NCBI RefSeq assembly: GCF_027947575.1
Contig: NZ_CP116256.1
Coordinates: 5,766,001 to 5,830,000 of the forward strand
Reading direction: 5' to 3'
DNA from: Streptomyces rubrogriseus
GTDB lineage: Bacteria > Actinomycetota > Actinomycetes > Streptomycetales > Streptomycetaceae
DNA: 64,000 nucleotides
In this document: one piece after another, positions 1 to 64,000 of the stretch
Numbering within the stretch: position 1 is the first letter of the stretch
Layout: each line of letters opens with the position of its first letter
Made by a program: the position numbers and the translations under genes
Notes under the pieces: model-generated
What the model was told of the DNA's origin: nothing
Databases searched by the model: none
Seen by the model: only the letters and a program-made list of their open reading frames with translations

Positions 1-3000
1 CTCCCGGACGGCGTCACGGCCGACCTCCGGGTCACCGGCCGGCGCACCGCGTCGCTGAGGCTCACCGGCACCACGAGGACCGACGCGCGGTTCGGCATCA
101 CCTTCCGCGACCGGGCCTTCCCGCGCGGCATACCGGCCTCCACGGTGACCGGCACCGGCGTGTCCGTGACCGACCCGCTGATCGTCTCGGCCGCGGCCGT
201 GCACCGCGGCAGCCTCGCCGCGCTGGTCGACGAGGCGTCCCTGGTGCGCGAGGGCAACTACTCCGACGGCTCCTACGGCATCTTCCGCACCGCCCTGGAA
301 CGCGCGCGGACCGTCCTCGCGGACCCCGCCTCCCCCACCGGCACGCTCATGGCGGCGCACGACGCGCTCCGCTCGGCCATTGACGCACTCACCCTGGACG
401 AGGGCGGTTACGCCGTCCTCCAGGCCGAGGACCCCGACCGGATGGAGGGTCCCAGCCTCGTGAAGGAGGCGTACTACTCCGACGGCGACCTCGGCGGCGT
501 CACCGAGGGCGCCTGGGAGCAGTACACGGACCTCGACTTCGGCGGGGTCGCCCCGCGGAGCGTCTCCGTGCGCTATGCCAACTCGCAGGCCGCGGCGGCG
601 GAACCGAGCAGCGTGGACATCCACGCCGGGGACGCCGACGGCCCCGTCGTCGCCACCGTCTCCCTGCCCGGGACCGGCGGCTGGCAGTACTACACCACCG
701 TGCGGGCGGCGGTCCTGGACCCGCAGGCCCTGCTGGAGGCGTCCGGCGCGACCTTCGTGTTCCACGCCCCCTCGGGGCGGCAGTGGGTGTCGAACTTCGA
801 CTGGTACCAGTTCTCGCCCGAGGCGGCCCCCTCGTCCTCCCCGATCACCACACTCGCCACGCTCACCACGGCCAACGCCACCTCGACCGGCGACGGTTCA
901 CTCCCGCTGAAGCTCTCGGGCGGCGTCTTCGAGAACGTGACGAACGGCGCGTGGGCCGAGTGGCGGGACACCGTCCTCGGTGACGGCGCCGACACCGTCA
1001 CCGTCAGCTACGACAAGCCCCGCTCCCGCGCCGCGTCGGACTCGCACATCGAACTGCGCCTGGGTGCGAAGGACGGCCCGACGGCCGTCACCGTCCCGCT
1101 GGACTACACCGGCTCGGGCTGGGGCACCGTGGCGGACACGAGCGTGCGGCTCGACCCGGACGTCTTCGACGGCACGCGGGACGTCTACGCCGTCTTCGTC
1201 TCCAGCACCCAGACCGACGCACAGCCCTATGTCGCCAACGTGCACTCGCTCACCCTGACGCGGCAGGCGGACGCCCCGGTGGTGTTCGACGCCACGGCCT
1301 TCGAGGGCGACAGCGGCGGCGGGCTCAAGAGCGAACCGGCCACCTGGAGCGGCGCGGGATCCGCCACCAGCCTCGGCGGCACCTACGACGGAGCCTGGCT
1401 CGACTACGGGGACGTCGACTTCGGCGACTCCCCCAAGAACACCGTCACGCTCACCTACGTCAACAACTCCGCGCGCTGCGGGACCGGTTCCGCCGTCCAG
1501 CTCTACCTGGACGCCTTCGACCCGGACGCCCCCGGTACGCCGTACGCGACCGTCCCGCTGCCGGTCACCGGCAGTTCGTGGTCGTCGGGCGGGACGACCA
1601 GCCTGACCCTGCCGGAGGCGATCACCGGCACGCACGCCGTGCACCTGCGGCTGACCACGAACGCGGACTCCTCGCACCCCTACGTCGCCAACCTCGGCCA
1701 GGTCGCCTTCGACCGTGTCGAGGCGCCCGCGAAGACGGACCTGTCCGCGCTGCGGCAGGCGGTGGACCGGTACGAGGGCCTGGCCGAGGACGCGGACCGG
1801 TACGGCACGATCGACTTCGGGGTGTTCCGGCGCGAACTCACCGCCGCCCGCGACCTCCTCGGTGCCGAGGACGCGACACAGCTCGAGGCCGACCTGCGGA
1901 CCCGGAGCCTGACCCTGGCCGCGAACCAGCTGGTGCCGCTGCCGAGGCTGCGGCTGGAGAACCTGGTCGCCACGGCGTCCGCCCTCGGCAACGAGCGCTA
2001 CACGGACGCCTCGTGGAAGGCGTTCACCACGGCGCTCACCGCGGCGAAGACGGCCGTGGCGGACGAGGCGGCGACGGACCGCACCCTCACCGAACGGTAC
2101 GCGGCCCTCGACCGGGCCAGGTCCGCGCTCACCACGAAGCGCAGGACGGTGCCGGCCGCGCCCGGCGCGGTGTCCACCGCCCCGTCCGGCACCAGTGTGA
2201 AGGTCACCTGGTCCGCACCCGAGGACGACGGCGGTTCGCCGGTCACCGGCTACGAGATCACGCTCAGCGGCGGCCACCAGGTCGAGATCGCCGATCCGGA
2301 CAGCCGGAGCACGGTGTTCACCCGGCTGACGGACGGCACGTCGTACACGGCGCGGGTCCGCGCGGTGAACGCCCTCGGCGACTCCCCCTGGAGCGCACGG
2401 ACGCAGCCCGCCGTCACGGGCGACAACCGGCCGCAGGCCCCGACCGTCACGGGTGTGGTCACCGACGGCGAACGGGTCCGGGTGAACTGGCGGCCGGCCG
2501 GTGACGGCGGCTTCCCCGTCGTCGGCTACACCGTGGCCCTGGACGACGGAACCACCGCGCACGTCTCCGGCACCACCTCCACCGCGCTGCTCACGGCGGC
2601 CGGCGGGGCGAAGGCCCACACCGCCACCGTGACCGCGGTGACCCGGGCGGGCAGCTCGGACGGCCCCGGGGCGACGGTCTCCACCACCCCGGCCACGTCC
2701 ACCACCTCGGCCACCGACCCGGCGGAGTACGAGCCGTCCCCCTTCCCCGACGACACGCTCGACGCCACCTACGCCTCGGACGCGTGGCCCGAGACCGGGG
2801 ACGGGTCCGACTGGTTCACCCACCTGCTCTCCGGTTTCGACGACCTCGGCCCCGCCACGCTCGGCGCCAACTCGGAGGTGCCCGCGGGCACCCCGCTCGG
2901 CGCGGAGAACGACAGGATCACCGTTGGCGTCAACAACGCGGCGACGCAGAAGCAGGTCGACCGGGCCGAGGTGGACGCGTCGAACAGCGCCACCGTCACG

Positions 3001-4287
3001 ATGGCCGACGGTCTCGGCTCCCGGCTCGGCCCGCTGTACGGCGAAGCCCTGAAGGAGGGCCGCCTGCCCAAGACCAGCGCGCTGTTCTCCCGCGTCAACG
3101 AGAACCTCGACACCCACGACGCGGCGAAGAACCACTACCAGTACCTGCGGCCGTACGTGCGGCTCGGCTTCGCCGGGGACGGCGGCGCCGTCTACGAGTC
3201 GCAGCACAGCTCGTACAGCGGCCTCGCCGGTCAGGGCTCGTACCCGAGCGGTCACACCTACGGCGGCTACGAGGCCGGGACGATCCTCGCCACGCTGCTG
3301 CCCGACCTGGCGCCGTCGATCCTCGCGCGCGCCTCGGAGTACGGGGACAACCGGATCGTCCTCGGGTTCCACTACCCGCTCGACGTCATGGGCGGCCGCA
3401 TCACGGCCCAGGCCACGGTGGCGCACCGCTGGGCGGACCCGGAGTTCGCGAAGCTGCTGGGCCAGGCCCACACCGAGATCGAGAACGTGCTGCTCGCGCG
3501 GTGCGAGGAGAAGGGCTACGGCGACACCCTCACGGCCTGCGCGGGCGACCCGTACGCCGGGCTGAGCACGGCGCAGCAGGTCGACCGGTACACCCAGCGG
3601 CTCACCTACGGGTTCTCCCGTACCGGGGAGGCCGGGCAGGCCCTCGACGCGCCGTCCGACGCGGCGGCGCTGCTGATCACCGCCTTCCCGGACCTCACCG
3701 AGCAACAGCGCACCCAGGTCCTGGAGCAGACCGCGACGGACTCGGGATACCCGCTCGACCTCACCGGCTCCGGCGGGCCGGGCTGGCAGCGGATCAACCT
3801 GGCGGCGGCGATGGCGGCGGACGTGGTCGTGAACGCCGACGGGTCGGTCACGGTGACCAACTTCCCGGACGCGACCGCGGCGAGCGTGGCCGAGGCCGCC
3901 GCGGTCACCGTGGGGGGCGTGGCGCTCGACGGGTTCGACCCGGACGTGAGCACCTACGTCGTGGACTGGCCGAGGAACCGGCGGATCCCGGCCGTCGGCG
4001 CCGTGACGGCCGCCTCGGGGGCGCGGGTGAAGGTGACGTCCGGCAGCTCCACGGTCTCCTCCTCCCAGCGCGGGTTCAGTACCCGCACCCTCACGGTGAC
4101 CTCGGCCGACGGCGAGTTCACCCGCACCTACACGGTCGGGTTCCGGCCGGTGGAGCAGCATCCGCACCGGCCGGGCGCTCTCCGGGACACCGGCGGTGGC
4201 GGCACCGCCGGTGGCAGTGGCGGCGGGGGCGATGTCGGCGGCGGTCTCTGGTCGCCGGCCCGAGAGTGGGAACGGACCGTGAACTGA
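1..4287 (+). CDS. Multidomain secreted PAP2-family phosphatase, 5' end outside window
   Basis: The reading frame is open from base 1, so the true start and signal peptide lie upstream; the GTG at 145 is internal. Visible order (nt): FIVAR-like helical repeat ~205-400; three beta-sandwich, CBM6-like modules at ~430-810, ~865-1260 and ~1290-1710, each with an A/NGAW..(Y/W).D-type motif; FIVAR-like helices ~1735-2145; two fibronectin type III domains ~2150-2430 and ~2435-2700; a vanadium-chloroperoxidase/PAP2 domain ~2730-3520 with PSGH (3244-3255) and a downstream HYPLD motif; a C-terminal beta-sandwich ~3790-4140; then a Gly-rich tail. The family hydrolyses phosphate esters. The carbohydrate-binding modules and absence of membrane segments suggest a large extracellular enzyme working on a glycan- or cell-wall-bound substrate (inference). 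The substrate is unknown. Confidence 0.85.
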   Translation, partial: LPDGVTADLRVTGRRTASLRLTGTTRTDARFGITFRDRAFPRGIPASTVTGTGVSVTDPLIVSAAAVHRGSLAALVDEASLVREGNYSDGSYGIFRTALERARTVLADPASPTGTLMAAHDALRSAIDALTLDEGGYAVLQAEDPDRMEGPSLVKEAYYSDGDLGGVTEGAWEQYTDLDFGGVAPRSVSVRYANSQAAAAEPSSVDIHAGDADGPVVATVSLPGTGGWQYYTTVRAAVLDPQALLEASGATFVFHAPSGRQWVSNFDWYQFSPEAAPSSSPITTLATLTTANATSTGDGSLPLKLSGGVFENVTNGAWAEWRDTVLGDGADTVTVSYDKPRSRAASDSHIELRLGAKDGPTAVTVPLDYTGSGWGTVADTSVRLDPDVFDGTRDVYAVFVSSTQTDAQPYVANVHSLTLTRQADAPVVFDATAFEGDSGGGLKSEPATWSGAGSATSLGGTYDGAWLDYGDVDFGDSPKNTVTLTYVNNSARCGTGSAVQLYLDAFDPDAPGTPYATVPLPVTGSSWSSGGTTSLTLPEAITGTHAVHLRLTTNADSSHPYVANLGQVAFDRVEAPAKTDLSALRQAVDRYEGLAEDADRYGTIDFGVFRRELTAARDLLGAEDATQLEADLRTRSLTLAANQLVPLPRLRLENLVATASALGNERYTDASWKAFTTALTAAKTAVADEAATDRTLTERYAALDRARSALTTKRRTVPAAPGAVSTAPSGTSVKVTWSAPEDDGGSPVTGYEITLSGGHQVEIADPDSRSTVFTRLTDGTSYTARVRAVNALGDSPWSARTQPAVTGDNRPQAPTVTGVVTDGERVRVNWRPAGDGGFPVVGYTVALDDGTTAHVSGTTSTALLTAAGGAKAHTATVTAVTRAGSSDGPGATVSTTPATSTTSATDPAEYEPSPFPDDTLDATYASDAWPETGDGSDWFTHLLSGFDDLGPATLGANSEVPAGTPLGAENDRITVGVNNAATQKQVDRAEVDASNSATVTMADGLGSRLGPLYGEALKEGRLPKTSALFSRVNENLDTHDAAKNHYQYLRPYVRLGFAGDGGAVYESQHSSYSGLAGQGSYPSGHTYGGYEAGTILATLLPDLAPSILARASEYGDNRIVLGFHYPLDVMGGRITAQATVAHRWADPEFAKLLGQAHTEIENVLLARCEEKGYGDTLTACAGDPYAGLSTAQQVDRYTQRLTYGFSRTGEAGQALDAPSDAAALLITAFPDLTEQQRTQVLEQTATDSGYPLDLTGSGGPGWQRINLAAAMAADVVVNADGSVTVTNFPDATAASVAEAAAVTVGGVALDGFDPDVSTYVVDWPRNRRIPAVGAVTAASGARVKVTSGSSTVSSSQRGFSTRTLTVTSADGEFTRTYTVGFRPVEQHPHRPGALRDTGGGGTAGGSGGGGDVGGGLWSPAREWERTVN

Positions 4288-4318
4288 CGGCGGGTCGACC
4301 GCGGCCCCGCCCCGGTGC

Positions 4319-4353
4319 ACCGCCCCGTCACGGCACGTCCGTGGCGGGGCGGT
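4319..4353. terminator. Bidirectional hairpin between convergent genes
   Basis: Two 15-nt arms (4319-4333 and 4339-4353) pair with one G.T wobble around a 5-nt loop. The hairpin sits 31 nt after the phosphatase stop and 10 nt before the convergent MFS stop. There is no T tract, as is usual for Streptomyces terminators. Confidence 0.7.
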
Positions 4354-4362
4354 CCGCCGTTC

Positions 4363-5658
4363 TCACGTCGGGGTCGGCTCCTCGGCGCGCGGTCCGTCGC
4401 CCTCCCGGGCCCGGCGCAGGGCGTCCTCGTCGGTGCGGGCGTCGTAGCCGACCAGCCGGGGCAGGGCGGCGGTGAGCAGTCCCACGGCCGCGACACAGGC
4501 CACCCCGCCGGTCCAGATGGCCGGGCGGGCGCCGGTCCAGCCGGCCATCGCGCCCGCGCGGACCTGACCGAGCTGCGGCCCGATGCTGTAGGAGAGCACC
4601 TCGATGCCGGCGAGGCGGCCGCGCAGCCGGTCCGGGATGGTCTGGTTCCAGATGGTGGTACGGCCCAGGCCGCTGAGCATGTCCCCGGCGCCCGCCAGCG
4701 CGAGGCAGGCCAGCACGAGCCAGATCTGCGAGGTCCAGCCGGCCGCGGCGACCGCCAGTCCCCAGCCGGTGGCGCCGAACACCACCAGCAGGCCGTGCCG
4801 CCGGGTCCGGGACACCCAGCCGCTGGTCAGGCTGACCAGCAGGGAGCCGACGGCGCCCGCCGAGTACATCAGGCCCAGCGCCCAGTCGGCGTCCAGCTCG
4901 TCGGCGAGGAACGGGAAGATGGTGTTCGGGAACGCGAACAGCATCGCGGCCAGGTCGATCGCGTACGTGCCCAGCAGCACCGGCCTGGACCAGGCGTACC
5001 GGGCGCCCTCGGCGATCCCGCGCAGGGACGGCCGGGCCGCGTGCTCGACGGGCGGCACGGGCGAGAGCCCGCGGCACATCAGGACCGAGGCGCAGAAGCA
5101 GACCACCGTGGTGGCGTAGGCGGGGACGTTGCCCGCGTAGGCGACCACGAGGCCGGCCAGCGCGGGTCCGGCGATGGCGCCGGCCTGCCAGCGCAGGGCG
5201 TTCAGGGCCGCTGCGGCGGCCAGCTGGTCGTGCGGCACGATCCGGGCCAGCAGCGAGTCCAGGGCGGGGCGTTGGAGACCGGCCAGCGCCGCAACCCCGC
5301 CCGCGACCACGTACAGCGGCCAGAGCAGGGGCCGCGGCAGCAGCGCGTTCACGAGCAGGACGGCCGCGAGGAGTCCGAGGCCCGCCTCGGTGAGGACGAT
5401 TACCCTGCGCCGGTCCACGGCGTCGGCGAGCGCTCCGCCGTAGAGGCCGAAGACCACCAGGGGCACCAGTTCGACGGCGCCCATGACTCCGACGGCCAGC
5501 GGGGAGCCGGTCAGTTCCTTGATCTGGAGCGGCAGCGCGATCAGCGCCATCACGCTCCCGAGGTAGGTGACCAGCCCCTGCACCCACAGGAGCCGGAAGT
5601 CGCGGGAGGAGCGCCAGGGCGCGAGGTCGGGCAGCAGGGCGGTGAGCTTCGCGGTCAT
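4363..5658 (-). CDS. MFS exporter, EntS-like, probably siderophore-related
   Basis: A 431-aa, 12-TM major facilitator protein of the EntS/DHA3-like type, with a typical DFRLLW N-terminus. The family exports siderophores, macrolides and other small molecules by proton antiport. The start ATG at 5658 overlaps the stop of a 38-codon frame (ATGA), and an iron box lies 167 nt upstream. The iron box is the main reason to infer siderophore export; no siderophore biosynthesis genes are in view. A generic drug efflux role is the alternative. Confidence 0.85.
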   Translation of the reverse strand: MTAKLTALLPDLAPWRSSRDFRLLWVQGLVTYLGSVMALIALPLQIKELTGSPLAVGVMGAVELVPLVVFGLYGGALADAVDRRRVIVLTEAGLGLLAAVLLVNALLPRPLLWPLYVVAGGVAALAGLQRPALDSLLARIVPHDQLAAAAALNALRWQAGAIAGPALAGLVVAYAGNVPAYATTVVCFCASVLMCRGLSPVPPVEHAARPSLRGIAEGARYAWSRPVLLGTYAIDLAAMLFAFPNTIFPFLADELDADWALGLMYSAGAVGSLLVSLTSGWVSRTRRHGLLVVFGATGWGLAVAAAGWTSQIWLVLACLALAGAGDMLSGLGRTTIWNQTIPDRLRGRLAGIEVLSYSIGPQLGQVRAGAMAGWTGARPAIWTGGVACVAAVGLLTAALPRLVGYDARTDEDALRRAREGDGPRAEEPTPT

Positions 5659-5771
5659 GACCTTGCTCCGCCGTCCCCGTTGGCGACCGCGTTGGCGGTC
5701 GCGGTGACGTCCGTGGTGGCGGTCGGCGCGGGGGCGAGCGGCCGGGACGTGGAGCGCAGCGGTGTTCTCAT
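5655..5771 (-). CDS. Possible 38-aa leader ORF coupled to the MFS gene
   Basis: A short frame starts at ATG 5771 and ends in TGA overlapping the MFS start codon (ATGA). It lies between the iron box and the transporter. The peptide is Thr/Ala-rich with no recognisable motif, and no Shine-Dalgarno sequence precedes it. It may be a translational leader or simply chance; a GTG 15 nt upstream is an alternative start. Confidence 0.3.
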   Translation of the reverse strand: MRTPLRSTSRPLAPAPTATTDVTATANAVANGDGGARS

Positions 5772-5824
5772 CGACCCGGTGTTCACTTTCAGGGAGGAGG
5801 GCGCGGTAAGCCGGACGGGGATAG

Positions 5825-5843
5825 TTAGGTAAGGCTTACCTGA
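5825..5843. promoter_or_regulatory. Iron box (DmdR/IdeR-type operator)
   Basis: TTAGGTAAGGCTTACCTGA is a near-perfect match to the 19-bp actinobacterial iron box (TTAGGTTAGGCTNACCTAA type). It is placed upstream of the leftward MFS gene and so predicts iron-dependent repression. Confidence 0.85.
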
Positions 5844-5970
5844 TCTTGACCCGCTCAGACTAGGCAGCCCACGCACCCGTGGCAATCGAGCCTTCTCGAC
5901 AGCGGTTGTAGCGATCGGGACACGGCGTGGCCGGCGTGCGACGGCGACGGTGCGGCCGGCGCGCCCGCCC

Positions 5971-6741
5971 TCAGCGCGCCCGGAACCTGCCCGGAGTGGT
6001 CCCCGTCGTCCGCCGGAACGCCGCTCCGAAGGCGCTCGCCGAGCGGTAGCCCACCGCGTCGGCCACCACGTCGACCTCGAACCCGCGCGCCAGCAGCCGC
6101 ACGGCGTGCTGCGCCCGGACCGAGGCGACCCAGCGGGCGAAGCTCGTGCCCGTCTCGGTGCGGAAGGCGCGGGTCAGGGTGCGCTCGCTGCGGCCGAGGG
6201 CGGTGGCCCAGCCGGTCAGGGTGCGCCGGTCGGCGGGGTCGGCCCGGACCGCGTCCACGATCGGCCGCAGCAGCGCGGACGTGGGCAGGTGCACCAGCAG
6301 CGCCCCGGGTGAGGGCCGCAGCACGTCCAGCACCATGGCCTCGGTGACGTCCCGGGAGCGCGGCGGCAGGTCCGGCTCCCCCAGTCGGTCCAGGAGCAGC
6401 CTGAGCAGGGGGGTGATGTCCACGGCCACCGGCTCGTCGGGCAGCGCCGAGACCGTGCCGTGCCGGAAGAAGTGGGCGCGGTAGGAGGTTCCGGCGACGG
6501 CGGAGGCCGAGTGCGGCTGCCCCGCCGGCATCCACAGGCCGAGCGTCGGTGTGATGCACCAGACCTGGGAGCCGACCACGACGGTGGACGCGCCGTGGGC
6601 GTTCCAGAGCAGTTCGTGCCAGGGGTGGGAGTGCTCGGTCCAGGTCGTGTCGGCGGCGACGACCTCCTCGTACGCCTTGGTCACGAACGGGACGTCCACC
6701 TCGCCGGCGGCGAGCGCCGGCAGTTCCCTGGTGACACGCAT
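5971..6741 (-). CDS. AraC-family transcriptional regulator with cupin domain
   Basis: 256 aa. The N-terminal ~90 residues form a cupin-like sensor (HSHPWHELLW, then MPAGQPHSA), a type that often binds a small ligand. The C-terminal ~95 residues hold two AraC helix-turn-helix motifs ending in a typical AFGAAFRRTTGTTPGRFR segment. It is divergent from the histidine kinase at 6861 and lies upstream of the iron-box/MFS unit on the same strand, so either could be a target. A tandem 27-bp repeat sits in front of it. Confidence 0.9.
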   Translation of the reverse strand: MRVTRELPALAAGEVDVPFVTKAYEEVVAADTTWTEHSHPWHELLWNAHGASTVVVGSQVWCITPTLGLWMPAGQPHSASAVAGTSYRAHFFRHGTVSALPDEPVAVDITPLLRLLLDRLGEPDLPPRSRDVTEAMVLDVLRPSPGALLVHLPTSALLRPIVDAVRADPADRRTLTGWATALGRSERTLTRAFRTETGTSFARWVASVRAQHAVRLLARGFEVDVVADAVGYRSASAFGAAFRRTTGTTPGRFRAR

Positions 6742-6781
6742 GCGGCCCAGGCTAACCGGCGGGGCCGCCGGTTCCGTCCGG

Positions 6782-6835
6782 CCGGTCCACGGCGGTACCG
6801 GCCGGAAACCGGTACACGGCGGTACGGGCCGGAAA
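6782..6835. repeat. Two abutting 27-bp direct repeats in a divergent promoter region
   Basis: Bases 6782-6808 and 6809-6835 are head-to-tail copies differing at only two positions. Each contains CACGGCGGTAC and ends in GGCCGGAAA. They lie between the divergent araC-type gene and the kinase gene. AraC proteins typically bind direct repeats, so this is a candidate operator. Confidence 0.7.
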
Positions 6836-6860
6836 TGGGTGTGCGAACCGATGGACGCCC

Positions 6861-7859
6861 GTGGCGCACGTCCCGGACGCTGCTGCGGTGCCCCTGTTCT
6901 GGAGAATCTCGCTGTTCAACTCGGTGGTGCTGATCGCGGCGACCGCGTTGCTGCTGGGACCGGTCACCGTGTCGACCCCCGTCCTGCTCACCGAGGCCGC
7001 GATCCTCACGGCCGGCCTGGTGGTCATCCTGATCGCCAACATCCTGCTGCTGCGGATCGGCCTCGGACCACTGCGCCAGCTCGCGCGGGCCATGACCACG
7101 ACCGATCTGCTGCGGCCGCGGGTCCGCCCCAAGGTCGACGGCGACGGCGAGATCGCCGAGCTGATCACCACCTTCAACACCATGCTCGACCGGCTGGAGG
7201 CCGAACGCGCCCTGAGCGCCGCCCGCACGCTGAGCGCGCAGGAGTCGGAACGCCACCGGGTCGCCCAGGAGCTGTACGACGAGGTGGGGCAGACCCTCGC
7301 CGCCGTGCTGCTGGATCTCAAGCGGGTCGCGGACCAGGCGCCCGAGGAGGTGCGCGAGCAGCTCTCTCAGGTGCAGGAGACGACCCGGGCCAGCCTGGAC
7401 GAGATCCGCCGCATCGCCCGCCGGCTGCTCCCGGGGGTCCTGGAGGAGCTGGGCCTCAGCAGCGCCCTGAGGTCGCTCTCGGACGAGTTCACCGGGCCGT
7501 CGCTGACCGTGCGCCACGACATCGCCGCCGGCCTGCCCGGTCTCGGCGACAACGCCGACCTGGTGCTCTACCGGGTCGCCCAGGAGGGACTCACCAACGC
7601 GGCCCGGCACTCCGGGGCCCGCCTGGTGGTGCTGTCCCTGGACCGTGCCGGTGATGATGCCGTCCGGCTGCGGGTGCGGGACGACGGCCGGGGCTTCGAC
7701 GACTCGGGCGGGGCCGCCGAGGGCGCCGGGATCCGGGGTATGCGGGAGCGCGCCCTGCTGATCGGCGCCGACCTGGTCGTCGGCCCGGCGCGCGGGGGCG
7801 GCACCGAGGTGCGGCTGACCGTGCCCGTCGGCGACCGGGTGCCCGACCGGGTCGCGTGA
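6861..7859 (+). CDS. HisKA_3-type sensor kinase lacking the canonical phospho-histidine
   Basis: 332 aa starting at GTG 6861. Two TM helices (~12-32 and ~43-66), a HAMP linker (~67-118), a HisKA_3 dimerisation helix (~130-195) and an HATPase_c domain with N box (EGLTNAARHSG) and G box (GIRGMRERA). The H box reads RVAQELYDEVGQ, where the family normally has ELHDEVGQ; codon 7273-7275 is TAC (Tyr). No response regulator is adjacent. Autophosphorylation on His is therefore not expected at the usual site. It may be a pseudokinase, a modulator of another kinase, or use another residue. Confidence 0.85.
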   Translation: MAHVPDAAAVPLFWRISLFNSVVLIAATALLLGPVTVSTPVLLTEAAILTAGLVVILIANILLLRIGLGPLRQLARAMTTTDLLRPRVRPKVDGDGEIAELITTFNTMLDRLEAERALSAARTLSAQESERHRVAQELYDEVGQTLAAVLLDLKRVADQAPEEVREQLSQVQETTRASLDEIRRIARRLLPGVLEELGLSSALRSLSDEFTGPSLTVRHDIAAGLPGLGDNADLVLYRVAQEGLTNAARHSGARLVVLSLDRAGDDAVRLRVRDDGRGFDDSGGAAEGAGIRGMRERALLIGADLVVGPARGGGTEVRLTVPVGDRVPDRVA

Positions 7860-7959
7860 CCGCCCGGACGGGGGGAGGAGAGCGGAGCGGGGCCCGGGAG
7901 GGCGGGAACACACCGGTCGGGCGCGCTGTTGTCCCCGGATGCGGAACGGAGGCGTAACG

Positions 7960-9024
7960 GTGCACGGTGAATACAAGATTCCCGGCGGCAAGCTGGTCGT
8001 CGTGGACGTGGAGGCCGAGGACGGCGTGCTGCGGCACGTGCGGGTGGCGGGCGACTTCTTCCTGGAGCCGGACGAGGCGCTGGACGCCGTGAACCGCGCA
8101 CTGGAGGGCGCCCCGGCGGACACGGACGCGGCGGGGCTGGCCGCGCGGATCGACGCGGCGGTGCCCGAGGGCACCGTCATGTACGGGCTGACCTCGGAGG
8201 GCGTCGGCATCGCCGTGCGCCGCGCGCTGGCGCACGCCACGGACTGGACGGACTACGACTGGCAGCTGATCCACGAGGAACCCGAGCCCCCCGCGCTGCA
8301 CATGGCCCTCGACGAGGTTCTGACCGCCGAGGTCGCCGCGGGCCGGCGTCCGCCGACGCTCAGGGTGTGGGAGTGGGGCGCCCCCGCGGTGATCATCGGC
8401 AGTTTCCAGTCGCTGCGCAACGAGGTGGACGCCGAGGGCGCCGCCCGGCACGGCATCGAGGTGGTCCGCCGGATCTCCGGGGGCGGCGCGATGTTCGTGG
8501 AGCCCGGCAACACGATCACCTACTCCCTGTCCGTGCCGGAGGCGCTGGTGCAGGGCCTCTCCTTCCAGGACAGCTACGCCTACCTGGACGACTGGGTGCT
8601 GGGCGCGCTCGGCGAGATGGGCATCCGCGCCTGGTACCAGCCGCTCAACGACATCGCCACCGACCAGGGCAAGATCGCGGGCGCCGCGCAGAAGCGCGTC
8701 GTGGGGCCCGGGGGCGGACCGGGCGCCGTACTGCACCACGTGACCATGTCGTACGACATCGACGCGGACAAGATGCTCCAGGTGCTGCGGATCGGGCGGG
8801 AGAAGATGTCCGACAAGGGCACCAGGTCCGCGAAGAAGCGGGTGGACCCGCTGCGCCGGCAGACCGGTCTGGCGCGCGAGGCCGTGATCGAGCGGATGAT
8901 CTCCTCCTTCGGCGGGCGGTACGGGCTGTCCCGGGGCAAGGTGACGGACGAGGAGCTGGCGCGGGCCCGGGAGTTGGCGCGCACGAAGTTCTCCTCCGCC
9001 GAGTGGACCGCGCGGGTGCCCTGA
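7960..9024 (+). CDS. Lipoate-protein ligase A family protein, permuted domain order
   Basis: GTG 7960 is preferred over ATG 7939 because GGAGG lies at 7948-7952, 7 nt upstream. The product is 354 aa. Residues ~1-90 resemble the lipoate-ligase accessory domain (GEYKIPGGKLVVVDV), which is C-terminal in E. coli LplA. The rest is the BPL/LplA/LipB catalytic domain with RRISGGGAMFVEPGN, the site that holds the lipoyl or biotinyl adenylate, and a later K in DQGKIAG. The predicted role is ATP-dependent attachment of lipoate (or octanoate) to E2 or GcvH lipoyl domains. No lipoyl protein gene is adjacent. Confidence 0.85.
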   Translation: MHGEYKIPGGKLVVVDVEAEDGVLRHVRVAGDFFLEPDEALDAVNRALEGAPADTDAAGLAARIDAAVPEGTVMYGLTSEGVGIAVRRALAHATDWTDYDWQLIHEEPEPPALHMALDEVLTAEVAAGRRPPTLRVWEWGAPAVIIGSFQSLRNEVDAEGAARHGIEVVRRISGGGAMFVEPGNTITYSLSVPEALVQGLSFQDSYAYLDDWVLGALGEMGIRAWYQPLNDIATDQGKIAGAAQKRVVGPGGGPGAVLHHVTMSYDIDADKMLQVLRIGREKMSDKGTRSAKKRVDPLRRQTGLAREAVIERMISSFGGRYGLSRGKVTDEELARARELARTKFSSAEWTARVP

Positions 9025-9039
9025 GGGCCCCGGCGCAAC

Positions 9040-9714
9040 CTAGGCCCTGCCGCGCACCGCGACCAGGCCCGACTCGTAGGCGAACACGACGAGTTGGGCC
9101 CGGTCCCGGGCACCCAGCTTGGTCATCGCACGGCTGATGTGCGTCTTGGCGGTCAGCGGGCTGATCACCATGTGGGCGGCGATCTCCTCGTTGCTCAGGC
9201 CGCGCGCCGCGAGCGCGGTGACCTCGCGTTCCCGGCGGGTGAGGGTGTCCAGGCCGGGCGCGGTGGACCGGTCCGGGGGCCGGGCGACGAACTCGCCGAT
9301 CAGGGTGCGGGTGACCGACGGGGAGAGCAGGGCCTCGCCGTGCGCCACCACGTCGATGGCCTGGAGCAGGTCGGCGGGCTCGGTGTCCTTGAGGAGGAAG
9401 CCGCTGGCTCCCGCCCGCAGCGCCTCGAAGACGTACTCGTCGAGGCCGTAGTTGGTGAGGATGACGACGCGTACGGCGGCGAGGGCCGGGTCGGCGGCGA
9501 TGTGCCGGGTCGCCTCGATGCCCGACATCACCGGCATCTGCACGTCGACCAGGGCCACGTCGGGCACCTGCGCCCGCACCAGCGCCACCCCCTGTTCCCC
9601 GTCGGCCGCCTCGCCGACCACCTCGACGCCCTCCTCGGCGTCGAGCAGCGCCCGGAAACCGGCCCGCATCAGCGCCTGGTCGTCGACGAGCGCGACCCGG
9701 ACGACGCCGCTCAT
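9040..9714 (-). CDS. NarL/LuxR-family response regulator
   Basis: 224 aa. The receiver domain has acidic DDQ, a phospho-acceptor Asp in DVALVDVQMP and a Lys in FLLKD. The C-terminal LuxR helix-turn-helix reads LTRREREVTALAARGLSNEEIA. The ATG at 9714 overlaps the stop of the upstream kinase gene (ATGA), so the two are translationally coupled. The signal and target genes are unknown. Confidence 0.95.
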   Translation of the reverse strand: MSGVVRVALVDDQALMRAGFRALLDAEEGVEVVGEAADGEQGVALVRAQVPDVALVDVQMPVMSGIEATRHIAADPALAAVRVVILTNYGLDEYVFEALRAGASGFLLKDTEPADLLQAIDVVAHGEALLSPSVTRTLIGEFVARPPDRSTAPGLDTLTRREREVTALAARGLSNEEIAAHMVISPLTAKTHISRAMTKLGARDRAQLVVFAYESGLVAVRGRA

Positions 9715-10871
9715 GCCGTCTCCCCCAGCGGGAGCCGTGCGCGCACCGAGAAACCGCCCTCCGCGCGGGGGGCGGCGCGCAGGGTGCCGCCGAGGGCGCT
9801 GACGCGTTCGTGCATGCCGGTCAGGCCGGTGCCGGGCACCGGCGGGCGGTCCGGATCGGCGGCCCCGTCGTCGTCCACGACTATGGTCAGCTCGCCCATG
9901 CGGTCCCCCGTGTGGTCCGTCGTGTGATCCACCGTGGGATCCGTCGTGTTCCGTGTGCCGTAGTCGATGCGGACCCGCACTTTCGCCGGTCCGGCGTGCC
10001 GCGCCGCGTTGGTGAGGGCCTCCTGCACGATGCGGTAGGCGGCCCGGTCGACGGCCCGGGGCAGCGGGCGCTCGTCCCCGGTGACCGTGAGCTCGACGGC
10101 GAGCCCCGCCGCCCGGGCCCGCTCGACGAGCAGGGCCGGGGTGCCGGTGGGTTCGTCGGCCCGCAGCACCTGGAGGGCGGAGCGCAGCTCGCGCATCGCC
10201 TCGCCGCTTGCCTCCTGGATGGCGAGCAGCGCGGGCGGCACCTCGTCGCCGCGTTTGCGCGCCAGGTGGACAGCGACGCCCGCCTGGAGCTTGACGATGG
10301 AGATGCTGTGCGTCAGCGAGTCGTGCAACTCGCGGGCGATCCGCAGCCGTTCCTCCCCGGCACGGCGCAGGGCCGCCTCCTCCCTGGTGCGCTCCGCCTC
10401 CAGGGCGCGCTGTTCGGTCTGGCGCAGGTACGCCTGCCAGTTCCGGTCGGCGAGACCGGTCACCACGGCGCACAGGAACCAGCCGACGAGCAGTCCGGCC
10501 CGTTCGGCCGCGTGCTGGGTGCCGGGGCCGGTGGCCACGTACCCGGCCAGGAACACGGCGCCGCCGGCCGCCGCGAGACCCCGGTGGCCGACCCGGGCCG
10601 CGGTGTGCACGGCGCCCAGGACGGGCAGGGCGGACAGCGGGCCGGGGTGTGCGTGCACGACGTACGCCGTGCCGAGGACGGTGGCGGCGGCCAGCACCGC
10701 GCGCGGGGCGGCGCGGTGGAAGGCGAGCGCCGCCGAGGCGAGGACGACGAGCACGTGGTCGAGTGCCGTGGTGTCGTCGTCGAAGGCGGCGACCGCCGTG
10801 CCGAGGGCGCCGACGACGGCCGCGAGGACCACGTCGGCGAGCCGTCCGCGATCGACCTGACGCCCACTCAT
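9711..10871 (-). CDS. HisKA_3 sensor histidine kinase of a two-component pair
   Basis: 386 aa. An N-terminal set of ~4-5 hydrophobic helices (residues ~10-150) acts as a membrane sensor. The H box RIARELHDSLTHSI has the phospho-His intact, followed by HATPase_c with QEALTNAARHAG and GTGLTGMHERV. An insertion of Thr/Asp/His-rich repeats (about TTDPTVDHTTDHTGD) interrupts the ATPase domain. It overlaps the response-regulator start by 4 nt and is divergent from the AhpD-like gene. Confidence 0.93.
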   Translation of the reverse strand: MSGRQVDRGRLADVVLAAVVGALGTAVAAFDDDTTALDHVLVVLASAALAFHRAAPRAVLAAATVLGTAYVVHAHPGPLSALPVLGAVHTAARVGHRGLAAAGGAVFLAGYVATGPGTQHAAERAGLLVGWFLCAVVTGLADRNWQAYLRQTEQRALEAERTREEAALRRAGEERLRIARELHDSLTHSISIVKLQAGVAVHLARKRGDEVPPALLAIQEASGEAMRELRSALQVLRADEPTGTPALLVERARAAGLAVELTVTGDERPLPRAVDRAAYRIVQEALTNAARHAGPAKVRVRIDYGTRNTTDPTVDHTTDHTGDRMGELTIVVDDDGAADPDRPPVPGTGLTGMHERVSALGGTLRAAPRAEGGFSVRARLPLGETA

Positions 10872-10926
10872 GCCCGCACCCTATGCGTCCCGGCCGACAC
10901 GCGCGTCGGCCCTGTGGACGGCTTGC

Positions 10927-10950
10927 GGACTACTCCCGGCGAAGTAGTCC
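10927..10950. promoter_or_regulatory. Perfect inverted repeat between divergent genes
   Basis: GGACTACT (10927-10934) and AGTAGTCC (10943-10950) are exact complements separated by 8 nt. They lie between the kinase start (10871) and the AhpD-like gene (11039). This is a likely operator; its binder could be the adjacent response regulator. Confidence 0.55.
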
Positions 10951-11038
10951 ACCGCCCGGCCGGGCCCCGGCGGCGCAGTGCCGACCGCATCCGGCCGTAC
11001 GACGACGGCGGGCACCTTGGCGGCGCACTCTGCTGTCC

Positions 11039-12052
11039 ATGCCCACACCCTTCCGTCACACCGAACCGCTGCCCCCGAAGGCGGCCACCGGCCACGTCGC
11101 CGAGGTCTACGCACAGGCCGCGCGGGACTTCGGCATCCCCGAGCCCGCGCCCTTCGTGGCCCTCTCCTCCGCGCCCGTGCTCGTCGCCCCGGCCTGGGCG
11201 CTGATGCGCGAGTCCCTGCTCGCCGGTCCCGGCGACCGCACCGGCAAGGAGGTCGCCGCCTTCGGGGTGTCGCAGGCCAACAAGTGCCGGTTCTGCGTGG
11301 ACGCGCACACCATGCTGCTGCACGCCACCGGCGACCACGCCCTGGCCGAACGGCTGGCCAGGGGGCAGGAGCCGGCGGACGAGCGGCACGCGCGCGTACT
11401 CGGCTGGGCGCGCCGCACCCGCGTTCCGGGTGCGGCGGGCGAGCCCCACCCGTTCCGGCCCGAGGAGGCTCCCGGCTATCTCGGCACCGTGCTGGCCTTC
11501 CACTTCATCAACCGCGTCGTGTCGTCCCTGGTGACCGAGACGCTGCTGCCGGCCGGCGCGCAACGCCTGCGCCCGGTAAGGAGCCTGGCGGGCCGCTCGC
11601 TGTCCCGCACGGTGCGGCGAACCGCCGTGCCCGGCGCCTCCCTTCCCCTGCTGGACGACCCCGGCCGGGGACCGGCGTGGGCGGCGGGGACACCGGTCGG
11701 CCCGGCGTACGCGGCGCTGAGCTCCGCAGCCCCGATGGGCGCCGGTCTCCTCGACGCCGACGACCAGGACCTGGTACGCGCCACGCTGCGCGACTGGGAC
11801 GGCTCGCACCCGCCGCGCACACCGGACCCGTTTCCCGACCGGCGGGAGCGGCCCGGCGCACGGCTGGCGCTGCTGGTGGCGCTCGCGCCGTACCGGATCA
11901 CGGACGCGGACGTCGCGGCGTGGCGCCGGCCCGAGCACACCGACCACTGCCTGGTGCACCTCGTCGCGTACGGCGCGTTCGCCGCCGTGGACCGCATCGA
12001 GACGGCGCTGACCGCCCCGACCGCCCGCCCCGCCCCTCGGGAGACCTCATGA
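11039..12052 (+). CDS. Carboxymuconolactone decarboxylase/AhpD-like protein
   Basis: 337 aa from ATG 11039. The hallmark is KCRFCVDAH (CxxC plus His) around residue 85, the AhpD-type redox centre, within an all-helical CMD fold. The length suggests two CMD-like repeats; the second lacks the CxxC pair. Such proteins act as peroxidase partners or alkylhydroperoxidase-like enzymes. Its stop overlaps the next small ORF (ATGA). Confidence 0.85.
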   Translation: MPTPFRHTEPLPPKAATGHVAEVYAQAARDFGIPEPAPFVALSSAPVLVAPAWALMRESLLAGPGDRTGKEVAAFGVSQANKCRFCVDAHTMLLHATGDHALAERLARGQEPADERHARVLGWARRTRVPGAAGEPHPFRPEEAPGYLGTVLAFHFINRVVSSLVTETLLPAGAQRLRPVRSLAGRSLSRTVRRTAVPGASLPLLDDPGRGPAWAAGTPVGPAYAALSSAAPMGAGLLDADDQDLVRATLRDWDGSHPPRTPDPFPDRRERPGARLALLVALAPYRITDADVAAWRRPEHTDHCLVHLVAYGAFAAVDRIETALTAPTARPAPRETS

Positions 12053-12249
12053 CCGTCGTCACCGGCTCCCGCCGGGAACCCGGTCCCGACGCGGTCCGGG
12101 ACACCGCGGGCCTCCTGCTGTCGCGCTACCCGGGCCGCCCCCTGCCCGCCGGACGGCTCGCCGGGCGGGAGGCGGCGCCGCCCGTCCGTCTGCGTCACCG
12201 CACGGCCACGCACCGAGTTCGCCCTTCCGCACCACGGGGACTCGTGTGA
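12049..12249 (+). CDS. Short hypothetical ORF coupled to the AhpD-like gene
   Basis: 66 aa. ATG 12049 overlaps the upstream TGA (ATGA), which is the only positive evidence. The product is Arg/Pro-rich with no recognised domain. It could be a genuine small gene or the degraded 5' end of a longer one. Confidence 0.35.
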   Translation: MTVVTGSRREPGPDAVRDTAGLLLSRYPGRPLPAGRLAGREAAPPVRLRHRTATHRVRPSAPRGLV

Positions 12250-12309
12250 CACTGGCGTCCCGTCCGCAGTGCGGGCACCCTCCGCACCGTCCCCCACGAG
12301 AAGTGCGCC

Positions 12310-12966
12310 GTGCGTTCTCTTCCTCTGCCGCTCGCCCTGACCGCCCGTCTGGCGCCGGTCGCCGTGCTCGCCACGGCCGGCTGGGCGCTGTCGTCCGGGC
12401 CGGACACGTCACCCGCGGCGAAGGAGAGGACGCCGCCCGACACCACGAACAGATCGGCGTCCGCACCGGCGACTGAGGCGGCGACCAAGACGTACGCCAC
12501 CGCACCGGCACCGTGCGAGAGCCTGGCCGACAAGACGGTCACCTCGCTGGTGCCGGGGGCCAAGGCGGCCGGCAAGGAGATCCCGTCCACGGACACCAAG
12601 GTGCGCCGCACCTGTTCGTGGAACGCGCTCAAGGGATACGACTACCGCTGGCTCGACGTCTCCTTCGAGGTGATGGCGACGGACGAGGCGGCCCGGAAGT
12701 CGTACAAGGAGCGCGTCGCCGACCGCAGCGGCGGCGGCGACGTCCCGGGTCTCGGCGACGGCGCCTACTCCGTCGTCAACCTCACCACCGAGGACAAGCA
12801 GCAGACCCGCGAGGGCACGGTGCTGGTCCGCGCGGCCAACGCCCTGGTGATGATCACCTACAACGGCAGCGACTTCGAGTCGAAGAAGGCCCCCGGTACG
12901 ACCGAGATCAACAAGGGCGCCATCAAGGCGGCCAAGGAGGCGGTGGCCGCCCTGGTTGACGGCTGA
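12310..12966 (+). CDS. Secreted protein, DUF3558-like
   Basis: 218 aa from GTG 12310. An N-terminal hydrophobic segment (~5-28) acts as signal or anchor, followed by a Thr/Pro/Ala-rich linker. A globular domain (~65-218) contains conserved-looking Cys residues at APCESL and RRTCSW, the layout seen in DUF3558-type actinobacterial extracellular proteins. There is no lipobox Cys at the signal end, so it is probably not a lipoprotein. The function is unknown. Confidence 0.7.
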   Translation: MRSLPLPLALTARLAPVAVLATAGWALSSGPDTSPAAKERTPPDTTNRSASAPATEAATKTYATAPAPCESLADKTVTSLVPGAKAAGKEIPSTDTKVRRTCSWNALKGYDYRWLDVSFEVMATDEAARKSYKERVADRSGGGDVPGLGDGAYSVVNLTTEDKQQTREGTVLVRAANALVMITYNGSDFESKKAPGTTEINKGAIKAAKEAVAALVDG

Positions 12967-13120
12967 GCCCTCCCCGGGCGCCGTGGACCGGACACGTGCC
13001 GTCGCGGTACACCCTGGTCGACTCCGGTGGCAGGATGGCCACGCGGCCGTCGCCTCCGCCCCGGTTCGAGCGCCGTGGCCGCACCCCGTGCCACGACGCT
13101 CCCCCGGAGGAAGACACCCC

Positions 13121-14750
13121 ATGGACAGACGCGCCCTCATGCTCGCGACCGGCGGACTCCTCGGCGCCGTCGGTGCCGCCCAGCTGACGGCGGCCCCGTC
13201 GGCCGTCGCCGCCGGGACGGACGCCGCGACCGGCCCCGTCTTCGACGTGCGGGCCTACGGGGCGGTCGGCGACGGCGTCACCGACGACACCGCGGCCTTC
13301 CGCCGGGCGCTGGCCGCGGCGCGGGAGGTCCCGGGCGGCGGAGCGACGCTGCTGGTACCGGCGGGCAGTTACCCGCTGGGGGAGTCCCTGCTGCTCGGTC
13401 AGGGCATGACCGTCCGCGCGCACGGGGCCCTGCTCTTCCGCACCGGCAACACCTCGGCCCTGGTGAAGAACTACACGGCCGGCATGCCCGCGGTCGGCGG
13501 CTACGCCGGGGTCGGCAACATATCCGTCCACGGCGGCACCTGGGACATGCGCGGCAGCCGGTTCACCTCGACCTGCCCCGCGTTCGTCTTCACCCACGCC
13601 GACGGCTTCACCGTCCGCGACGTCACCGTGCTCGACGTGCCCGAGGCGCACGCCGTCGAACTCAACGCGGTACGGCGGGTCAGGATCACCGACTGCCTCT
13701 TCGACGGGGTGTACGTGGCGCCCGGCGTCCCGGCGGTGCCCAACCGGCACGAGGCCGTGCAGATCACCGGCGCGACCAACGTCCACAACCTGCCGGCGCC
13801 CGACTACGACGGCACCCCCTGTGAGGACGTGCTGATCTCCGGCTGCACGATGCGCAACTCCTCGTCCGGCAACGCCCCTTACGACGCCCTCTGCGGCGAC
13901 CACTACGTCGCGTCCGCCGACTCCCCCCGCCCCCTGCACCGGAACATCCGCGTTCTCGGCAACAGGGTCGAGAGCAGCGGCGCGTACGGTGTCCGCGCCA
14001 CCGACTGGCAGCAGTCGGTGATCGCCGGCAACACGATCGACGCGGCGGCGGTCACCGGCATCTACGTCAGCTCCGGTTCCGGCAACCCGCTCCAGGACAT
14101 CGCGGTGACCGGCAACACCGTGCGCGGGACCGGCGCCGGGGGCGCGATCGTGGTGTCCAACACCGGCACGGGGCGCAACAGTTCGGTGGTCGTCAGCGAC
14201 AACCTCGTCCGCGGGGTGGACGGCGAGACCGGGATCTACGTCGGGCAGACCGACGGGGCGTCGGTCACCGGCAACACCGTGGCCACGACCCGCCACCCGT
14301 CCGGCGGGAACGCCCAGGGCATCCAGCTCCAGGGCTGCCCCGACGCCCTGGTCACCGGTAACCACCTGTCGGACGTCGACGGTGACGGCATCGGCGTCGA
14401 CAGCGGTTCCACCGGAGCGCTGATCGCCCAGAACACCGTGCTGGACCCGGCCCGCAACGGCATCTCGGCCGCCTCCTCCGACATCGCCCTGCGCGACAAC
14501 CGGATCACCGGTGCGGGTTCGGGCGGGACGGCGGGCACCTACGCCGTCCGCGTCGGCGGGAACGCCGTGAACGTGTCGTGCCGGGGCAACGTGTCCCGCC
14601 CCGGCGAGGGTGCCGGGGCCGAGGCGGGCATCGCGGTGATGGCCGGCTGCCGGGGTGCCTGGATCGCGGGCAACGACCTGCGCGGCTGGGGGGACGGCGG
14701 CGGTTCTCGACCGTGGCACCGGGACCGTGTCGGCCGACAACCTCGGCTGA
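13121..14750 (+). pseudogene. Tat-exported right-handed beta-helix (pectate-lyase-like) protein, frameshifted near its 3' end
   Basis: ATG 13121 follows GGAGG (13105-13109 region). The N-terminus carries twin Arg and a hydrophobic stretch ending AVAA (Tat-type signal). Residues ~40-90 are the pectate_lyase_3 start (FDVRAYGAVGDGVTDDT), followed by about 12 parallel beta-helix turns (GNTV, GNHL, DNRITG motifs). A run of six G at 14689-14694 shifts the frame. Reading five G restores an ending GTGTVSADNLG with stop at 14748-14750. Without that, the frame runs as Arg-rich nonsense to 15082, over the opposite transporter gene. Likely a polysaccharide lyase or glycan hydrolase; substrate unknown. 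Confidence 0.75.
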
Positions 14751-14762
14751 CCCGGTGGGTGA

Positions 14763-16316
14763 TCAGGCGGAACGGCTGCGGTTTCCGGCCGCATCGGCGC
14801 CGGGCCGGGTCGCGGGCAGCAGCATCAGGACCAGGTAGAGGACCAGGGACGTGGCCAGGCCGACCGCCCAGCCGTAGTCGGCCAGCGGTTCGAGGAAGGG
14901 GACGGGGCGGCCGTCGACCAGGGGGTGGAAGTCGGCGCCGCCGACGGCCAGGACGCCGCCGACGACGAAGGCCAGCACCGCACGCCAGTTCCAGCCTGCC
15001 TCGTACCAGTAGCGTCCGCCCCTGCGGTACAGGTCGACGAGGTGCAGCCGGGCGCGCCGCAGTATCCAGTAGTCGGCGATGAGGATGCCGGCCACGGTGC
15101 CGAGCAGCCCGCCGACCAGGCCGAGCCAGGTGAAGATGTAGCCCTGCGGGTCGGAGTACAGCTTCCACGGGAAGATCAGTACCGCCAGGACGGACGTGAT
15201 GAGGGCGCCGGCCCGGAAACTGACCTTGCGCGGTGCGACGTTGGAGAAGTCGAAGGCCGGGGAGACCAGGTTGGCGGCGATGTTCACGGACAGGGTGGCC
15301 ACCAGGACGGTGACGAGGGCGAAGAGCAGGCCCACCACGTTGTCCGTCTTCGCCGCGAGCTGCACCGGGTCCCAGATCGGTTCGCCGTACACGGCCTGGC
15401 TGCCGGAGGTGACCATGACGGAGAGGAAGGCGAACAGGGTCATCGTCGTGGGCAGGCCGAGGGCCTGGCCTCGGGTCTGGGCCTTCTGGCTCTTTCCGTA
15501 TCGGGTGAAGTCCGGGATGTTGAGGGACAGGGTGGACCAGAAGCCGATCATGCCCATCAGGGACGGCCAGAACAGCTTCCAGAAGTCGCCGCCCCAGCCG
15601 AGCTTGGAGGGCTGGTCGAAGAGCGGGCCGAAGCCACCCGCCTTGTCGGCCATCCACCACAGCATCACGAAGGCGCCGACGAGGACGAAGGGCGCCGCCC
15701 AGTTCTCGAAGCGGCGGATGGTCTCCATGCCCCGGTAGATGATGGCGACCTGGAGCGCCCAGAAGATGGCGAAGGACAGCCACATGGTCCAGGCGTGGCC
15801 GCCGAAGGTCCCCGCGTTCGTCCAGCCGTCCCCGATCAGCTTGCCGGCCAGGAAGTAGATCGCCTCGCCGCCGATCCACGTCTGGATGCCGAACCAGCCG
15901 CACGCCACCAACGCCCGCACCACGGCGGGCAGGTTGGCGCCCCGGATGCCGAAGGAGGCGCGGGCGAAGACCGGGAAGGGGATGCCGTACTTGGGTCCGG
16001 CGTGCCCGGTGAGCAGCATCGGCGCGAGCACGATCAGGTTGGCCAGGGCGATGGTGAGCACCGCCTGCTTCCAGTCCATGCCGACCGCGATCAGACCGGA
16101 GGCGAGGGTCCAGGAGGCCGTGTTGTGGGCCATGCCGACCCACAGGGCGGAGAAGTTGTACGTGGTCCAGGTGCGCCCCTCGACGGGGACGGGCAGCAGG
16201 TCCTGGTTGGCGTAGGGACCGCTCGGCGGCGGGGAGCCCGGGGCGAGCTCCACGCGCCCGTCGGGGAGGGTGACTTGGGCGGACGGCGGTATGGCCGTGG
16301 GCGCGGTGTCGGTCAT
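14763..16316 (-). CDS. NCS1-family nucleobase/hydantoin permease
   Basis: 517 aa from ATG 16316 (ATG 16331 adds five residues). Twelve TM helices with NCS1 landmarks: NFSALWVGMAHN in TM1, GPKYGIPFPVFARASFG, WFGIQTWIGG and NIPDFTRYGKS. The family imports uracil, allantoin, hydantoins or cytosine with Na+ or H+. It is the last gene of a leftward catabolic run with dihydropyrimidinase and ureidopropionase, so the cargo is probably a pyrimidine, dihydropyrimidine or hydantoin. Confidence 0.92.
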   Translation of the reverse strand: MTDTAPTAIPPSAQVTLPDGRVELAPGSPPPSGPYANQDLLPVPVEGRTWTTYNFSALWVGMAHNTASWTLASGLIAVGMDWKQAVLTIALANLIVLAPMLLTGHAGPKYGIPFPVFARASFGIRGANLPAVVRALVACGWFGIQTWIGGEAIYFLAGKLIGDGWTNAGTFGGHAWTMWLSFAIFWALQVAIIYRGMETIRRFENWAAPFVLVGAFVMLWWMADKAGGFGPLFDQPSKLGWGGDFWKLFWPSLMGMIGFWSTLSLNIPDFTRYGKSQKAQTRGQALGLPTTMTLFAFLSVMVTSGSQAVYGEPIWDPVQLAAKTDNVVGLLFALVTVLVATLSVNIAANLVSPAFDFSNVAPRKVSFRAGALITSVLAVLIFPWKLYSDPQGYIFTWLGLVGGLLGTVAGILIADYWILRRARLHLVDLYRRGGRYWYEAGWNWRAVLAFVVGGVLAVGGADFHPLVDGRPVPFLEPLADYGWAVGLATSLVLYLVLMLLPATRPGADAAGNRSRSA

Positions 16317-16426
16317 GGGCAGGCCAATCATGCGGTGGGACGGGAGAGGCCGTGCGGGCGGTGCCGAGGGGGGTGCGCGAGTGCGCCCTGGGGCCCGCCC
16401 CCGGGTGCGGGGCGGGCCGGGGTGGC

Positions 16427-17449
16427 TCAGCCGTTGACGGCCGGGATGACCTGGGTGCCGTAGGTGTCGATCACGGCTTCCCGCGCGTCGTGCATGTCGT
16501 ACAGCGCGAACTGGTCGACGCCGAGGGCGCGCAGGGCGGTCAGCTTCTCGATGTGCTTCTCGACCGGGCCGATCAGGCAGAACCGGTCGACGATCTCGTC
16601 CGGCACGAACTGCGTGTCCGGGTTGCCGCTGCGCCCGTGGTGGGCGTAGTCGTAGCCCTCGCGGGCCTTGATGTAGTCGGTGAGTTCGTCGGGCACGGTA
16701 CCGGTGTGGGCGCCGTACTTGGCGACCAGGTCGGCGACGTGGTTGCCGACCATGCCGCCGAACCAGCGGCACTGCTCCCGCGCGTGGGCGAGGGCCTCGG
16801 GCGAGTCGTCGGCGGTGACGTAGGCGGGAGCGGCGACGCAGACCGTCACCTCGGACGGGTCGCGTCCGGCGGCCTCGGCGGCGTCGCGGACGGCCTTGAC
16901 CATGTACTCGGTCAGGTAGAGGTCGGCGAGCTGGAGGATGAAGCCGTCGGCCTCCTCGCCGGTCATCTTCAGCGCCTTGGGACCGTACGCGGCCATCCAC
17001 ACGGGGACTTCGGCGCCGGGCCTGGTCCAGGGGAACCGGACGACGGTGCCGCCGCCGAGGTCGGCCTCCTCTCCCCTGCCCAGCGCGCGGATGACCCTGA
17101 TCGCATCGCTTATCCGGGCGAGGGTGTTGGGCTTGCGTCCGGCCACCCGCATCGCGGAGTCGCCGCGGCCGATGCCGCAGACCGTGCGGTTGCCGAACAT
17201 GTCGTTGAGGGTGGCGAAGGTGGACGCGGTCACCTCCCAGGTGCGGGTGCCCGGGTTGGTGACCATCGGGCCGATCTTCAGTGTGCTGGTGTTGGCCAGG
17301 ACCTGGCTGTAGATCACGAACGGCTCCTGCCACAGCACGGCGGAGTCGAAGGTCCAGCCGTGGCTGAAGCCGTTGCGCTCGGCCCGCTGCATCAGCTCCA
17401 CGACGCGGGAGGCCGGCGGGTCGGTCTGCAGGACGAGTCCGAAGTCCAT
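16427..17449 (-). CDS. LLM-class flavin/F420-dependent oxidoreductase of the hydantoin/pyrimidine locus
   Basis: 340 aa, bacterial-luciferase-like TIM barrel. Conserved pieces include NPGTRTWEVTAS, the GIGRGDSA loop and PVWMAAYGPKAL. It resembles the family repeatedly found beside hydantoinase genes. A GGAG Shine-Dalgarno overlaps the stop of the dihydropyrimidinase gene 11 nt upstream, so the two are coupled. No dihydropyrimidine dehydrogenase is in view; this protein may perform a redox step on the ring (inference). Confidence 0.88.
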   Translation of the reverse strand: MDFGLVLQTDPPASRVVELMQRAERNGFSHGWTFDSAVLWQEPFVIYSQVLANTSTLKIGPMVTNPGTRTWEVTASTFATLNDMFGNRTVCGIGRGDSAMRVAGRKPNTLARISDAIRVIRALGRGEEADLGGGTVVRFPWTRPGAEVPVWMAAYGPKALKMTGEEADGFILQLADLYLTEYMVKAVRDAAEAAGRDPSEVTVCVAAPAYVTADDSPEALAHAREQCRWFGGMVGNHVADLVAKYGAHTGTVPDELTDYIKAREGYDYAHHGRSGNPDTQFVPDEIVDRFCLIGPVEKHIEKLTALRALGVDQFALYDMHDAREAVIDTYGTQVIPAVNG

Positions 17450-17460
17450 GGGCACCGCTC

Positions 17461-18864
17461 CTAGTTCAGGTACTGACAGGTGACGCGCGGGGTGTAGGCG
17501 CCGTGGCCCTTGCGCCCGGTGTACTCCCGCTCGGTCACGACCGGTTCGCCGCGCGAGAGCACGGTCTCCACCCGGCCGGTGATCCGCCGGCCCTCGTACG
17601 CCGAGTAGTCGACGTTCATGTGGTGGGTCTGGGCGGAGATGACCTGCTCGGCGTGCGGGTCGTAGACGACGATGTCGGCGTCGGCGCCGGGCGCGATGGT
17701 GCCCTTCTTCGGGTACAGGCCGAACATCCGGGCCGGGGTGGCGCAGGCGATCTCGATCCAGCGGCGGCGGCCGATGTGCCCGTCGACGACGGCCTGGTGA
17801 AGCAGGTCCATGCGGTTCTCGACGCCCGGCATCCCGTTGGGAATCTTGGAGAAGTCGCCCCGGCCCAGTTCCTTCTGCCCGCTGAAGCAGAAGGGGCAGT
17901 GGTCGGTGGAGACCACCTGGAGGTCGTTGGTGCGCAGGCCCCGCCACAGCGCCGCCTGGTGCTCCTTCGGCCTGAGCGGTGTGCTGCACACGTACTTGGC
18001 GCCCTCGAAGTCCGGCTCGGCGAGGTTGTCCGTGGACAGGAACAGGTACTGGGGGCAGGTCTCGCCGAAGACGGGCAGGCCCTCGTCGCGGGCCCGGGTC
18101 AGCTCGGCCACCGCCTCCGTCGCCGAGACGTGCACCACGTACAGCGGCGCCCCGGCGACCTGGGCGAGCCGGATGGCGCGGTGGGTGGCCTCGGCCTCCA
18201 GCAGGGCCTTGCGGACCTCGCCGTGGAAGCGGGGGTCGGTCTCGCCGCGGGCGAGGGCCTGCTCGACCAGGACGTCGATCGCGATGCCGTTCTCGGCGTG
18301 CATCATGATCAGGCCGCCGTTCTCGGCGGCGCGCTGCATGGCGCGCAGGATTTGTCCGTCGTCGGAGTAGAAGACGCCGGGGTACGCCATGAACTGCTTG
18401 AAGGAGGTCACCCCCTCCTCCACCAGCAGGTCCATCTCCTTGAGCGTCTCCTGGTTCACGTCCGAGACGATCATGTGGAAGCCGTAGTCGATGGCGCAGT
18501 TGCCCTCGGCCTTGGCGTGCCAGGCGTCCAGGCCCTCGCGCAGGGAGTGCCCGACGCTCTGGATGGCGAAGTCGACGATGGTGGTCGTGCCGCCCCAGGC
18601 GGCGGCGCGGGTGCCGGTCTCGAAGGTGTCGGCGGCGTAGGTACCGCCGAAGGGCATCTCCATGTGGGTGTGCCCGTCGACGCCGCCCGGGATGACGTAC
18701 TTGCCGCTCGCGTCGATGGTCCGCTCGGCGGTGAACGCCTCGGCGGCCGGGGTGCCGGTCGCGGCGAGGGCGGCGACGCGGCCTTCCTCGATCAGGACGT
18801 CGGCGTGGATCTCGTCGGCCGCGGTGATGACGAGGCCGCCGCGGATGACGGTACGGCTGCTCAT
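17461..18864 (-). CDS. hydA: Dihydropyrimidinase / D-hydantoinase
   Basis: 467 aa, amidohydrolase superfamily. It hydrolyses dihydrouracil, dihydrothymine or 5-substituted hydantoins to N-carbamoyl amino acids. The dinuclear zinc site is visible: GHTHMEMP near residue 58, the carbamylated Lys in TSFKQF near residue 155, HAEN, VVHVS and STDHCPF. GGAGGG precedes ATG 18864. It lies between the ureidopropionase (35 nt upstream) and the LLM oxidoreductase, fitting a linear ring-opening pathway. Confidence 0.95.
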   Translation of the reverse strand: MSSRTVIRGGLVITAADEIHADVLIEEGRVAALAATGTPAAEAFTAERTIDASGKYVIPGGVDGHTHMEMPFGGTYAADTFETGTRAAAWGGTTTIVDFAIQSVGHSLREGLDAWHAKAEGNCAIDYGFHMIVSDVNQETLKEMDLLVEEGVTSFKQFMAYPGVFYSDDGQILRAMQRAAENGGLIMMHAENGIAIDVLVEQALARGETDPRFHGEVRKALLEAEATHRAIRLAQVAGAPLYVVHVSATEAVAELTRARDEGLPVFGETCPQYLFLSTDNLAEPDFEGAKYVCSTPLRPKEHQAALWRGLRTNDLQVVSTDHCPFCFSGQKELGRGDFSKIPNGMPGVENRMDLLHQAVVDGHIGRRRWIEIACATPARMFGLYPKKGTIAPGADADIVVYDPHAEQVISAQTHHMNVDYSAYEGRRITGRVETVLSRGEPVVTEREYTGRKGHGAYTPRVTCQYLN

Positions 18865-18899
18865 GCTGCTGTTCCCTCCTGTCAGGGGCCCCGGTCGGA

Positions 18900-19742
18900 T
18901 CAGGGCGCGGTCAGCGGGGAGTAGGCGCCCGGCGCGCGGTCGCGGTAGAACTGCCAGCGGTCGCGGACCTCGCGCAGCTTGGCCATGTCGAGGTCTCGGA
19001 CGACGAGTTCGGTCTCCTTGTCGCTCGCCACCTCGCCGACGAACTGGGCCTCGGGGTCGACGAAGTACGAGGTGCCGTAGAAGTCGTTGTCGCCCAGCTC
19101 CTCGACGCCGACGCGGTTGATGGCGCCGACGAAGTACTCGTTGGCGACGGCGGCCGCCGGCTGCTCCAGCTGCCACAGGTAGCCGGACAGGCCGCGCGAG
19201 GTGGCCGACGGGTTGAAGACGATCTCGGCGCCTTCGAGGCCCAGCGCCCGCCAGCCCTCCGGGAAGTGCCGGTCGTAGCAGATGTACACGCCGACCTTGC
19301 CGACGGCGGTGTCGAAGACCGGCCAGCCGGAGTTGCCGGGACGGAAGTAGAACTTCTCCCAGAAGCCCCGTACCTGGGGGATGTGCGTCTTGCGGTACTT
19401 GCCGAGGTAGGAGCCGTCGGCGTCGATGACGGCGGCGGTGTTGTAGAGGACGCCGGGCTGCTCCTCCTCGTACATGGGGAGCACCAGGACGATGCCGTGT
19501 TCGCGGGCCAGGCGCTGGAAGCGCTCCACGGTCGGGCCGTCCGGGACGCGTTCGGCATAGGCGTAGAACTCGGGGTCCTGGACCTGGCAGAAGTACGGCC
19601 CGTAGAACAGTTCCTGGAAGCACATGACCTGTGCGCCCTGGGCGGCGGCGTCGCGCACCGCCTGCTCGTGGACCTGGATCATCGATTCCTTGTCGCCCGT
19701 CCAGGCGGTCTGGAAGAGCGCGGCACGGATCACTCGGCTCAT
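18900..19742 (-). CDS. N-carbamoyl-beta-alanine amidohydrolase (beta-ureidopropionase), copy 1
   Basis: 280 aa, nitrilase superfamily. The catalytic triad is visible: Glu in CFQELFYG, Lys in YRKTHIP, Cys in YICYDRHFPEGWR. It should cleave N-carbamoyl-beta-alanine (or N-carbamoyl amino acids) to the amino acid, CO2 and ammonia, the step after dihydropyrimidinase. It is highly similar along its whole length to the protein encoded at 22820-23662. Confidence 0.93.
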   Translation of the reverse strand: MSRVIRAALFQTAWTGDKESMIQVHEQAVRDAAAQGAQVMCFQELFYGPYFCQVQDPEFYAYAERVPDGPTVERFQRLAREHGIVLVLPMYEEEQPGVLYNTAAVIDADGSYLGKYRKTHIPQVRGFWEKFYFRPGNSGWPVFDTAVGKVGVYICYDRHFPEGWRALGLEGAEIVFNPSATSRGLSGYLWQLEQPAAAVANEYFVGAINRVGVEELGDNDFYGTSYFVDPEAQFVGEVASDKETELVVRDLDMAKLREVRDRWQFYRDRAPGAYSPLTAP

Positions 19743-19765
19743 CTTCGGCCTCCACTCGCTCGAAT

Positions 19766-19800
19766 CGCTCGCTGTGGCGCTCGCTGTGGCGCTCGGTGTA
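19766..19800. repeat. Short tandem repeat, 12-bp unit, about 2.9 copies
   Basis: CGCTCGCTGTGG occurs at 19766-19777 and 19778-19789, with a partial third copy to 19800. It is in the leader of the ureidopropionase gene. It may be a regulatory spacer or slippage product. Confidence 0.6.
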
Positions 19801-19837
19801 CGGCGAGACTAGGGACCGGCGGTGGCCGAAATGAGTG

Positions 19838-19881
19838 GCACGGTGTCACGTATGCGGGGGTCGGGCATTGCACGGTGTCAC
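19838..19881. promoter_or_regulatory. Two 12-bp direct repeats upstream of the hydantoinase genes
   Basis: GCACGGTGTCAC occurs at 19838-19849 and 19870-19881, 32 bp apart (about three helical turns). The second copy overlaps the pucR stop codon. They precede the leftward ureidopropionase-hydantoinase-LLM-permease genes and are candidate PucR operators. Confidence 0.5.
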
Positions 19882-21500
19882 CCCTGCTGTGCGTCGTGGG
19901 CGAGGAGCGCGATGTGTACGGAGGCCGCCTGCTCGAAGTCGTCGAGGTCGACGCCGAGGCGGCCCTGTATGGCTTCGAGGCGCCGGTAGAGGGCGGGCCG
20001 GGAGACGTGGTGGAGCTGGGCGGTGCGGGACTTGTTGCGTCCGGTGGCGAGGTAGGTGCGCAGCACGGGCAGCAGGTCCTGGTCGGGGCCGCGCAGGAGG
20101 CCGTCCAGCTCGCGTTCGGCGAAGGACTGCACGTGCGGGTCGTCGCGCAGCAGCCGCACCAGACCGCGCAGGTGGATGTCGCGCAGCCGCACGACCGGCG
20201 GCAGGTCCAGGGCGGCGGCCGGGGAGTCGGCGACCGCGTCGGCGACGTGCTGGGCCTCGCGCAGCCCGGCGGGCACGTCGGTCCAGTCGGCCCGGGCGTC
20301 GGCGGCGGCGACCACGGCGTGGGAGTTGTCCGGTTCCGCACGCAGCCGGGTCGCAAAGTGGGCGGTGAGCGCCCTGGCGTCCTGGTCGGGGGCGAGGCTG
20401 AGCAGGACGGCGACGTGGTCGTCGGCGAGGCGGGCGGCGAGGCCGGGCAGGCCGAGGCGCCGCAGTACCCGGGCCGGCCGGGCGGGCTCCCGCTCGCGGA
20501 CGACGAGGGGGACGAAGACGCGCCGGTTGACGGGCAGCCCGGCGGCGCGGGCCCGGGGCAGCAGTTGCCGCGCCGGTACCGCCCCGCTGACCAGGTCGGT
20601 GAGCAGGCTCCGCGCGGACTGCTCCTCCCAGGAGTCCCAGGACTCCCGGGACCCCGCGGGCACGCCCGGCTGCGTGCCGTCACCGGCGAGCATGCGGTGC
20701 AGGACGAGCGCCTCGGCCGCGCGGTCGGCGAGCAGGCGTCCGGCGGCCCGCTCGCCCCGGTAGCCGCACAGCACCAGGCGCCCCCAGCCCTCGCCCCGGC
20801 AGGTCAGTTCGGCGCGGACCCAGCCGTCGGCCGAGCCGGCGCCGGCCTGGCGGGCGATGCGCTCCCAGTCCCGCAGTACGTCGTCGACGGCGGCCCGCTC
20901 CCCCGCCGTGGCGAGCACCCGGTGGGCGAGGTTGGTGACGACGACCGGGCAGCCGGCGTGCCGGGCCACCTCGTCGAGCAGGCGCTGCACCGGGGCGCCC
21001 GCGGTGATCAGGCCGGTCAGCTCGGTGCGTACGGCCTCGGAGAGGCTGACGGCGGCGAACTTGCGGCGCAGCAGCCGGGACTGCACCTCCTCGGTCAGTT
21101 CGGCGAAGGGGAAGGGCCGGTGCAGCACGACCATGGGCAGCCCGCAGCGCTCGGCCGCGCTGCGCATCACCTCGGGCGGGGCCGGGAAGGCGCGGCCGAG
21201 GCCGAGCACGACGGCGGCGGCCTCGGCGCGGTCCAGTGACCGGATGTACTCCCCCTGCCCGTCCTCGTCACCGGCGAGCAGCACGCCGGTGGTGAGGACC
21301 ATCTCGCCGCCGCTGAGCATCACCCCGACGTCGGCGGCCTCGGCGACGTGCACCCAGCGCACGGGCCGGTCGAGGCGGTGCGCTCCGGCCACCACCTCGG
21401 GCTGTCCGGCCCGCACCCGTTCGAGGCCGAGGACCTGACGGACCGACAGGGCCGGTTCCCAGGGCTGCTGGGCCGGGGCCCGCGGGGTGGTCGTGGTCAT
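19878..21500 (-). CDS. PucR-family purine/pyrimidine catabolism regulator
   Basis: 540 aa. ATG 21500 has AGGAGAGG upstream; an earlier in-frame GTG (21524) is less likely. The N-terminal PucR ligand domain (~15-140) is followed by a central GGDEF-like/CdaR region. A C-terminal HTH_30 motif (TYLATGRNKSRTAQLHHVSR, ALYRRLEAIQ) lies near residue 490. PucR proteins control purine and related nitrogen-heterocycle catabolism. It lies between the two halves of the locus on the same strand and so is its likely regulator. Confidence 0.92.
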   Translation of the reverse strand: MTTTTPRAPAQQPWEPALSVRQVLGLERVRAGQPEVVAGAHRLDRPVRWVHVAEAADVGVMLSGGEMVLTTGVLLAGDEDGQGEYIRSLDRAEAAAVVLGLGRAFPAPPEVMRSAAERCGLPMVVLHRPFPFAELTEEVQSRLLRRKFAAVSLSEAVRTELTGLITAGAPVQRLLDEVARHAGCPVVVTNLAHRVLATAGERAAVDDVLRDWERIARQAGAGSADGWVRAELTCRGEGWGRLVLCGYRGERAAGRLLADRAAEALVLHRMLAGDGTQPGVPAGSRESWDSWEEQSARSLLTDLVSGAVPARQLLPRARAAGLPVNRRVFVPLVVREREPARPARVLRRLGLPGLAARLADDHVAVLLSLAPDQDARALTAHFATRLRAEPDNSHAVVAAADARADWTDVPAGLREAQHVADAVADSPAAALDLPPVVRLRDIHLRGLVRLLRDDPHVQSFAERELDGLLRGPDQDLLPVLRTYLATGRNKSRTAQLHHVSRPALYRRLEAIQGRLGVDLDDFEQAASVHIALLAHDAQQG

Positions 21501-21539
21501 GGCGGCCTCTCCTGGGCTCGTCACGCGGCGATCGGGCGG

Positions 21540-22823
21540 TCAGATGCTCCGCAGGGCGCGTTCGAGGATCGCGGCGCCCTCCTCGGCCTCCGCGACGGTG
21601 AGGGACATCGGCGGGGCGACGCGCAGGACGCTGGTGCCGTGGCCGCCGCCCTTGCCGACGAGCAGCCCGCCGGCGCGGGCCTCCTCCAGTACGGCCGACG
21701 CCGCCTCGGGGGCGGCCTCGTCGGTACCGGGCCGGGTCAGCTCCACGCCGATCATCAGTCCGCGGCCGCGTACCTCGCGCACATGCGGCACCTGGGCGGC
21801 GACGGCCCGCAGCCGTTCGATGAGCAGTCCGCCGACGCGCCGGGCGTTGCCCTGGAGGTCGTGCTCCAGGAGGTGGTTGAGGTTGGCGAGGCCCGCGGCC
21901 ATGGTGACCTGGGTGCCGCCGAAGGTGGAGATGCTGTTGGCGTCCAGGCAGTTCATGATCTCGGCGCGGGCGACGACACCGCCGATCGACATGCCGTTGC
22001 CGATGCCCTTGGCGAAGGTGACGATGTCCGGCGGGCCGCTCCTGCCGTGGGCCTGCCAGCCCCAGAAGTGCTCGCCGGTGCGGCCCCAGCCGGTCTGCAC
22101 CTCGTCGGAGATCCACAGGATGCCCCGCTCGTGCAGCACCTCGCGGAAGGCGGCGTACAGGCCGTCCGGCGGGGAGGTGAAGCCGCCGACGCCCTGGACG
22201 GGTTCGGCGATCAGGGCGGCGGGGGCGCGGGTGTGGCCGAGCAGGTCCTCGAGGTCGGCGACGCAGGCGTCGATGAAGTCCCGGTCGTCCAGGTCCGCGT
22301 AGGGCCCGCGGGTGCGGACGCCGCCGTGCACGTACAGGGTCTGGAGCGGGGACAGGGAGGTCGGGGACCAGCCGCGGTTGCCGGTGATGCCGACGGCGCT
22401 GAAGGAGCGGCCGTGGTAGCTGTTGCGCATCGCCAGGATCGCGTTGCTGCGCCGGTGTGCGGTGGCGAGCAGCAGGGCCGTGTCGTTGGCCTCGGTGCCG
22501 GAGGTGGTGAAGAAGACGCGGGCGTCGGGGATGCCGGACAGCTGGGCGACGCGTTCGGCGAGTTCGACCATCGGCCGGTTGAGGTAGAGGGTCGAGGAGT
22601 GGACGATCCGGCCGGCCTGCTCGGCGACGGCCTTGGTGACCTCGGGCAGGGCGTGCGCGGTCATCGTGGTGAGGATGCCGCCGAAGAAGTCGAGGTACTT
22701 GTTGCCGGCGGCGTCCCAGACGTACCGGCCCTCGCCGTGGGTGATCTCCAGCGGGTCCTCGTAGTAGAGGGCGAGCCAGTCGGGCAGGACGGCGCGGTGG
22801 CGGGCGAAGAGGTCACGGGTCAC
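21540..22823 (-). CDS. Class III PLP aminotransferase, probable beta-alanine/aminoisobutyrate:oxo-acid aminotransferase
   Basis: 427 aa starting at GTG 22823, which overlaps the stop of the upstream ureidopropionase (GTGA). Fold-type I class III features: TTSGTEANDTAL, SYHGRS, ISDEVQTGWGRTG and the PLP Lys in TFAKGIGNG. Similar to alanine-glyoxylate aminotransferase 2/omega-aminotransferases. In this context it probably removes the amino group of beta-alanine or beta-aminoisobutyrate, giving malonate semialdehyde or its methyl homologue. Confidence 0.9.
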   Translation of the reverse strand: MTRDLFARHRAVLPDWLALYYEDPLEITHGEGRYVWDAAGNKYLDFFGGILTTMTAHALPEVTKAVAEQAGRIVHSSTLYLNRPMVELAERVAQLSGIPDARVFFTTSGTEANDTALLLATAHRRSNAILAMRNSYHGRSFSAVGITGNRGWSPTSLSPLQTLYVHGGVRTRGPYADLDDRDFIDACVADLEDLLGHTRAPAALIAEPVQGVGGFTSPPDGLYAAFREVLHERGILWISDEVQTGWGRTGEHFWGWQAHGRSGPPDIVTFAKGIGNGMSIGGVVARAEIMNCLDANSISTFGGTQVTMAAGLANLNHLLEHDLQGNARRVGGLLIERLRAVAAQVPHVREVRGRGLMIGVELTRPGTDEAAPEAASAVLEEARAGGLLVGKGGGHGTSVLRVAPPMSLTVAEAEEGAAILERALRSI

Positions 22824-23662
22824 GGCCGCACCAGCCCCTCGTAGGCGTCGGGCCGGCGGTCGCGGTAGAAGGCCCACTGCTGCCGGACCTCGTCGATGAG
22901 GTCGAAGTCCAGGTCGCGGACGACGAGTTCCTCCTCGCGGTCGCTGGCGACGTCGCCGACGAACTGCCCGCGCGGGTCCACGAAGTAGGAGGTGCCGTAG
23001 AAGTCGTTGTCCCCGTACTCCTCGACGCCGACCCGGTTGATGGCGGCGACGAAGTACTCGTTGGCGACGGCCGCGGCGGGCTGTTCCAGCTGCCACAGGT
23101 GGGCGGAGAGGCCGCGGTGGGTGGCGGACGGGTTGTAGACGAGCTGGGCACCGCCGAGGCCGAGTTGGCGCCAGCCCTCCGGGAAGTGCCGGTCGTAGCA
23201 GATGTAGACGCCGACCTTGCCGACGGCGGTGTCGAAGACGGGCCAGCCGACGTTGCCGGGGCGGAAGTAGAACTTCTCCCAGAAGCCCTTGACCTGCGGG
23301 ATGTGGTGCTTGCGGTAGGTGCCGAGGACGGTGCCGTCGGCGTCGATCACGGCCGCGGTGTTGTAGTAGAAGCCGGACTGCTCGACCTCGAAGACGGGGA
23401 CGACGATCACCATGCCGGTCTCGCGGGCCAGGGCCTGCATGCGGCGGACGGTGGGGCCGTCGGGCACGGGCTCGGCCCAGCGGTAGTGCTCGGGGTCCTG
23501 GACCTGGCAGAAGTAGGGGGCGTTGAACACCTCCTGGAACCCGATGACCCGGGCGCCCCGCCTGGCGGCCTCGCGGGCGTGCTCCTCGTGTTTCGCCACC
23601 ATGGACTCGGTGTCGCCGGTCCAGGTGGCCTGGACCAGAGCGGCACGTACGACGTTGGCCAT
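22820..23662 (-). CDS. N-carbamoyl-beta-alanine amidohydrolase (beta-ureidopropionase), copy 2
   Basis: 280 aa. ATG 23662 is chosen because AGGAG lies just upstream; the GTG at 23680 would place that motif inside the gene. Catalytic Glu (FQEVFNAPY), Lys (YRKHHIP) and Cys (YICYDRHFPEGWR) are all present. It is nearly colinear with copy 1 at 18900-19742. It is coupled to the aminotransferase, so it may supply that enzyme directly, while copy 1 is paired with the hydantoinase. Confidence 0.92.
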   Translation of the reverse strand: MANVVRAALVQATWTGDTESMVAKHEEHAREAARRGARVIGFQEVFNAPYFCQVQDPEHYRWAEPVPDGPTVRRMQALARETGMVIVVPVFEVEQSGFYYNTAAVIDADGTVLGTYRKHHIPQVKGFWEKFYFRPGNVGWPVFDTAVGKVGVYICYDRHFPEGWRQLGLGGAQLVYNPSATHRGLSAHLWQLEQPAAAVANEYFVAAINRVGVEEYGDNDFYGTSYFVDPRGQFVGDVASDREEELVVRDLDFDLIDEVRQQWAFYRDRRPDAYEGLVRP

Positions 23663-23691
23663 GAGCTGCTCCTTCGACACGACGTCAGAGC

Positions 23692-23719
23692 CTCTACGCC
23701 CGTAGAGCAGGCCGTAGAG
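23692..23719. promoter_or_regulatory. Three CGTAGAG half-sites upstream of the ureidopropionase-2 operon
   Basis: CTCTACG (23692-23698) and CGTAGAG (23701-23707) form a perfect inverted repeat with a 2-nt spacer. A third CGTAGAG follows at 23713-23719, 12 bp on. They lie 30-57 nt upstream of the start codon at 23662, in the promoter zone of the leftward operon. Confidence 0.55.
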
Positions 23720-23818
23720 GGACGAACGTAAGCCTGGCCGGACGGGCTTGCCAAGACCATCGTCGTCAAGGCGCGGTGTCGATCACGTTTCGCACTCCTG
23801 TGGGTGAGTGCGGGTGTC

Positions 23819-24070
23819 TCAGGCCGGCACGGGCACGCACCTGCCCACCAGCTCGTCCATGGACAGCCCCAGCGCGGCGGCCAGCGCGGCCACCGTGAAG
23901 AACGCCGGGGTGGGTGCCCGGCCGGTCTCGATCTTGCGGAGGGTCTCGGCGGAGATTCCGGCCTGGGCGGCCACCGCGGTCATGCTCCGCTCACCGCGGG
24001 CCGCGCGCAGCAGGCGGCCGAGCTGTTCACCGCGCTCGCGCTCTTCGGGGGTCAGAGGGGTGCGTACCAT
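23819..24070 (-). CDS. Small XRE-family DNA-binding regulator
   Basis: 83 aa, consisting of a single Cro/C1-type helix-turn-helix (MTAVAAQAGISAETLRKIE, residues ~30-50) plus flanking helices. It has no sensor domain. It is divergent from a methionine aminopeptidase gene, with short symmetric promoters that share an ACCGGTAT element. It is probably an autorepressor and the repressor of that gene. Confidence 0.9.
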   Translation of the reverse strand: MVRTPLTPEERERGEQLGRLLRAARGERSMTAVAAQAGISAETLRKIETGRAPTPAFFTVAALAAALGLSMDELVGRCVPVPA

Positions 24071-24079
24071 GCCGTCATT

Positions 24080-24160
24080 CTAATACCGGTTTCCCGTACC
24101 GGCCCCGGGCGTGCCGCACATCGCTCCAGGTCGCTGACCCAATTCAAATACCGGTATAGT
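24080..24160. promoter_or_regulatory. Mirrored divergent promoters with ACCGGTAT operators over both -10 boxes
   Basis: Leftward: ACCGGTATTAG (24090-24080) contains -10 TATTAG, 9 nt before the XRE ATG. Rightward: ATACCGGTAT (24148-24157) is a perfect palindrome leading into -10 TATAGT (24155-24160), 7 nt before the map ATG at 24168. With a normal -10-to-start distance, map mRNA would begin at or next to its ATG (leaderless). There is no Shine-Dalgarno in that gap. Confidence 0.65.
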
Positions 24161-24167
24161 AATTGGC

Positions 24168-24944
24168 ATGGTGGAACTGAAGACGGACACATCGATCGAC
24201 GCCATGCACGCGGCCGGACAGGTCGTCGCGCGCGCCCTGACCGCCGTACGGCAGGCCGCGGACGTGGGCGTGTCCCTGCTGGAGCTGGACGCGGTGGCGC
24301 ACGAGGTACTGCGGGAGGCGGGCGCGGGCTCGCCGTTCCTCGGGTACCGGCCCTCCTTCGCGCCGACGCCCTTCCCGGGCGTCATCTGCGCCTCGGTGAA
24401 CGACGCGATCGTGCACGGCATCCCGGACGGCTACCGTCTGCGGGACGGAGACCTCGTCTCCATCGACTGCGGCGCCCTCCTGGACGGCTGGGCGGGCGAC
24501 TCGGCGCTCAGCTTCGTGGTGGGCACCCCGCGCCCGGCCGACCTGACGCTGATCGAGACCGCGGAGCGGGCCCTGGAGGCGGGCATCGGGGCCGCCGTGG
24601 TCGGCAACCGCATCGGCGACATCGCGCACGCCATCGGCACGGTGTGCCGGTCGGCCGGCTACGGGATCATGGAGGACTTCGGCGGCCACGGCATCGGCCG
24701 GCACATGCACGAGGACCCGGGGGTGCCCAACGAGGGCCGCCCGGGACGCGGGCTCCCGCTGCGGCACGGCATGGTCCTCGCCATCGAGCCCATGCTGACC
24801 GCCGGCGGCCGGGACGACTACCACGCGGCTCCCGACGGCTGGACCCTGCGCACGAACGACGGCTCCCGGGCGGCACACGTGGAGCACACGGTGGCGATCA
24901 CGGACGGCGGCCCGCGCGTCCTGACGTCGAGGGACGGCCTCTGA
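24168..24944 (+). CDS. map: Type I methionine aminopeptidase
   Basis: 258 aa. It removes the initiator Met from nascent proteins. All five metal ligands are visible: Asp in SIDCGALLDGWAGD (two), His in GGHGIGRHMHEDP, Glu in AIEPM and Glu in HVEHTVAI. There is no N-terminal SH3 or zinc extension. The gene is not near ribosomal genes and has its own dedicated XRE repressor. It is therefore probably an extra, conditionally expressed paralogue, not the essential copy. Confidence 0.93.
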   Translation: MVELKTDTSIDAMHAAGQVVARALTAVRQAADVGVSLLELDAVAHEVLREAGAGSPFLGYRPSFAPTPFPGVICASVNDAIVHGIPDGYRLRDGDLVSIDCGALLDGWAGDSALSFVVGTPRPADLTLIETAERALEAGIGAAVVGNRIGDIAHAIGTVCRSAGYGIMEDFGGHGIGRHMHEDPGVPNEGRPGRGLPLRHGMVLAIEPMLTAGGRDDYHAAPDGWTLRTNDGSRAAHVEHTVAITDGGPRVLTSRDGL

Positions 24945-24957
24945 GGGACGAGGCGGC

Positions 24958-24983
24958 CCGGACCCGGCCCGGGCCGGGTCCGG
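24958..24983. terminator. 26-bp perfect palindrome after map
   Basis: Bases 24958-24983 are an exact palindrome centred at 24970/24971, starting CCGGACCC. It lies 14 nt after the map stop and would fold into a very stable hairpin. It has no T tract. Confidence 0.6.
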
Positions 24984-25333
24984 ATCGCGAGCCCGGCCGG
25001 GGCCGGGGGCGAGGGCCGGGGCCGGGCCGTGAGGCCGACCGGGAGACCGAGCCGCGAGCCCGGTCCGAGCCCGGGGACGAGCGGGGGCCCGGGGCGCGGG
25101 AGACGCGGACCGTGCCGTGAGCCCGACCTGGGATAGAGCCGCGAGACCCGGCCGCGGGTCCGGGCCGTGAGGCGGGCCGGTGGTCGGCCCCGGTCCGGAC
25201 GAGGACCCTCCGCCCGCCCGGGTTCCCGGCATGCCCGGTGGAACAGAACGTGTCATGTTGGGCATGACCGCATGCCTGCCGGGTTACCCGGCCCCGGCAC
25301 GTCGATCAGCGATGCAGCGGAGGTCCGTACACG
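24984..25333. other. 350-base non-coding stretch before the Clp ATPase
   Basis: The first ~150 bases are low-complexity CCGG/GGCCGG repeats with skewed, non-coding composition. No gene is supported on either strand. The last 80 bases are ordinary and presumably hold the promoter of the gene at 25334; I see no confident -35/-10 pair, HAIR or CIRCE element. Confidence 0.6.
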
Positions 25334-27862
<2,529 letters not shown>

Positions 27863-29671
27863 CTACCTCCGCCGCACCGGTTCGACCACCATCGCCGAGC
27901 CGCCGCCGCGCCGTACCTTCTCCGCGGCGGCCAGCCACTTGCCGTGCGGCAGCCGCTGCACGGCGGTCGCGGCGCCGATCTCGGGGTTGAGCTTGAAGGA
28001 GTGCCCGAGGGCCTCCAACTCGGCCCGTACGCCGCTGTCGTAGAGGCCGGGTTCGAGTTCGGTCTGCGCGGCGTTGCGCTGGCTGGCGCGCGGCGCGGCG
28101 ATCGCGTCGACGAGCGGGAGTCCGCGGTCGAGGAAGCCGGTGAGGGTCTGGAGCACGGTGGTGATGATGGTGGCGCCGCCGGGCGAGCCGAGGGCCACGA
28201 CCGGCTGGTGGTGGCGGTCGAGGACGATCGTCGGGGCGATCGAGGAGCGCGGGCGCTTGCCGGGCCCGGGCAGGTTCGGGTCGTGCACGGCCGGGTTGGC
28301 CGGGGCGAAGGAGAAGTCCGTCAGCTCGTTGTTGAGCAGGAAGCCGCGCCCCGGCACGGTGATGCCGCTGCCGCCGGTCTGCTCGATGGTGAGCGTGTAG
28401 GCGACGACGTTGCCCCACTTGTCGGCCACCGTGAGGTGCGTGGTGTTCTCGCCCTCGTACGTCGTCGGCGCCGCCGTCCCGCCGCCCGCGCAGTGGGCCG
28501 GGTGCCGCGGGTCGCCGGGGGCGAGCGGGCTGGTGAGCACCGCGTCGTCCTTGATCAGGCACTCACGGGAGTCGGCGTACCGCTGGGACAGCAGCTCCTT
28601 CGCCGGTACGTCCTCGAAGGCGGGGTCGCCGACCCAGCGCCCGCGGTCCGCGAACGCGATGCGGCTGGCCTCGATGTAGCGGTGCAGGTAGCCGGCCTTG
28701 TCCGCGGCGGAGAGGTCGGTGCGCTCCAGGATGTTGAGGGCCTCGCCGACGGTGGTGCCGCCGGAGGAGGAGGGGGCGATGGAGTAGACGTTCAGGCCGC
28801 GGTACGAGGTCTTCGTGGGCGCCTGGAGCTTGGCCTCGTAGGCGGCGAGGTCCTTGGTGGACAGGTCGCCGGGGCGGGCGTTCCAGCCGGAGTCCGGGTC
28901 GACGGGCGGCTTGTTGACGGTGTCGACGATGTCCTCGCCCAGCGCGCCGTGGTAGATCGCGCCGACGCCCTTGCGGCCCAGCTCCCGGTACGTGCGGGCC
29001 AGGTCGGGGTTCTTGAACGTCGAGCCCACGACCGGGAGTTCGCCGCCCGGCAGGAACAGCTCGGCGGTGTCCGGGAAGTAGCGGAAGCGCTGCTCGTTGG
29101 AGGCGGTCTGGGAGCGGAAGGTCTCGTCGACGGTGAAGCCGTGCCGGGCCAGTCGCTCGGCGGGCTTCAGCACGGACGACAGCTTCCGGCTGCCCCACCG
29201 GTCCAGGGCGGTCTGCCAGGTGGCCGGGGTGCCCGGCGTGCCCACGGCCAGGCCGCTGGTGACGGCGTCGGCGAAGGCGAGCGGCTTGCCGTCCTGCGTG
29301 AAGAGCTTCTCGTCGGCGGTGAGCGGCGCGGTCTCGCGGCCGTCGATGGTGCGCACGGTGCGGGACTCGGCGTCGTAGTAGACGAAGTAGCCGCCGCCCC
29401 CGACCCCGGCGGAATACGGCTCGGTGACGCCCAGTGCCGCGGCGGTGGCGACCGCCGCGTCGACGGCGTTGCCGCCCTTGCGGAGCACCTCGATACCGGC
29501 GGCGGAGGCGTCCCGGTCGACGCTGGAGACCGCGCCGCCGTACCCGACGGCGACCGGGGTCTTCGGGGCGGGCCGGTGCTGGGCCGTGGGCGGCGCGGCC
29601 GCTCCCACCGACACCACCACGGCGGCCGAGACCGCCAGGACCGTCAGATTCCGTGCGACAGGGCGACGCAT
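27863..29671 (-). CDS. ggt: Gamma-glutamyltransferase, secreted
   Basis: 602 aa. ATG 29671 is chosen over GTG 29677 because GGAG lies at a proper distance from the ATG. It has a Sec signal (~8-28), and the proenzyme self-cleaves before the nucleophilic Thr in ENTTHLTV (around residue 405). Other GGT motifs: RKGGNAVDAAVA, the substrate-binding Arg in TIDGRETAP, and GSPGGATIITT. It hydrolyses or transfers the gamma-glutamyl group of glutathione-like peptides outside the cell. It is a single gene, convergent with the Clp ATPase. Confidence 0.95.
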   Translation of the reverse strand: MRRPVARNLTVLAVSAAVVVSVGAAAPPTAQHRPAPKTPVAVGYGGAVSSVDRDASAAGIEVLRKGGNAVDAAVATAAALGVTEPYSAGVGGGGYFVYYDAESRTVRTIDGRETAPLTADEKLFTQDGKPLAFADAVTSGLAVGTPGTPATWQTALDRWGSRKLSSVLKPAERLARHGFTVDETFRSQTASNEQRFRYFPDTAELFLPGGELPVVGSTFKNPDLARTYRELGRKGVGAIYHGALGEDIVDTVNKPPVDPDSGWNARPGDLSTKDLAAYEAKLQAPTKTSYRGLNVYSIAPSSSGGTTVGEALNILERTDLSAADKAGYLHRYIEASRIAFADRGRWVGDPAFEDVPAKELLSQRYADSRECLIKDDAVLTSPLAPGDPRHPAHCAGGGTAAPTTYEGENTTHLTVADKWGNVVAYTLTIEQTGGSGITVPGRGFLLNNELTDFSFAPANPAVHDPNLPGPGKRPRSSIAPTIVLDRHHQPVVALGSPGGATIITTVLQTLTGFLDRGLPLVDAIAAPRASQRNAAQTELEPGLYDSGVRAELEALGHSFKLNPEIGAATAVQRLPHGKWLAAAEKVRRGGGSAMVVEPVRRR

Positions 29672-29812
29672 CCGCACCTCCAGGGAAAGGCCGTTCGGGC
29701 AGCTTAGTTGATCGCCATGGCCGCGTCAGGAGCACCCGACGAGCCCGGGTGCGCCCGGGCCCCCGCGCCCCGTCGAACACAGGTACGCCGACGCCCGCTA
29801 GCATGCGCGCCC

Positions 29813-30571
29813 ATGACTGACGACGTACGCAACATCGTCCTGGGTGTGCTCGCGGCGGGCATCAGCGCCACGCTGGGCTGGCTCGCCCGCACCTACCTGT
29901 GGAAGCGCAGGCTCCGGCGGAAGCAGGCGTTCCTCGGGCTGCCGGGCGGTTCCGAGTCGCTGCTCGTCGTCAACCGGGACCCGGCCGCCTCCGAACCGGC
30001 GGTCCACCGCTTCGACGTCTTCGCGCTGCTGGAACTCGCCGCACTGGTCAAGGACTGCGGCGCGCACGTCCAGGTGGTCACCCAGGACATGGTCGGCCAG
30101 GGCTTCGGCGAACGTACGGAGTTCTGCGTGGGCGGCCCCGGCTCGAACCGGCGCATGGTCGCCCACATGGCGGCGATGCTGCCCGGGGTGCGGATGAACG
30201 TCGACCCGGAGCCCGGTCCCGACCGGGGCGCCTTCCAGATCGGCAGCGAGCGCTACCGGCTGGAGGCGGGTGTCACGGAGTACGTGCTGCTGGCCCGCCT
30301 CACCGCCGGGGACCGGCGCGAGGCCCGGCCCGCCTTCCTCTTCTGCGGCCAGCGCGCGATCACCAACCAGGCCGCCACCCGCTACCTCGCCCGGCACCAC
30401 GAGAAGCTGGCCCGCAAGCACGGCAACAACTCCTTCGTGCTGCTGCTCAAGGTCGTCAACTCACAGGCGTACGGCCCGGACGTGGTCGAGCTGGTCGGCG
30501 ACGTCACCCGGGCGGCGACCACTCCCCTCCCCACCCCGGCACCCGCCTCCCGCAACTCCCACCGGGCCTGA
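29813..30571 (+). CDS. Conserved membrane-anchored protein of unknown function
   Basis: 252 aa from ATG 29813. One N-terminal TM helix (~7-25) is followed by a basic stop (WKRRLRRK) and a soluble cytoplasmic domain. The domain is alpha/beta with no motif I recognise (FLGLPGGSESLLVVNRD, FCVGGPGSNRRM, AITNQAATRYLARHH). The pattern of conserved Gly and Asn suggests a nucleotide- or sugar-binding fold, but this is only an impression. Confidence 0.75.
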   Translation: MTDDVRNIVLGVLAAGISATLGWLARTYLWKRRLRRKQAFLGLPGGSESLLVVNRDPAASEPAVHRFDVFALLELAALVKDCGAHVQVVTQDMVGQGFGERTEFCVGGPGSNRRMVAHMAAMLPGVRMNVDPEPGPDRGAFQIGSERYRLEAGVTEYVLLARLTAGDRREARPAFLFCGQRAITNQAATRYLARHHEKLARKHGNNSFVLLLKVVNSQAYGPDVVELVGDVTRAATTPLPTPAPASRNSHRA

Positions 30572-30630
30572 GCACCGCTCCGGGTCGGTCGCCCGCGGTG
30601 CCGGGCGCACGCCCGCCGTCGCGGTCGCGG

Positions 30631-31329
30631 TCACGGCAGGTGTCGGACGATGTCGGCCACGGCCTGTGGCTGCGACAGGAACGGGTGGTGGCCCGCTTCC
30701 ACCTCGACGGCCCGGTCCGCACGGCGGGAGAACTCACGCTGCGCGGCCACGGGGGTGCCGCGGTCCTCGGTGCACACCACGTACGTCGTGAGCACGTCGT
30801 GCCACGCCGCCGCCCGAACGGGCTGCTGCGTCACGGTCAGCGTCTGCCGGACCAGACGGGCCGCCGCGTCGCGGGCGAGGTCCGGCGGGCAGTCCTGCGC
30901 GAACGTCTCGGCGAACAGCTCCGGCCGGGCGCCGAACGTGCCGCCCTCGGGATCGAAGTCCAGGAACGGCGGCGGCGCGTCGGCTCCGAACGTCGACAGC
31001 GACTCGCCGGGCTCGGGCAGGTAGCTCGACACCAGCACCATGTGGCGCACCGCCGCCACGCCCGCGGCCGCCTCTGCGGCGACGATTCCGCCGTAGCTGT
31101 GGGCCACCACCACGATCGGCTCGTCCGACACGGTGAGGTCCGCGCGCACCGCGGCGACGTCCTCGGCGAGCCCGGGTCCCTGCGGACCGGCCGGCCGGTC
31201 GCCCTCGCCGCAGCTCGGCAGCGCCGGGGCGGTGCTGCCGATACCGTGCCCGCGCAGGGCCGAGGCGGCCAGGTGCCACCACCACGACCCGTCACGGACA
31301 CAGGCCCCGTGCACGAACACAACGCGCAT
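30631..31329 (-). CDS. Alpha/beta-fold hydrolase
   Basis: 232 aa, preceded by GAGGAGG. The oxyanion HG motif is FVHGACVRDGSWWW, the nucleophile elbow is VAHSYGGIVA (Ser), and the catalytic His is in AGHHPFLSQP. It resembles salicylate-esterase-like (MEKHLA) bacterial hydrolases. It is divergent from a TetR gene, with a palindrome between them, so it is probably its repressed target. The substrate is unknown. Confidence 0.9.
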   Translation of the reverse strand: MRVVFVHGACVRDGSWWWHLAASALRGHGIGSTAPALPSCGEGDRPAGPQGPGLAEDVAAVRADLTVSDEPIVVVAHSYGGIVAAEAAAGVAAVRHMVLVSSYLPEPGESLSTFGADAPPPFLDFDPEGGTFGARPELFAETFAQDCPPDLARDAAARLVRQTLTVTQQPVRAAAWHDVLTTYVVCTEDRGTPVAAQREFSRRADRAVEVEAGHHPFLSQPQAVADIVRHLP

Positions 31330-31376
31330 TACTTCCTCCTCGAAATCCGGACGCCAAGCCCTCCGGTCAACGGTAG

Positions 31377-31394
31377 ACGTAGCCGTGGTTACGT
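31377..31394. promoter_or_regulatory. Palindromic operator candidate for the TetR regulator
   Basis: ACGTAGCCGTGGTTACGT is an 18-bp imperfect palindrome (ACGTA and TACGT ends exact) between the divergent hydrolase (31329) and tetR-type gene (31409). It lies 14 nt before the regulator start. Confidence 0.6.
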
Positions 31395-31408
31395 GAAAAA
31401 GTGCGGCG

Positions 31409-31993
31409 ATGGGTCGACACAAGCAGCCCGAGATCCGCGACCGCATCCTCGACGCCTGCGTCGACCACGCGCTCGCGCACGGGCTTCCCAACCGCCTGGA
31501 GCCGTTCGCGGCCGCGTCCGGCACGTCGGCCCGGATGCTCATCTACCACTTCGGGACCCGGGACGCGTTGCTGCGGGAGACCCTGCGGCGGGCACGGCGA
31601 CGTCAGCGCGACTTCTTCGGCGAACTGGTCTCCCCCCGGCCCGACGAGCCCTACCCGAGCACGCTGCGCCGAGCCTGGCGGGTCATGACCGGCCCGGCCG
31701 GCCGGCCCTACCTCACCATGTTCGGCAGACTCCGCGAGGATGCCGAGCAGCGGTTGTGGCCGGACTTCCGCCGCGAGTCCACCACGGACTGGCTGCGGCC
31801 GTTCGAGGAGGGCATGCGCAGTGTCGGCCGTCCCGAACTCGCCACGCTCGTACTGGCGGTCGTCCGCGGCCTCATCATGGACATCGAGACCACGGGCGAC
31901 GTGGCGAGAGCCGACCGGGCCTTCGAGGACTTTCTCGCCGCACTCGTTCTCGTCACCGGGACTCGGGCCCGCGACGCCGTGGGTGAGTCCTGA
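31409..31993 (+). CDS. TetR-family repressor
   Basis: 194 aa. The N-terminal helix-turn-helix spans ~10-55 (SGTSARMLIYHFGTRDALLRETL). The C-terminal ligand-binding helices are of no specific subclass I can name. It is divergent from the alpha/beta hydrolase and probably controls it and itself. It is followed after 39 nt by the convergent LacI gene. Confidence 0.9.
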   Translation: MGRHKQPEIRDRILDACVDHALAHGLPNRLEPFAAASGTSARMLIYHFGTRDALLRETLRRARRRQRDFFGELVSPRPDEPYPSTLRRAWRVMTGPAGRPYLTMFGRLREDAEQRLWPDFRRESTTDWLRPFEEGMRSVGRPELATLVLAVVRGLIMDIETTGDVARADRAFEDFLAALVLVTGTRARDAVGES

Positions 31994-32032
31994 GCGACTG
32001 GCGACGTCTCCCGGGCGGCGCGCCCGTGACGG

Positions 32033-33118
32033 TCAGGACCGGCGTGCCGCCGGGCCGTCGACCGCCGCCGTACTGGCGCGCACGACCAGCACGGGTTCGA
32101 CGGAGGCGGGCTCGGGGGCCGCGTCCGGGTCCGCGATGTGCCGCAGCAGGTGGGCGACCGCGAGGGCTCCCATCTCGGCGAACGGCTGGGCCACCGTGGT
32201 CAGTGAGGGCGAGCAGTACTCGGCGAGCGCGATGTCGTCGACCCCGACGACGGAGATGTCCCGCGGCACCCCGCGGCCGAGTTCGTGCAGGGCCCGGATC
32301 ACTCCGAAGGCCATCTCGTCGCTGGCCACGAACACTGCGGTGACGTCGGGGATCTTGCCCAGGACCAGGCCGTTGCGGTATCCGGAGGCGGGTGTCCAGT
32401 CCCCCTCCAGCACCGGTGGCACGGACAGTCCCGCCTCCTCGAGGGTGTCGCGCCAGCCGGCGCGGCGACTGGCCGCGTCGAGCCATTCCTGGGGGCCCGA
32501 CACGTGCCAGACGGTCTCGTGGCCCAGCTCGATCAGGTGCCGGGTCGCGAGCCTTGCCGCCAGGGCCTGGTCGACGGCGACGATCTCGGTGGCCGGTGTC
32601 CTCGACCCGTCGACGGTGACGGTCGGCACCGAGCGGGTGAGCCGCTCGATCCTGGGGCTCACGTGCACCAGCGGCACCGAGAGGATGACCCCCTCGACGT
32701 CCTGCTCCGCCAGCCGGGACAGCGCGCTCTCGATCGCCGCGGTGTCCAGGGACGCCGTGGCGGCGGTGCTGACCGCGTACCCGGCCTCGCGCGCCGCGGC
32801 CTCGATGCCGAAGACGAGGTTCGCGCGGGAGTAGAAGGTGGTCCGCAGCGTGACGACGCCGATCGTCCGGCTGCGCCCCGAGGACAGCATCCGCGCCGCG
32901 TTGTTCTTGCGGTAGCCCAGCTCCTCGACCGCGGCGAGCACCTTGGCACGGGTGGTGTGCTGGACGTTGGGATGGCCGGCCAGCGTACGGGAGACCGTCT
33001 GGGCGGATACCCCGGCGAGCCGGGCCACGTCGGCCATGCCGGGCTGCCGGGCGGCACCGTCGTCGGCCGTCCGCCTGCTCACGGGCGCCCCGTCGGCGGC
33101 CGGCGTCTCCGATGACAT
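32033..33118 (-). CDS. LacI-family repressor of the beta-galactosidase unit
   Basis: 361 aa. After a ~27-residue leader, the LacI helix-turn-helix reads MADVARLAGVSAQTVSRTLAG, followed by the hinge AARMLSSGRSRTIGVV. A periplasmic-binding-protein-like sensor occupies ~80-345. A 19-bp operator lies 82 bp upstream of its start and the identical sequence, inverted, precedes the GH35 gene. It should therefore repress both, with a galactoside as inducer. Confidence 0.93.
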   Translation of the reverse strand: MSSETPAADGAPVSRRTADDGAARQPGMADVARLAGVSAQTVSRTLAGHPNVQHTTRAKVLAAVEELGYRKNNAARMLSSGRSRTIGVVTLRTTFYSRANLVFGIEAAAREAGYAVSTAATASLDTAAIESALSRLAEQDVEGVILSVPLVHVSPRIERLTRSVPTVTVDGSRTPATEIVAVDQALAARLATRHLIELGHETVWHVSGPQEWLDAASRRAGWRDTLEEAGLSVPPVLEGDWTPASGYRNGLVLGKIPDVTAVFVASDEMAFGVIRALHELGRGVPRDISVVGVDDIALAEYCSPSLTTVAQPFAEMGALAVAHLLRHIADPDAAPEPASVEPVLVVRASTAAVDGPAARRS

Positions 33119-33199
33119 CGCTCGCCTCTCCACAAAAACGGCGGCTCCGGCCGCCGTCGCAGGTAATGGTCCGCCTCGGAGTCTAGCCAGGCGCGACCC

Positions 33200-33218
33200 A
33201 TTGGCATCGATAACATCA
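33200..33218. promoter_or_regulatory. LacI operator, copy 1
   Basis: ATTGGCATCGATAACATCA lies 82 bp upstream of the lacI-type start. It is the exact reverse complement of 35319-35337 and contains the ATCGAT core typical of LacI-family sites. Confidence 0.85.
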
Positions 33219-33293
33219 CCGGCCGGCACTCGCTGAAGTCCCACGCCGAGAACACCGGGCTGGTCCACCGCACGACCCCCGCCACCGTGCCCT

Positions 33294-33422
33294 CGCTTCA
33301 CCGCCCTCGACGCGCTCAACGGGCAGCCCTACGCGGCCGCCGCGGAGATGCGCGTGTACGGCGTGCCCGTGGACCTCCCCACGGGCTACCCGCCGGGCGA
33401 ACGCCCCGCCGACGCCCGATGA
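33294..33422 (+). pseudogene. C-terminal remnant of an F5/8C-type (discoidin) domain protein
   Basis: The frame from about 33294 to the stop at 33420-33422 reads FTALDALNGQPYAAAAEMRV and then YGV, the end of an F5/8 type C carbohydrate-binding domain as found at the C-terminus of secreted glycosidases. No start or upstream part exists; the LacI operator begins 76 bp earlier. The rest of 33119-33490 shows no gene. Confidence 0.6.
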
Positions 33423-33490
33423 GACACCGCCGGGTGCGGCCCGTCCCTCCCCAGGGGCGGGCCGCACCCGGCCGTCGGCTGCCCTGGGCG

Positions 33491-35278
33491 TCAGTCGAAG
33501 GTCTCGACGTACTCCTCCGACGGGCCGAGGTCGGGGCCCTCGCGCAGGGTGACGCGGTCGCCGAGGCGTTCGAGTTCCAGCACGGTGAGGGTGTTGTCGC
33601 CGGGGCGCAGCAGCGGACCGGGCAGGTAGAGCGTGCTCTGGGGGCCGATCTCCCAGTAGCGGCCGAGCAGGGTGTCGTTGACCCAGAGGAAGCCCTTGCC
33701 GAACCCGGGCAGGGCGACGAAGGCGTCCGCGGGCTCGGCCACCGGCAGGACGGCGGTGGCGAACCCGGCCCGGCCGTCCGAGGGGGCCGCCGCCGCGGCG
33801 CGTGCCGTGTCCCGCCCCGTCCACGCGTCGAGCGGCAGCGGACGCATCGTCCAGCCGTGCACCAGCCGGCGCTCCACCCGCACCCCGCCGAGGATGCCCT
33901 TGCCCTGGCCGAGCAGCGGGCCGTAGTTGATCCGTCCCTGGTTCTCCACCAGCAGCGCCAGCCGGACCCGTGCTCCGGTGCCGGTGACGGTGAACGAGGC
34001 GCTCTCGCGGTCCAGTACGGCGACGGGTGTGTCGTCGAGGAAGACCTGGGCGCGGTCGTGCAGCCCCGTGACGGTCACCTCGTGCTCCCCCGGCGGCAGC
34101 AGCGGCTCGGCCTCGTAGAGGACCAGGCCGGAGGCCAGGGACAGTTCCTCGAAGCTCAGCGGCAGCGGTGCGCTCACGGGCTCGGCCGTCGCCCGCAGGG
34201 CGTCGAGCAGGGCCGCCTGCCCGACGACCGGCAGGTCGCGGGGTGCCAGCAGCGGTGGGTCGGCGGGCAGCGGGCGCCGGGCAGCGGCGGGGTCGAGCGC
34301 GGTCAGCCTGTCCCGCAGGGCGAAGAACTTCGGGGTCAGGGCGCCGTTCTCGGCGATGGGGGCGTCCGAGTCGTAGCTGGTGACGGTGGGGCGGATGGTG
34401 CCGCCCTCGTGGTTGGCGCCCGCCCACAGTCCGAAGTTGGTGCCGCCGTGCGCCATGTAGAGGCTCACGGAGCCGCCCTCGTCGAGGATGCCGCCGAGGT
34501 CCTCGGCCGCGCTCGGGGCCGGCCGGACGTGGTGCTTGTCGCCCCAGTGGTCGAACCAGCCGTTCCAGAACTCGGCGCAGAAGAAGGGCTCTCCGGGCCG
34601 GCGGGAGCGCAGCAGCGCCGCGGCCCGGTCGGGGCGTGAGCCGAAGGTCGCCGCGGCCAGTTCGCCGGGCAGGGCACCGCCGTCCTGCATCAGCGGGGTC
34701 GGTCCGTCCGCGGTGTAGAGCAGTTCGGTGATGCCCCGGGCGACGAGGGCGTCCCGGATGTGGCGGACGTACGCGCGGTCGTCGCCGTAGCTGCCGTACT
34801 CGTTCTCGATCTGCACGGCCACGACCGGTCCGCCCCGGCCGGCCTGGAGTTCCGCGAGCCGCGGGACGAGCGCGTCGAACCAGCGGTCGACCGCTTCGAG
34901 GTAGGGGCCGTGGGAGGTGCGCAGCCGCATGCCGGGAGTGCCGGTCAGCCAGGCGGGCAGACCGCCGTTGTCCCACTCGGCGCAGATGTAGGGACCCGGC
35001 CGCACGACGACGTCCAGCCCCTCTTCCTGGGCGAGCCGGATGAACCGGGGCAGGTCGCGCGGGCCGTCGAAGCGGATGTCGCCCGCGGTGCGCTCGTGGA
35101 AGTTCCAGGGGACGTAGGTGTCGACCGCGTTCAGGCCGAGGGCGGCCAGCCGCCGGAGCCGGTCGGCCCAGTGCCCGGGGTGGACCCGGAAGTAGTGCAG
35201 CGAGCCCGCCAGCAGGCGGTGCGGGCGCCCGTTCCGCAGGAGGGTGCCGTCGGCGTAGGTGAGGGTGGATCGCTGCAC
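33491..35278 (-). CDS. GH35 beta-galactosidase
   Basis: 595 aa. It hydrolyses terminal beta-galactosides. The N-terminal GH35 TIM barrel (~5-320) has VRPGPYICAEWDNGGLP, the acid/base Glu in VQIENEYGSYG and the nucleophile Glu in FFCAEFWNGWFDHWG. C-terminal jelly-roll domains follow (~380-590; GKGFLWVNDTLLGRYWEIGP). There is no signal peptide, so it is probably cytoplasmic and dependent on an unseen sugar importer. A LacI operator lies 41 bp upstream. Confidence 0.95.
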   Translation of the reverse strand: MQRSTLTYADGTLLRNGRPHRLLAGSLHYFRVHPGHWADRLRRLAALGLNAVDTYVPWNFHERTAGDIRFDGPRDLPRFIRLAQEEGLDVVVRPGPYICAEWDNGGLPAWLTGTPGMRLRTSHGPYLEAVDRWFDALVPRLAELQAGRGGPVVAVQIENEYGSYGDDRAYVRHIRDALVARGITELLYTADGPTPLMQDGGALPGELAAATFGSRPDRAAALLRSRRPGEPFFCAEFWNGWFDHWGDKHHVRPAPSAAEDLGGILDEGGSVSLYMAHGGTNFGLWAGANHEGGTIRPTVTSYDSDAPIAENGALTPKFFALRDRLTALDPAAARRPLPADPPLLAPRDLPVVGQAALLDALRATAEPVSAPLPLSFEELSLASGLVLYEAEPLLPPGEHEVTVTGLHDRAQVFLDDTPVAVLDRESASFTVTGTGARVRLALLVENQGRINYGPLLGQGKGILGGVRVERRLVHGWTMRPLPLDAWTGRDTARAAAAAPSDGRAGFATAVLPVAEPADAFVALPGFGKGFLWVNDTLLGRYWEIGPQSTLYLPGPLLRPGDNTLTVLELERLGDRVTLREGPDLGPSEEYVETFD

Positions 35279-35318
35279 GGTTTCCTCCTTGACCGTCGAT
35301 AGCTGTGACTATGGCAGA

Positions 35319-35337
35319 TGATGTTATCGATGCCAAT
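35319..35337. promoter_or_regulatory. LacI operator, copy 2 (beta-galactosidase promoter)
   Basis: TGATGTTATCGATGCCAAT is identical to the reverse complement of 33200-33218 and lies 41-59 nt upstream of the GH35 start codon. Confidence 0.85.
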
Positions 35338-35509
35338 CCTCCCCTGATGCGGTCAGCAAGGCGGCATCGAGGGTGGCCGGGAGGACTCTGGCATCGCTAT
35401 CAGGATCCCCACGGCACACTCTCGATCTCCGGCACTTCAACCTCTCGATCGGGAACTTCCGTACAACACAAGGGCGTTGAGGCCGTTGCGGGGCTGAAGA
35501 GGAGTGGAC

Positions 35510-36190
35510 ATGACACGGGAGCGCGCGCGGGATCCGTGGCGGCTGCTGCTGATCGAGGACGACCGGGAACTGGTCCTCATGCTTTCCGACGTACTGCGGG
35601 ACGAGGGTTACGCGGTCGATGTGGCGACCGACGGCCAACGGGGCCTGCACCTCGGCCTCACCCGGCGCTACGACGTGTTCGTCGTCGACCGGCGGCTACC
35701 GGTGCTGGACGGCCTCGACCTGCTGGGCCGGCTGCGCACCCGCGCGGTCCGCACCCCGGCACTGATGCTGACCGCGATGGGCACCGTGCACGACCGGGTC
35801 GACGGCCTGGACGCCGGCGCCGACGACTACCTGGTGAAACCGTTCGAGCTGGACGAACTGGGCGCCAGACTACGGGCGTTGTGCCGGCGTTCCCTGGAGG
35901 GCGGTGACGTCCTGCGGATCGGTGCGGGCCGTCTGCACGTCGGGCGGCGCGAGGTGGAGTCCGCGGACGGCGAGCGGATCGCGCTCGCCGCACGGGAGTT
36001 CGCCCTGCTGTGGGTGCTGGCCTCGCACCCCGACGCCGTCCACACCCGGGCGGAGCTGCGCCGGCTGGTGTTCGAGGAGGCACCCGCCTCCTCCATCGTC
36101 GACACCTACGTCTACTACCTGCGCCGCAAGCTCGGCCGGCAGGTGGTGCGCACGGTGCACGGACTGGGCTACCGCCTGGGGGCGTTGTGA
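35510..36190 (+). CDS. OmpR-family response regulator
   Basis: 226 aa. ATG 35510 has AGAGGAG at 35498-35504; GTG 35504 lies inside that motif. The receiver has LLLIEDD, phospho-Asp in VFVVDRRLPV and the Lys in LVKPFEL. A winged helix (~135-222) ends VRTVHGLGYRLG. Its stop overlaps the GTG start of the kinase (GTGA). Confidence 0.95.
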   Translation: MTRERARDPWRLLLIEDDRELVLMLSDVLRDEGYAVDVATDGQRGLHLGLTRRYDVFVVDRRLPVLDGLDLLGRLRTRAVRTPALMLTAMGTVHDRVDGLDAGADDYLVKPFELDELGARLRALCRRSLEGGDVLRIGAGRLHVGRREVESADGERIALAAREFALLWVLASHPDAVHTRAELRRLVFEEAPASSIVDTYVYYLRRKLGRQVVRTVHGLGYRLGAL

Positions 36191-37473
36191 GCGCGTCGGC
36201 GTCCGGGGAGCGGGCGGCCGTCCACCGGGCCCGCCTGCGCGTCGCCGTGCTGACCGGCGTGATCATCACCCTGCTGGTCACCGTCGTCGGCGGGATCGCC
36301 GACACCGTCATGACGCGGGCGCAGAGCGACCAGGTGTGGCGGGAGCTGCGCTACGGCGCGGCGCGCGGCGACCTGTCCAGTCCGCCGGTGTGCACCTGGC
36401 TGTTCGCGCGCGGCGCGACGCCGTTGGCCAACGCCCCGGCGGGCTTCCCCGTGGAGAGCGACATGCGGCGGGTCGGCCGGACCCACGAGGCGGTGGAACG
36501 CACGGTGCGCCGCGACGACACCCGGTATCTGGTGCGTACGCAGGTCAGGGCGGACGGGAAGGTCGTACAGGCCGTGTTCGACCTCCGGTTCCAGCTGGCC
36601 GACCGCCGGCACCTGTGGTTCGCGCTGGGCGTCGCCGAGGTGGTGGGTCTGCTGGCCGCGGCCGTCACCGGGGTGGTCCTGGGGCGGCTCGCCGTGTCCC
36701 CGCTGGCCGAGGCGCTCACCCGGCAGCGCCGCTTCGTCACGGACGCCAGCCACGAGCTGCGCACCCCGGTCACCCAGGTGTACACGCGGGCGCAGCTGCT
36801 GGCGCGGCAGGCGGCGGCGCAGGACCTGCCCGCCCGGCACCGCGAGGGGCTGACGCGGCTGGTCGGCTCGGCCGGCCGGCTGGGCGAGGTGCTGGACGAC
36901 CTGCTGTTGTCCGCGAGCCTCGCGGCGGGCCCGGCGCGGCCTTCGGAGCACCGGCCGGTCGACCTGGCGGCGCTGGCCCGTGCGGCGGTCGCGGAGGAGG
37001 CGGACCGGGTGCGGGAGGGCGGTCTCACCGTCGCCGTGGACGGACCGCCGCGCCCCTTGTTCGTCGACGGTGTCGAGTCGGCGCTGCGCCGGGCCGTCGG
37101 GGAGCTGCTGTCCAACGCCGTCGGACACACGCCGCCGGGCGGGCGGATCGAGGTCGCCCTGGCACGGGTGCGCGGCACGGTCACGCTGACCGTCGCGAAC
37201 ACCGGGAAGGGCTTCGAACCCGCCGAGGCGGAACGCCTCTTCGAACGGTTCCACCGGGGCGGGTCCACCGGCCGGTACGGGCTGGGGCTGGCGCTGCTGC
37301 GGGAGGTCGTCACCCACCACGGCGGTACGGTCGCCGCGACCGGGCGTCCCGGACACGGCGCCCGGTTCGTCATCCGGCTCCCCCTGGGCGGTCCCCCGGC
37401 CGTCTCCGTCCCGCCGCCCCGGGGCCGGGCGCCCCGCTTCGTGCCGCGCCGGGTCAGGGCCGGGCGTACCTGA
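36187..37473 (+). CDS. HisKA sensor histidine kinase, partner of the OmpR regulator
   Basis: 428 aa from GTG 36187. TM1 (~17-38), extracytoplasmic loop (~40-140), TM2 (~143-165). HisKA H box DASHELRTPVTQV is intact. HATPase_c has N box ELLSNAVGHTPPGG and G box GRYGLGLALL. A recognisable HAMP domain is minimal. Its 3' end overlaps the convergent ammonia-lyase gene by 20 nt. It is the nearest intact signalling system to the 37.5-45.9 kb cluster. Confidence 0.93.
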   Translation: MSASASGERAAVHRARLRVAVLTGVIITLLVTVVGGIADTVMTRAQSDQVWRELRYGAARGDLSSPPVCTWLFARGATPLANAPAGFPVESDMRRVGRTHEAVERTVRRDDTRYLVRTQVRADGKVVQAVFDLRFQLADRRHLWFALGVAEVVGLLAAAVTGVVLGRLAVSPLAEALTRQRRFVTDASHELRTPVTQVYTRAQLLARQAAAQDLPARHREGLTRLVGSAGRLGEVLDDLLLSASLAAGPARPSEHRPVDLAALARAAVAEEADRVREGGLTVAVDGPPRPLFVDGVESALRRAVGELLSNAVGHTPPGGRIEVALARVRGTVTLTVANTGKGFEPAEAERLFERFHRGGSTGRYGLGLALLREVVTHHGGTVAATGRPGHGARFVIRLPLGGPPAVSVPPPRGRAPRFVPRRVRAGRT

Positions 37474-38989
37474 CCAGCAGGCGGGCGGCGGCCCGCACGT
37501 CCGAGTCCAGCGGGCGGTCCGGGTCGACCGGGGGGATCGCGTCGGCGAGAGCCTCCAGGAGGTCCCCGCACCGGGGTGCGGTGGGGCGGCGGGCTCCGAC
37601 GTGGGCGGCCTGGCGCAGGCCGAGGGCGAGCGACCCGCACAGCAGACCGAGCAGCTCCGCCGTGTCGTGGGCGCGCAGGGCCGCCTGGGTGCCGAACGGG
37701 ACGACGTCCTGGTTGTGCAGGTTCGTCGGCAGGCTCTGCATGCCGGCCGGGGTCGCGGCGCGGCGGATCTCCGCCACGAACGCGGTGGTGGCCAGCTGCA
37801 CGCCTTGGAGACCGTGCTGCACCCCGGGCTCGGGGGCGAGCATCGGCGGCAGCCCGCCGTTGCGGGCCGGGTCCACCAGGAGGTCCAGCTGGCGTTCGGC
37901 GAGGTTGCCGAGCTGGGCGGCGACGGAGGCGAGCAGGTCGGCGGCGAACGCGGCGGGCTGCCCGAAGAAGTTCCCGCCGTGCACGGCCTTCCCCTCCCCC
38001 GCGTCGTCGGTGCCGGAGCCCGTGCCGGGAGCGGGAAAGAACAGCGGGTTGTCGCTGACCCCGGCGAGGTCCGCGGCGACGACGCCGTCGACGTGACGCA
38101 GCGCGTCCTCGGCGGCGCCCAGCAGCTGCGGGGCGCAGCGGATGCTGTACGGCTCCTGCAGCGGCCGGGTGCCGGAGGGCGTGCCGCCCGCCAGGGTGCG
38201 CCGCATCCGGCCGCCCACGTCGACGGCGCCGGGGTGGCCGTAGGCCCGCAGCAGGTCGGCGTCGAGGAAGCCGGTGTCGCAGCCGAGGAGGTCGGTCAGC
38301 AGGCAGCTGAGCGCGGTGAGCGAGCGGTGCGCGGCGCGCACGGCGTCGAGGGCCAGCGCGGTGGCCGCGGTGGTGAGGGAGGTGCCGTTGACCAGGGCGA
38401 GCGCGTCGCGTCCGTCGAGGGCGAGGGGGCGCAGTCCGGCGGCGGTCAGCGCGTCGCCGGCCGGCATCCGGTCGCCGTCCAGGTAGGCGTGGCCCCGGCC
38501 GCGCAGGGCCTGGGTGGCGTAGGCGAGCGGGATGAGGTCGCCGCTCGCGCCGACGGAGCCGTAGCGGGGGACGGCGGGGGCGAAGGTGGTGGCGAACATC
38601 GCCGCGAGCCGGTCGACCACCTCGGCCGACACGCCCGAGAGCCCCTGGGCGAGGGAGCGGGTGCGCAGCAGCAGGGCGGCGCGCACGATCCCGGGCGGGA
38701 GGTCCGGTCCCTGGCCCGCGCCGAGGTGCGCCAGGGTGTTGTCGCACTGGTCGGCGTCGTCGGTGCGGCCGGCATAGCCGACGAGGGCGCCGAAGCCGGT
38801 GTCGGCGCCGTAGATCCGGCGGTCCGTGCCGCCGGGTCCGTGCCGCAGCGCGTGGAAGAGGCGGCGCCCGCGGTCGAGGCGGGCGCGGGCCTCCTCGTCC
38901 ACCGTGACGGTGAGGGGCTGCGCCGCGCGGGGCAGGACCGCGGGGTCCAGGGGGCCGGTGAGCGGGACGGTGTCCGTGGGTGTGAGCAC
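37454..38989 (-). CDS. Aromatic amino acid ammonia-lyase, tyrosine-ammonia-lyase-like
   Basis: 511 aa from GTG 38989; TTG 38998 would add three residues. The MIO prosthetic group forms from Ala-Ser-Gly in GSVGASGDLIPLAY (~residue 145). Other family motifs: YGADTGFGAL, ALVNGTS, EPYSIRCAPQ, HGGNFFGQP and NQDVVPFG. The substrate-selectivity pair aligns to NTLAHLGAG. His-Leu here matches Tyr-specific lyases (His89-Leu90 in Rhodobacter TAL), whereas HAL has Ser-His and plant PAL Phe-Leu. Predicted reaction: L-tyrosine to p-coumarate, or a tyrosine aminomutase. No hut genes are nearby. Its promoter shares a palindrome with the divergent operon. It overlaps the convergent kinase gene by 20 nt. Confidence 0.85.
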   Translation of the reverse strand: MLTPTDTVPLTGPLDPAVLPRAAQPLTVTVDEEARARLDRGRRLFHALRHGPGGTDRRIYGADTGFGALVGYAGRTDDADQCDNTLAHLGAGQGPDLPPGIVRAALLLRTRSLAQGLSGVSAEVVDRLAAMFATTFAPAVPRYGSVGASGDLIPLAYATQALRGRGHAYLDGDRMPAGDALTAAGLRPLALDGRDALALVNGTSLTTAATALALDAVRAAHRSLTALSCLLTDLLGCDTGFLDADLLRAYGHPGAVDVGGRMRRTLAGGTPSGTRPLQEPYSIRCAPQLLGAAEDALRHVDGVVAADLAGVSDNPLFFPAPGTGSGTDDAGEGKAVHGGNFFGQPAAFAADLLASVAAQLGNLAERQLDLLVDPARNGGLPPMLAPEPGVQHGLQGVQLATTAFVAEIRRAATPAGMQSLPTNLHNQDVVPFGTQAALRAHDTAELLGLLCGSLALGLRQAAHVGARRPTAPRCGDLLEALADAIPPVDPDRPLDSDVRAAARLLVRYARP

Positions 38990-38996
38990 ACCGGGC

Positions 38997-39044
38997 AACG
39001 TAGGCCGGGGATCTCAGAGCGCTCTGAAATCCCGTGGCTACCTT
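38997..39044. promoter_or_regulatory. Symmetric divergent promoter with TCAGAG-N2-CTCTGA operator
   Basis: A perfect 14-bp palindrome, TCAGAGCGCTCTGA (39014-39027), is centred between the two start codons. Eleven bp to its left (minus strand) is -10 TACGTT (39002-38997), and eleven bp to its right is -10 TACCTT (39039-39044). The palindrome occupies the -35 region of both promoters, so one regulator should switch both. The start codons follow the -10 boxes by 7 and 8 nt, implying leaderless or nearly leaderless mRNAs. The same module occurs at 45890-45920. Confidence 0.8.
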
Positions 39045-39052
39045 CCGTGGAC

Positions 39053-40636
39053 ATGAGCCACGACTGCCATGACTACCTCATCATCGGAGCGGGCCCCGCC
39101 GGCCTGCAACTCGCCTCCTTCCTGGAGCGGGACGGCGCGGACTACGTCGTCCTGGAGCGCGGCGGCGTGCCGGGCGCGTTCTTCACGCGCTTCCCCAGGC
39201 ACCGCAACCTGATCTCGAACAACAAGGTGCACACCGGGTACGACGACCCGGAGCTGCGGCTGCGGATGGACTGGAACTCGCTGCTGAGCGACGACCCGGA
39301 GCTGGTGTTCACCCGCTACAGTCCCCGCTACTTCCCGCCCGCCGACGACCTGGTGCGCTACCTGGCGGACTTCGCCGACCGGACCGGCGTGCGGGTGCGC
39401 TACGACACCGCGGTGCGGCACGTCACCCGCGACGCCGAGGGGTTCACCGTCACCGACCGGGGCGGGACGCGGTGGCGGGCGAGGCACCTGGTGGTCGCCA
39501 CCGGCATGCCGGTGCCGAACCTGCCGTCGATCCCGGGCGTCGAACTGGCCGAGCGCTACGACACGATCGACACCGATCCGGCGGGCTACACCGACCAGCG
39601 GGTGCTGATCATCGGGCGGGGCAACTCGGCGTTCGAGACCGCCGAGAACCTGATGGAGAACGCGGCGGTCATCCACGTGGCCGGCTCGGGCTCGCTGCGC
39701 ATGGCCTGGCGGACGCACTACGTGGGGCACCTGCGGGCGGTCTACAACAACTTCCTGGACAGCTACCAGCTCAAGTCCCAGAACGCCCTCCTGGACGGCC
39801 GGGTGCAGGACATCCGGCGGGACGCGGACGGCTACCGGGTCCGGTTCGCCTTCGAGCGCAACGAGGACGTCGTCAAGGACCTGCGCTACGACCGGGTGAT
39901 CGTGGCGACCGGGTTCCGCTGCGACGTCTCGCTCTTCGACGAGACCTGCACGCCCGACCTGATGGTCGACGGCCGCTTCCCGGAGCTGACGCCCCTGAGC
40001 GAGTCGGTCAACGTGCCCGGCCTGTACTTCGCCGGGACGCTGATGCAGGGCCGGGACTTCCGGAAGGCCACGACCGGCTTCATCCACGGCTTCCGCTACA
40101 TGGTGCGGGCCCTGCACCGGGGACTGCGCCAGCGCCACCACCAGGAGCCGTGGCCCGCGACGGAGTTGGGCGACACCACGGAGCGGGCCGTGGACGCCGT
40201 GATCGGCCGGGTCAACCGGTCCTCGGCCCTGTGGCAGCAGTTCGCGGTCCTCGGCGACCTGCTCACGCTCGCCCCGGACGGCACCATGCGCTACGCCGAG
40301 GAGGTCCCGGTCGCCCATGTGCCGGACGCCGTCGGCGCGGGGGACTTCGGGGACGTCGAGGCGCACGCCGTGATCACCCTGGAGTACGGCAAGGACCACG
40401 ACCTCGTCGACCCCTTCGACGTGAGCGCCGGCCGCGGGTCCCAGTACGACGTCTCCGGGCTGGACGGCCGCTATCTGCACCCGGTCGTGCGCTGGTACCG
40501 GCAGGGCGCGTTCGTCGCCGAGCACCACCTGGCGGCGAACCTGGAGAACGAGTGGGACAGCGAGGAGTACCACCGCGCCCCGCTGCGGGCGTTCCTCGCC
40601 GCCCGGCGCGACGCGGCGGCCCCGGTGGCGCCGTGA
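39053..40636 (+). CDS. FAD-dependent oxidoreductase, FOXRED2/flavin-monooxygenase-like
   Basis: 527 aa from ATG 39053. FAD-binding GAGPAGLQLASFLE lies at the N-terminus; a second Rossmann motif (LIIGRGNSAFETAE, ~185) binds NAD(P)H. Later motifs are VIVATGFRCDVS and LYFAGTLMQGRDFRKATTGFIHG. The architecture resembles two-dinucleotide-binding flavin monooxygenases. A ~120-residue C-terminal extension is unassigned. It is the first gene of a coupled run (next start overlaps its stop, GTGA). The substrate is probably the lyase product or a derivative (inference). Confidence 0.88.
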   Translation: MSHDCHDYLIIGAGPAGLQLASFLERDGADYVVLERGGVPGAFFTRFPRHRNLISNNKVHTGYDDPELRLRMDWNSLLSDDPELVFTRYSPRYFPPADDLVRYLADFADRTGVRVRYDTAVRHVTRDAEGFTVTDRGGTRWRARHLVVATGMPVPNLPSIPGVELAERYDTIDTDPAGYTDQRVLIIGRGNSAFETAENLMENAAVIHVAGSGSLRMAWRTHYVGHLRAVYNNFLDSYQLKSQNALLDGRVQDIRRDADGYRVRFAFERNEDVVKDLRYDRVIVATGFRCDVSLFDETCTPDLMVDGRFPELTPLSESVNVPGLYFAGTLMQGRDFRKATTGFIHGFRYMVRALHRGLRQRHHQEPWPATELGDTTERAVDAVIGRVNRSSALWQQFAVLGDLLTLAPDGTMRYAEEVPVAHVPDAVGAGDFGDVEAHAVITLEYGKDHDLVDPFDVSAGRGSQYDVSGLDGRYLHPVVRWYRQGAFVAEHHLAANLENEWDSEEYHRAPLRAFLAARRDAAAPVAP

Positions 40637-41721
40637 CCCTCCGCGAGCTGCACGACGCGGCGCGCGCGGTGCTCGACCCGGTCCACTACGACTACGTGGC
40701 GGGCGGCGCGGGCGAGGAGCGCGCGCTGGCCGCCAACGCGCGGGCGTTCGACCGGTACGCGCTGCTGCCCCGGGTGCTGAGCGGCGCCACGCGGCGGGAG
40801 ACGGCCGTGGACCTGCCGGGCGCCCGGGGCGCGGCGCCGGTGGTGGTCGCGCCGACCGCGTTCCACCGGCTGCTGCACCCGGACGGGGAGCGGGCCACGG
40901 CGCGGGCCGCCGCGGCCGAGGGCGCCGTCCTGGTGACGGGCGTCGCCGCGACGACGGCGGTGCCGGCCGTCGTCGCGGCGGCCCGCGAGGCGGCGCCGGA
41001 CCCGGCGGTGTGGTTCCTGCTCTACCCGCACCCGCGCCGGGAGGTCACCGAGGCGCTGGTGCGGCGGGCCGAGGGGGCCGGCTGTACGGCCCTGGTCGTC
41101 ACCGCCGACTCGCCGCGCTTCGGCCGCCGCACCCGGGACCTGCGCAACGGGTTCGACGACCTGCCGCCCGGCTACGCGGCGGAGAACATGCGCGACCTGC
41201 CCGGTACCCCGCCGGGCACCCTCACCGACATCCCGATGCACCCGGCGGCGTCCTGGCGGGACTTCGCCGAGACGGTGGGCGCGACCTCGCTGCCCGTGTG
41301 GGTCAAGGGGGTGCTCCACCCGGCGGACGCGCGGCTGGCCGTGGAGCACGGCGCGGCGGGGGTGATCGTCTCCAACCACGGCGGCCGTCAGTGCGACAGC
41401 GCCGCGGCGTCCGTCGACTGCCTGCCCGCGGTCGTCGAGGCGGTCGCCGGTGCGGTGCCGGTCCTCCTGGACGGCGGGGTGCGCCGGGGCGGTGACGTGG
41501 CCGTCGCCCTCGCGCTGGGCGCGGCGGCCGTCGGCGTGGGGCGCCCCGTGCTGTGGGGGCTGGCGGCCGAGGGCGAGGCGGGCGTCCGTCGGGTGCTGCG
41601 GACGCTGCTCGACGAGTACGACCACACGCTCGCCCTGTGCGGCGGGCGCCGCAACGCCGATCTGAGCGCCGACATGGTCGTCCGCCAGGGCGCGGCGTGG
41701 CCGGGGGAGGCGGCGTGGTGA
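40633..41721 (+). CDS. FMN-dependent alpha-hydroxy acid oxidase/dehydrogenase
   Basis: 362 aa, GTG start overlapping the upstream stop. It is a TIM barrel of the glycolate/lactate/4-hydroxymandelate oxidase family. Active-site residues are present: Tyr in HYDYVAGGAG, Tyr in LLYPHP, Lys in VWVKGV, His and Arg in SNHGGRQ. The usual LDG after SNHGGRQ reads CDS, so substrate specificity may be unusual. It would oxidise a 2-hydroxy acid to a 2-oxo acid. It is coupled to the P450 gene (GTGA). Confidence 0.9.
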   Translation: MTLRELHDAARAVLDPVHYDYVAGGAGEERALAANARAFDRYALLPRVLSGATRRETAVDLPGARGAAPVVVAPTAFHRLLHPDGERATARAAAAEGAVLVTGVAATTAVPAVVAAAREAAPDPAVWFLLYPHPRREVTEALVRRAEGAGCTALVVTADSPRFGRRTRDLRNGFDDLPPGYAAENMRDLPGTPPGTLTDIPMHPAASWRDFAETVGATSLPVWVKGVLHPADARLAVEHGAAGVIVSNHGGRQCDSAAASVDCLPAVVEAVAGAVPVLLDGGVRRGGDVAVALALGAAAVGVGRPVLWGLAAEGEAGVRRVLRTLLDEYDHTLALCGGRRNADLSADMVVRQGAAWPGEAAW

Positions 41722-43094
41722 GCGGCACCCGGCGGCCCGCATCGTGGTGGCTGCCGCGCACCGTGGTGGCGTTGCGGGTGCGCGTCTTCGAGAAGGTCAA
41801 CGGCGACCGGGTGGTGACCCTGCCCAACGCCGCCCACGGCCCCGAGGTGTTCGAGCGGGTGTACGCCCATCCCGCGGTGAACGGCCGGAGCGCGGGCGCC
41901 AGCCTGTCCGACCTGTTCTGGTACTGGCTCGCGCCGGGTTCCGAGGTGCACCAGGAGCATCTGGAGCCCGGTGAACGCTACGACGAGGTCGCCGCGACGA
42001 CGCGGCGGATCCTCGCCGGCTCGTCCGCCGGACTCGCCGAGGCGGCCGGGCGGGCCGTCGCCGACGTACTGGACACGGTCCCGCTCACCCGTATCAGCCT
42101 GGTGCGGCTGCGGGACCTGCTCATGCCCGCCTGGGCGGCCTTCGCCTACGAGCTGGTCTTCCGCCGGCCGTGCCCGCCGCACGCCCGGGACCTGATCACC
42201 GCACACGCCGACGACGTGATCACCGCCCTCAAGTGCACCGGCCTGCGGCACCCGCGACGCCGGGCCCGGCTGACGGCGTACCTCGGCGAGCGGATCGCCG
42301 CCGGGGACGTGCCGCACCGCCTCCCGGCCTCCCTCACCCCGTCCGAGCAGGCGCTGTACCTGCAAGGGACGTTCTTCAACACGGCGGTCGTCCAGCTGTC
42401 CGAGGCGACCGCGCACGTGCTGCTCGCCCTGGCCCGCCATCCGCGGGTGCAGCACCGCCTGTCGGAACGCCCGGACGACGACCGGTACCTCGCGCACGTG
42501 ATCGACGAGACGCTGCGGCTGTACCCGCTGTTCGGGATCGCCCACCGCATCACCACCGGTGAGGTGCCGCTCGACGACACGACGGTGCTGCCCGCCGGGT
42601 CCGTGGTGTGCTTCAGCTACCCCGACTACCAGGCCACGGGCCACGAACGGCCGGGCGAGTTCGACCCGGACCGCTGGTCCGGCCCCGCGGCCAGGCGGGG
42701 CCCGTACATTCCGTTCGGGGTGGCGGCGAACCGTCCCTGCCCCGCGTGGCGCGTGTCCCCGATCGTCCTGCGCGTCGCCGTGCGCGAGGTGCTGACCCGG
42801 TTCCGGCTCGACTCGACGGCCTCGCACACCCGCTCCAACCCGCACCGCGCGCCGTGTCTGCTGATCCCTCGCGGCCTCGCCCCCGGCCGGCGCCGGCTGG
42901 CGGCCCTGCGCCGGTTCGTCCGGCTGCGGGACGGGGTGGAGGACGTCACCCGGGGCGTACGGCAGCTGGTGCTCGGCACGGTCATGGTGCTGCACGCCCG
43001 GCGGCTGCGCCCGGCGGCCCGGTACTTCGAGGAACCGCGCTCCGGACACTGTCCGGTCGCTCACCACACGCAGAGCAAGGAGAGCAACGGATGA
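41718..43094 (+). CDS. Cytochrome P450 with atypical heme and I-helix motifs
   Basis: 458 aa, GTG start overlapping the oxidase stop. The K-helix ExxR is present (DETLRLYPLFG). The heme-ligand segment reads PFGVAANRPCPAW, not FxxGxxxCxG: the Phe is one residue further from Cys, and the Gly at -4 and +2 are both Ala. The I helix (GTFFNTAVVQLSEAT) lacks the (A/G)Gx(D/E)T oxygen-activation motif. A ~60-residue Arg-rich C-terminal extension follows. It may be a non-classical P450 (isomerase, peroxygenase or lyase). No ferredoxin gene is adjacent. Stop overlaps the antiporter ATG (ATGA). Confidence 0.85.
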   Translation: MSGTRRPASWWLPRTVVALRVRVFEKVNGDRVVTLPNAAHGPEVFERVYAHPAVNGRSAGASLSDLFWYWLAPGSEVHQEHLEPGERYDEVAATTRRILAGSSAGLAEAAGRAVADVLDTVPLTRISLVRLRDLLMPAWAAFAYELVFRRPCPPHARDLITAHADDVITALKCTGLRHPRRRARLTAYLGERIAAGDVPHRLPASLTPSEQALYLQGTFFNTAVVQLSEATAHVLLALARHPRVQHRLSERPDDDRYLAHVIDETLRLYPLFGIAHRITTGEVPLDDTTVLPAGSVVCFSYPDYQATGHERPGEFDPDRWSGPAARRGPYIPFGVAANRPCPAWRVSPIVLRVAVREVLTRFRLDSTASHTRSNPHRAPCLLIPRGLAPGRRRLAALRRFVRLRDGVEDVTRGVRQLVLGTVMVLHARRLRPAARYFEEPRSGHCPVAHHTQSKESNG

Positions 43095-44353
43095 GCACCA
43101 CGGAACTGGGCCCCGCCTTCTTCCTCGCGGTCGTCGTGATCCTCGTCGTCTGCCGGGTCGTCGGACGCCTGCTGCAACTCGTCGGGCAGCCACCGGTCGT
43201 CGGGGAGATGCTCGCGGGCGTGGTCCTGGGCCCGTCGGTCCTGGGCGCGCTGCTGCCCGGCGTCGAGTCGGCCCTCTTCCCCACCGAACTGCGTCCGGTC
43301 CTCTACGTGGTGGGACAGATCGGGCTGGTGGCGTTCATGTTCCACGTCGGCTGGGACTTCCGCGCGGACCGGCTCCGGGGGGTCGCCCGGTCAGCCGGGC
43401 TGGTGTCGGCGGCGGGGCTGGTGGTGCCGATGGTGCTCGGGGTGGTGCTCATCGCCGCCGTCGGCGAACGCACCGGCGCGCTCGCCCCGGACGTGTCTCT
43501 GACGGTGTCCGGCCTGTTCGTCGGCGTCGCGCTGGCGGTGACGGCGTTCCCGATGCTGGCCAGGATCATCGCCGAACGGAACCTGGCGAAGACGCGGTTC
43601 GGCGCCCTGTCCCTCGGGGCCGGCGCGGTCGACGACGCCGCGGCCTGGGTCCTGCTCGCCGGGGTCTTCGGCATCGCGGGCGGCAGCGCCGGGAAGGTCT
43701 CGGTGGCCGTCGCCGGGGGCCTCGGTCTCATCGCGGTACTGGCCGTGGGCGTGCGGCTGCGCGACCGTACGGCGCTGCTCGCCGAGCGCACGGGTGCCGA
43801 CCAGCTGCTGCTCGCCCTCGTCGGCGTGCTGTTCCTGATCGCCTGGTACACCGACGTCATCGGGCTGTACGCGGTGTTCGGCGCGTTCAGTCTCGGCGTC
43901 GTCTTCCCCCGCTCGGAGCGGCTGGACCGCACGGTCGGGACCCTCCAGCCGGTGGGCGCGGTCTTCGTTCCGCTGTTCTTCACGTACTCGGGGCTGAACA
44001 CCGACTTCACCCTGCTGGGTTCGGGTCCGGTCCTGTTCTTCACCGCGGGGTGCGTGGTGGTCGCGGTCGTCGGCAAGTTCGGTGCCTGCTGGCTCGCCGC
44101 GCGGGCGGCGGGCGAGCCCAACCGGGTCGCCCTGCGGGTGGGGGCGCTGATGAACGCGCGCGGACTGATGCAGCTGGTCGCCCTCAACCTGGGGCTCGCG
44201 GCGGGGATCGTGACGCAGGCGATGTTCAGCGCCCTGGTGGTGGTCGCCATCACGACGACCGTGATGGCGACGCCGCTGCTGGCCCTGCTGGACCGGCGGG
44301 ACCGGGTGCGCGCCGGTCGTCCGCGGGAGGCCGTCGCCGTGGGCGGCCGGTGA
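43091..44353 (+). CDS. CPA2-family cation/proton antiporter
   Basis: 420 aa, 12-13 TM helices, no C-terminal RCK domain. Family motifs: QPPVVGEMLAGVVLGPSVLG and GAVDDAAAWVLL, with the ion-binding Asp pair. Similar antiporters occur in natural-product clusters and are thought to support export or resistance. It is the last gene of the coupled four-gene run and ends in a palindromic terminator shared with the ligase gene. Confidence 0.9.
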   Translation: MSTTELGPAFFLAVVVILVVCRVVGRLLQLVGQPPVVGEMLAGVVLGPSVLGALLPGVESALFPTELRPVLYVVGQIGLVAFMFHVGWDFRADRLRGVARSAGLVSAAGLVVPMVLGVVLIAAVGERTGALAPDVSLTVSGLFVGVALAVTAFPMLARIIAERNLAKTRFGALSLGAGAVDDAAAWVLLAGVFGIAGGSAGKVSVAVAGGLGLIAVLAVGVRLRDRTALLAERTGADQLLLALVGVLFLIAWYTDVIGLYAVFGAFSLGVVFPRSERLDRTVGTLQPVGAVFVPLFFTYSGLNTDFTLLGSGPVLFFTAGCVVVAVVGKFGACWLAARAAGEPNRVALRVGALMNARGLMQLVALNLGLAAGIVTQAMFSALVVVAITTTVMATPLLALLDRRDRVRAGRPREAVAVGGR

Positions 44354-44358
44354 CCGGG

Positions 44359-44384
44359 GACCGGCCGGACCGGTCCGGCCGGTC
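44359..44384. terminator. 26-bp perfect palindrome between convergent genes
   Basis: Bases 44359-44384 are an exact palindrome (starting GACCGGCC, centre 44371/44372). It begins 6 nt after the antiporter stop and touches the ligase stop codon. It would serve both transcripts. Confidence 0.65.
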
Positions 44385-45846
44385 AAGTCCCCCGCGCCAG
44401 CCGCCGCTTGTCCGGCTTCCCGGCGGCGGTGAGCGGCACCTCGTCGATGACGGTCAGGCGCGTCGGCGCGCAGGCCTCGCCCAGCCGCGCCGCCACCAGC
44501 GCGCGCAGGTCGTCGAGAGCGGGTACGCGCCCGGCCGTGGGGACGACGAAGGCGTGCACGGCCTCCCCCGTGGCGTCGTCGGGCACGGCGACGACGTACG
44601 CCTCCATCACCGCCGGGTGGCGGGCGAGCAGTCGCTCGATGGGACCGGCGTAGTGCACGTTGGCGTCGACGATGACCACGTCCCGGATGCGTCCCGAGAG
44701 CCACAGCCTGCCCCGGGCGTCGAGACTCCCGAGGTCCCGCGTGCGGACCCAGCCGTCCACGAACACCTCGTCACTGAGCGCGGGCTGCCCCCAGTACCCG
44801 GCACCCTGCGAGGGGGTGCGGACGAAGATCTCCCCCTCGGTGCCGGCCGGGACGGGGCGGCCGGAGGGTCCCCGGACCTCCAGGTCGACGGGCGGTACGC
44901 CGAGCGAGCCGGGCGGGTCGGCGGGCGTGGCCATGGAGATCATGCCGGTCTCGGTCTGTCCGTACCCGTGGAAGACGACCGGGCCGAGCACCTGCGCGGC
45001 CTCGCGCGCCCGGGCCGGTTCCAGCGGCGAGCCGGAGACCATGAGCGCGCGCAGGCCACCGAGATCGGCGGGCGCGGAACGCAGCTCCGTCACGAGCCGG
45101 TTCAGCCGCCCGACCGTGATGACGCTCGCGGTCGCCCGGTGCCGCACGAGGGCCCCGGGGAGGTCCGGCGGGTCGGCGGAGACCAGGACGCCGCCGGCGG
45201 CGAGTGCGAGCAGGCCGTACTCGAGCATCACCTGGCTGGCCAGGGTCCCGAAGACCAGGAACCGGTCCAGTCGGCCCGCCAGTTCCCGGACCGCCGGCGG
45301 CCAGTCCCGCGGCCGCAGCGCCCAGGCCGCCGTCATCGCCTCGTACGTCTGGGCACACGCCTTGGGAACGCCGGTGCTGCCGCTGGTGTGGATGAGCCGG
45401 GCGACGTCCTTCGGCCGGGCCGGGACGCGGGGCCGCAGACCGTCGTCGGGCGCCGCGAGCAGCTCGTCGAGCGGCAGGACGGCCCCAGGTGGCCGGAGGT
45501 CCGTTCCGCCCGGTGCGCCGGACCGGTCCGTGACCGTGACCGCGACCTCGGCGTCCCGCAGCAGGGCCGCACGCTGGTGGTCCGTCATGCCGGGCCGTAC
45601 GCCGACGACGCGGGCTCCGACGGTGTACGCGGCGATGACGGCGGCGAAGGCCTCCGGGCCGACGCCGAGCAGCAGGGCCAGGCCGCGGCCCGGCCCGACG
45701 CCGTGCTGCCGCAGGGCGGCCGCCACCCGCCGGGTCATGCCGAGCAGGTGCCGTCCGCTCACCTCCCGGCCGTCGTGCTCGAAGACCGTGCGGTCGCCCG
45801 CCGCGTCGAGGAGGTCGAGGACCGCACCGGGGAACTGTTCCGTCAT
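44383..45846 (-). CDS. AMP-forming acyl-CoA synthetase / acyl-adenylating ligase
   Basis: 487 aa, ANL superfamily. Motif A3 is HTSGSTGVPKACAQT, A5 is HGYGQTETG, A7-A8 is GWVRTRDLG...SGRIRDVV, and the catalytic Lys of A10 is in PLTAAGKPDK. There is no carrier-protein domain. It should activate a carboxylic acid as adenylate and transfer it to CoA or an amine. In this cluster p-coumarate or a derived aryl acid is the natural candidate (inference). Its promoter carries the same palindrome module as the lyase and the oxidoreductase. Confidence 0.88.
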   Translation of the reverse strand: MTEQFPGAVLDLLDAAGDRTVFEHDGREVSGRHLLGMTRRVAAALRQHGVGPGRGLALLLGVGPEAFAAVIAAYTVGARVVGVRPGMTDHQRAALLRDAEVAVTVTDRSGAPGGTDLRPPGAVLPLDELLAAPDDGLRPRVPARPKDVARLIHTSGSTGVPKACAQTYEAMTAAWALRPRDWPPAVRELAGRLDRFLVFGTLASQVMLEYGLLALAAGGVLVSADPPDLPGALVRHRATASVITVGRLNRLVTELRSAPADLGGLRALMVSGSPLEPARAREAAQVLGPVVFHGYGQTETGMISMATPADPPGSLGVPPVDLEVRGPSGRPVPAGTEGEIFVRTPSQGAGYWGQPALSDEVFVDGWVRTRDLGSLDARGRLWLSGRIRDVVIVDANVHYAGPIERLLARHPAVMEAYVVAVPDDATGEAVHAFVVPTAGRVPALDDLRALVAARLGEACAPTRLTVIDEVPLTAAGKPDKRRLARGT

Positions 45847-45889
45847 GGCGCTCCTTCACGAGACCGGTTGACCGCACACCACCGGCCGG

Positions 45890-45920
45890 ACGCTAACGGC
45901 GCGGTATCAGAGGACTCTGA
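45890..45920 (-). promoter_or_regulatory. Ligase promoter with TCAGAG-N2-CTCTGA operator
   Basis: TCAGAGGACTCTGA (45907-45920) is followed on the minus strand by an 11-nt spacer (45906-45896) and -10 TAGCGT (45895-45890). Geometry and half-sites are identical to the divergent promoter at 38997-39044. The transcript would have a ~38-nt leader with GGAG before ATG 45846. Confidence 0.8.
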
Positions 45921-45960
45921 GACGCGGCCCCGCCCGGACCCGCCCACGACGGCGCGGGCC

Positions 45961-45988
45961 GGCGCACGCACCTTCGGGTGCGTACGCC
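45961..45988. terminator. UUCG-loop hairpin downstream of the LPMO gene
   Basis: A 12-bp stem with one mismatch (45961-45972 / 45977-45988) is closed by TTCG, 60 nt after the LPMO stop. The following ~40 bases are GGCCCGG low-complexity sequence. Confidence 0.65.
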
Positions 45989-46048
45989 GCCCGGGCCCGG
46001 GCCCGGACCCGGGGCCGGGGCCGGGGCCGAGCTGGAGCCGTACGGCTC

Positions 46049-46783
46049 TCAGCAGGCGCCGAGGTCCTCCCAAACCCCCCATTCGCCGGTGGTGCCGGGC
46101 TCCTCTCCGGTCACCCACCACTTGGCACGCCAGGTGTGGCCGTCGTGGGCGACGGTCTCCCCGCCGTTGTAGACACTCCCGGCGCTCCAGGCTCCCGCGA
46201 CGCAGTCGCCGGGCTGGTCGCCGCCACCGTCGTCACCACCGCCGTCGTTTCCACCGCCGTCGTTTCCACCGCCGATGTTGACGTCGATGCAGGCGTAGAA
46301 GGCGTTGGCGGTGTCGGCGATGTTCCAGACCGCGAGAACCTTCTGCCGCCCGCTGAACCCGCCGAAGTCCAGCTGGTGGCTGACCGACGCGGGCGGCAGG
46401 GCGCCGTGCCCGTCGAACTGGGCGATCCTCTGGTCGCCGATGAAGTACTGCCAGTTGCTGGTGGCGTGCCGGGCCTCGATGGTCCACGTGAAGGTGTGCG
46501 TGGTGCCGATCGGTGTGACCCGCCAGCCCTTGCTGTCGTCGTCCAGATCGGCCCACCGGGCGTCTCCGCCACTGCAGTTGCGCAGCCCCTTCGGACCTTC
46601 GACGCTCGCCGGTTCCCACTTGATCTGACCGCACTGCACCACGCGGTTGGCGCACTGGTCCTGTCGGCTCCCCGGCGAGACCACCCAGCCGTGGGCGCTC
46701 GCGGTGGGCGCCGGCAGACTCAGGGCCACCACGGGAGCGACCAGCGCTCCCACGGCGGCGGCCACTCGTCTTTTCATGCGCAT
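46049..46783 (-). CDS. AA10 lytic polysaccharide monooxygenase with CBM5/12, chitin-active
   Basis: 244 aa. The signal peptide ends ASA with cleavage before His (HGWVVSPGSRQ), leaving the N-terminal copper His. The second brace His is in IEARHATSNWQYF. A Gly/Asn/Asp-rich linker (~180-197) leads to a C-terminal CBM5/12 (NGGETVAHDGHTWRAKWW). The enzyme oxidatively cleaves crystalline chitin (or cellulose) outside the cell. Twin DasR-type sites 81-112 bp upstream support chitin control. Confidence 0.93.
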   Translation of the reverse strand: MRMKRRVAAAVGALVAPVVALSLPAPTASAHGWVVSPGSRQDQCANRVVQCGQIKWEPASVEGPKGLRNCSGGDARWADLDDDSKGWRVTPIGTTHTFTWTIEARHATSNWQYFIGDQRIAQFDGHGALPPASVSHQLDFGGFSGRQKVLAVWNIADTANAFYACIDVNIGGGNDGGGNDGGGDDGGGDQPGDCVAGAWSAGSVYNGGETVAHDGHTWRAKWWVTGEEPGTTGEWGVWEDLGAC

Positions 46784-46863
46784 GACATCACTTTTCCCTT
46801 CGGTCCACGTCGGATCAGCCTGCCCCGGCTTACGACGGTGCCGATGAGGCAACCTCGCACCGC

Positions 46864-46895
46864 AGGTCTAGACCTACGCGTGCAGGTCTAGACCT
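46864..46895. promoter_or_regulatory. Two DasR-type operators (dre sites)
   Basis: AGGTCTAGACCT, a perfect 12-bp palindrome, occurs at 46864-46875 and 46884-46895 (20 bp centre to centre). It matches the core of the Streptomyces dre/chitinase operator (TGGTCTAGACCA). It lies between the divergent LPMO and amidase genes, so both may be controlled by N-acetylglucosamine. Confidence 0.85.
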
Positions 46896-47016
46896 TAGCG
46901 AAGCAGTGGGGGGCGTCAAGGGGCCCCGCACACCGTCCCCGGCCCGCCGTGTGCGACAACTGCCGTGACTGAGCGGCCTCTTGTGCCGGACGGCCGCGTG
47001 TAGTGGGCTGTCGGCC

Positions 47017-48624
47017 ATGAAGAAGAGAAGCACGGCGGCCCTGACCGCACTCCTGGTCGTGGTCCCCCTCGTCGCGGCGGCACCCGGTCAACGGGCCGAG
47101 GCCGCTGATTCCCGGCCCGGCGATTCGGCGCGATCCGCCGAGTCGACGCTGGTCAAGGGAGTGGACCTGGACACGGTGACGATCCCCGAACTGCAGGCGC
47201 GCATGAACCGGGGCTCGCTGTCCTCGCTCCGGCTGACCCTCGCCTACCTGCGGCGGATCAAGGCCGTCGACCCCAGGATCAACGCGGTGCTGCGCACCAG
47301 CCCGACGGCCCTGCGCCAGGCGGCCGCCAGCGACCTCAGACACCGCCTCGGCAGGACCCGTGGCCCGCTGGACGGCATCCCCGTCCTGCTCAAGGACAAT
47401 GTGAACACCCGTGACATGCCGACGACCGCCGGGTCGCTGGCCCTTGCCGGGAGCCCGCCGGACACCGACGCGGTCCTGGTCGGGAAGCTGCGGGCGGCCG
47501 GCGCGGTGATCCTCGGCAAGGCCAACCTCTCCGAGTGGGCCAACTTCCGCGCGGCCAAGCCGACCTCGGGGTGGTCGGCGGTGGGCGGGCAGACGAACAA
47601 CCCGTACGTCCTGGACCGCAACCCCTGCGGATCGTCCTCGGGTTCGGCTGCGGCGCTCGCCGCGTCGCTGGCGCAGGTGGCGATCGGGACCGAGACGGAC
47701 GGCTCCATCGTGTGCCCCGCCGGGATGAACGGCGTGGTCGGACTCAAGCCCAGCCTCGGAGTGGTCAGCCAGTCCGGCGTCGTACCGATCTCCGCCGAAC
47801 AGGACACGGCCGGCCCCATGGCCCGCAACGTGATCGACACCGCGCTCACGCTCTCCGTGCTGAGCGGCCGTGACACCGTCCGCGCCGGCGACGCTCCGAG
47901 CCTCACGGACGCGGTCGGCCGTCCCGGCACCCTGCGCGGCAAGCGGATCGGCCTGTGGCGGCTGCCGTCGCTCGGCGCCGAGGTGGACGGCCTCATGACC
48001 CGTACGGCCGAGCGGCTGACCGCCGCGGGGGCGGAGGTCGTCGAGGTGAGCCTGCCGTACCAGGAGCGGCTGGCCGAACTCGAGTTCCCGGCGCTGCTGA
48101 GCGAGTTCCACCGGGACATCGACGCCTACCTCGCCACCCGGAGCGGGCCGCGGGACCTGGCCGGGCTGATCGAGTTCAACCGCACCCACCCGCGGGAGCA
48201 GAGCTGCTTCGCCGGCCAGGAGCTGTTCGAGCAGGCGCTGGCCGCACCGCCCACCACCGATCCGGAGTACCGGGCGATGCGTGCAGAGTTGACGGACCTG
48301 TCCCGGCGTTCCATAGACGAGGTCATGGCCGCGCACGACCTGGACGCCATCGCCTCCCCGGCGAACCCGCCCGCGTGGACCACCGACTGCGCGCGGGGCG
48401 ACAACGACGTGATCCCGTCCTCCACCCCCGCGGCGGTGGCCGGATACCCCTCGCTGTCGGTGCCCGCCGGGTTCGTCGGTGAACTGCCGGTGGGGCTGCT
48501 CCTCATGGCCGGCGACCGCCAGGACGTCGAACTGCTGTCCCTGGGTGCGGCGGTGGAGCACCGCCTGGACGCCTGGCGGGCGCCGCGGTACCTGCCTTCG
48601 GCACCGTCCGGCACCTCCCGCTGA
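47017..48624 (+). CDS. Secreted amidase-signature-family enzyme
   Basis: 535 aa. Sec signal peptide (~5-30). The Ser-cisSer-Lys triad is visible: Lys in PVLLKDNVNT, cis-Ser and Ser in CGSSSGSAAALAAS. IGTETDGSIVCPAG is the classic AS signature region. It hydrolyses an amide bond outside the cell. The shared dre region with the LPMO raises the possibility of acting on chitin- or cell-wall-derived amides, but the family is too broad to say. Confidence 0.92.
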   Translation: MKKRSTAALTALLVVVPLVAAAPGQRAEAADSRPGDSARSAESTLVKGVDLDTVTIPELQARMNRGSLSSLRLTLAYLRRIKAVDPRINAVLRTSPTALRQAAASDLRHRLGRTRGPLDGIPVLLKDNVNTRDMPTTAGSLALAGSPPDTDAVLVGKLRAAGAVILGKANLSEWANFRAAKPTSGWSAVGGQTNNPYVLDRNPCGSSSGSAAALAASLAQVAIGTETDGSIVCPAGMNGVVGLKPSLGVVSQSGVVPISAEQDTAGPMARNVIDTALTLSVLSGRDTVRAGDAPSLTDAVGRPGTLRGKRIGLWRLPSLGAEVDGLMTRTAERLTAAGAEVVEVSLPYQERLAELEFPALLSEFHRDIDAYLATRSGPRDLAGLIEFNRTHPREQSCFAGQELFEQALAAPPTTDPEYRAMRAELTDLSRRSIDEVMAAHDLDAIASPANPPAWTTDCARGDNDVIPSSTPAAVAGYPSLSVPAGFVGELPVGLLLMAGDRQDVELLSLGAAVEHRLDAWRAPRYLPSAPSGTSR

Positions 48625-48634
48625 GCCCGAGCGG

Positions 48635-48686
48635 ACCGGCGAGCGGCACGTCGTCGAGCGGCGCCTCGACGAGGTCGCTCGCCGGT
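48635..48686. terminator. Long nested hairpin after the amidase gene
   Basis: Outer arms ACCGGCGAGCG (48635-48645) and CGCTCGCCGGT (48676-48686) pair perfectly. An inner 8-bp stem (48651-48658 / 48665-48672) closes on a 6-nt loop. It starts 11 nt after the stop. The remaining bases to 48863 are relatively AT-rich and show no gene. Confidence 0.75.
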
Positions 48687-48863
48687 GTGCAGCTGACCTT
48701 CTACTCGTCCGCGAGCAGTGATCTCCGGCTGCACCCCGCGTAGGTCCCCCGTGTGTTCGTGTCCCTCCGACCACTGCAACGTATCGAGACGAACATCATC
48801 AATGCCGCCGACACGCACCTTTCGGTCATAACCCCTATTTACACCGGAAGCAGGGCCAAGACT

Positions 48864-49271
48864 TCACGCTTCGGCGACCTCTCCGTACAGCTGGGAGAGT
48901 TCGGGCACGCCGTCCTCCGCCCACGCATGGCCGTTCGCCACCACGTCGAACTCCCGGCCGGAGGCGAGCCGGACGACCGGCTGTCCGTCGGACCGGATGC
49001 TCCAGGCGGCGCCGGGCACGGTGCGCACGATCACGGTGCCGAGGTACAGACCGGCGTCGTTGCCGAGCCAGGTCTGGATCTCCTCGTCGCCGCGCCAGCG
49101 CGGGAGCACCTGGTCCAGCTGCTCCAGGGAGAGCGCGGAGTCGTCGAGCCGGACCCCCTCCCGCAGCGCCTGCGAGCGCAGCAGATCGCAGTCGGCGAGC
49201 AGCTCGCCGATGCCCTCCGCGTCGTGCGCCCGATGATCTTCGCGCCGCTTGCCCAGGAAGGGGAAGTTCAT
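48864..49271 (-). CDS. Conserved hypothetical protein (DUF6278-like)
   Basis: 135 aa. A mainly soluble small protein with the conserved-looking segments WLGNDAGLYLGTVIVR and LASGREFDVVANGHAW. It resembles a widespread Streptomyces family of unknown function. There is no signal peptide or membrane segment. It lies downstream of exonuclease III on the same strand (83-nt gap). Confidence 0.8.
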   Translation of the reverse strand: MNFPFLGKRREDHRAHDAEGIGELLADCDLLRSQALREGVRLDDSALSLEQLDQVLPRWRGDEEIQTWLGNDAGLYLGTVIVRTVPGAAWSIRSDGQPVVRLASGREFDVVANGHAWAEDGVPELSQLYGEVAEA

Positions 49272-49354
49272 ACCTCCACACTGTCATTCGTACCGCCATG
49301 TGCACCACAGGGCACGCGGAAGGCGTGTGTGCGGTGCGTGGACGGTGCGTGCGG

Positions 49355-50134
49355 CTACAGGTCCAGGTCCACCACGACCGGCGCATGGTCCGAGGCGCCC
49401 TTGCCCTTGCGCTCCTCGCGGTCGACGTAGGAGTCGGTGACCGCCTTGGCGAAGGGCTCGTTGCCGTACACCAGGTCGATGCGCATGCCGCGGTTCTTGG
49501 GGAAGCAGAGCTGGCGGTAGTCCCAGTACGTGAAGGGGTGGTCGTACTTCAGCGGGCGCGGGACCACGTCGGACAGACCGGCGCCGCGCAGGGAGGCGAG
49601 GGCGGCGCGCTCGGCCGGGGTGACGTGGGTGGCGCCCTCGAAGGCCGCCCGGTCGTAGACGTCGTCGTCCTCCGGCGCGACGTTGTAGTCACCCATCACG
49701 GCGAAGGGGCGGCCGCCTGCGGCGTCGCCCTCGACGGCGGCGCGCAGCGCCTCGAACCACTGGAGCTTGTAGGCGTAGTGCGGGTGGTCCACCTCGCGGC
49801 CGTTGGGCACGTACACCGACCAGACGCGGACCGGCCCGCAGGTGGCGGAGATCGCGCGGGGCTCCTGGACCCCCTCGTAGCCCGGGTCGCCCGGCAGGCC
49901 CTTGACCACGTCCTCCAGGCCCACGCGGGAGAGCACCGCCACCCCGTTCCACCGGCCGGTGGCGTGGACCGCCGCCTCGTAGCCCGCCTCGCGCAGGGCG
50001 TCGAAGGGGAACTGCGCCTCGGCGACCTTGGCCTCCTGGAGGCACAGCACGTCGGTGCCGCTGCTCTCCAGCCAGGCGAGCAGCCTCGGCAGGCGGGCGG
50101 TGATCGAGTTCACGTTCCAGGTCGCGATGCGCAT
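49355..50134 (-). CDS. xth: Exodeoxyribonuclease III / AP endonuclease
   Basis: 259 aa, EEP superfamily. It incises abasic sites and removes 3' blocks in base-excision repair. Visible motifs: RIATWNVNSI, metal-binding Glu in CLQEAKV, the Asp-Asn pair in MGDYNVAPED, and catalytic Asp-His in GASDHAPVV. Confidence 0.95.
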   Translation of the reverse strand: MRIATWNVNSITARLPRLLAWLESSGTDVLCLQEAKVAEAQFPFDALREAGYEAAVHATGRWNGVAVLSRVGLEDVVKGLPGDPGYEGVQEPRAISATCGPVRVWSVYVPNGREVDHPHYAYKLQWFEALRAAVEGDAAGGRPFAVMGDYNVAPEDDDVYDRAAFEGATHVTPAERAALASLRGAGLSDVVPRPLKYDHPFTYWDYRQLCFPKNRGMRIDLVYGNEPFAKAVTDSYVDREERKGKGASDHAPVVVDLDL

Positions 50135-50188
50135 GTCCCACAACCTACCGGGCGGCACTGACAACGCGGTCCCGCCCCGGGCAGAGCC

Positions 50189-50824
50189 TCAGAGCCGCGC
50201 CGAGTCGCCGGGGGCCAGCCGCAGGTGCTCGGAGCCGCCCAGCTCGCCGATCTGCCGGTCGTAGATCGGGCGGGCGAGGTCGGTGAGGAGCGCGTCATGG
50301 ACGTCGTAGGCCCGCTGCGGCCCGACCTCCCGCACGTACTCGATCACCTCGGCGATCTTGTTCCACGGGGCCATGACCGGCAGCATCAGCGTCTCGACCG
50401 GGTGGTCGGGGACGGTGAGGGCGTCGCCGGGGTGGAAGACCTTGCCGCCGTCGACGAGGAAGCCGACGTTGGTGACGCGCGGGATGTCCGGGTGGATCAC
50501 GGCGTGCAGCTCGCCGTGGACCTGTACGTCGAAACCGGCGGCGGTGAAGGTGTCGCCGTGCCCGACGGTGTGGACGCGGCCCGGGAAGGCCGCCGAGATC
50601 TTCTCCGCGACGGACCGCAGCGTCCAGATCGCCGCGGCCGGGTTGTCCTCCATGGCGGCGCGCAGCCGCAGCTCGTCGAAGTGGTCCGGGTGCTCGTGGG
50701 TGACGAGGATCGCGTCCGCGCCGAGGGCCGCGTCCTCCTCGGTGAACCCGCCGGGGTCCAGGACGAGCGTCCGCCCGTCCTTTTCGAGGCGGACACAGGC
50801 GTGCGACTTCTTGGTGAGCTTCAT
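50189..50824 (-). CDS. Metallo-beta-lactamase-fold metal-dependent hydrolase
   Basis: 211 aa, UlaG-like/beta-lactamase_2 type. The zinc motif is THEHPDHFDE; a further His is in ELHAVIHPD and Asp in FHPGDALTV. It lies just downstream (minus strand) of the PcaL-like gene with a 43-nt gap and upstream of xth. The substrate is unknown. Confidence 0.88.
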   Translation of the reverse strand: MKLTKKSHACVRLEKDGRTLVLDPGGFTEEDAALGADAILVTHEHPDHFDELRLRAAMEDNPAAAIWTLRSVAEKISAAFPGRVHTVGHGDTFTAAGFDVQVHGELHAVIHPDIPRVTNVGFLVDGGKVFHPGDALTVPDHPVETLMLPVMAPWNKIAEVIEYVREVGPQRAYDVHDALLTDLARPIYDRQIGELGGSEHLRLAPGDSARL

Positions 50825-50867
50825 GCCCCCATCCTGCCGCCGCCCGCCCGTCTCCGGCCCGCAGGGC

Positions 50868-52217
50868 TCACTCCGGTGGTGTCGTCTCCTCGCGGATGAC
50901 CTGCTGGGCCACCCGGAAGGCGCCGTTCGCGGCCGGCACCCCGCAGTAGACGGCCACCTGGAGCAGCACTTCCTTGATCTCCCCCGGGGTGAGGCCGTTG
51001 CGCAGGGCGGCCCTGAGGTGGGGCGCCAGCTCGTCCAGGTGGCCGCCGGCCACGAGGGCGGTGAGGGTGACACAGCTGCGCGCACGCCGGTCGAGGCCCG
51101 GCCGGTCCCAGATCTCTCCCCACGCGTAGCGGGTCAGGAGCTCCTGGAAGTCCCCGGAGAACTCGTCCGCCTGCGCGAGCGCCTGGTCCACGTGCCCGTC
51201 CCCGAGGACCTCACGGCGCACCTTGAGCCCCGCGTCGTAGGGGTCCGGCCGCCCCTGTGCCTGTGGCGGCACGACGGGTGCCGGGGCGATCTCGGCGATG
51301 GGCGCGGCCTGCGGCGGCGGAGCCGGCACCGGCTGGACGGGCGCGGCCGGGATCCCGGCGGCCGGGACCGGGACCTGGTGTGCCGTGGGGTGGACCGGGA
51401 CGGGGACCTGCCCGGTGGAGGTGGCCTCGTGGGCGGCCTGCCAGGCGGTGGTGAAGTGCCGTACCAGCAGGTCGGTGACGGCCGCCGGCTGCTCGACCGG
51501 GACCAGGTGGGAGGCGCCCGGGACGACCGCGAGGCGGGCGTCGGGAATGCCCGCGACCAGGGTGCGGGCCTCGGCGGGACCGGTGACCTGGTCGTCGGAG
51601 CCGACGAGGACCAGGGTGGGTACGCCGACCCGGCCGAGTTCACCGCGCACGTCGAACGCGGCGAGGGCCTCGCAGGCGGAGATGTAGCAGCCGGGGTCGG
51701 TGGTCCGCACCATCTGCACGGCCCACTCGGTGATCGCGGGCTGCGCGGCCGCGTATCCGCCGGTGAACCAGCGCTCCGGGGAACTGCGGGCGATGGGGTC
51801 GAGACCGTTGGTGCGCACGATCACACCGCGCTGGCGGAACTCGTCGGCGGTGCCGAAGCGGGGCGAGGCGGCGATCAGCGCGAGGGAGGCGAGGCGCTCG
51901 GGGTGGCGCAGGGCGAGTTCGATGCCGACGGCCCCACCGAACGCGCAGCCGGCGTACCCGAAGCGCTGCACGCCGAGTCCGTCGAGGGTGGCCAGCAGAC
52001 GCGTGGTGAGTTCGGCGACGGACCCCGCCGGGTGGGCCGGGGCGCCACCGTGTCCGGGCAGGTCGAACCGGAAGACCCGCCACTGCTGGGCCAGTTCGGG
52101 CACCTGGCGGTCCCACATGTGCCATGTGGTACCGAGAGACGGCCCCAGGATCAGGACTGGTAGGTGTTCTGGCCCGTCAAAGCGGTATTGCAGCGTCTCG
52201 GTCTTGCCTTCTGTCAC
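50868..52217 (-). CDS. PcaL-like fusion: enol-lactonase (alpha/beta hydrolase) plus carboxymuconolactone decarboxylase
   Basis: 449 aa. The N-terminal alpha/beta-hydrolase domain (~15-265) resembles 3-oxoadipate enol-lactonase. A Pro/Ala/Val-rich linker (~270-330) leads to a C-terminal CMD domain (~335-445; DRRARSCVTLTALVAGG). In the beta-ketoadipate pathway PcaL performs both steps. The nucleophile elbow here reads YAGCAFGGAVG: Ala (GCG) where Ser is expected. The acid (VGSDDQV) and His (GASHLVPVEQP) remain. No other pca genes are nearby. The lactonase half may be inactive. Confidence 0.85.
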   Translation of the reverse strand: MTEGKTETLQYRFDGPEHLPVLILGPSLGTTWHMWDRQVPELAQQWRVFRFDLPGHGGAPAHPAGSVAELTTRLLATLDGLGVQRFGYAGCAFGGAVGIELALRHPERLASLALIAASPRFGTADEFRQRGVIVRTNGLDPIARSSPERWFTGGYAAAQPAITEWAVQMVRTTDPGCYISACEALAAFDVRGELGRVGVPTLVLVGSDDQVTGPAEARTLVAGIPDARLAVVPGASHLVPVEQPAAVTDLLVRHFTTAWQAAHEATSTGQVPVPVHPTAHQVPVPAAGIPAAPVQPVPAPPPQAAPIAEIAPAPVVPPQAQGRPDPYDAGLKVRREVLGDGHVDQALAQADEFSGDFQELLTRYAWGEIWDRPGLDRRARSCVTLTALVAGGHLDELAPHLRAALRNGLTPGEIKEVLLQVAVYCGVPAANGAFRVAQQVIREETTPPE

Positions 52218-52246
52218 GGGTTCACACCTTCATCTGTCACGTTCTT

Positions 52247-52579
52247 TCACACACCCCCTGCGAGACCTCCCCACGCCTCCGCCGCCGGAGGCAGGTTCGC
52301 CACGTCTGGCTTCACGTACCACTTCTCCGTCGTCTTCACGTTCGTGTGTCCGGCCCACCTGGCGAGCAGGTGATCCGGCACCCTGTCGTCGGCGAAGTAC
52401 GTGAGGCAAGACGCCCGAGCATCGTACAGACGGACCCTGCGAGGGCCGTTCGCGTCCACTGTTCCGCAGGCCCGCGTGCGAAGCTGCCGACCGTTCGGCG
52501 CGGCCCGGTCCGGGAAGGCACCTCGGCCACCCCGGTTCTCGTACTGCTTGATCGGCCGAAGGCGCCTCGTCCTCGGCAC
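52247..52579 (-). pseudogene. C-terminal remnant of a tyrosine-recombinase integrase
   Basis: The frame retains the last third of a phage/ICE-type integrase: the HxxR-box equivalent RLYDARASC, WAGHTNVKTTEKWY with the nucleophilic Tyr, and KPDV...AAEAWGGL. The N-terminal and core halves are missing, replaced upstream by the rightward Imm35-like gene. It marks a decayed integrative element. I found no tRNA or clear att repeat beside it. Confidence 0.7.
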
Positions 52580-52640
52580 CCGGAGGCCTCAGGGAAAGCT
52601 CCACAGCACCCATCGAAGCGCTGTAAGAAGGGACAGACCG

Positions 52641-52907
52641 ATGTTGGACATGGAAGAGGCAACCAGGCTGGCCAGGCAGTTCCTGGACCAGAAGGTCAGC
52701 CACGAAGGCATGGCCTTCGCGCTCGTCGAGGGAGAGCGCGCCCAGGTGGGAACCGCCTTCTACTTCGACTGCCAGTCAGTCACCTACCTCCGCACCGGAG
52801 ACCTGCGGGACATGGCCGTCGGCACCGGCTACGTCCGCGTCGACGGGCAAACCGGGGAGTGCCGCATGCTGGGAGCAACCGAGTCCGCCCAGCTCGACCT
52901 CTTCTGA
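52641..52907 (+). CDS. Imm35/YrhB-like small protein, possible orphan immunity gene
   Basis: 88 aa from ATG 52641 with AAGGG upstream. The pattern VGTAFYFDCQSVTYLRTGD, then GTGYVRVDGQTGEC, matches the YrhB/immunity protein 35 fold, where W/F-F-x-x-x-S-x-x-Y-L-x-T-G is conserved. Imm35 members protect against polymorphic toxins, but no toxin gene is in view. It sits directly beside the integrase remnant, which suggests horizontal arrival. Confidence 0.65.
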   Translation: MLDMEEATRLARQFLDQKVSHEGMAFALVEGERAQVGTAFYFDCQSVTYLRTGDLRDMAVGTGYVRVDGQTGECRMLGATESAQLDLF

Positions 52908-53271
52908 CCGACTGAGACACCTCGCTGCCGTGCTGGTCGGCGACTTTCCGCCTCCGCCCCTACCGTCACTCGACCTTGCCGGTGCCCGAAATGGTTCGCC
53001 TGTTCCCTTTGTTGGGCGGACAGCACGCGTCCTTGCGCGGGGACGGGCAGCCCATGGCGGATTCGATCCAGTTGGAGAACTCGCATGCCAGGTGCCAGCG
53101 ATGTTCGGAGATCATGCACGGTGCGATCAGGCCGGTCCCGGTCAGGGCGACGCCTGCGGCTGGACGCGCTGATCACGAAGGCGGCAGCGCGGCCTCGGAG
53201 GCGCGAAGGCGCTGAAGTGGTGTGGGCGTTGGTGGATGCCTGGTCAGGCGCTTTCGGGGCAGGGAGTGGGC
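52908..53271. other. 364-base stretch without a supported gene
   Basis: Short open frames exist on both strands but none has a domain, a good ribosome site or convincing codon bias. It may contain decayed gene debris next to the integrase remnant. The last ~15 bases are the ribosome-binding region of the gene at 53272. Confidence 0.5.
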
Positions 53272-53958
53272 ATGGACTGGCGTGACTTCGGACATCAGAT
53301 GGCGGGCATGGCCCAGGACCTGCTCGCGCAGGGCTCGGTGGAGACGACGTTGGAGCGGATCACGGGTTCGGCGACCGAGTTGGTGGACGGCTGTGATGCG
53401 TCCGGCATTCTCCTGCTGGACCACGGCCGGGCGCGGTCGCTGGCACCGAGCTGTCCTCTGGTCGAAAAGCTTGATCGGCTTCAGCACCGCCTGGGCCGGG
53501 GGCCGTGTTTCGGCGCTGCCCGCCACGGCGTGGAAGAGCGGGTGTTCCGGATCCCCGATCTGACGCTGCACGAGCCGCGCTGGCCGGACTTCGTGTCTGC
53601 CGCCCAGGAGCTGGGAGTGGGCAGCATGATGGGGTTCCTGCTGTTCACCGAGGACGAGAGCTTCGGCGCCCTGAACATCTACTCCCGGCGGCCCGGCGCC
53701 TTCAGCGAGATCAGTGAGGCAGCCGGCATCATGCTGGCCTCGCACGCCGCGGTCGCCCTGTCCAGCGCCCGCACCCACGCCCAGATGCAGGAGGCGGTCG
53801 CCAGCCGCCACCGGATCGGCGAGGCCATGGGCATCCTCATGGCCGGCCGCCACCTCACCGAGCAGCAGGCGTTCGACGTGATCCGCCGCTACTCGCAGGA
53901 GACCAACACCAAACTGCGCGAGGTCGCCCGCCTGATCTGCGAACGAGGCTCGTTGTAG
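53272..53958 (+). CDS. GAF-ANTAR regulatory protein
   Basis: 228 aa from ATG 53272, with GGGAG 5-6 nt upstream (ATG 53236 is an alternative). A GAF sensor spans ~20-160 and a C-terminal ANTAR RNA-binding domain ~165-222 (ASRHRIGEAMGILMAGRHLT, YSQETNTKLREVA). ANTAR proteins bind paired RNA hairpins and act as antiterminators. I see no candidate target hairpins next to it. It precedes a PAS-GAF-SpoIIE phosphatase, another signalling protein. Confidence 0.92.
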   Translation: MDWRDFGHQMAGMAQDLLAQGSVETTLERITGSATELVDGCDASGILLLDHGRARSLAPSCPLVEKLDRLQHRLGRGPCFGAARHGVEERVFRIPDLTLHEPRWPDFVSAAQELGVGSMMGFLLFTEDESFGALNIYSRRPGAFSEISEAAGIMLASHAAVALSSARTHAQMQEAVASRHRIGEAMGILMAGRHLTEQQAFDVIRRYSQETNTKLREVARLICERGSL

Positions 53959-54307
53959 CGGCGTTCGGCGGCCCCTGCCCACTGACGTGAACGCAGCATC
54001 GCTCGACGCCCTGCCGCTTTGACCCGTTGGCCCCGATGGGGCTGATCCGCCAACCGGTGCTGGGGACGAATTCGATCCGGCGGGGTCGCCGCGCCGGCTC
54101 GGCCCGGCTTCCCCGATTGGCGTATGGCCGCGCGCGCGGCTGGTGTGCTCGTCATTGGATGGTACTCATGGCCGCAGAGGAGCGCAGGGCCGCAGTGACC
54201 CCGGTGCGGGGGCCGGCCGCGGAAGGGGAGGACGAGGTGACGGCACTGGTCCGGCGGACGCCTGGTCGGCCCCGAGCCCGGCGGACGCACGGCGCGGGCG
54301 GCCGGTG
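53959..54307. other. 349-base leader before the SpoIIE-type phosphatase
   Basis: The only candidate is a 45-codon frame ending at 54308 (from ATG 54171) whose stop overlaps the phosphatase start. It has AGAGGAG inside it and no domain. I see no clear promoter or RNA motif otherwise. Confidence 0.4.
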
Positions 54308-56299
54308 ATGAGCTCGGGGCGAGCTCTCGACGTGCACCTCTTCGACGAGACGGTGGCGGCGATCGCGTTGTTCGCGGGCACCGAGCACCGGCTGGTCTAC
54401 CAGAACGGTGCCTGTGCCAGGCTGCTCGGAGCCCGGCCGATCGGCCTGCCCGCGAGGGAGGCGTTCCCCGAACCGGATGCCGAGGAGTTCCTGACCGTGC
54501 TGGACGAGGTGGTCGCCACCGGGCGGCCGTGCCGGCTTCCCGAAGCCCGCGAGCCCGACCCCGGCGCCCCGGAACAGGCCCGGTACTTCGTGTACTCCTG
54601 TACGCCCGTCACGATGGCCGAAGGCCACGGCGCGATGGTCGTCGCGCTGGACACGACGGCCGAGACGATGGCACTCGAGCGGTACGAGGCGGTCGTGACG
54701 GCCGTCTCGCAGATGGTGTGGGTACTGCGTGCGGACGGATCCGCGAGGGAACTCGTCCCCGGCTGGCAGCAGTTGACCGGGAGCCCGTGGCACGACCGGA
54801 TGGACGAGCGGTGGGGTGCGTACGTCCATCCCCGTGACCGGGCCCGCCTTCGGCGGGAGTGGCGTGCCGCCCTCGCCCAGGAGCCGCCGGGGCTGTTCGA
54901 GACCACGTTCCGGGTGCGGGCCGCCGACGGCTCGTACCGTCATGTGTCGACCCGGTGCGTGCCCATCCTGCGCAACGGCCGCGCCGAGGAGTGGATCGCC
55001 GCGACCGACGACATCGAGGACACGTGGAGCGCCACGCTGCGCGAACGCCTTCTCGCACAGATCGCACAGGTGTCCGGAGAAAGCCTGGACGAGTCCTTCG
55101 CCGTAGTGGTGCAGGCGATCGTCCCGGAGCTCGCGGACGCCTGCGTGATCATGCTCCTGGGCCACGAGGAGTGGCCCCTGCCCGAGCACGTACCGGTCAC
55201 GGCCAGACGGGCCGTCTCCTCCACCCGCCACGGCCTGCCGGCTCGGCCTCCGTTGCGGGATCAGACCGTGGTCATCAGCGACACGGTGCGGGACGTGCTG
55301 GCGCGACGCGCTCCCCGCACCCTCCGTCTCGCGGCGGGCGAAGGAGTGCCGCCGGGCATCGTCCCAGCGGTCACCGAGCAGTGGCTCAGGAGCGCGGACG
55401 CCACCAGCCTGACCCTGTACCCGCTGGTGGCCGAGGACGTCATCCTCGGCTACGCCGCCACCAGCGCCAACGGGGACGCCCCCGCTCCCGGCCCCGCCGA
55501 CACCGAGCTGCTGCAGAGGATCTTCCGTTCCGCGGAACGGCCCATCCGCAAGGCGCTCGACCTGCAGCGGGCGCGCCGCACCGCGCTGCGCCTCCAGCAC
55601 GCTCACCTCACCAGCCCGCCGGCCGTCTCCGGCGCGAACCTGGCCGCCTGCTACGAGCCGGCCAGCTCCGCGAACGAGATCGGCGGCGACTGGTACGACG
55701 CCGTCATCCACGCCGACGGGACCCTCGTCCTCGACATCGGAGACGTCGCCGGACACGACCTCACCGCGGCCACCGCCATGGGGCAGCTGCGCAGCATGCT
55801 CAGAGGCCTCGCCTGGAACAACGGCCCGGAGTGCCTGCCCTCGACCCTTCTGAGCATGCTCGAGAACGCCGCCGAAGGGCTCGACATCGCCTCCTTCACG
55901 ACCGCCATCCACGCCCGCATGCGCCGCCACCGGGACGGCGCCTGGCACATGACCTGGTCCAACGCCGGCCACCCGCCGCCCCTGCTCATTCCCGCCCAGG
56001 CCGAGCCCTACTTCCTCACCGGCACCGACGCGGACCCCCCGCTGTGCGTCGCCCCGGGCGTCCCGCGTACCAGCCACACCCACACCATCGCCCCCGGAGA
56101 CACCCTCCTGCTCTACACCGACGGCCTCATCGAAACCCCCACCGCCTCCCTCGACGAGGGCCAGCACAGACTTCTGACCGCGTCGGCACACCAGCGCGGC
56201 AGTACCCTGTCCGAACTCCTCGGTTCCCTGCAGCGCAGTCTCTCCGACAACCGGGACGACATCGCGCTGATCGCCTTCAGAGCCGATCCACCAGGCTGA
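54308..56299 (+). CDS. PAS-PAS-GAF-SpoIIE serine phosphatase
   Basis: 663 aa; GTG 54305 directly precedes ATG 54308. PAS-like domain 1 (~5-110), PAS domain 2 (~125-255; WQQLTGSPW...VHPRDRARL), GAF-like domain (~265-410), PP2C/SpoIIE phosphatase (~430-660). The phosphatase metal Asp are in NEIGGDWYDAV, LDIGDVAGHD, LLLYTDGLIE and NRDDIALIAF. Such proteins dephosphorylate anti-anti-sigma factors in partner-switching pathways. No anti-sigma pair is adjacent. Confidence 0.93.
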   Translation: MSSGRALDVHLFDETVAAIALFAGTEHRLVYQNGACARLLGARPIGLPAREAFPEPDAEEFLTVLDEVVATGRPCRLPEAREPDPGAPEQARYFVYSCTPVTMAEGHGAMVVALDTTAETMALERYEAVVTAVSQMVWVLRADGSARELVPGWQQLTGSPWHDRMDERWGAYVHPRDRARLRREWRAALAQEPPGLFETTFRVRAADGSYRHVSTRCVPILRNGRAEEWIAATDDIEDTWSATLRERLLAQIAQVSGESLDESFAVVVQAIVPELADACVIMLLGHEEWPLPEHVPVTARRAVSSTRHGLPARPPLRDQTVVISDTVRDVLARRAPRTLRLAAGEGVPPGIVPAVTEQWLRSADATSLTLYPLVAEDVILGYAATSANGDAPAPGPADTELLQRIFRSAERPIRKALDLQRARRTALRLQHAHLTSPPAVSGANLAACYEPASSANEIGGDWYDAVIHADGTLVLDIGDVAGHDLTAATAMGQLRSMLRGLAWNNGPECLPSTLLSMLENAAEGLDIASFTTAIHARMRRHRDGAWHMTWSNAGHPPPLLIPAQAEPYFLTGTDADPPLCVAPGVPRTSHTHTIAPGDTLLLYTDGLIETPTASLDEGQHRLLTASAHQRGSTLSELLGSLQRSLSDNRDDIALIAFRADPPG

Positions 56300-56381
56300 G
56301 AACCCGCACTCCGCCGGTCGGTGCCATGAAGGGGAATCCGATGGGCAGTTTGCCGGTGAGATATCATGTACGGGGGGTTAA

Positions 56382-56400
56382 AACAGGCACACGGTCTGTT
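56382..56400. promoter_or_regulatory. ARE-like gamma-butyrolactone-receptor operator
   Basis: AACAGGCACACGGTCTGTT (56382-56400), flanked by TTAA and GGTTTT, is an imperfect palindrome like the autoregulatory elements bound by ScbR/ArpA proteins. It lies 28-46 nt upstream of the receptor-like gene at 56428, implying autorepression. Confidence 0.7.
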
Positions 56401-56427
56401 GGTTTTCAGCCCGGGAGAGTCCAGCCG

Positions 56428-57075
56428 ATGGCGAGGCAGCTACGCGCCGAACGGACCCGCGCGACGATCGTCCGTGCGGCGGCCGACCTGTTCGACCGCC
56501 ACGGCTACGAGTCGACCAGTCTGAGCGAGATAGTCGCCCACGCCGGGGTCACCAAGGGCGCCCTGTACTTCCACTTCGCGGCGAAGGAAGACCTCGCGCA
56601 CGCCATCATGGAGATGCAGTCCCGCACCTTTCGCCGGCTGGCGAACGACCTGGACGGGCGGGGCTACTCCTCGCTGGAGGCGCTGATGCGCCTCACGTTC
56701 GGCATGGCCCGGGTCTACGAGGAGGGGCCGGTACTGCGGGCCGGAACGCGGCTGGCCACCGCGGGCGTACCGGTACGGCCGCCCCTGCCGCACCCCTTCA
56801 CCGACTGGCGGGAGATCGCCACCTCCCGGCTGCTGGACGCGGTGCGGCAGTCCGACCTGCACCAGGACATCGACGTCGACTCCGTCGCCCACACCCTCGT
56901 CTCCTCCGTCGTCGGCACCTGCGTCGTGGGCGGCACCCTCGAACCGGCGGGACGTCAGCCCCGCCGCCTGGCCGAGATGTGGTACATCCTGATCCGCGGC
57001 ATGGTCCCGGTGACCCGGCGCGCCCGCTACGTCACCCTCGCGGCCCGCCTGGAACAGGAGACGGGCACGGCCTGA
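56428..57075 (+). CDS. ScbR/ArpA-like gamma-butyrolactone receptor-type TetR regulator
   Basis: 215 aa. The N-terminus has the family look: QLRAERTRATIVRAAADLFD, GYESTSLSEIV, AGVTKGALYFHFAAKEDLA. The C-terminal half binds a butyrolactone or, in pseudo-receptors, antibiotics. An ARE-like site precedes it. No AfsA-type synthase gene is adjacent, so it may be a pseudo-receptor or an orphan receptor. It is preceded by the SpoIIE phosphatase (128-nt gap) and convergent with a small membrane-protein gene. Confidence 0.88.
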   Translation: MARQLRAERTRATIVRAAADLFDRHGYESTSLSEIVAHAGVTKGALYFHFAAKEDLAHAIMEMQSRTFRRLANDLDGRGYSSLEALMRLTFGMARVYEEGPVLRAGTRLATAGVPVRPPLPHPFTDWREIATSRLLDAVRQSDLHQDIDVDSVAHTLVSSVVGTCVVGGTLEPAGRQPRRLAEMWYILIRGMVPVTRRARYVTLAARLEQETGTA

Positions 57076-57123
57076 CGGTGTGGTCCTCCGGGCCGCCTCG
57101 GCCGGGCCGGGTGCTCTGCTCGT

Positions 57124-57546
57124 CTACAGCTGGGCCGAGGCGAAGCCGGTCAAGAGGACGGCTGTGCCGCCGATCTCACCGATGATCAGGGCTTCGCGTA
57201 CACCACGCAGGCTGGTCTTCCGGTCGCGCATCTGGTTGTCGGTCCGGCCCTCGATTCCGAGCCGCGCATAGTTCGCGATCGTCACGACGAACATGCCGAC
57301 GACTGCTGCCGCGGCGGTGACGTTCACCGCGGACGGCCAGCCGGAGAACTGGACGAGCGGTGCCACGACGGCCGATGTCGCGAAGCTGTACAGCAGTGCG
57401 GAGTTGTGGGCGACGTTGACGTACCGGTGTGCCGTTCCGTCCGGGGACGACATCGACTGCTGCCACTTCCACACCCCGAGGAACAGCGCTGCCAGGAAGA
57501 TCACGCCGGCAGCGAAGAGGACCCAGGCGGTTTCCTGGCGGATCAT
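57124..57546 (-). CDS. Four-TM integral membrane protein of unknown function
   Basis: 140 aa, GGAGG 7 nt before ATG 57546. Hydrophobic segments at ~6-26, ~48-68, ~74-95 and ~118-138, with a short charged loop RTDNQMRDRKTSLR between TM3 and TM4. No domain recognised. It is the last gene of a leftward run with two CYP157-like P450 genes, so it may work with them at the membrane (inference). Confidence 0.8.
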   Translation of the reverse strand: MIRQETAWVLFAAGVIFLAALFLGVWKWQQSMSSPDGTAHRYVNVAHNSALLYSFATSAVVAPLVQFSGWPSAVNVTAAAAVVGMFVVTIANYARLGIEGRTDNQMRDRKTSLRGVREALIIGEIGGTAVLLTGFASAQL

Positions 57547-57564
57547 GATGTACCTCCGAGTGAT

Positions 57565-57605
57565 GCGGGAAGCCGCCCGCCTGTCGAGGTCGGGCAGCTT
57601 CCCGC
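57565..57605. terminator. Intercistronic hairpin between P450 and membrane-protein genes
   Basis: GCGGGAAGC (57565-57573) pairs perfectly with GCTTCCCGC (57597-57605), with further partial CCCG/GGGC pairing inside. It ends 8 nt before the ribosome site of the membrane-protein gene. It could be a terminator, attenuator or processing site. Confidence 0.55.
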
Positions 57606-57726
57606 GGGTAGTGACGGTGGGTTGCCCCAGGGGCCGCACAGCGCAGTGCGCAGCCCCGTCCTTCGGTCGCGCAGGCGGGTCCGGTCCGCTAGGCGGGCAG
57701 CGGGTCGCGGAGATTCGTCGCGCGCG

Positions 57727-59073
57727 TCACCTCGTGAGCCAGTTCAGGAACTGGCTCCACCGGCCGGTGCCCGCGGCCTTGCGCGCGGTGCCGGACTGTT
57801 CGGCACGCTCGCCCGCGGGTGCCTGACCCGGGGCAGGCGCCCGGTCGGGGGCCGGGAGCGGGGTGAAGCGGGCCGGGAGCGCGGTGAGGCCGCGGGTGAA
57901 GGGCCCGGGGCGCCACGTCAGGCTGTCCTCGGGCACGGCGGCCGCGATGTCGGGAATCCGGTTGAGGAGGTTCTCGACGGCGGCCATGGTGATCTGGCGG
58001 GCGGGGTCCTTCGAGGGGCAGGCGTGCGGGCCCGCGCTCCAGGCCAGATGGGACCGGTTGCTGCCGGACCGCCGGGCAGCGGCCAGGCTCGGGCTGTTGT
58101 TCGCGGCGGCGAAACTCACCATGATCAGCTCCCCCGCCTCGAACTTCTGCCCGGCGAACTCCACGTCGGCGGCGGGGTAGTGGGGCGCGAGATTGGGCAC
58201 CGGGGGGTTCTCCCACAGGGTGTCCTCCATCGCCTCGTCGATCAGTCCGCCCTGGCGGGCGTACTCGTCGTGGACGAGGATGCGGTGCAGGGTGTTGCCG
58301 ATCAGGTTGCGCAGCGGGTCGGCGCCCGCGCCCAGGATCAGTGAGAGCTGATAGACCATCTCCTCGTCGGTCATCCTGGTCTCGTGCTGCATCAGCCACG
58401 AGGTCACGTCCTCGCCGGGGCGGCTGCGCTTGAGAGCCACCAGCTCACCGACCGCACCGAAGAGGACCTCGGCGGCCCGTTCCGCGTTGACGCCGTCGAA
58501 CATGCCGGAAATGCCGAACAGGATGCGGTCGCCGATGTCGGCGGGGCAGCCGAAGAGTTCGTTGAAGACGAACAGCGGGAGCTGCTTGGCGTAGTCGGCC
58601 ATCAGGTCGGCGGAGCCGCGGGAGCCGAACTGGGAGATCAGGTAGTCCGAGATCTGTTCGGTGCTGCGGGCCAGCCGGGCGGTGTCGATGCGGGCCATGG
58701 CGTCGGTGATCGCCTGGCGCAGCCGCAGGTGCTCGGCGCCGTCGCTGAACATGGCGTTGGGGCGGTAGGCGAGCAGCGGGACGACGGGGCTGTCCGCCGG
58801 GACCAGGCCGTCGTTGAAGGCCTTCCAGCGGCGCGCGTCCTTTCGGAAGGTGCCGTTGTCCTGGAGCAGGCGCAGTGCCGTGGCGTAGTCGGTGACGAGG
58901 GAGGCGTCGACACCCGGGGCGAGTTCGACGGGTGCGGAGGGGCCGTATGACCGTGCGTAGTCGTAGTAGGCGTGCGGGTCGGCCGCGAAGTCCGGTCCGT
59001 ACAGCGGTATCCGCGCGTCGGCGTGGGCGGGGCATCCGGGCGGGGGCACCGCGTCGTGGGTGGTGGCGTCCAT
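57727..59073 (-). CDS. CYP157-like cytochrome P450 lacking ExxR, copy A
   Basis: 448 aa from ATG 59073. The heme Cys is in LAWSAGPHACPSKDPARQ. The K-helix position reads EDTLWENPP: the Arg of ExxR is replaced, as in the CYP157 family, where EQSLW is known. The I helix has LILGAGADPLRN. Residues ~405-435 are a Pro/Ala-rich linker, and the last 12 are RWSQFLNWLTR-like, shared with copy B. Whether it is a monooxygenase is doubtful. CYP157 genes usually sit in conservons with small GTPase genes; none is visible here. Confidence 0.9.
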   Translation of the reverse strand: MDATTHDAVPPPGCPAHADARIPLYGPDFAADPHAYYDYARSYGPSAPVELAPGVDASLVTDYATALRLLQDNGTFRKDARRWKAFNDGLVPADSPVVPLLAYRPNAMFSDGAEHLRLRQAITDAMARIDTARLARSTEQISDYLISQFGSRGSADLMADYAKQLPLFVFNELFGCPADIGDRILFGISGMFDGVNAERAAEVLFGAVGELVALKRSRPGEDVTSWLMQHETRMTDEEMVYQLSLILGAGADPLRNLIGNTLHRILVHDEYARQGGLIDEAMEDTLWENPPVPNLAPHYPAADVEFAGQKFEAGELIMVSFAAANNSPSLAAARRSGSNRSHLAWSAGPHACPSKDPARQITMAAVENLLNRIPDIAAAVPEDSLTWRPGPFTRGLTALPARFTPLPAPDRAPAPGQAPAGERAEQSGTARKAAGTGRWSQFLNWLTR

Positions 59074-59197
59074 GACTGCTGTTCTTACTCCTGGGGCACG
59101 GTCCCGGAGGACCGGGGGGTGGGATACGGGGCAACGACGTTGCTTCGAAGGCAGGTTACGTCGTGCGGCCGACCGTGCGGAGCACACGGGGGGGTGG

Positions 59198-60565
59198 TCA
59201 CTTCCGCAGCCAGGCCAGGAACTGGGACCACTTCCCGGGGCCGCCCGCCCCGTGCCGATCCGCCCCGTGCCGATCCGCGCTGTGCCGATCCGCGCTGTGC
59301 TCAACCCGTGCCGTCGTGCGCTGTGGAGGGAGCGGCACAGTGGGCCCCTCCATGGCCTGGACGGCGCCGAAGCGGACGGGAAGCGCGTTCAGGGCGCGGT
59401 GGAACGGGCCGGGCCGCCAGGTCAGCAGGGGCTCCGGCACGGCGAGTTCGACGTCCGGCAGCCGGCCGAGCAGGTTCTCGACGGCGGTGACGGTGATGCC
59501 TGTCGCGGGCCGCTGCGACGGGCAGGCGTGCGGGCCGGCGCTCCAGGCGAGCGAGGCCCGGTTGCCCGTGTGGTGGCCCTCCGTCCGTGCCATGCCGGCG
59601 TTGGCGGCCGCGAAGCCGACCAGCATCAGCTCGCCCGCCCTCACCTCCCGGCCTGCGAACCTCCGGTCCTCCGCCGGATAGTGCGCGGCGAAGTTCGCGA
59701 TGGGCGGGTTCTTCCACAGCGTGTCGTTGACGGCATCGCGAACATCCTGGTAGGCACCCCGATCCCGGGTCAGGATGCGGTGCAGGGTGTTGCCGATCAG
59801 GTTCCGCAGAGGTTCCGCGCCCGCCCCGAGGAGCAGGGACAGCTGATGGACCATCTCGTCGTCGGTCAGGCCGGCCTCGTGCTCCATCAGCCATGAGGTG
59901 ACGTCGTCGCCGGGCTGCTCCCGCTTGAGGGCGACGAGTTCACCGACCGCCGCGTACAGCAGCCGGGCCGACTCCGCGGCGTCGACTCCGTCGAACATGC
60001 CGGCGATGCCGACCAGCACCCGGTCGCCGATGTCGGCGGGGCAGCCGAAGAGTTCGTTGAAGACGAACAGCGGGAGCTGCCTGGCGTAGTCGGCCATCAG
60101 GTCGGCGGAGCCGCGGTTGCCGACCTGGGCTATCAGGTACGCGGAGACCTGCTCGGTGATCCGGGTCAGTCGGCGGGAGTCGATGCGGGCCATACTGTCG
60201 GTCACCGCTCGCCGTAACCGCTCGTGCTCGGCACCGTCGGCGAACATGCAGTTCGGCCGGTACGCGAGCAGCGGCACGACCGGACTGTCCGCGGGGACCC
60301 TGCCGCTGTGGAGGTCCCGCCACCGGCGGGCGTCCTTGCGGAACGCGGGCTCGCGCACCAGATTCAGCGCCGCCGTGTAGTCCGTGACCAGCGTGGCCTC
60401 CACACCGGGCGCGAGCTCCACCGGTGCGGTCGGCCCGAAGCTGCGAAGGTGGTCGTAGTACGCCTGCGGATCGGCCGCGAAGTCCGGACCGTACAGCGGC
60501 ACCCTGGCACCGGAGTCGTGAGCGGGGCACCCCGGTGGGGGCACGGGCGCGGAATGGACATCCAT
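59198..60565 (-). CDS. CYP157-like cytochrome P450 lacking ExxR, copy B
   Basis: 455 aa; ATG 60565 has AAGGAG upstream. It is closely related to copy A over its whole length (PLFVFNELFGCPADIGDR is identical). The K helix reads NDTLWKNPP, so both Glu and Arg of ExxR are absent. The heme Cys is in LAWSAGPHACPSQRPATG. Near the C-terminus a four-times repeated HSADR/HGADR unit precedes the shared KWSQFLAWLRK tail. It is first in a leftward run with copy A (124-nt gap) and the four-TM gene. A T-N11-A type palindrome lies 60 bp upstream. Confidence 0.9.
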   Translation of the reverse strand: MDVHSAPVPPPGCPAHDSGARVPLYGPDFAADPQAYYDHLRSFGPTAPVELAPGVEATLVTDYTAALNLVREPAFRKDARRWRDLHSGRVPADSPVVPLLAYRPNCMFADGAEHERLRRAVTDSMARIDSRRLTRITEQVSAYLIAQVGNRGSADLMADYARQLPLFVFNELFGCPADIGDRVLVGIAGMFDGVDAAESARLLYAAVGELVALKREQPGDDVTSWLMEHEAGLTDDEMVHQLSLLLGAGAEPLRNLIGNTLHRILTRDRGAYQDVRDAVNDTLWKNPPIANFAAHYPAEDRRFAGREVRAGELMLVGFAAANAGMARTEGHHTGNRASLAWSAGPHACPSQRPATGITVTAVENLLGRLPDVELAVPEPLLTWRPGPFHRALNALPVRFGAVQAMEGPTVPLPPQRTTARVEHSADRHSADRHGADRHGAGGPGKWSQFLAWLRK

Positions 60566-60624
60566 GTCGTCGTTGCTCCTTCTGGCGCGGGTCCAACAGC
60601 CACAGGCGTAGTAGCACGAGGCGC

Positions 60625-60647
60625 GGTTGACTGACGGGATCTCAACC
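60625..60647. promoter_or_regulatory. GGTTGA-N11-TCAACC palindrome upstream of the CYP157 genes
   Basis: Perfect 6-bp arms at 60625-60630 and 60642-60647 with an 11-nt spacer. It lies 60 bp upstream of P450 copy B and just after the LysR gene. The geometry resembles a LysR-type site. Confidence 0.5.
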
Positions 60648-60653
60648 GTAGTC

Positions 60654-61625
60654 TCAACTCTCCCGGTTCTCACGGTTGTTCGGCCCAGCAGGGAAGGGAG
60701 GACGGTGGTGGCGGGGGCGCTCCTCGGTCATCCGCCCGCCGACCCGGGCGGCGGTCTCGCGCAGCCAGATGTGGGCCGCGTCGTGGGTGTGCACCGGGTG
60801 CCACCACAACGCCTCGCTCAGCGGCACCGCCTCGTAGGGCGGCTCCACCACGCGTACGGCGGCGAGCGGGGCGAGGAGCCGGGCGAGGCGGGCCTGGATG
60901 AGGGCGATGCGCCGGGTTCCACTGACGAGCAACGGGATGATCTGGAAGCTGTCGACGGAGACCTCGACCCGGGGCTCGATGCCCAGCATGCCGAGCTGGC
61001 GGACGGCCGGGGCGTCGTAGGTGCGCTGGTAGGTGACCCAGGGCAGCCGGGCCAGGTCTTCCCGGGTCAGCCGGTCGCCGACGCTCGGGTGGTCGTCGGC
61101 GACGAGGAAGACCCAACGGTCCTGGTAGAGGTCGGTGGCGGGGAAGCCGCTGATGACGCCGTGCGGCATGAACAGGCCGTCGGTGGTGCTCAGCAGGGCG
61201 TCCGTGGCGTCCACCACGGTGGTCGGCGTCTGGGCGAAGCGCAGCCGGATGCCCGGAGCCTCCTGGTGCACCACCCGGGCGAGTTCGGCGCCGAAGACGG
61301 CGACCGCGTAGTCGGACGCCACGAGCTTGAACTCCCGGCTCTCCCGGGCCGGGTCGAAGTCCGCCTGGCTGGCGAACAGCCGTTCCAGCAGGTCGTAGGC
61401 GGTGGACACGCGGTCGAGGAGGACCTGTCCGAGGGCGGTGAGTTCGTAGTGGCCGCCGACCCGGGCCAGCAGGTCGTCGTCGAAGTGCCGGCGCAGGCGG
61501 GAGAGCGCCGCGCTCATCGCCGGCTGGCTGAGGCCGACGCGCTGCCCGGCACGGGTCACGTTGCGCTCCTCCAGCAGGGCGCGCAGGGCGACGACGAGGT
61601 TGAGGTCCAGGCGACCGAGATTCAC
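60654..61625 (-). CDS. LysR-family regulator of the adjacent aromatic catabolic operon
   Basis: 323 aa. GTG 61625 is preceded by AAGGAAG, better than the upstream ATG 61673. The helix-turn-helix is NVTRAGQRVGLSQPAMSAALSRLR at ~20-45 (shown in part), followed by a NodD/NahR-like effector domain (FKLVASDYAVAVFG). It is divergent from the FAH-family hydrolase gene with a palindrome between, so it is its likely activator. Confidence 0.92.
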   Translation of the reverse strand: MNLGRLDLNLVVALRALLEERNVTRAGQRVGLSQPAMSAALSRLRRHFDDDLLARVGGHYELTALGQVLLDRVSTAYDLLERLFASQADFDPARESREFKLVASDYAVAVFGAELARVVHQEAPGIRLRFAQTPTTVVDATDALLSTTDGLFMPHGVISGFPATDLYQDRWVFLVADDHPSVGDRLTREDLARLPWVTYQRTYDAPAVRQLGMLGIEPRVEVSVDSFQIIPLLVSGTRRIALIQARLARLLAPLAAVRVVEPPYEAVPLSEALWWHPVHTHDAAHIWLRETAARVGGRMTEERPRHHRPPFPAGPNNRENRES

Positions 61626-61672
61626 GGCGATCTTCCTTGCTGTCCGGCGACGACCTGCGAGAATTCGCCGCA

Positions 61673-61689
61673 TGGATGGCTGTCATCCA
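61673..61689. promoter_or_regulatory. TGGATG-N5-CATCCA palindrome between lysR and the FAH operon
   Basis: TGGATGGCTGTCATCCA is an exact inverted repeat with a 5-nt spacer, 64 bp upstream of the catabolic operon start. It is a candidate LysR recognition site. Confidence 0.6.
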
Positions 61690-61752
61690 CAGAATCGATT
61701 TCCCTGATCGCGAGTGGCGGGTCCAGATTAGTGCCACCGCAATCAGGAGGAC

Positions 61753-62754
61753 ATGTCCGTGAAACCTGAAGCCGCGTCCGCCCTCTTCGCCGGACCCTTC
61801 GCCCTGGCCACCCTTTCCGCTCCCGAGGGCCCCGCCTTCCCCGCCCTCGTCACTCCCGACGCCCGGGTGACCGACCTGCGGTCCGCCTTCGAGGACGCCG
61901 GCCTCAGCATGCGCGGGCTCCTCGACGACTGGGACGCGGTTGCGCCGCGGCTGGCCGCACTGGCCGGCGACGACGCCGCCGCGCGCAGGCCACTGGCGGA
62001 GTTCCGCGTGCACGCGCCGGTCGAGCCGCGCCAGGTCTTCCAGTCGGGGGCCAACTACCGGCAGCACGTCATCGACCTGCACGTCGCGCACCGGGCCCCG
62101 GACGACGACCGGCCGGAGGAGGAGCGGCGCGCGGAGGCCGCCGGGATCATGGACCGGCGGGCCGCCGAGGGCCTGCCGTACGTGTTCATCGGCCTGCCGA
62201 GCGCGGTCACCGGCCCCTACGACGACGTCGTACTCCCGGCCTGGGCCGAGAAGCCCGACTGGGAGCTGGAGCTGGCGGCGGTGATTGGCCGCCCGGCCCA
62301 CCGGGTGTCCGTCGGCGAAGCCCTGGACCACGTCGCGGGTTACACGATCGCCAACGACCTGACCGACCGGGCCACGGTCTTCCGCCGGGACATGCCGCAG
62401 ATCGGCACCGACTGGCTGCGCAGCAAGAACGCCCCCGGGTTCACCCCGCTCGGACCCTGGATCGTGCCCGCCGCCTCGATCGCGGACCCGGGCGACCTGC
62501 GCCTCACCCTGAGGCTCAACGGCGAGACCATGCAGGACGAGTCCACCAAGGACATGATCTTCGACATCGCCCGGATGGTCTCCTACGTCTCGCAGACCGC
62601 CCGGCTGCTCCCCGGCGACCTGGTGCTCACCGGCTCCCCCGCCGGCAACGGCATGCACTGGGGCCGGCTGCTGCGTGACGGCGACGTCATGGACGCCTCG
62701 ATCACCGGGCTCGGTGCCCAGCGCACCCGCTGTGTGGCGGAGGTGACTCGATGA
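61753..62754 (+). CDS. Fumarylacetoacetate hydrolase-family protein
   Basis: 333 aa. The C-terminal FAH domain (~95-325) shows FQSGANYRQHV, the metal-binding Glu residues in KPDWELELAAVIG, IANDLTDRA and LTGSPAGNGMHWG. Members hydrolyse or decarboxylate ring-cleavage products of aromatic acids. Its stop overlaps the next ATG (ATGA), so it is coupled to the cyclase-family gene. Confidence 0.92.
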   Translation: MSVKPEAASALFAGPFALATLSAPEGPAFPALVTPDARVTDLRSAFEDAGLSMRGLLDDWDAVAPRLAALAGDDAAARRPLAEFRVHAPVEPRQVFQSGANYRQHVIDLHVAHRAPDDDRPEEERRAEAAGIMDRRAAEGLPYVFIGLPSAVTGPYDDVVLPAWAEKPDWELELAAVIGRPAHRVSVGEALDHVAGYTIANDLTDRATVFRRDMPQIGTDWLRSKNAPGFTPLGPWIVPAASIADPGDLRLTLRLNGETMQDESTKDMIFDIARMVSYVSQTARLLPGDLVLTGSPAGNGMHWGRLLRDGDVMDASITGLGAQRTRCVAEVTR

Positions 62755-63713
62755 CGCCGGACCGCACCGACCCCGAGGGGGCCATAGCGCGCGCCGCGAA
62801 GGCGTACTCCAACTGGGGCCGCTGGGGCGAGGACGACGTGCTCGGCACGCTGAACTTCCTCGACGGGGCCAAGCGACGCGAGGGCGCCGCACTGGTCCGG
62901 CGGGGTGTCAGCTTCTCCCTCTCCCAGCGCTTCGACATGAACGGCCCGCAGAAGGGCTGGCGCCGCCGCACCAACCCGGTGCACACCATGCTGGACACCG
63001 GCACCGACGCCGCCCTCGGCAACCAGGGCTTCCCGCACGGCATCGGCGGCGCCGACGACGTGATCGCCATGCCGTTGCAGTGCTCCACGCAGTGGGACGG
63101 GCTCGGCCACATCTTCGACCACGGCAAGGCGTGGAACGGACGCCCCGCCGAACAGGTCGTCACCTCCGAGGGCGATCTCGTCACCGGCATCGAGCACATG
63201 GCCCCGCACGTCGCCGGACGCGGGGTGCTCCTGGACGTCGGCCGGGTCGCCGGCGAGGACGGTGAGCTGCCGGACGGCTTCGCGATCACCGAGGAGCACC
63301 TGGCCGCGACCGCCGGGGCGCACGGCGTCCGGGTGGGCCGCGGCGACATCGTCCTCGTCCGCACCGGCCGGCTCGCCCGGGCGCGCCGCGAGGGCTGGGG
63401 CGACTACGCGGGCGGGCCCGCACCCGGCCTGTCGTTCACCACGGCCGGCTGGCTGCACCGCACCGAGGTCGCCGCGATCGCCACCGACACCTGGGGCTTC
63501 GAGGTCCGCCCGAACGAGTTCGAGCACGCCTTCCAGCCGCTGCACCAGGTCGCCATCCCGCACATCGGCCTGCTGATCGGCGAGATGTGGGACCTGGACG
63601 CCCTCGCCGAGGACTGCGCGGAAGACGGCGAGTACGGCTTCTGGCTCACCGCCGCGCCCCTGCCCATCACCGGCGCGGTCGGCTCACCCGTCAACCCGAT
63701 CGCGGTCAAGTAG
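62751..63713 (+). CDS. Cyclase-family (kynurenine-formamidase-like) metal hydrolase
   Basis: 320 aa. The cyclase-fold metal motif region reads STQWDGLGHIFDHGKAWNG (classically HxGTHxDxP, here diverged but with Asp and His retained), with a further His in PLHQVAIPHIGL. Related enzymes hydrolyse formamides or lactones in aromatic degradation. It is coupled to the upstream FAH-family gene and 23 nt before the monooxygenase gene. Confidence 0.88.
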   Translation: MTPDRTDPEGAIARAAKAYSNWGRWGEDDVLGTLNFLDGAKRREGAALVRRGVSFSLSQRFDMNGPQKGWRRRTNPVHTMLDTGTDAALGNQGFPHGIGGADDVIAMPLQCSTQWDGLGHIFDHGKAWNGRPAEQVVTSEGDLVTGIEHMAPHVAGRGVLLDVGRVAGEDGELPDGFAITEEHLAATAGAHGVRVGRGDIVLVRTGRLARARREGWGDYAGGPAPGLSFTTAGWLHRTEVAAIATDTWGFEVRPNEFEHAFQPLHQVAIPHIGLLIGEMWDLDALAEDCAEDGEYGFWLTAAPLPITGAVGSPVNPIAVK

Positions 63714-63736
63714 ACCGACGAAAAAGGGAGTTCTTC

Positions 63737-64000
63737 ATGACCCAGCCCCGCACGGTCCTCGTCGTCGGTGGCGGCGCGGCCGGCAACGCCGTGACGATCC
63801 TGCTGCGCCGCGCCGGTCTCACCGTGGACCTGGTCGAGGCCAAGGACGACTGGAACGCCACCGCCGGCTCCGGCATCACACTCCAGGGCAACGCCCTGCG
63901 CGTGCTGCGCGAACTCGGCGTCTGGGAGCAGGTGGAGGCGTCCGGATTCGGTTTCGGCTCGGTCGGCATCACCGCCCCCGACGGCACCGTCCTGCACGTC
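63737..64000 (+). CDS. Class A FAD-dependent aromatic monooxygenase, 3' end outside window
   Basis: ATG 63737 follows AAGGGAG. The first 88 residues show the FAD Rossmann motif VLVVGGGAAGNAVTILLRRAG and ITLQGNALRVLRELGVW, typical of p-hydroxybenzoate-hydroxylase-fold monooxygenases. With the FAH- and cyclase-family hydrolases it forms a ring-hydroxylation and cleavage operon; the ring-cleaving dioxygenase is presumably beyond the window. Confidence 0.88.
   Translation, partial: MTQPRTVLVVGGGAAGNAVTILLRRAGLTVDLVEAKDDWNATAGSGITLQGNALRVLRELGVWEQVEASGFGFGSVGITAPDGTVLHV

Follow-up and report, generated by a model that had tools for sequence, protein, structure and literature searches.

The window, by which we mean the whole 64,000-nucleotide stretch that was analysed, contains a six-gene cluster, next to which lie the genes of a two-component system. 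The features that concern us are as follows.

35504..36190, + strand: OmpR-type response regulator (RR; 228 aa), the proposed reader of both operators
36187..37473, + strand: sensor histidine kinase (HK; HisKA and HATPase_c), kept beside RR in relatives
37454..38989, - strand: aromatic amino acid ammonia-lyase (LYA; PF00221, alignment to 2o6y), a probable tyrosine ammonia-lyase
38997..39002, - strand: lyase promoter, -10 box TACGTT; 11 nt separate it from operator 1 and 7 nt from the GTG start that follows
39014..39027, no strand: operator 1, TCAGAGCGCTCTGA, common to two divergent promoters, with conserved outer arms that extend it to ~39010-39031
39039..39044, + strand: oxidoreductase promoter, -10 box TACCTT; 11 nt separate it from operator 1 and 8 nt from the ATG start that follows
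39053..40636, + strand: FAD/NAD(P) oxidoreductase (OXR; PF13738)
40633..41721, + strand: FMN-dependent alpha-hydroxy-acid oxidase-like enzyme (FMN; PF01070)
41718..43094 (start may be 41763), + strand: cytochrome P450 (PF00067)
43091..44353, + strand: CPA2-type cation:proton antiporter (ANT; PF00999; TIGR00932 below cut-off)
44383..45846, - strand: AMP-forming acyl/aryl-CoA ligase (LIG; PF00501 and PF13193)
45856..45882, - strand: eight-codon relic reading frame, at the place where a second oxidoreductase gene (OXR2) begins in relatives
45890..45895, - strand: ligase promoter, -10 box TAGCGT; 11 nt separate it from operator 2
45907..45920, no strand: operator 2, TCAGAGGACTCTGA, with a -10 box on the ligase side only

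For LYA, the orthologs favor a start at the GTG at 38989 over the mechanical TTG at 38998. The first-pass annotation had described palindromes at 39014-39027 and 45907-45920 with three -10 boxes exactly 11 nt away, and we confirmed these coordinates. With its outer arms, the extended palindrome measures 22 bp, which leaves 7 nt between its end and the -10 box. Its description as a replacement for the -35 region also holds: the palindrome overlaps the -35 position, and there is no evident -35 element. When the window was scanned with a weight matrix (score above 5), the three promoters were returned and nothing else; hence, RR, HK, and the antiporter gene have no weaker site in front of them.

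How unusual are these sites? Exact matches to TCAGAGNNCTCTGA number only two in the whole 8.41 Mb genome, both of them the cluster's operators, and the palindrome is accordingly not a frequent motif. When one mismatch was allowed, four further places emerged (the reversed control pattern gave none), and none of the four had TANNNT at 11 nt. The composite TCAGAGNNCTCTGA-N11-TANNNT, sought genome-wide with up to three mismatches, yielded 16 matches (3 perfect and 13 with three mismatches; control, 14), and the three perfect ones are the lyase, oxidoreductase, and ligase promoters. Judged by the 64-kb window only, with up to two mismatches allowed, the palindrome is not significant (2 observed; shuffle mean 1.39); its significance derives from its genome-wide exactness, the nearness of the two sites, and their conservation. 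Direct-repeat sites in the same genome were at chance level (8 vs. a control of 7 with one mismatch; none exact).

The conservation was assessed in the window and 46 related loci, and the operator was present in 36 of these. TANNNT stood exactly 11 nt from the palindrome in all 98 promoters of the operator loci, and at the remaining offsets between 4 and 25 it occurred in none of them. This count leaves out a palindrome with two mismatches near the kinase start in L047 and a second site in L030 (before an OXR2 remnant; TAGCGT at 11 nt). Together with the three perfect composites in the genome, these data bear out the idea of a shared operator/-10 module. The start codon in the operator-locus promoters lies 5-8 nt beyond the -10 box, and the promoters are thus probably leaderless. 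Across Streptomyces, the surroundings of exact palindromes were examined at 29 loci (this set does not include five further genomes with an exact palindrome, G004, G152, G169, G229, and G299). Fourteen had neither TANNNT at 11 nt nor the cluster genes, and all 15 that had TANNNT at this distance also had cluster genes; the bare palindromes elsewhere in the genus are apparently chance occurrences. The sites are conserved across genera with a rearranged gene order, and the motif does recur before the orthologous genes of relatives.

RR comprises a receiver domain (PF00072, 8.2e-25) and a Trans_reg_C winged helix (PF00486, 1.9e-16), and no other domains were found. The displayed rows of a 35-sequence alignment contain the receiver motifs DD, DR(R)LP, LTA, and KPF, which we take to be the acidic pair, the phospho-acceptor Asp, the Thr, and the Lys. 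The HK gene overlaps that of RR, and HK was found in 35 of 35 RR loci; an apparent loss of HK where an MFS gene replaces the antiporter was a gene-calling artefact, as tblastn recovered HK there. The pair is present in 35 of the 36 operator loci (the exception, L024, is a contig of 3.4 kb) and in none of the 11 loci without an operator, counts that do not represent independent events, because the sampled loci are related and the RR-less ones mostly form one divergent clade. Three loci (L038, L047, and L050) match the RR-less loci in divergence (OXR about 60%) and nonetheless keep both operator and RR-HK; in L047 and L050, the pair has moved to the opposite end of the operon, and the operator has been kept. 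Of 392 Streptomyces genomes, 21 encode an RR that is at least 80% identical, and in every one of these the cluster carries an operator with its box (exact in 18, with a single mismatch in 1, and with two mismatches in 2). No exact half-site pair was found in the 300 bp before RR in any of 35 TAL-type loci; autoregulation is thus not seen there. The first-pass annotation had called for one dedicated regulator and had named the OmpR system as a candidate. The comparison argues for both proposals, and the adjacent RR and HK are now the best-supported candidate readers of the operators.

We therefore favor, with a probability of roughly 0.8, the reading in which the palindrome is the predicted binding site of the neighboring, HK-switched RR, which would activate the three promoters of the six genes. 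HK (36187-37473) would switch RR (35504-36190), presumably by phosphorylation, and an RR dimer would then sit on the palindrome where a -35 element would be; for a transcript that begins at a start codon 7 nt past the -10 box, this corresponds to roughly -38 to -25, with the centre near -31.5. Once bound, RR may assist RNA polymerase in engaging the TANNNT box, which lies at a distance of 11 nt, in a fashion like the sigma adaptation of AfsR. Because operator 1 is symmetric, this one site could serve both divergent promoters (lyase to the left; OXR-FMN-P450-ANT to the right). Operator 2 would serve the ligase, and the outcome would be a single on-switch for six genes. Such joint control, already proposed in the first-pass annotation, agrees with the comparative data and presumes co-transcription, to which the 4-nt overlaps between genes point.

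The overlap with the -35 position would also suit a repressor, i.e., the same RR blocking this region from RNA polymerase until a signal releases it. There is a precedent in Pseudomonas, where CopR represses from the palindrome that CusR activates from (PMC11195947, in the portion available). We consider repression unlikely here. A plain repressor does not need a fixed spacing, but the 11-nt distance is exact in 98 of 98 promoters and on both sides of one symmetric site; moreover, the lack of an evident -35 element fits a promoter that depends on a bound protein.

We also looked at the sites near related regulators. The strict composite was detected in 12 of 296 genomes of the class, all within the 45 that carry this RR subfamily (it is absent from the other 33). 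In nine of the 12, from another genus (g37), the composite lies upstream of a PGA_cap-type gene, with the start codon 6-7 nt past the -10 box. The 12 g37 regulators have VDTYVYYLRRKLG in common, which is not in paralogs, and TCTGA-N6-TCTGA is found near the RR start at 12 of 12 of their loci. The half-site survey covered 49 RR loci, including duplicates from the same genome. Direct repeats in the 18 RR loci without the cluster (346 kb) had gaps of g=6 (16 cases), g=17 (5, outer members of triples), and g=11 (1), with none at the other 15 gaps, and inverted repeats occurred at g=4 only; the exact site is absent in 7 of the 18. Half-site repeats were not found in 12 paralog loci. Among 22 loci without the window-type cluster, four g17 clusters included, the site was present in 14 of 15 with the recognition helix YVYYLR vs. 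one of seven with a changed helix; of the seven loci that have no exact site, six have a changed helix and one, L213, an intact one. Near same-helix regulators, the site takes the form of either a direct repeat of 11-bp period or an inverted repeat. Other subfamily members appear to use, as a direct repeat with an 11-bp period, the half-site that the window palindrome contains in inverted form. No single -10 rule covered the direct-repeat sites: TANNNT at 11 nt was found only in three of four g17 ligase sites (TACCGT), the position being occupied by AACCAT or AACGAT in most g37 direct-repeat sites, by ACGGCT or similar in cma-type ones, and by CAACAC in the second g17 repeat, before OXR2.

Short palindromes over the -35 region are typical of regulators of the TetR, MarR, or LysR kind, and the window contains a TetR-like gene (31409-31993; a weak Pfam match, below the cut-off) and a LacI gene (32033-33118). 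A regulator of this sort, encoded elsewhere, might read the palindrome, with RR-HK as a merely conserved neighbor. We judge this to be quite improbable: gene clustering around the 47 loci revealed no other regulator gene conserved with the operator, the half-site recurs near related RRs of other genera that have no enzyme cluster, and its presence follows the RR helix. That the sites reflect chance or shared descent without function is scarcely credible, for although bare palindromes arise by chance in other Streptomyces (14 of the 29 exact sites) and the window-only scan is not significant, the spacing is fixed in 98 of 98 promoters, the module is conserved across genera with rearranged gene order, and the genome-wide count is at control level except for the three sites.

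Binding by RR can be compared with several known systems. Like PhoB and PhoP, the RR-HK pair has receiver and winged-helix domains and a cognate kinase. PhoB sites overlap the -35 region, as the window palindromes do (PMC3348028, in part), and the 7-bp motif plus 4-bp spacer of M. tuberculosis PhoP resembles the 11-bp half-site period near the related regulators (PMC4832192, in part). In contrast, the window's half-sites form inverted rather than tandem pairs, and two divergent promoters share a single symmetric site; neither operator shows the tandem direct repeat of 11-bp period looked for in OmpR/PhoB proteins. According to a 2016 paper, every known OmpR/PhoB site is a direct repeat (PMC4832192). 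Because palindromic sites are documented for other members, namely CusR, CopR, and CzcR (PMC11195947, in part), the inverted operators do not exclude RR from this family.

AfsR and the other SARPs of Streptomyces are similar in their OmpR-type DNA-binding domain and in a 22-bp site over the -35 region. The afs box is reported to be centred at -29.5, and 8 bp separate its 3' repeat from the -10 element (PMC10936776); the corresponding distance here is 7 nt. SARPs differ in having a BTA domain, direct repeats, and no receiver. RR was rejected as a SARP activator, as only Response_reg and Trans_reg_C were found in place of an N-terminal OmpR-type domain with a BTA domain behind it. The N2-centred 22-bp palindrome prompted us to consider membership in the CusR/CopR/CzcR subfamily. 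These OmpR-type proteins likewise have N2-centred palindromes, one of them common to divergent operons, and very small regulons (PMC11195947, in part); their motif and target genes are unlike those of RR, and RR scores 147.1 bits with TIGR01387 against a cut-off of 279.2, which places it outside.

A distant RR-HK branch adjoins cma-type clusters in six of eight Streptomyces genomes examined, and CTCTGA direct repeats precede the cmaG-like gene in cma-type loci. This arrangement recalls the cma cluster for p-coumaric acid of Kutzneria albida, for which the accessible text gives a LysR regulator and no two-component system (PMC10777205). The cluster in the window differs in following a lyase route, without 3,4-AHBA genes. 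Titles and abstracts of the mostly open literature contained no description of this cluster or its regulators, and the two-component system is apparently undescribed; CTCTGA in PMC10433416 is part of a primer.

The MIO-forming Ala-Ser-Gly appears as ASGDL in 33 of 33 clustered lyases. AHLGAG, its His-Leu pair aligned to 2o6y, is equally invariant (33 of 33); this selectivity pair is presumably the counterpart of His89-Leu90 of the R. sphaeroides enzyme. Histidine ammonia-lyase models score best for LYA in NCBIfam, all below cut-off. Judged by its motifs, LYA looks tyrosine-specific, and the six genes probably convert tyrosine to p-coumarate and then to a modified product. A broader scheme is possible, but we offer it tentatively: the RR subfamily may read one half-site both as an 11-bp tandem and as a palindrome, the symmetric site may act as a bidirectional sigma adapter for two leaderless promoters, and HK may sense p-coumarate or a related hydroxycinnamate, with the system connected to a pair of unrelated routes to p-coumarate (through the lyase here and through cma-type 3,4-AHBA clusters elsewhere).

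Sequence alone has furnished RR-HK with a probable pathway, together with a predicted binding code and a closed regulon of three promoters. The use of inverted and direct half-sites within one RR subfamily, with a fixed -10 distance in the palindromic form, constitutes a natural experiment that bears on the way in which OmpR-type dimers and RNA polymerase act together where an actinobacterial promoter has no -35 element. The pair may also provide a handle to turn on a conserved cluster.

Finally, the ligase promoter is the promoter of OXR2 in most relatives, and OXR2 has been lost in the window's clade. Indeed, the relic frame matches the OXR2 start consensus at 11 of 20 positions, compared with about 5 for shuffles.

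The palindrome TCAGAGNNCTCTGA occurs twice in the window, at 39014-39027 (operator 1, serving the lyase and oxidoreductase promoters) and at 45907-45920 (operator 2, at the ligase promoter), among the following genes:

35504-36190, OmpR-type response regulator (RR)
36187-37473, sensor histidine kinase (HK)
37454-38989, minus strand, aromatic ammonia-lyase
39053-44353, rightward, FAD oxidoreductase (OXR), FMN alpha-hydroxy-acid oxidase-like enzyme, P450 and CPA2-type antiporter
44383-45846, leftward, AMP-forming ligase

Neighbors in the rightward four-gene chain (39053-44353) overlap by 4 nt. The HK and lyase genes are convergent, and their 3' ends overlap by 20 bases (37454-37473). Upstream of RR-HK lie genes for a GH35 beta-galactosidase (33491-35278) and a LacI-family regulator (32033-33118); a minus-strand gene for a lytic polysaccharide monooxygenase (46049-46765; LPMO_10 with CBM_5_12) lies past operator 2.

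The first-pass annotation had described an identical operator/-10 module at three promoters, and it had placed both palindromes and all three -10 boxes exactly. The genome is complete, a single contig of 8,411,861 bases, and its two exact matches to TCAGAGNNCTCTGA are the operators of the window. One-base variants occur at four further places (none for the reversed control), and all four lack TANNNT at 11 nt. The genome-wide scan that the annotation had proposed confined the perfect composite, TCAGAGNNCTCTGA-N11-TANNNT, to the three promoters in question; when up to three mismatches were allowed, 13 other matches appeared, every one with three, compared with 14 for a control pattern. The predicted operator-defined regulon in this genome is these three promoters.

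The module is also kept before orthologous genes in relatives, as the annotation had anticipated. One scan of genome contigs with an oxidoreductase query yielded 46 loci (47 with the window), counts that represent non-independent events from unevenly sampled clades. The operator was present in 36 of the 47, beside the starts of the lyase, OXR, a second oxidoreductase (OXR2) or the ligase. The 98 promoters counted (34 lyase, 33 OXR, 26 OXR2, 5 ligase) all had TANNNT at 11 nt, and none had it at another offset from 4 to 25; sites had been selected by palindrome and gene position, the -10 box playing no part. A longer form, AATC-TCAGAG-NN-CTCTGA-GATT, is frequent. Among 29 fetched loci with exact palindromes, cluster genes were found in 15/15 with the box and 0/14 without it. 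Leaderless transcripts are predicted, since every one of the 98 promoters has an ATG or GTG 5-8 nt past its -10 box. In a Labedaea locus (L038:8490-8525), the single operator is flanked on either side by TANNNT at 11 nt; the left box is aimed into the kinase gene and may be left over from a divergent gene since lost, or may belong to an antisense promoter.

Which regulator would read this module? The candidate put forward earlier was the nearby OmpR system. All of the evidence assembled here is comparative. Of the 36 operator loci, 35 encode RR-HK, and the exception (L024) is a 3.4 kb contig; the 11 operator-less loci (L039-L046, L048, L049, L052) all lack it. Although they match the RR-less loci in divergence, L038, L047 and L050 retain both operator and RR-HK, the pair sitting at the operon's far end in L047 and L050. 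The RR was found at E <= 1e-50 in 29 of 392 Streptomyces genomes, 21 at at least 80% identity and 8 at 58-62%. All 21 of the former carry the operator with its box at the cluster (18 exact, one mismatch in genome G032, two in G191 and G222).

The strict composite occurred in 12 of 296 class genomes, all within the 45 with the RR subfamily (E <= 1e-50) and missing from the other 33. Nine belong to one genus, g37, where the composite precedes a PGA_cap-type gene (labeled by Pfam in the four copies scanned, otherwise by similar sequence) whose ATG lies 6-7 nt past the -10 box in 9/9. Six 20-kb stretches around it held no gene of the window-type lyase cluster and no RR. This arrangement suggests that a cell-envelope gene is the target of a related regulator in g37. 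Across loci L098-L106 and L112-L117 of g37, the module stands before the PGA_cap gene, which has a Peptidase_M15 domain in the four copies scanned.

In a search of 12 g37 genomes, the top RR had 55-58% identity and contained the recognition helix VDTYVYYLRRKLG in 12/12; TCTGA-N6-TCTGA lies by the RR start in 12/12 of these loci, facing the divergent neighbor. Twelve more distant OmpR paralogs (L137-L148) have helices that differ from VDTYVYYLRRKLG; an additional subfamily member in genome G569 (L136) has a changed helix. In 18 further RR loci without a window-type cluster (346 kb), direct repeats had gaps of 6 (16 times in 10 loci), 17 (5 loci, as outer members of triple sites) and 11 (once), and inverted repeats had exclusively a gap of 4 (2 loci); 12 paralog loci had no such repeats. 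Four clusters of another group, g17, lack the lyase, carry RR-HK at the end of the operon and have direct repeats upstream of the ligase; TACCGT lies 11 nt away in 3/4. When these 18 loci and four clusters were compared, the site accompanied 14 of 15 helices with YVYYLR and 1 of 7 changed helices; the exceptions are L213 (intact helix, no site) and L198 (changed helix, site present).

If transcription starts at the codon 7 nt past the -10 box, the palindrome would span about -38 to -25 and, given that position, would stand in for the -35 element. The main rival reading is that the RR itself represses through the palindrome. For AfsR, PMC10936776 describes a 22-bp box, centered at -29.5, that engages sigma region 4; 8 bp separate its 3' repeat from the -10 element. 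The 22-bp extended palindrome here stops 7 nt short of the -10 box, and this resemblance leads us to favor activation by sigma adaptation. The inverted operator form is unusual for an OmpR-type regulator, though not unprecedented, since palindromic sites are documented for CusR, CopR and CzcR (PMC11195947).

The lyase carries the MIO motif and AHLGAG in 33/33 clustered orthologs and by model score is closest to histidine ammonia-lyase, under the cut-off. In an alignment with the R. sphaeroides tyrosine lyase 2o6y, its His-Leu falls on His89-Leu90, a pair that we take to be the signature of tyrosine specificity, and the pathway's first product is therefore likely to be p-coumarate. Six of eight more distant Streptomyces RRs examined (L210, L211, L212, L215, L216, L217) adjoin a row of LysR, MFS, FMN reductase, aldolase, dehydroquinate-synthase-II type, ligase and ketosynthase genes (families scanned in L210; 77-100% identity among the six). 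Its order is identical to that of the cma p-coumarate cluster in Table 1 of PMC10777205. The L210-type loci have an RR-HK-subfamily pair alongside. The excerpted description of the cma cluster lists no two-component system. CTCTGA direct repeats lie upstream of the cmaG-like gene, as a triple in 5/6 loci. Because one regulator subfamily thus adjoins two unrelated p-coumarate routes, the signal may be a hydroxycinnamate; the g37, g17 and other RR loci have no known p-coumarate link.

OXR2 adjoins operator 2 in most relatives and is gone from the window's clade (the window, L007, L008, L009), where the ligase leader retains 10-12 of 20 positions of the OXR2 start (shuffles, about 5). The codon past the -10 box of these four ligase promoters is a relic. 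The OXR2 copy of L030 is shortened. Two reduced loci, L218 (G022) and L219 (G185), keep the lyase, OXR2 and ligase genes together with operators; the OXR-FMN-P450-transporter operon was not found in either, and the RR-HK pair of L218 is damaged. A related cluster (L039-L046, L048, L049), without lyase, regulator or operator, has the ligase divergent from OXR-FMN-P450, with the antiporter in 8/10. The transporter slot of the rightward operon is exchangeable, since an MFS transporter replaces the antiporter as fourth gene in L010-L017, L019, L021, L035 and L037, and the antiporter is merely 40-42% identical in L020, L028, L029, L031, L032 and L051.
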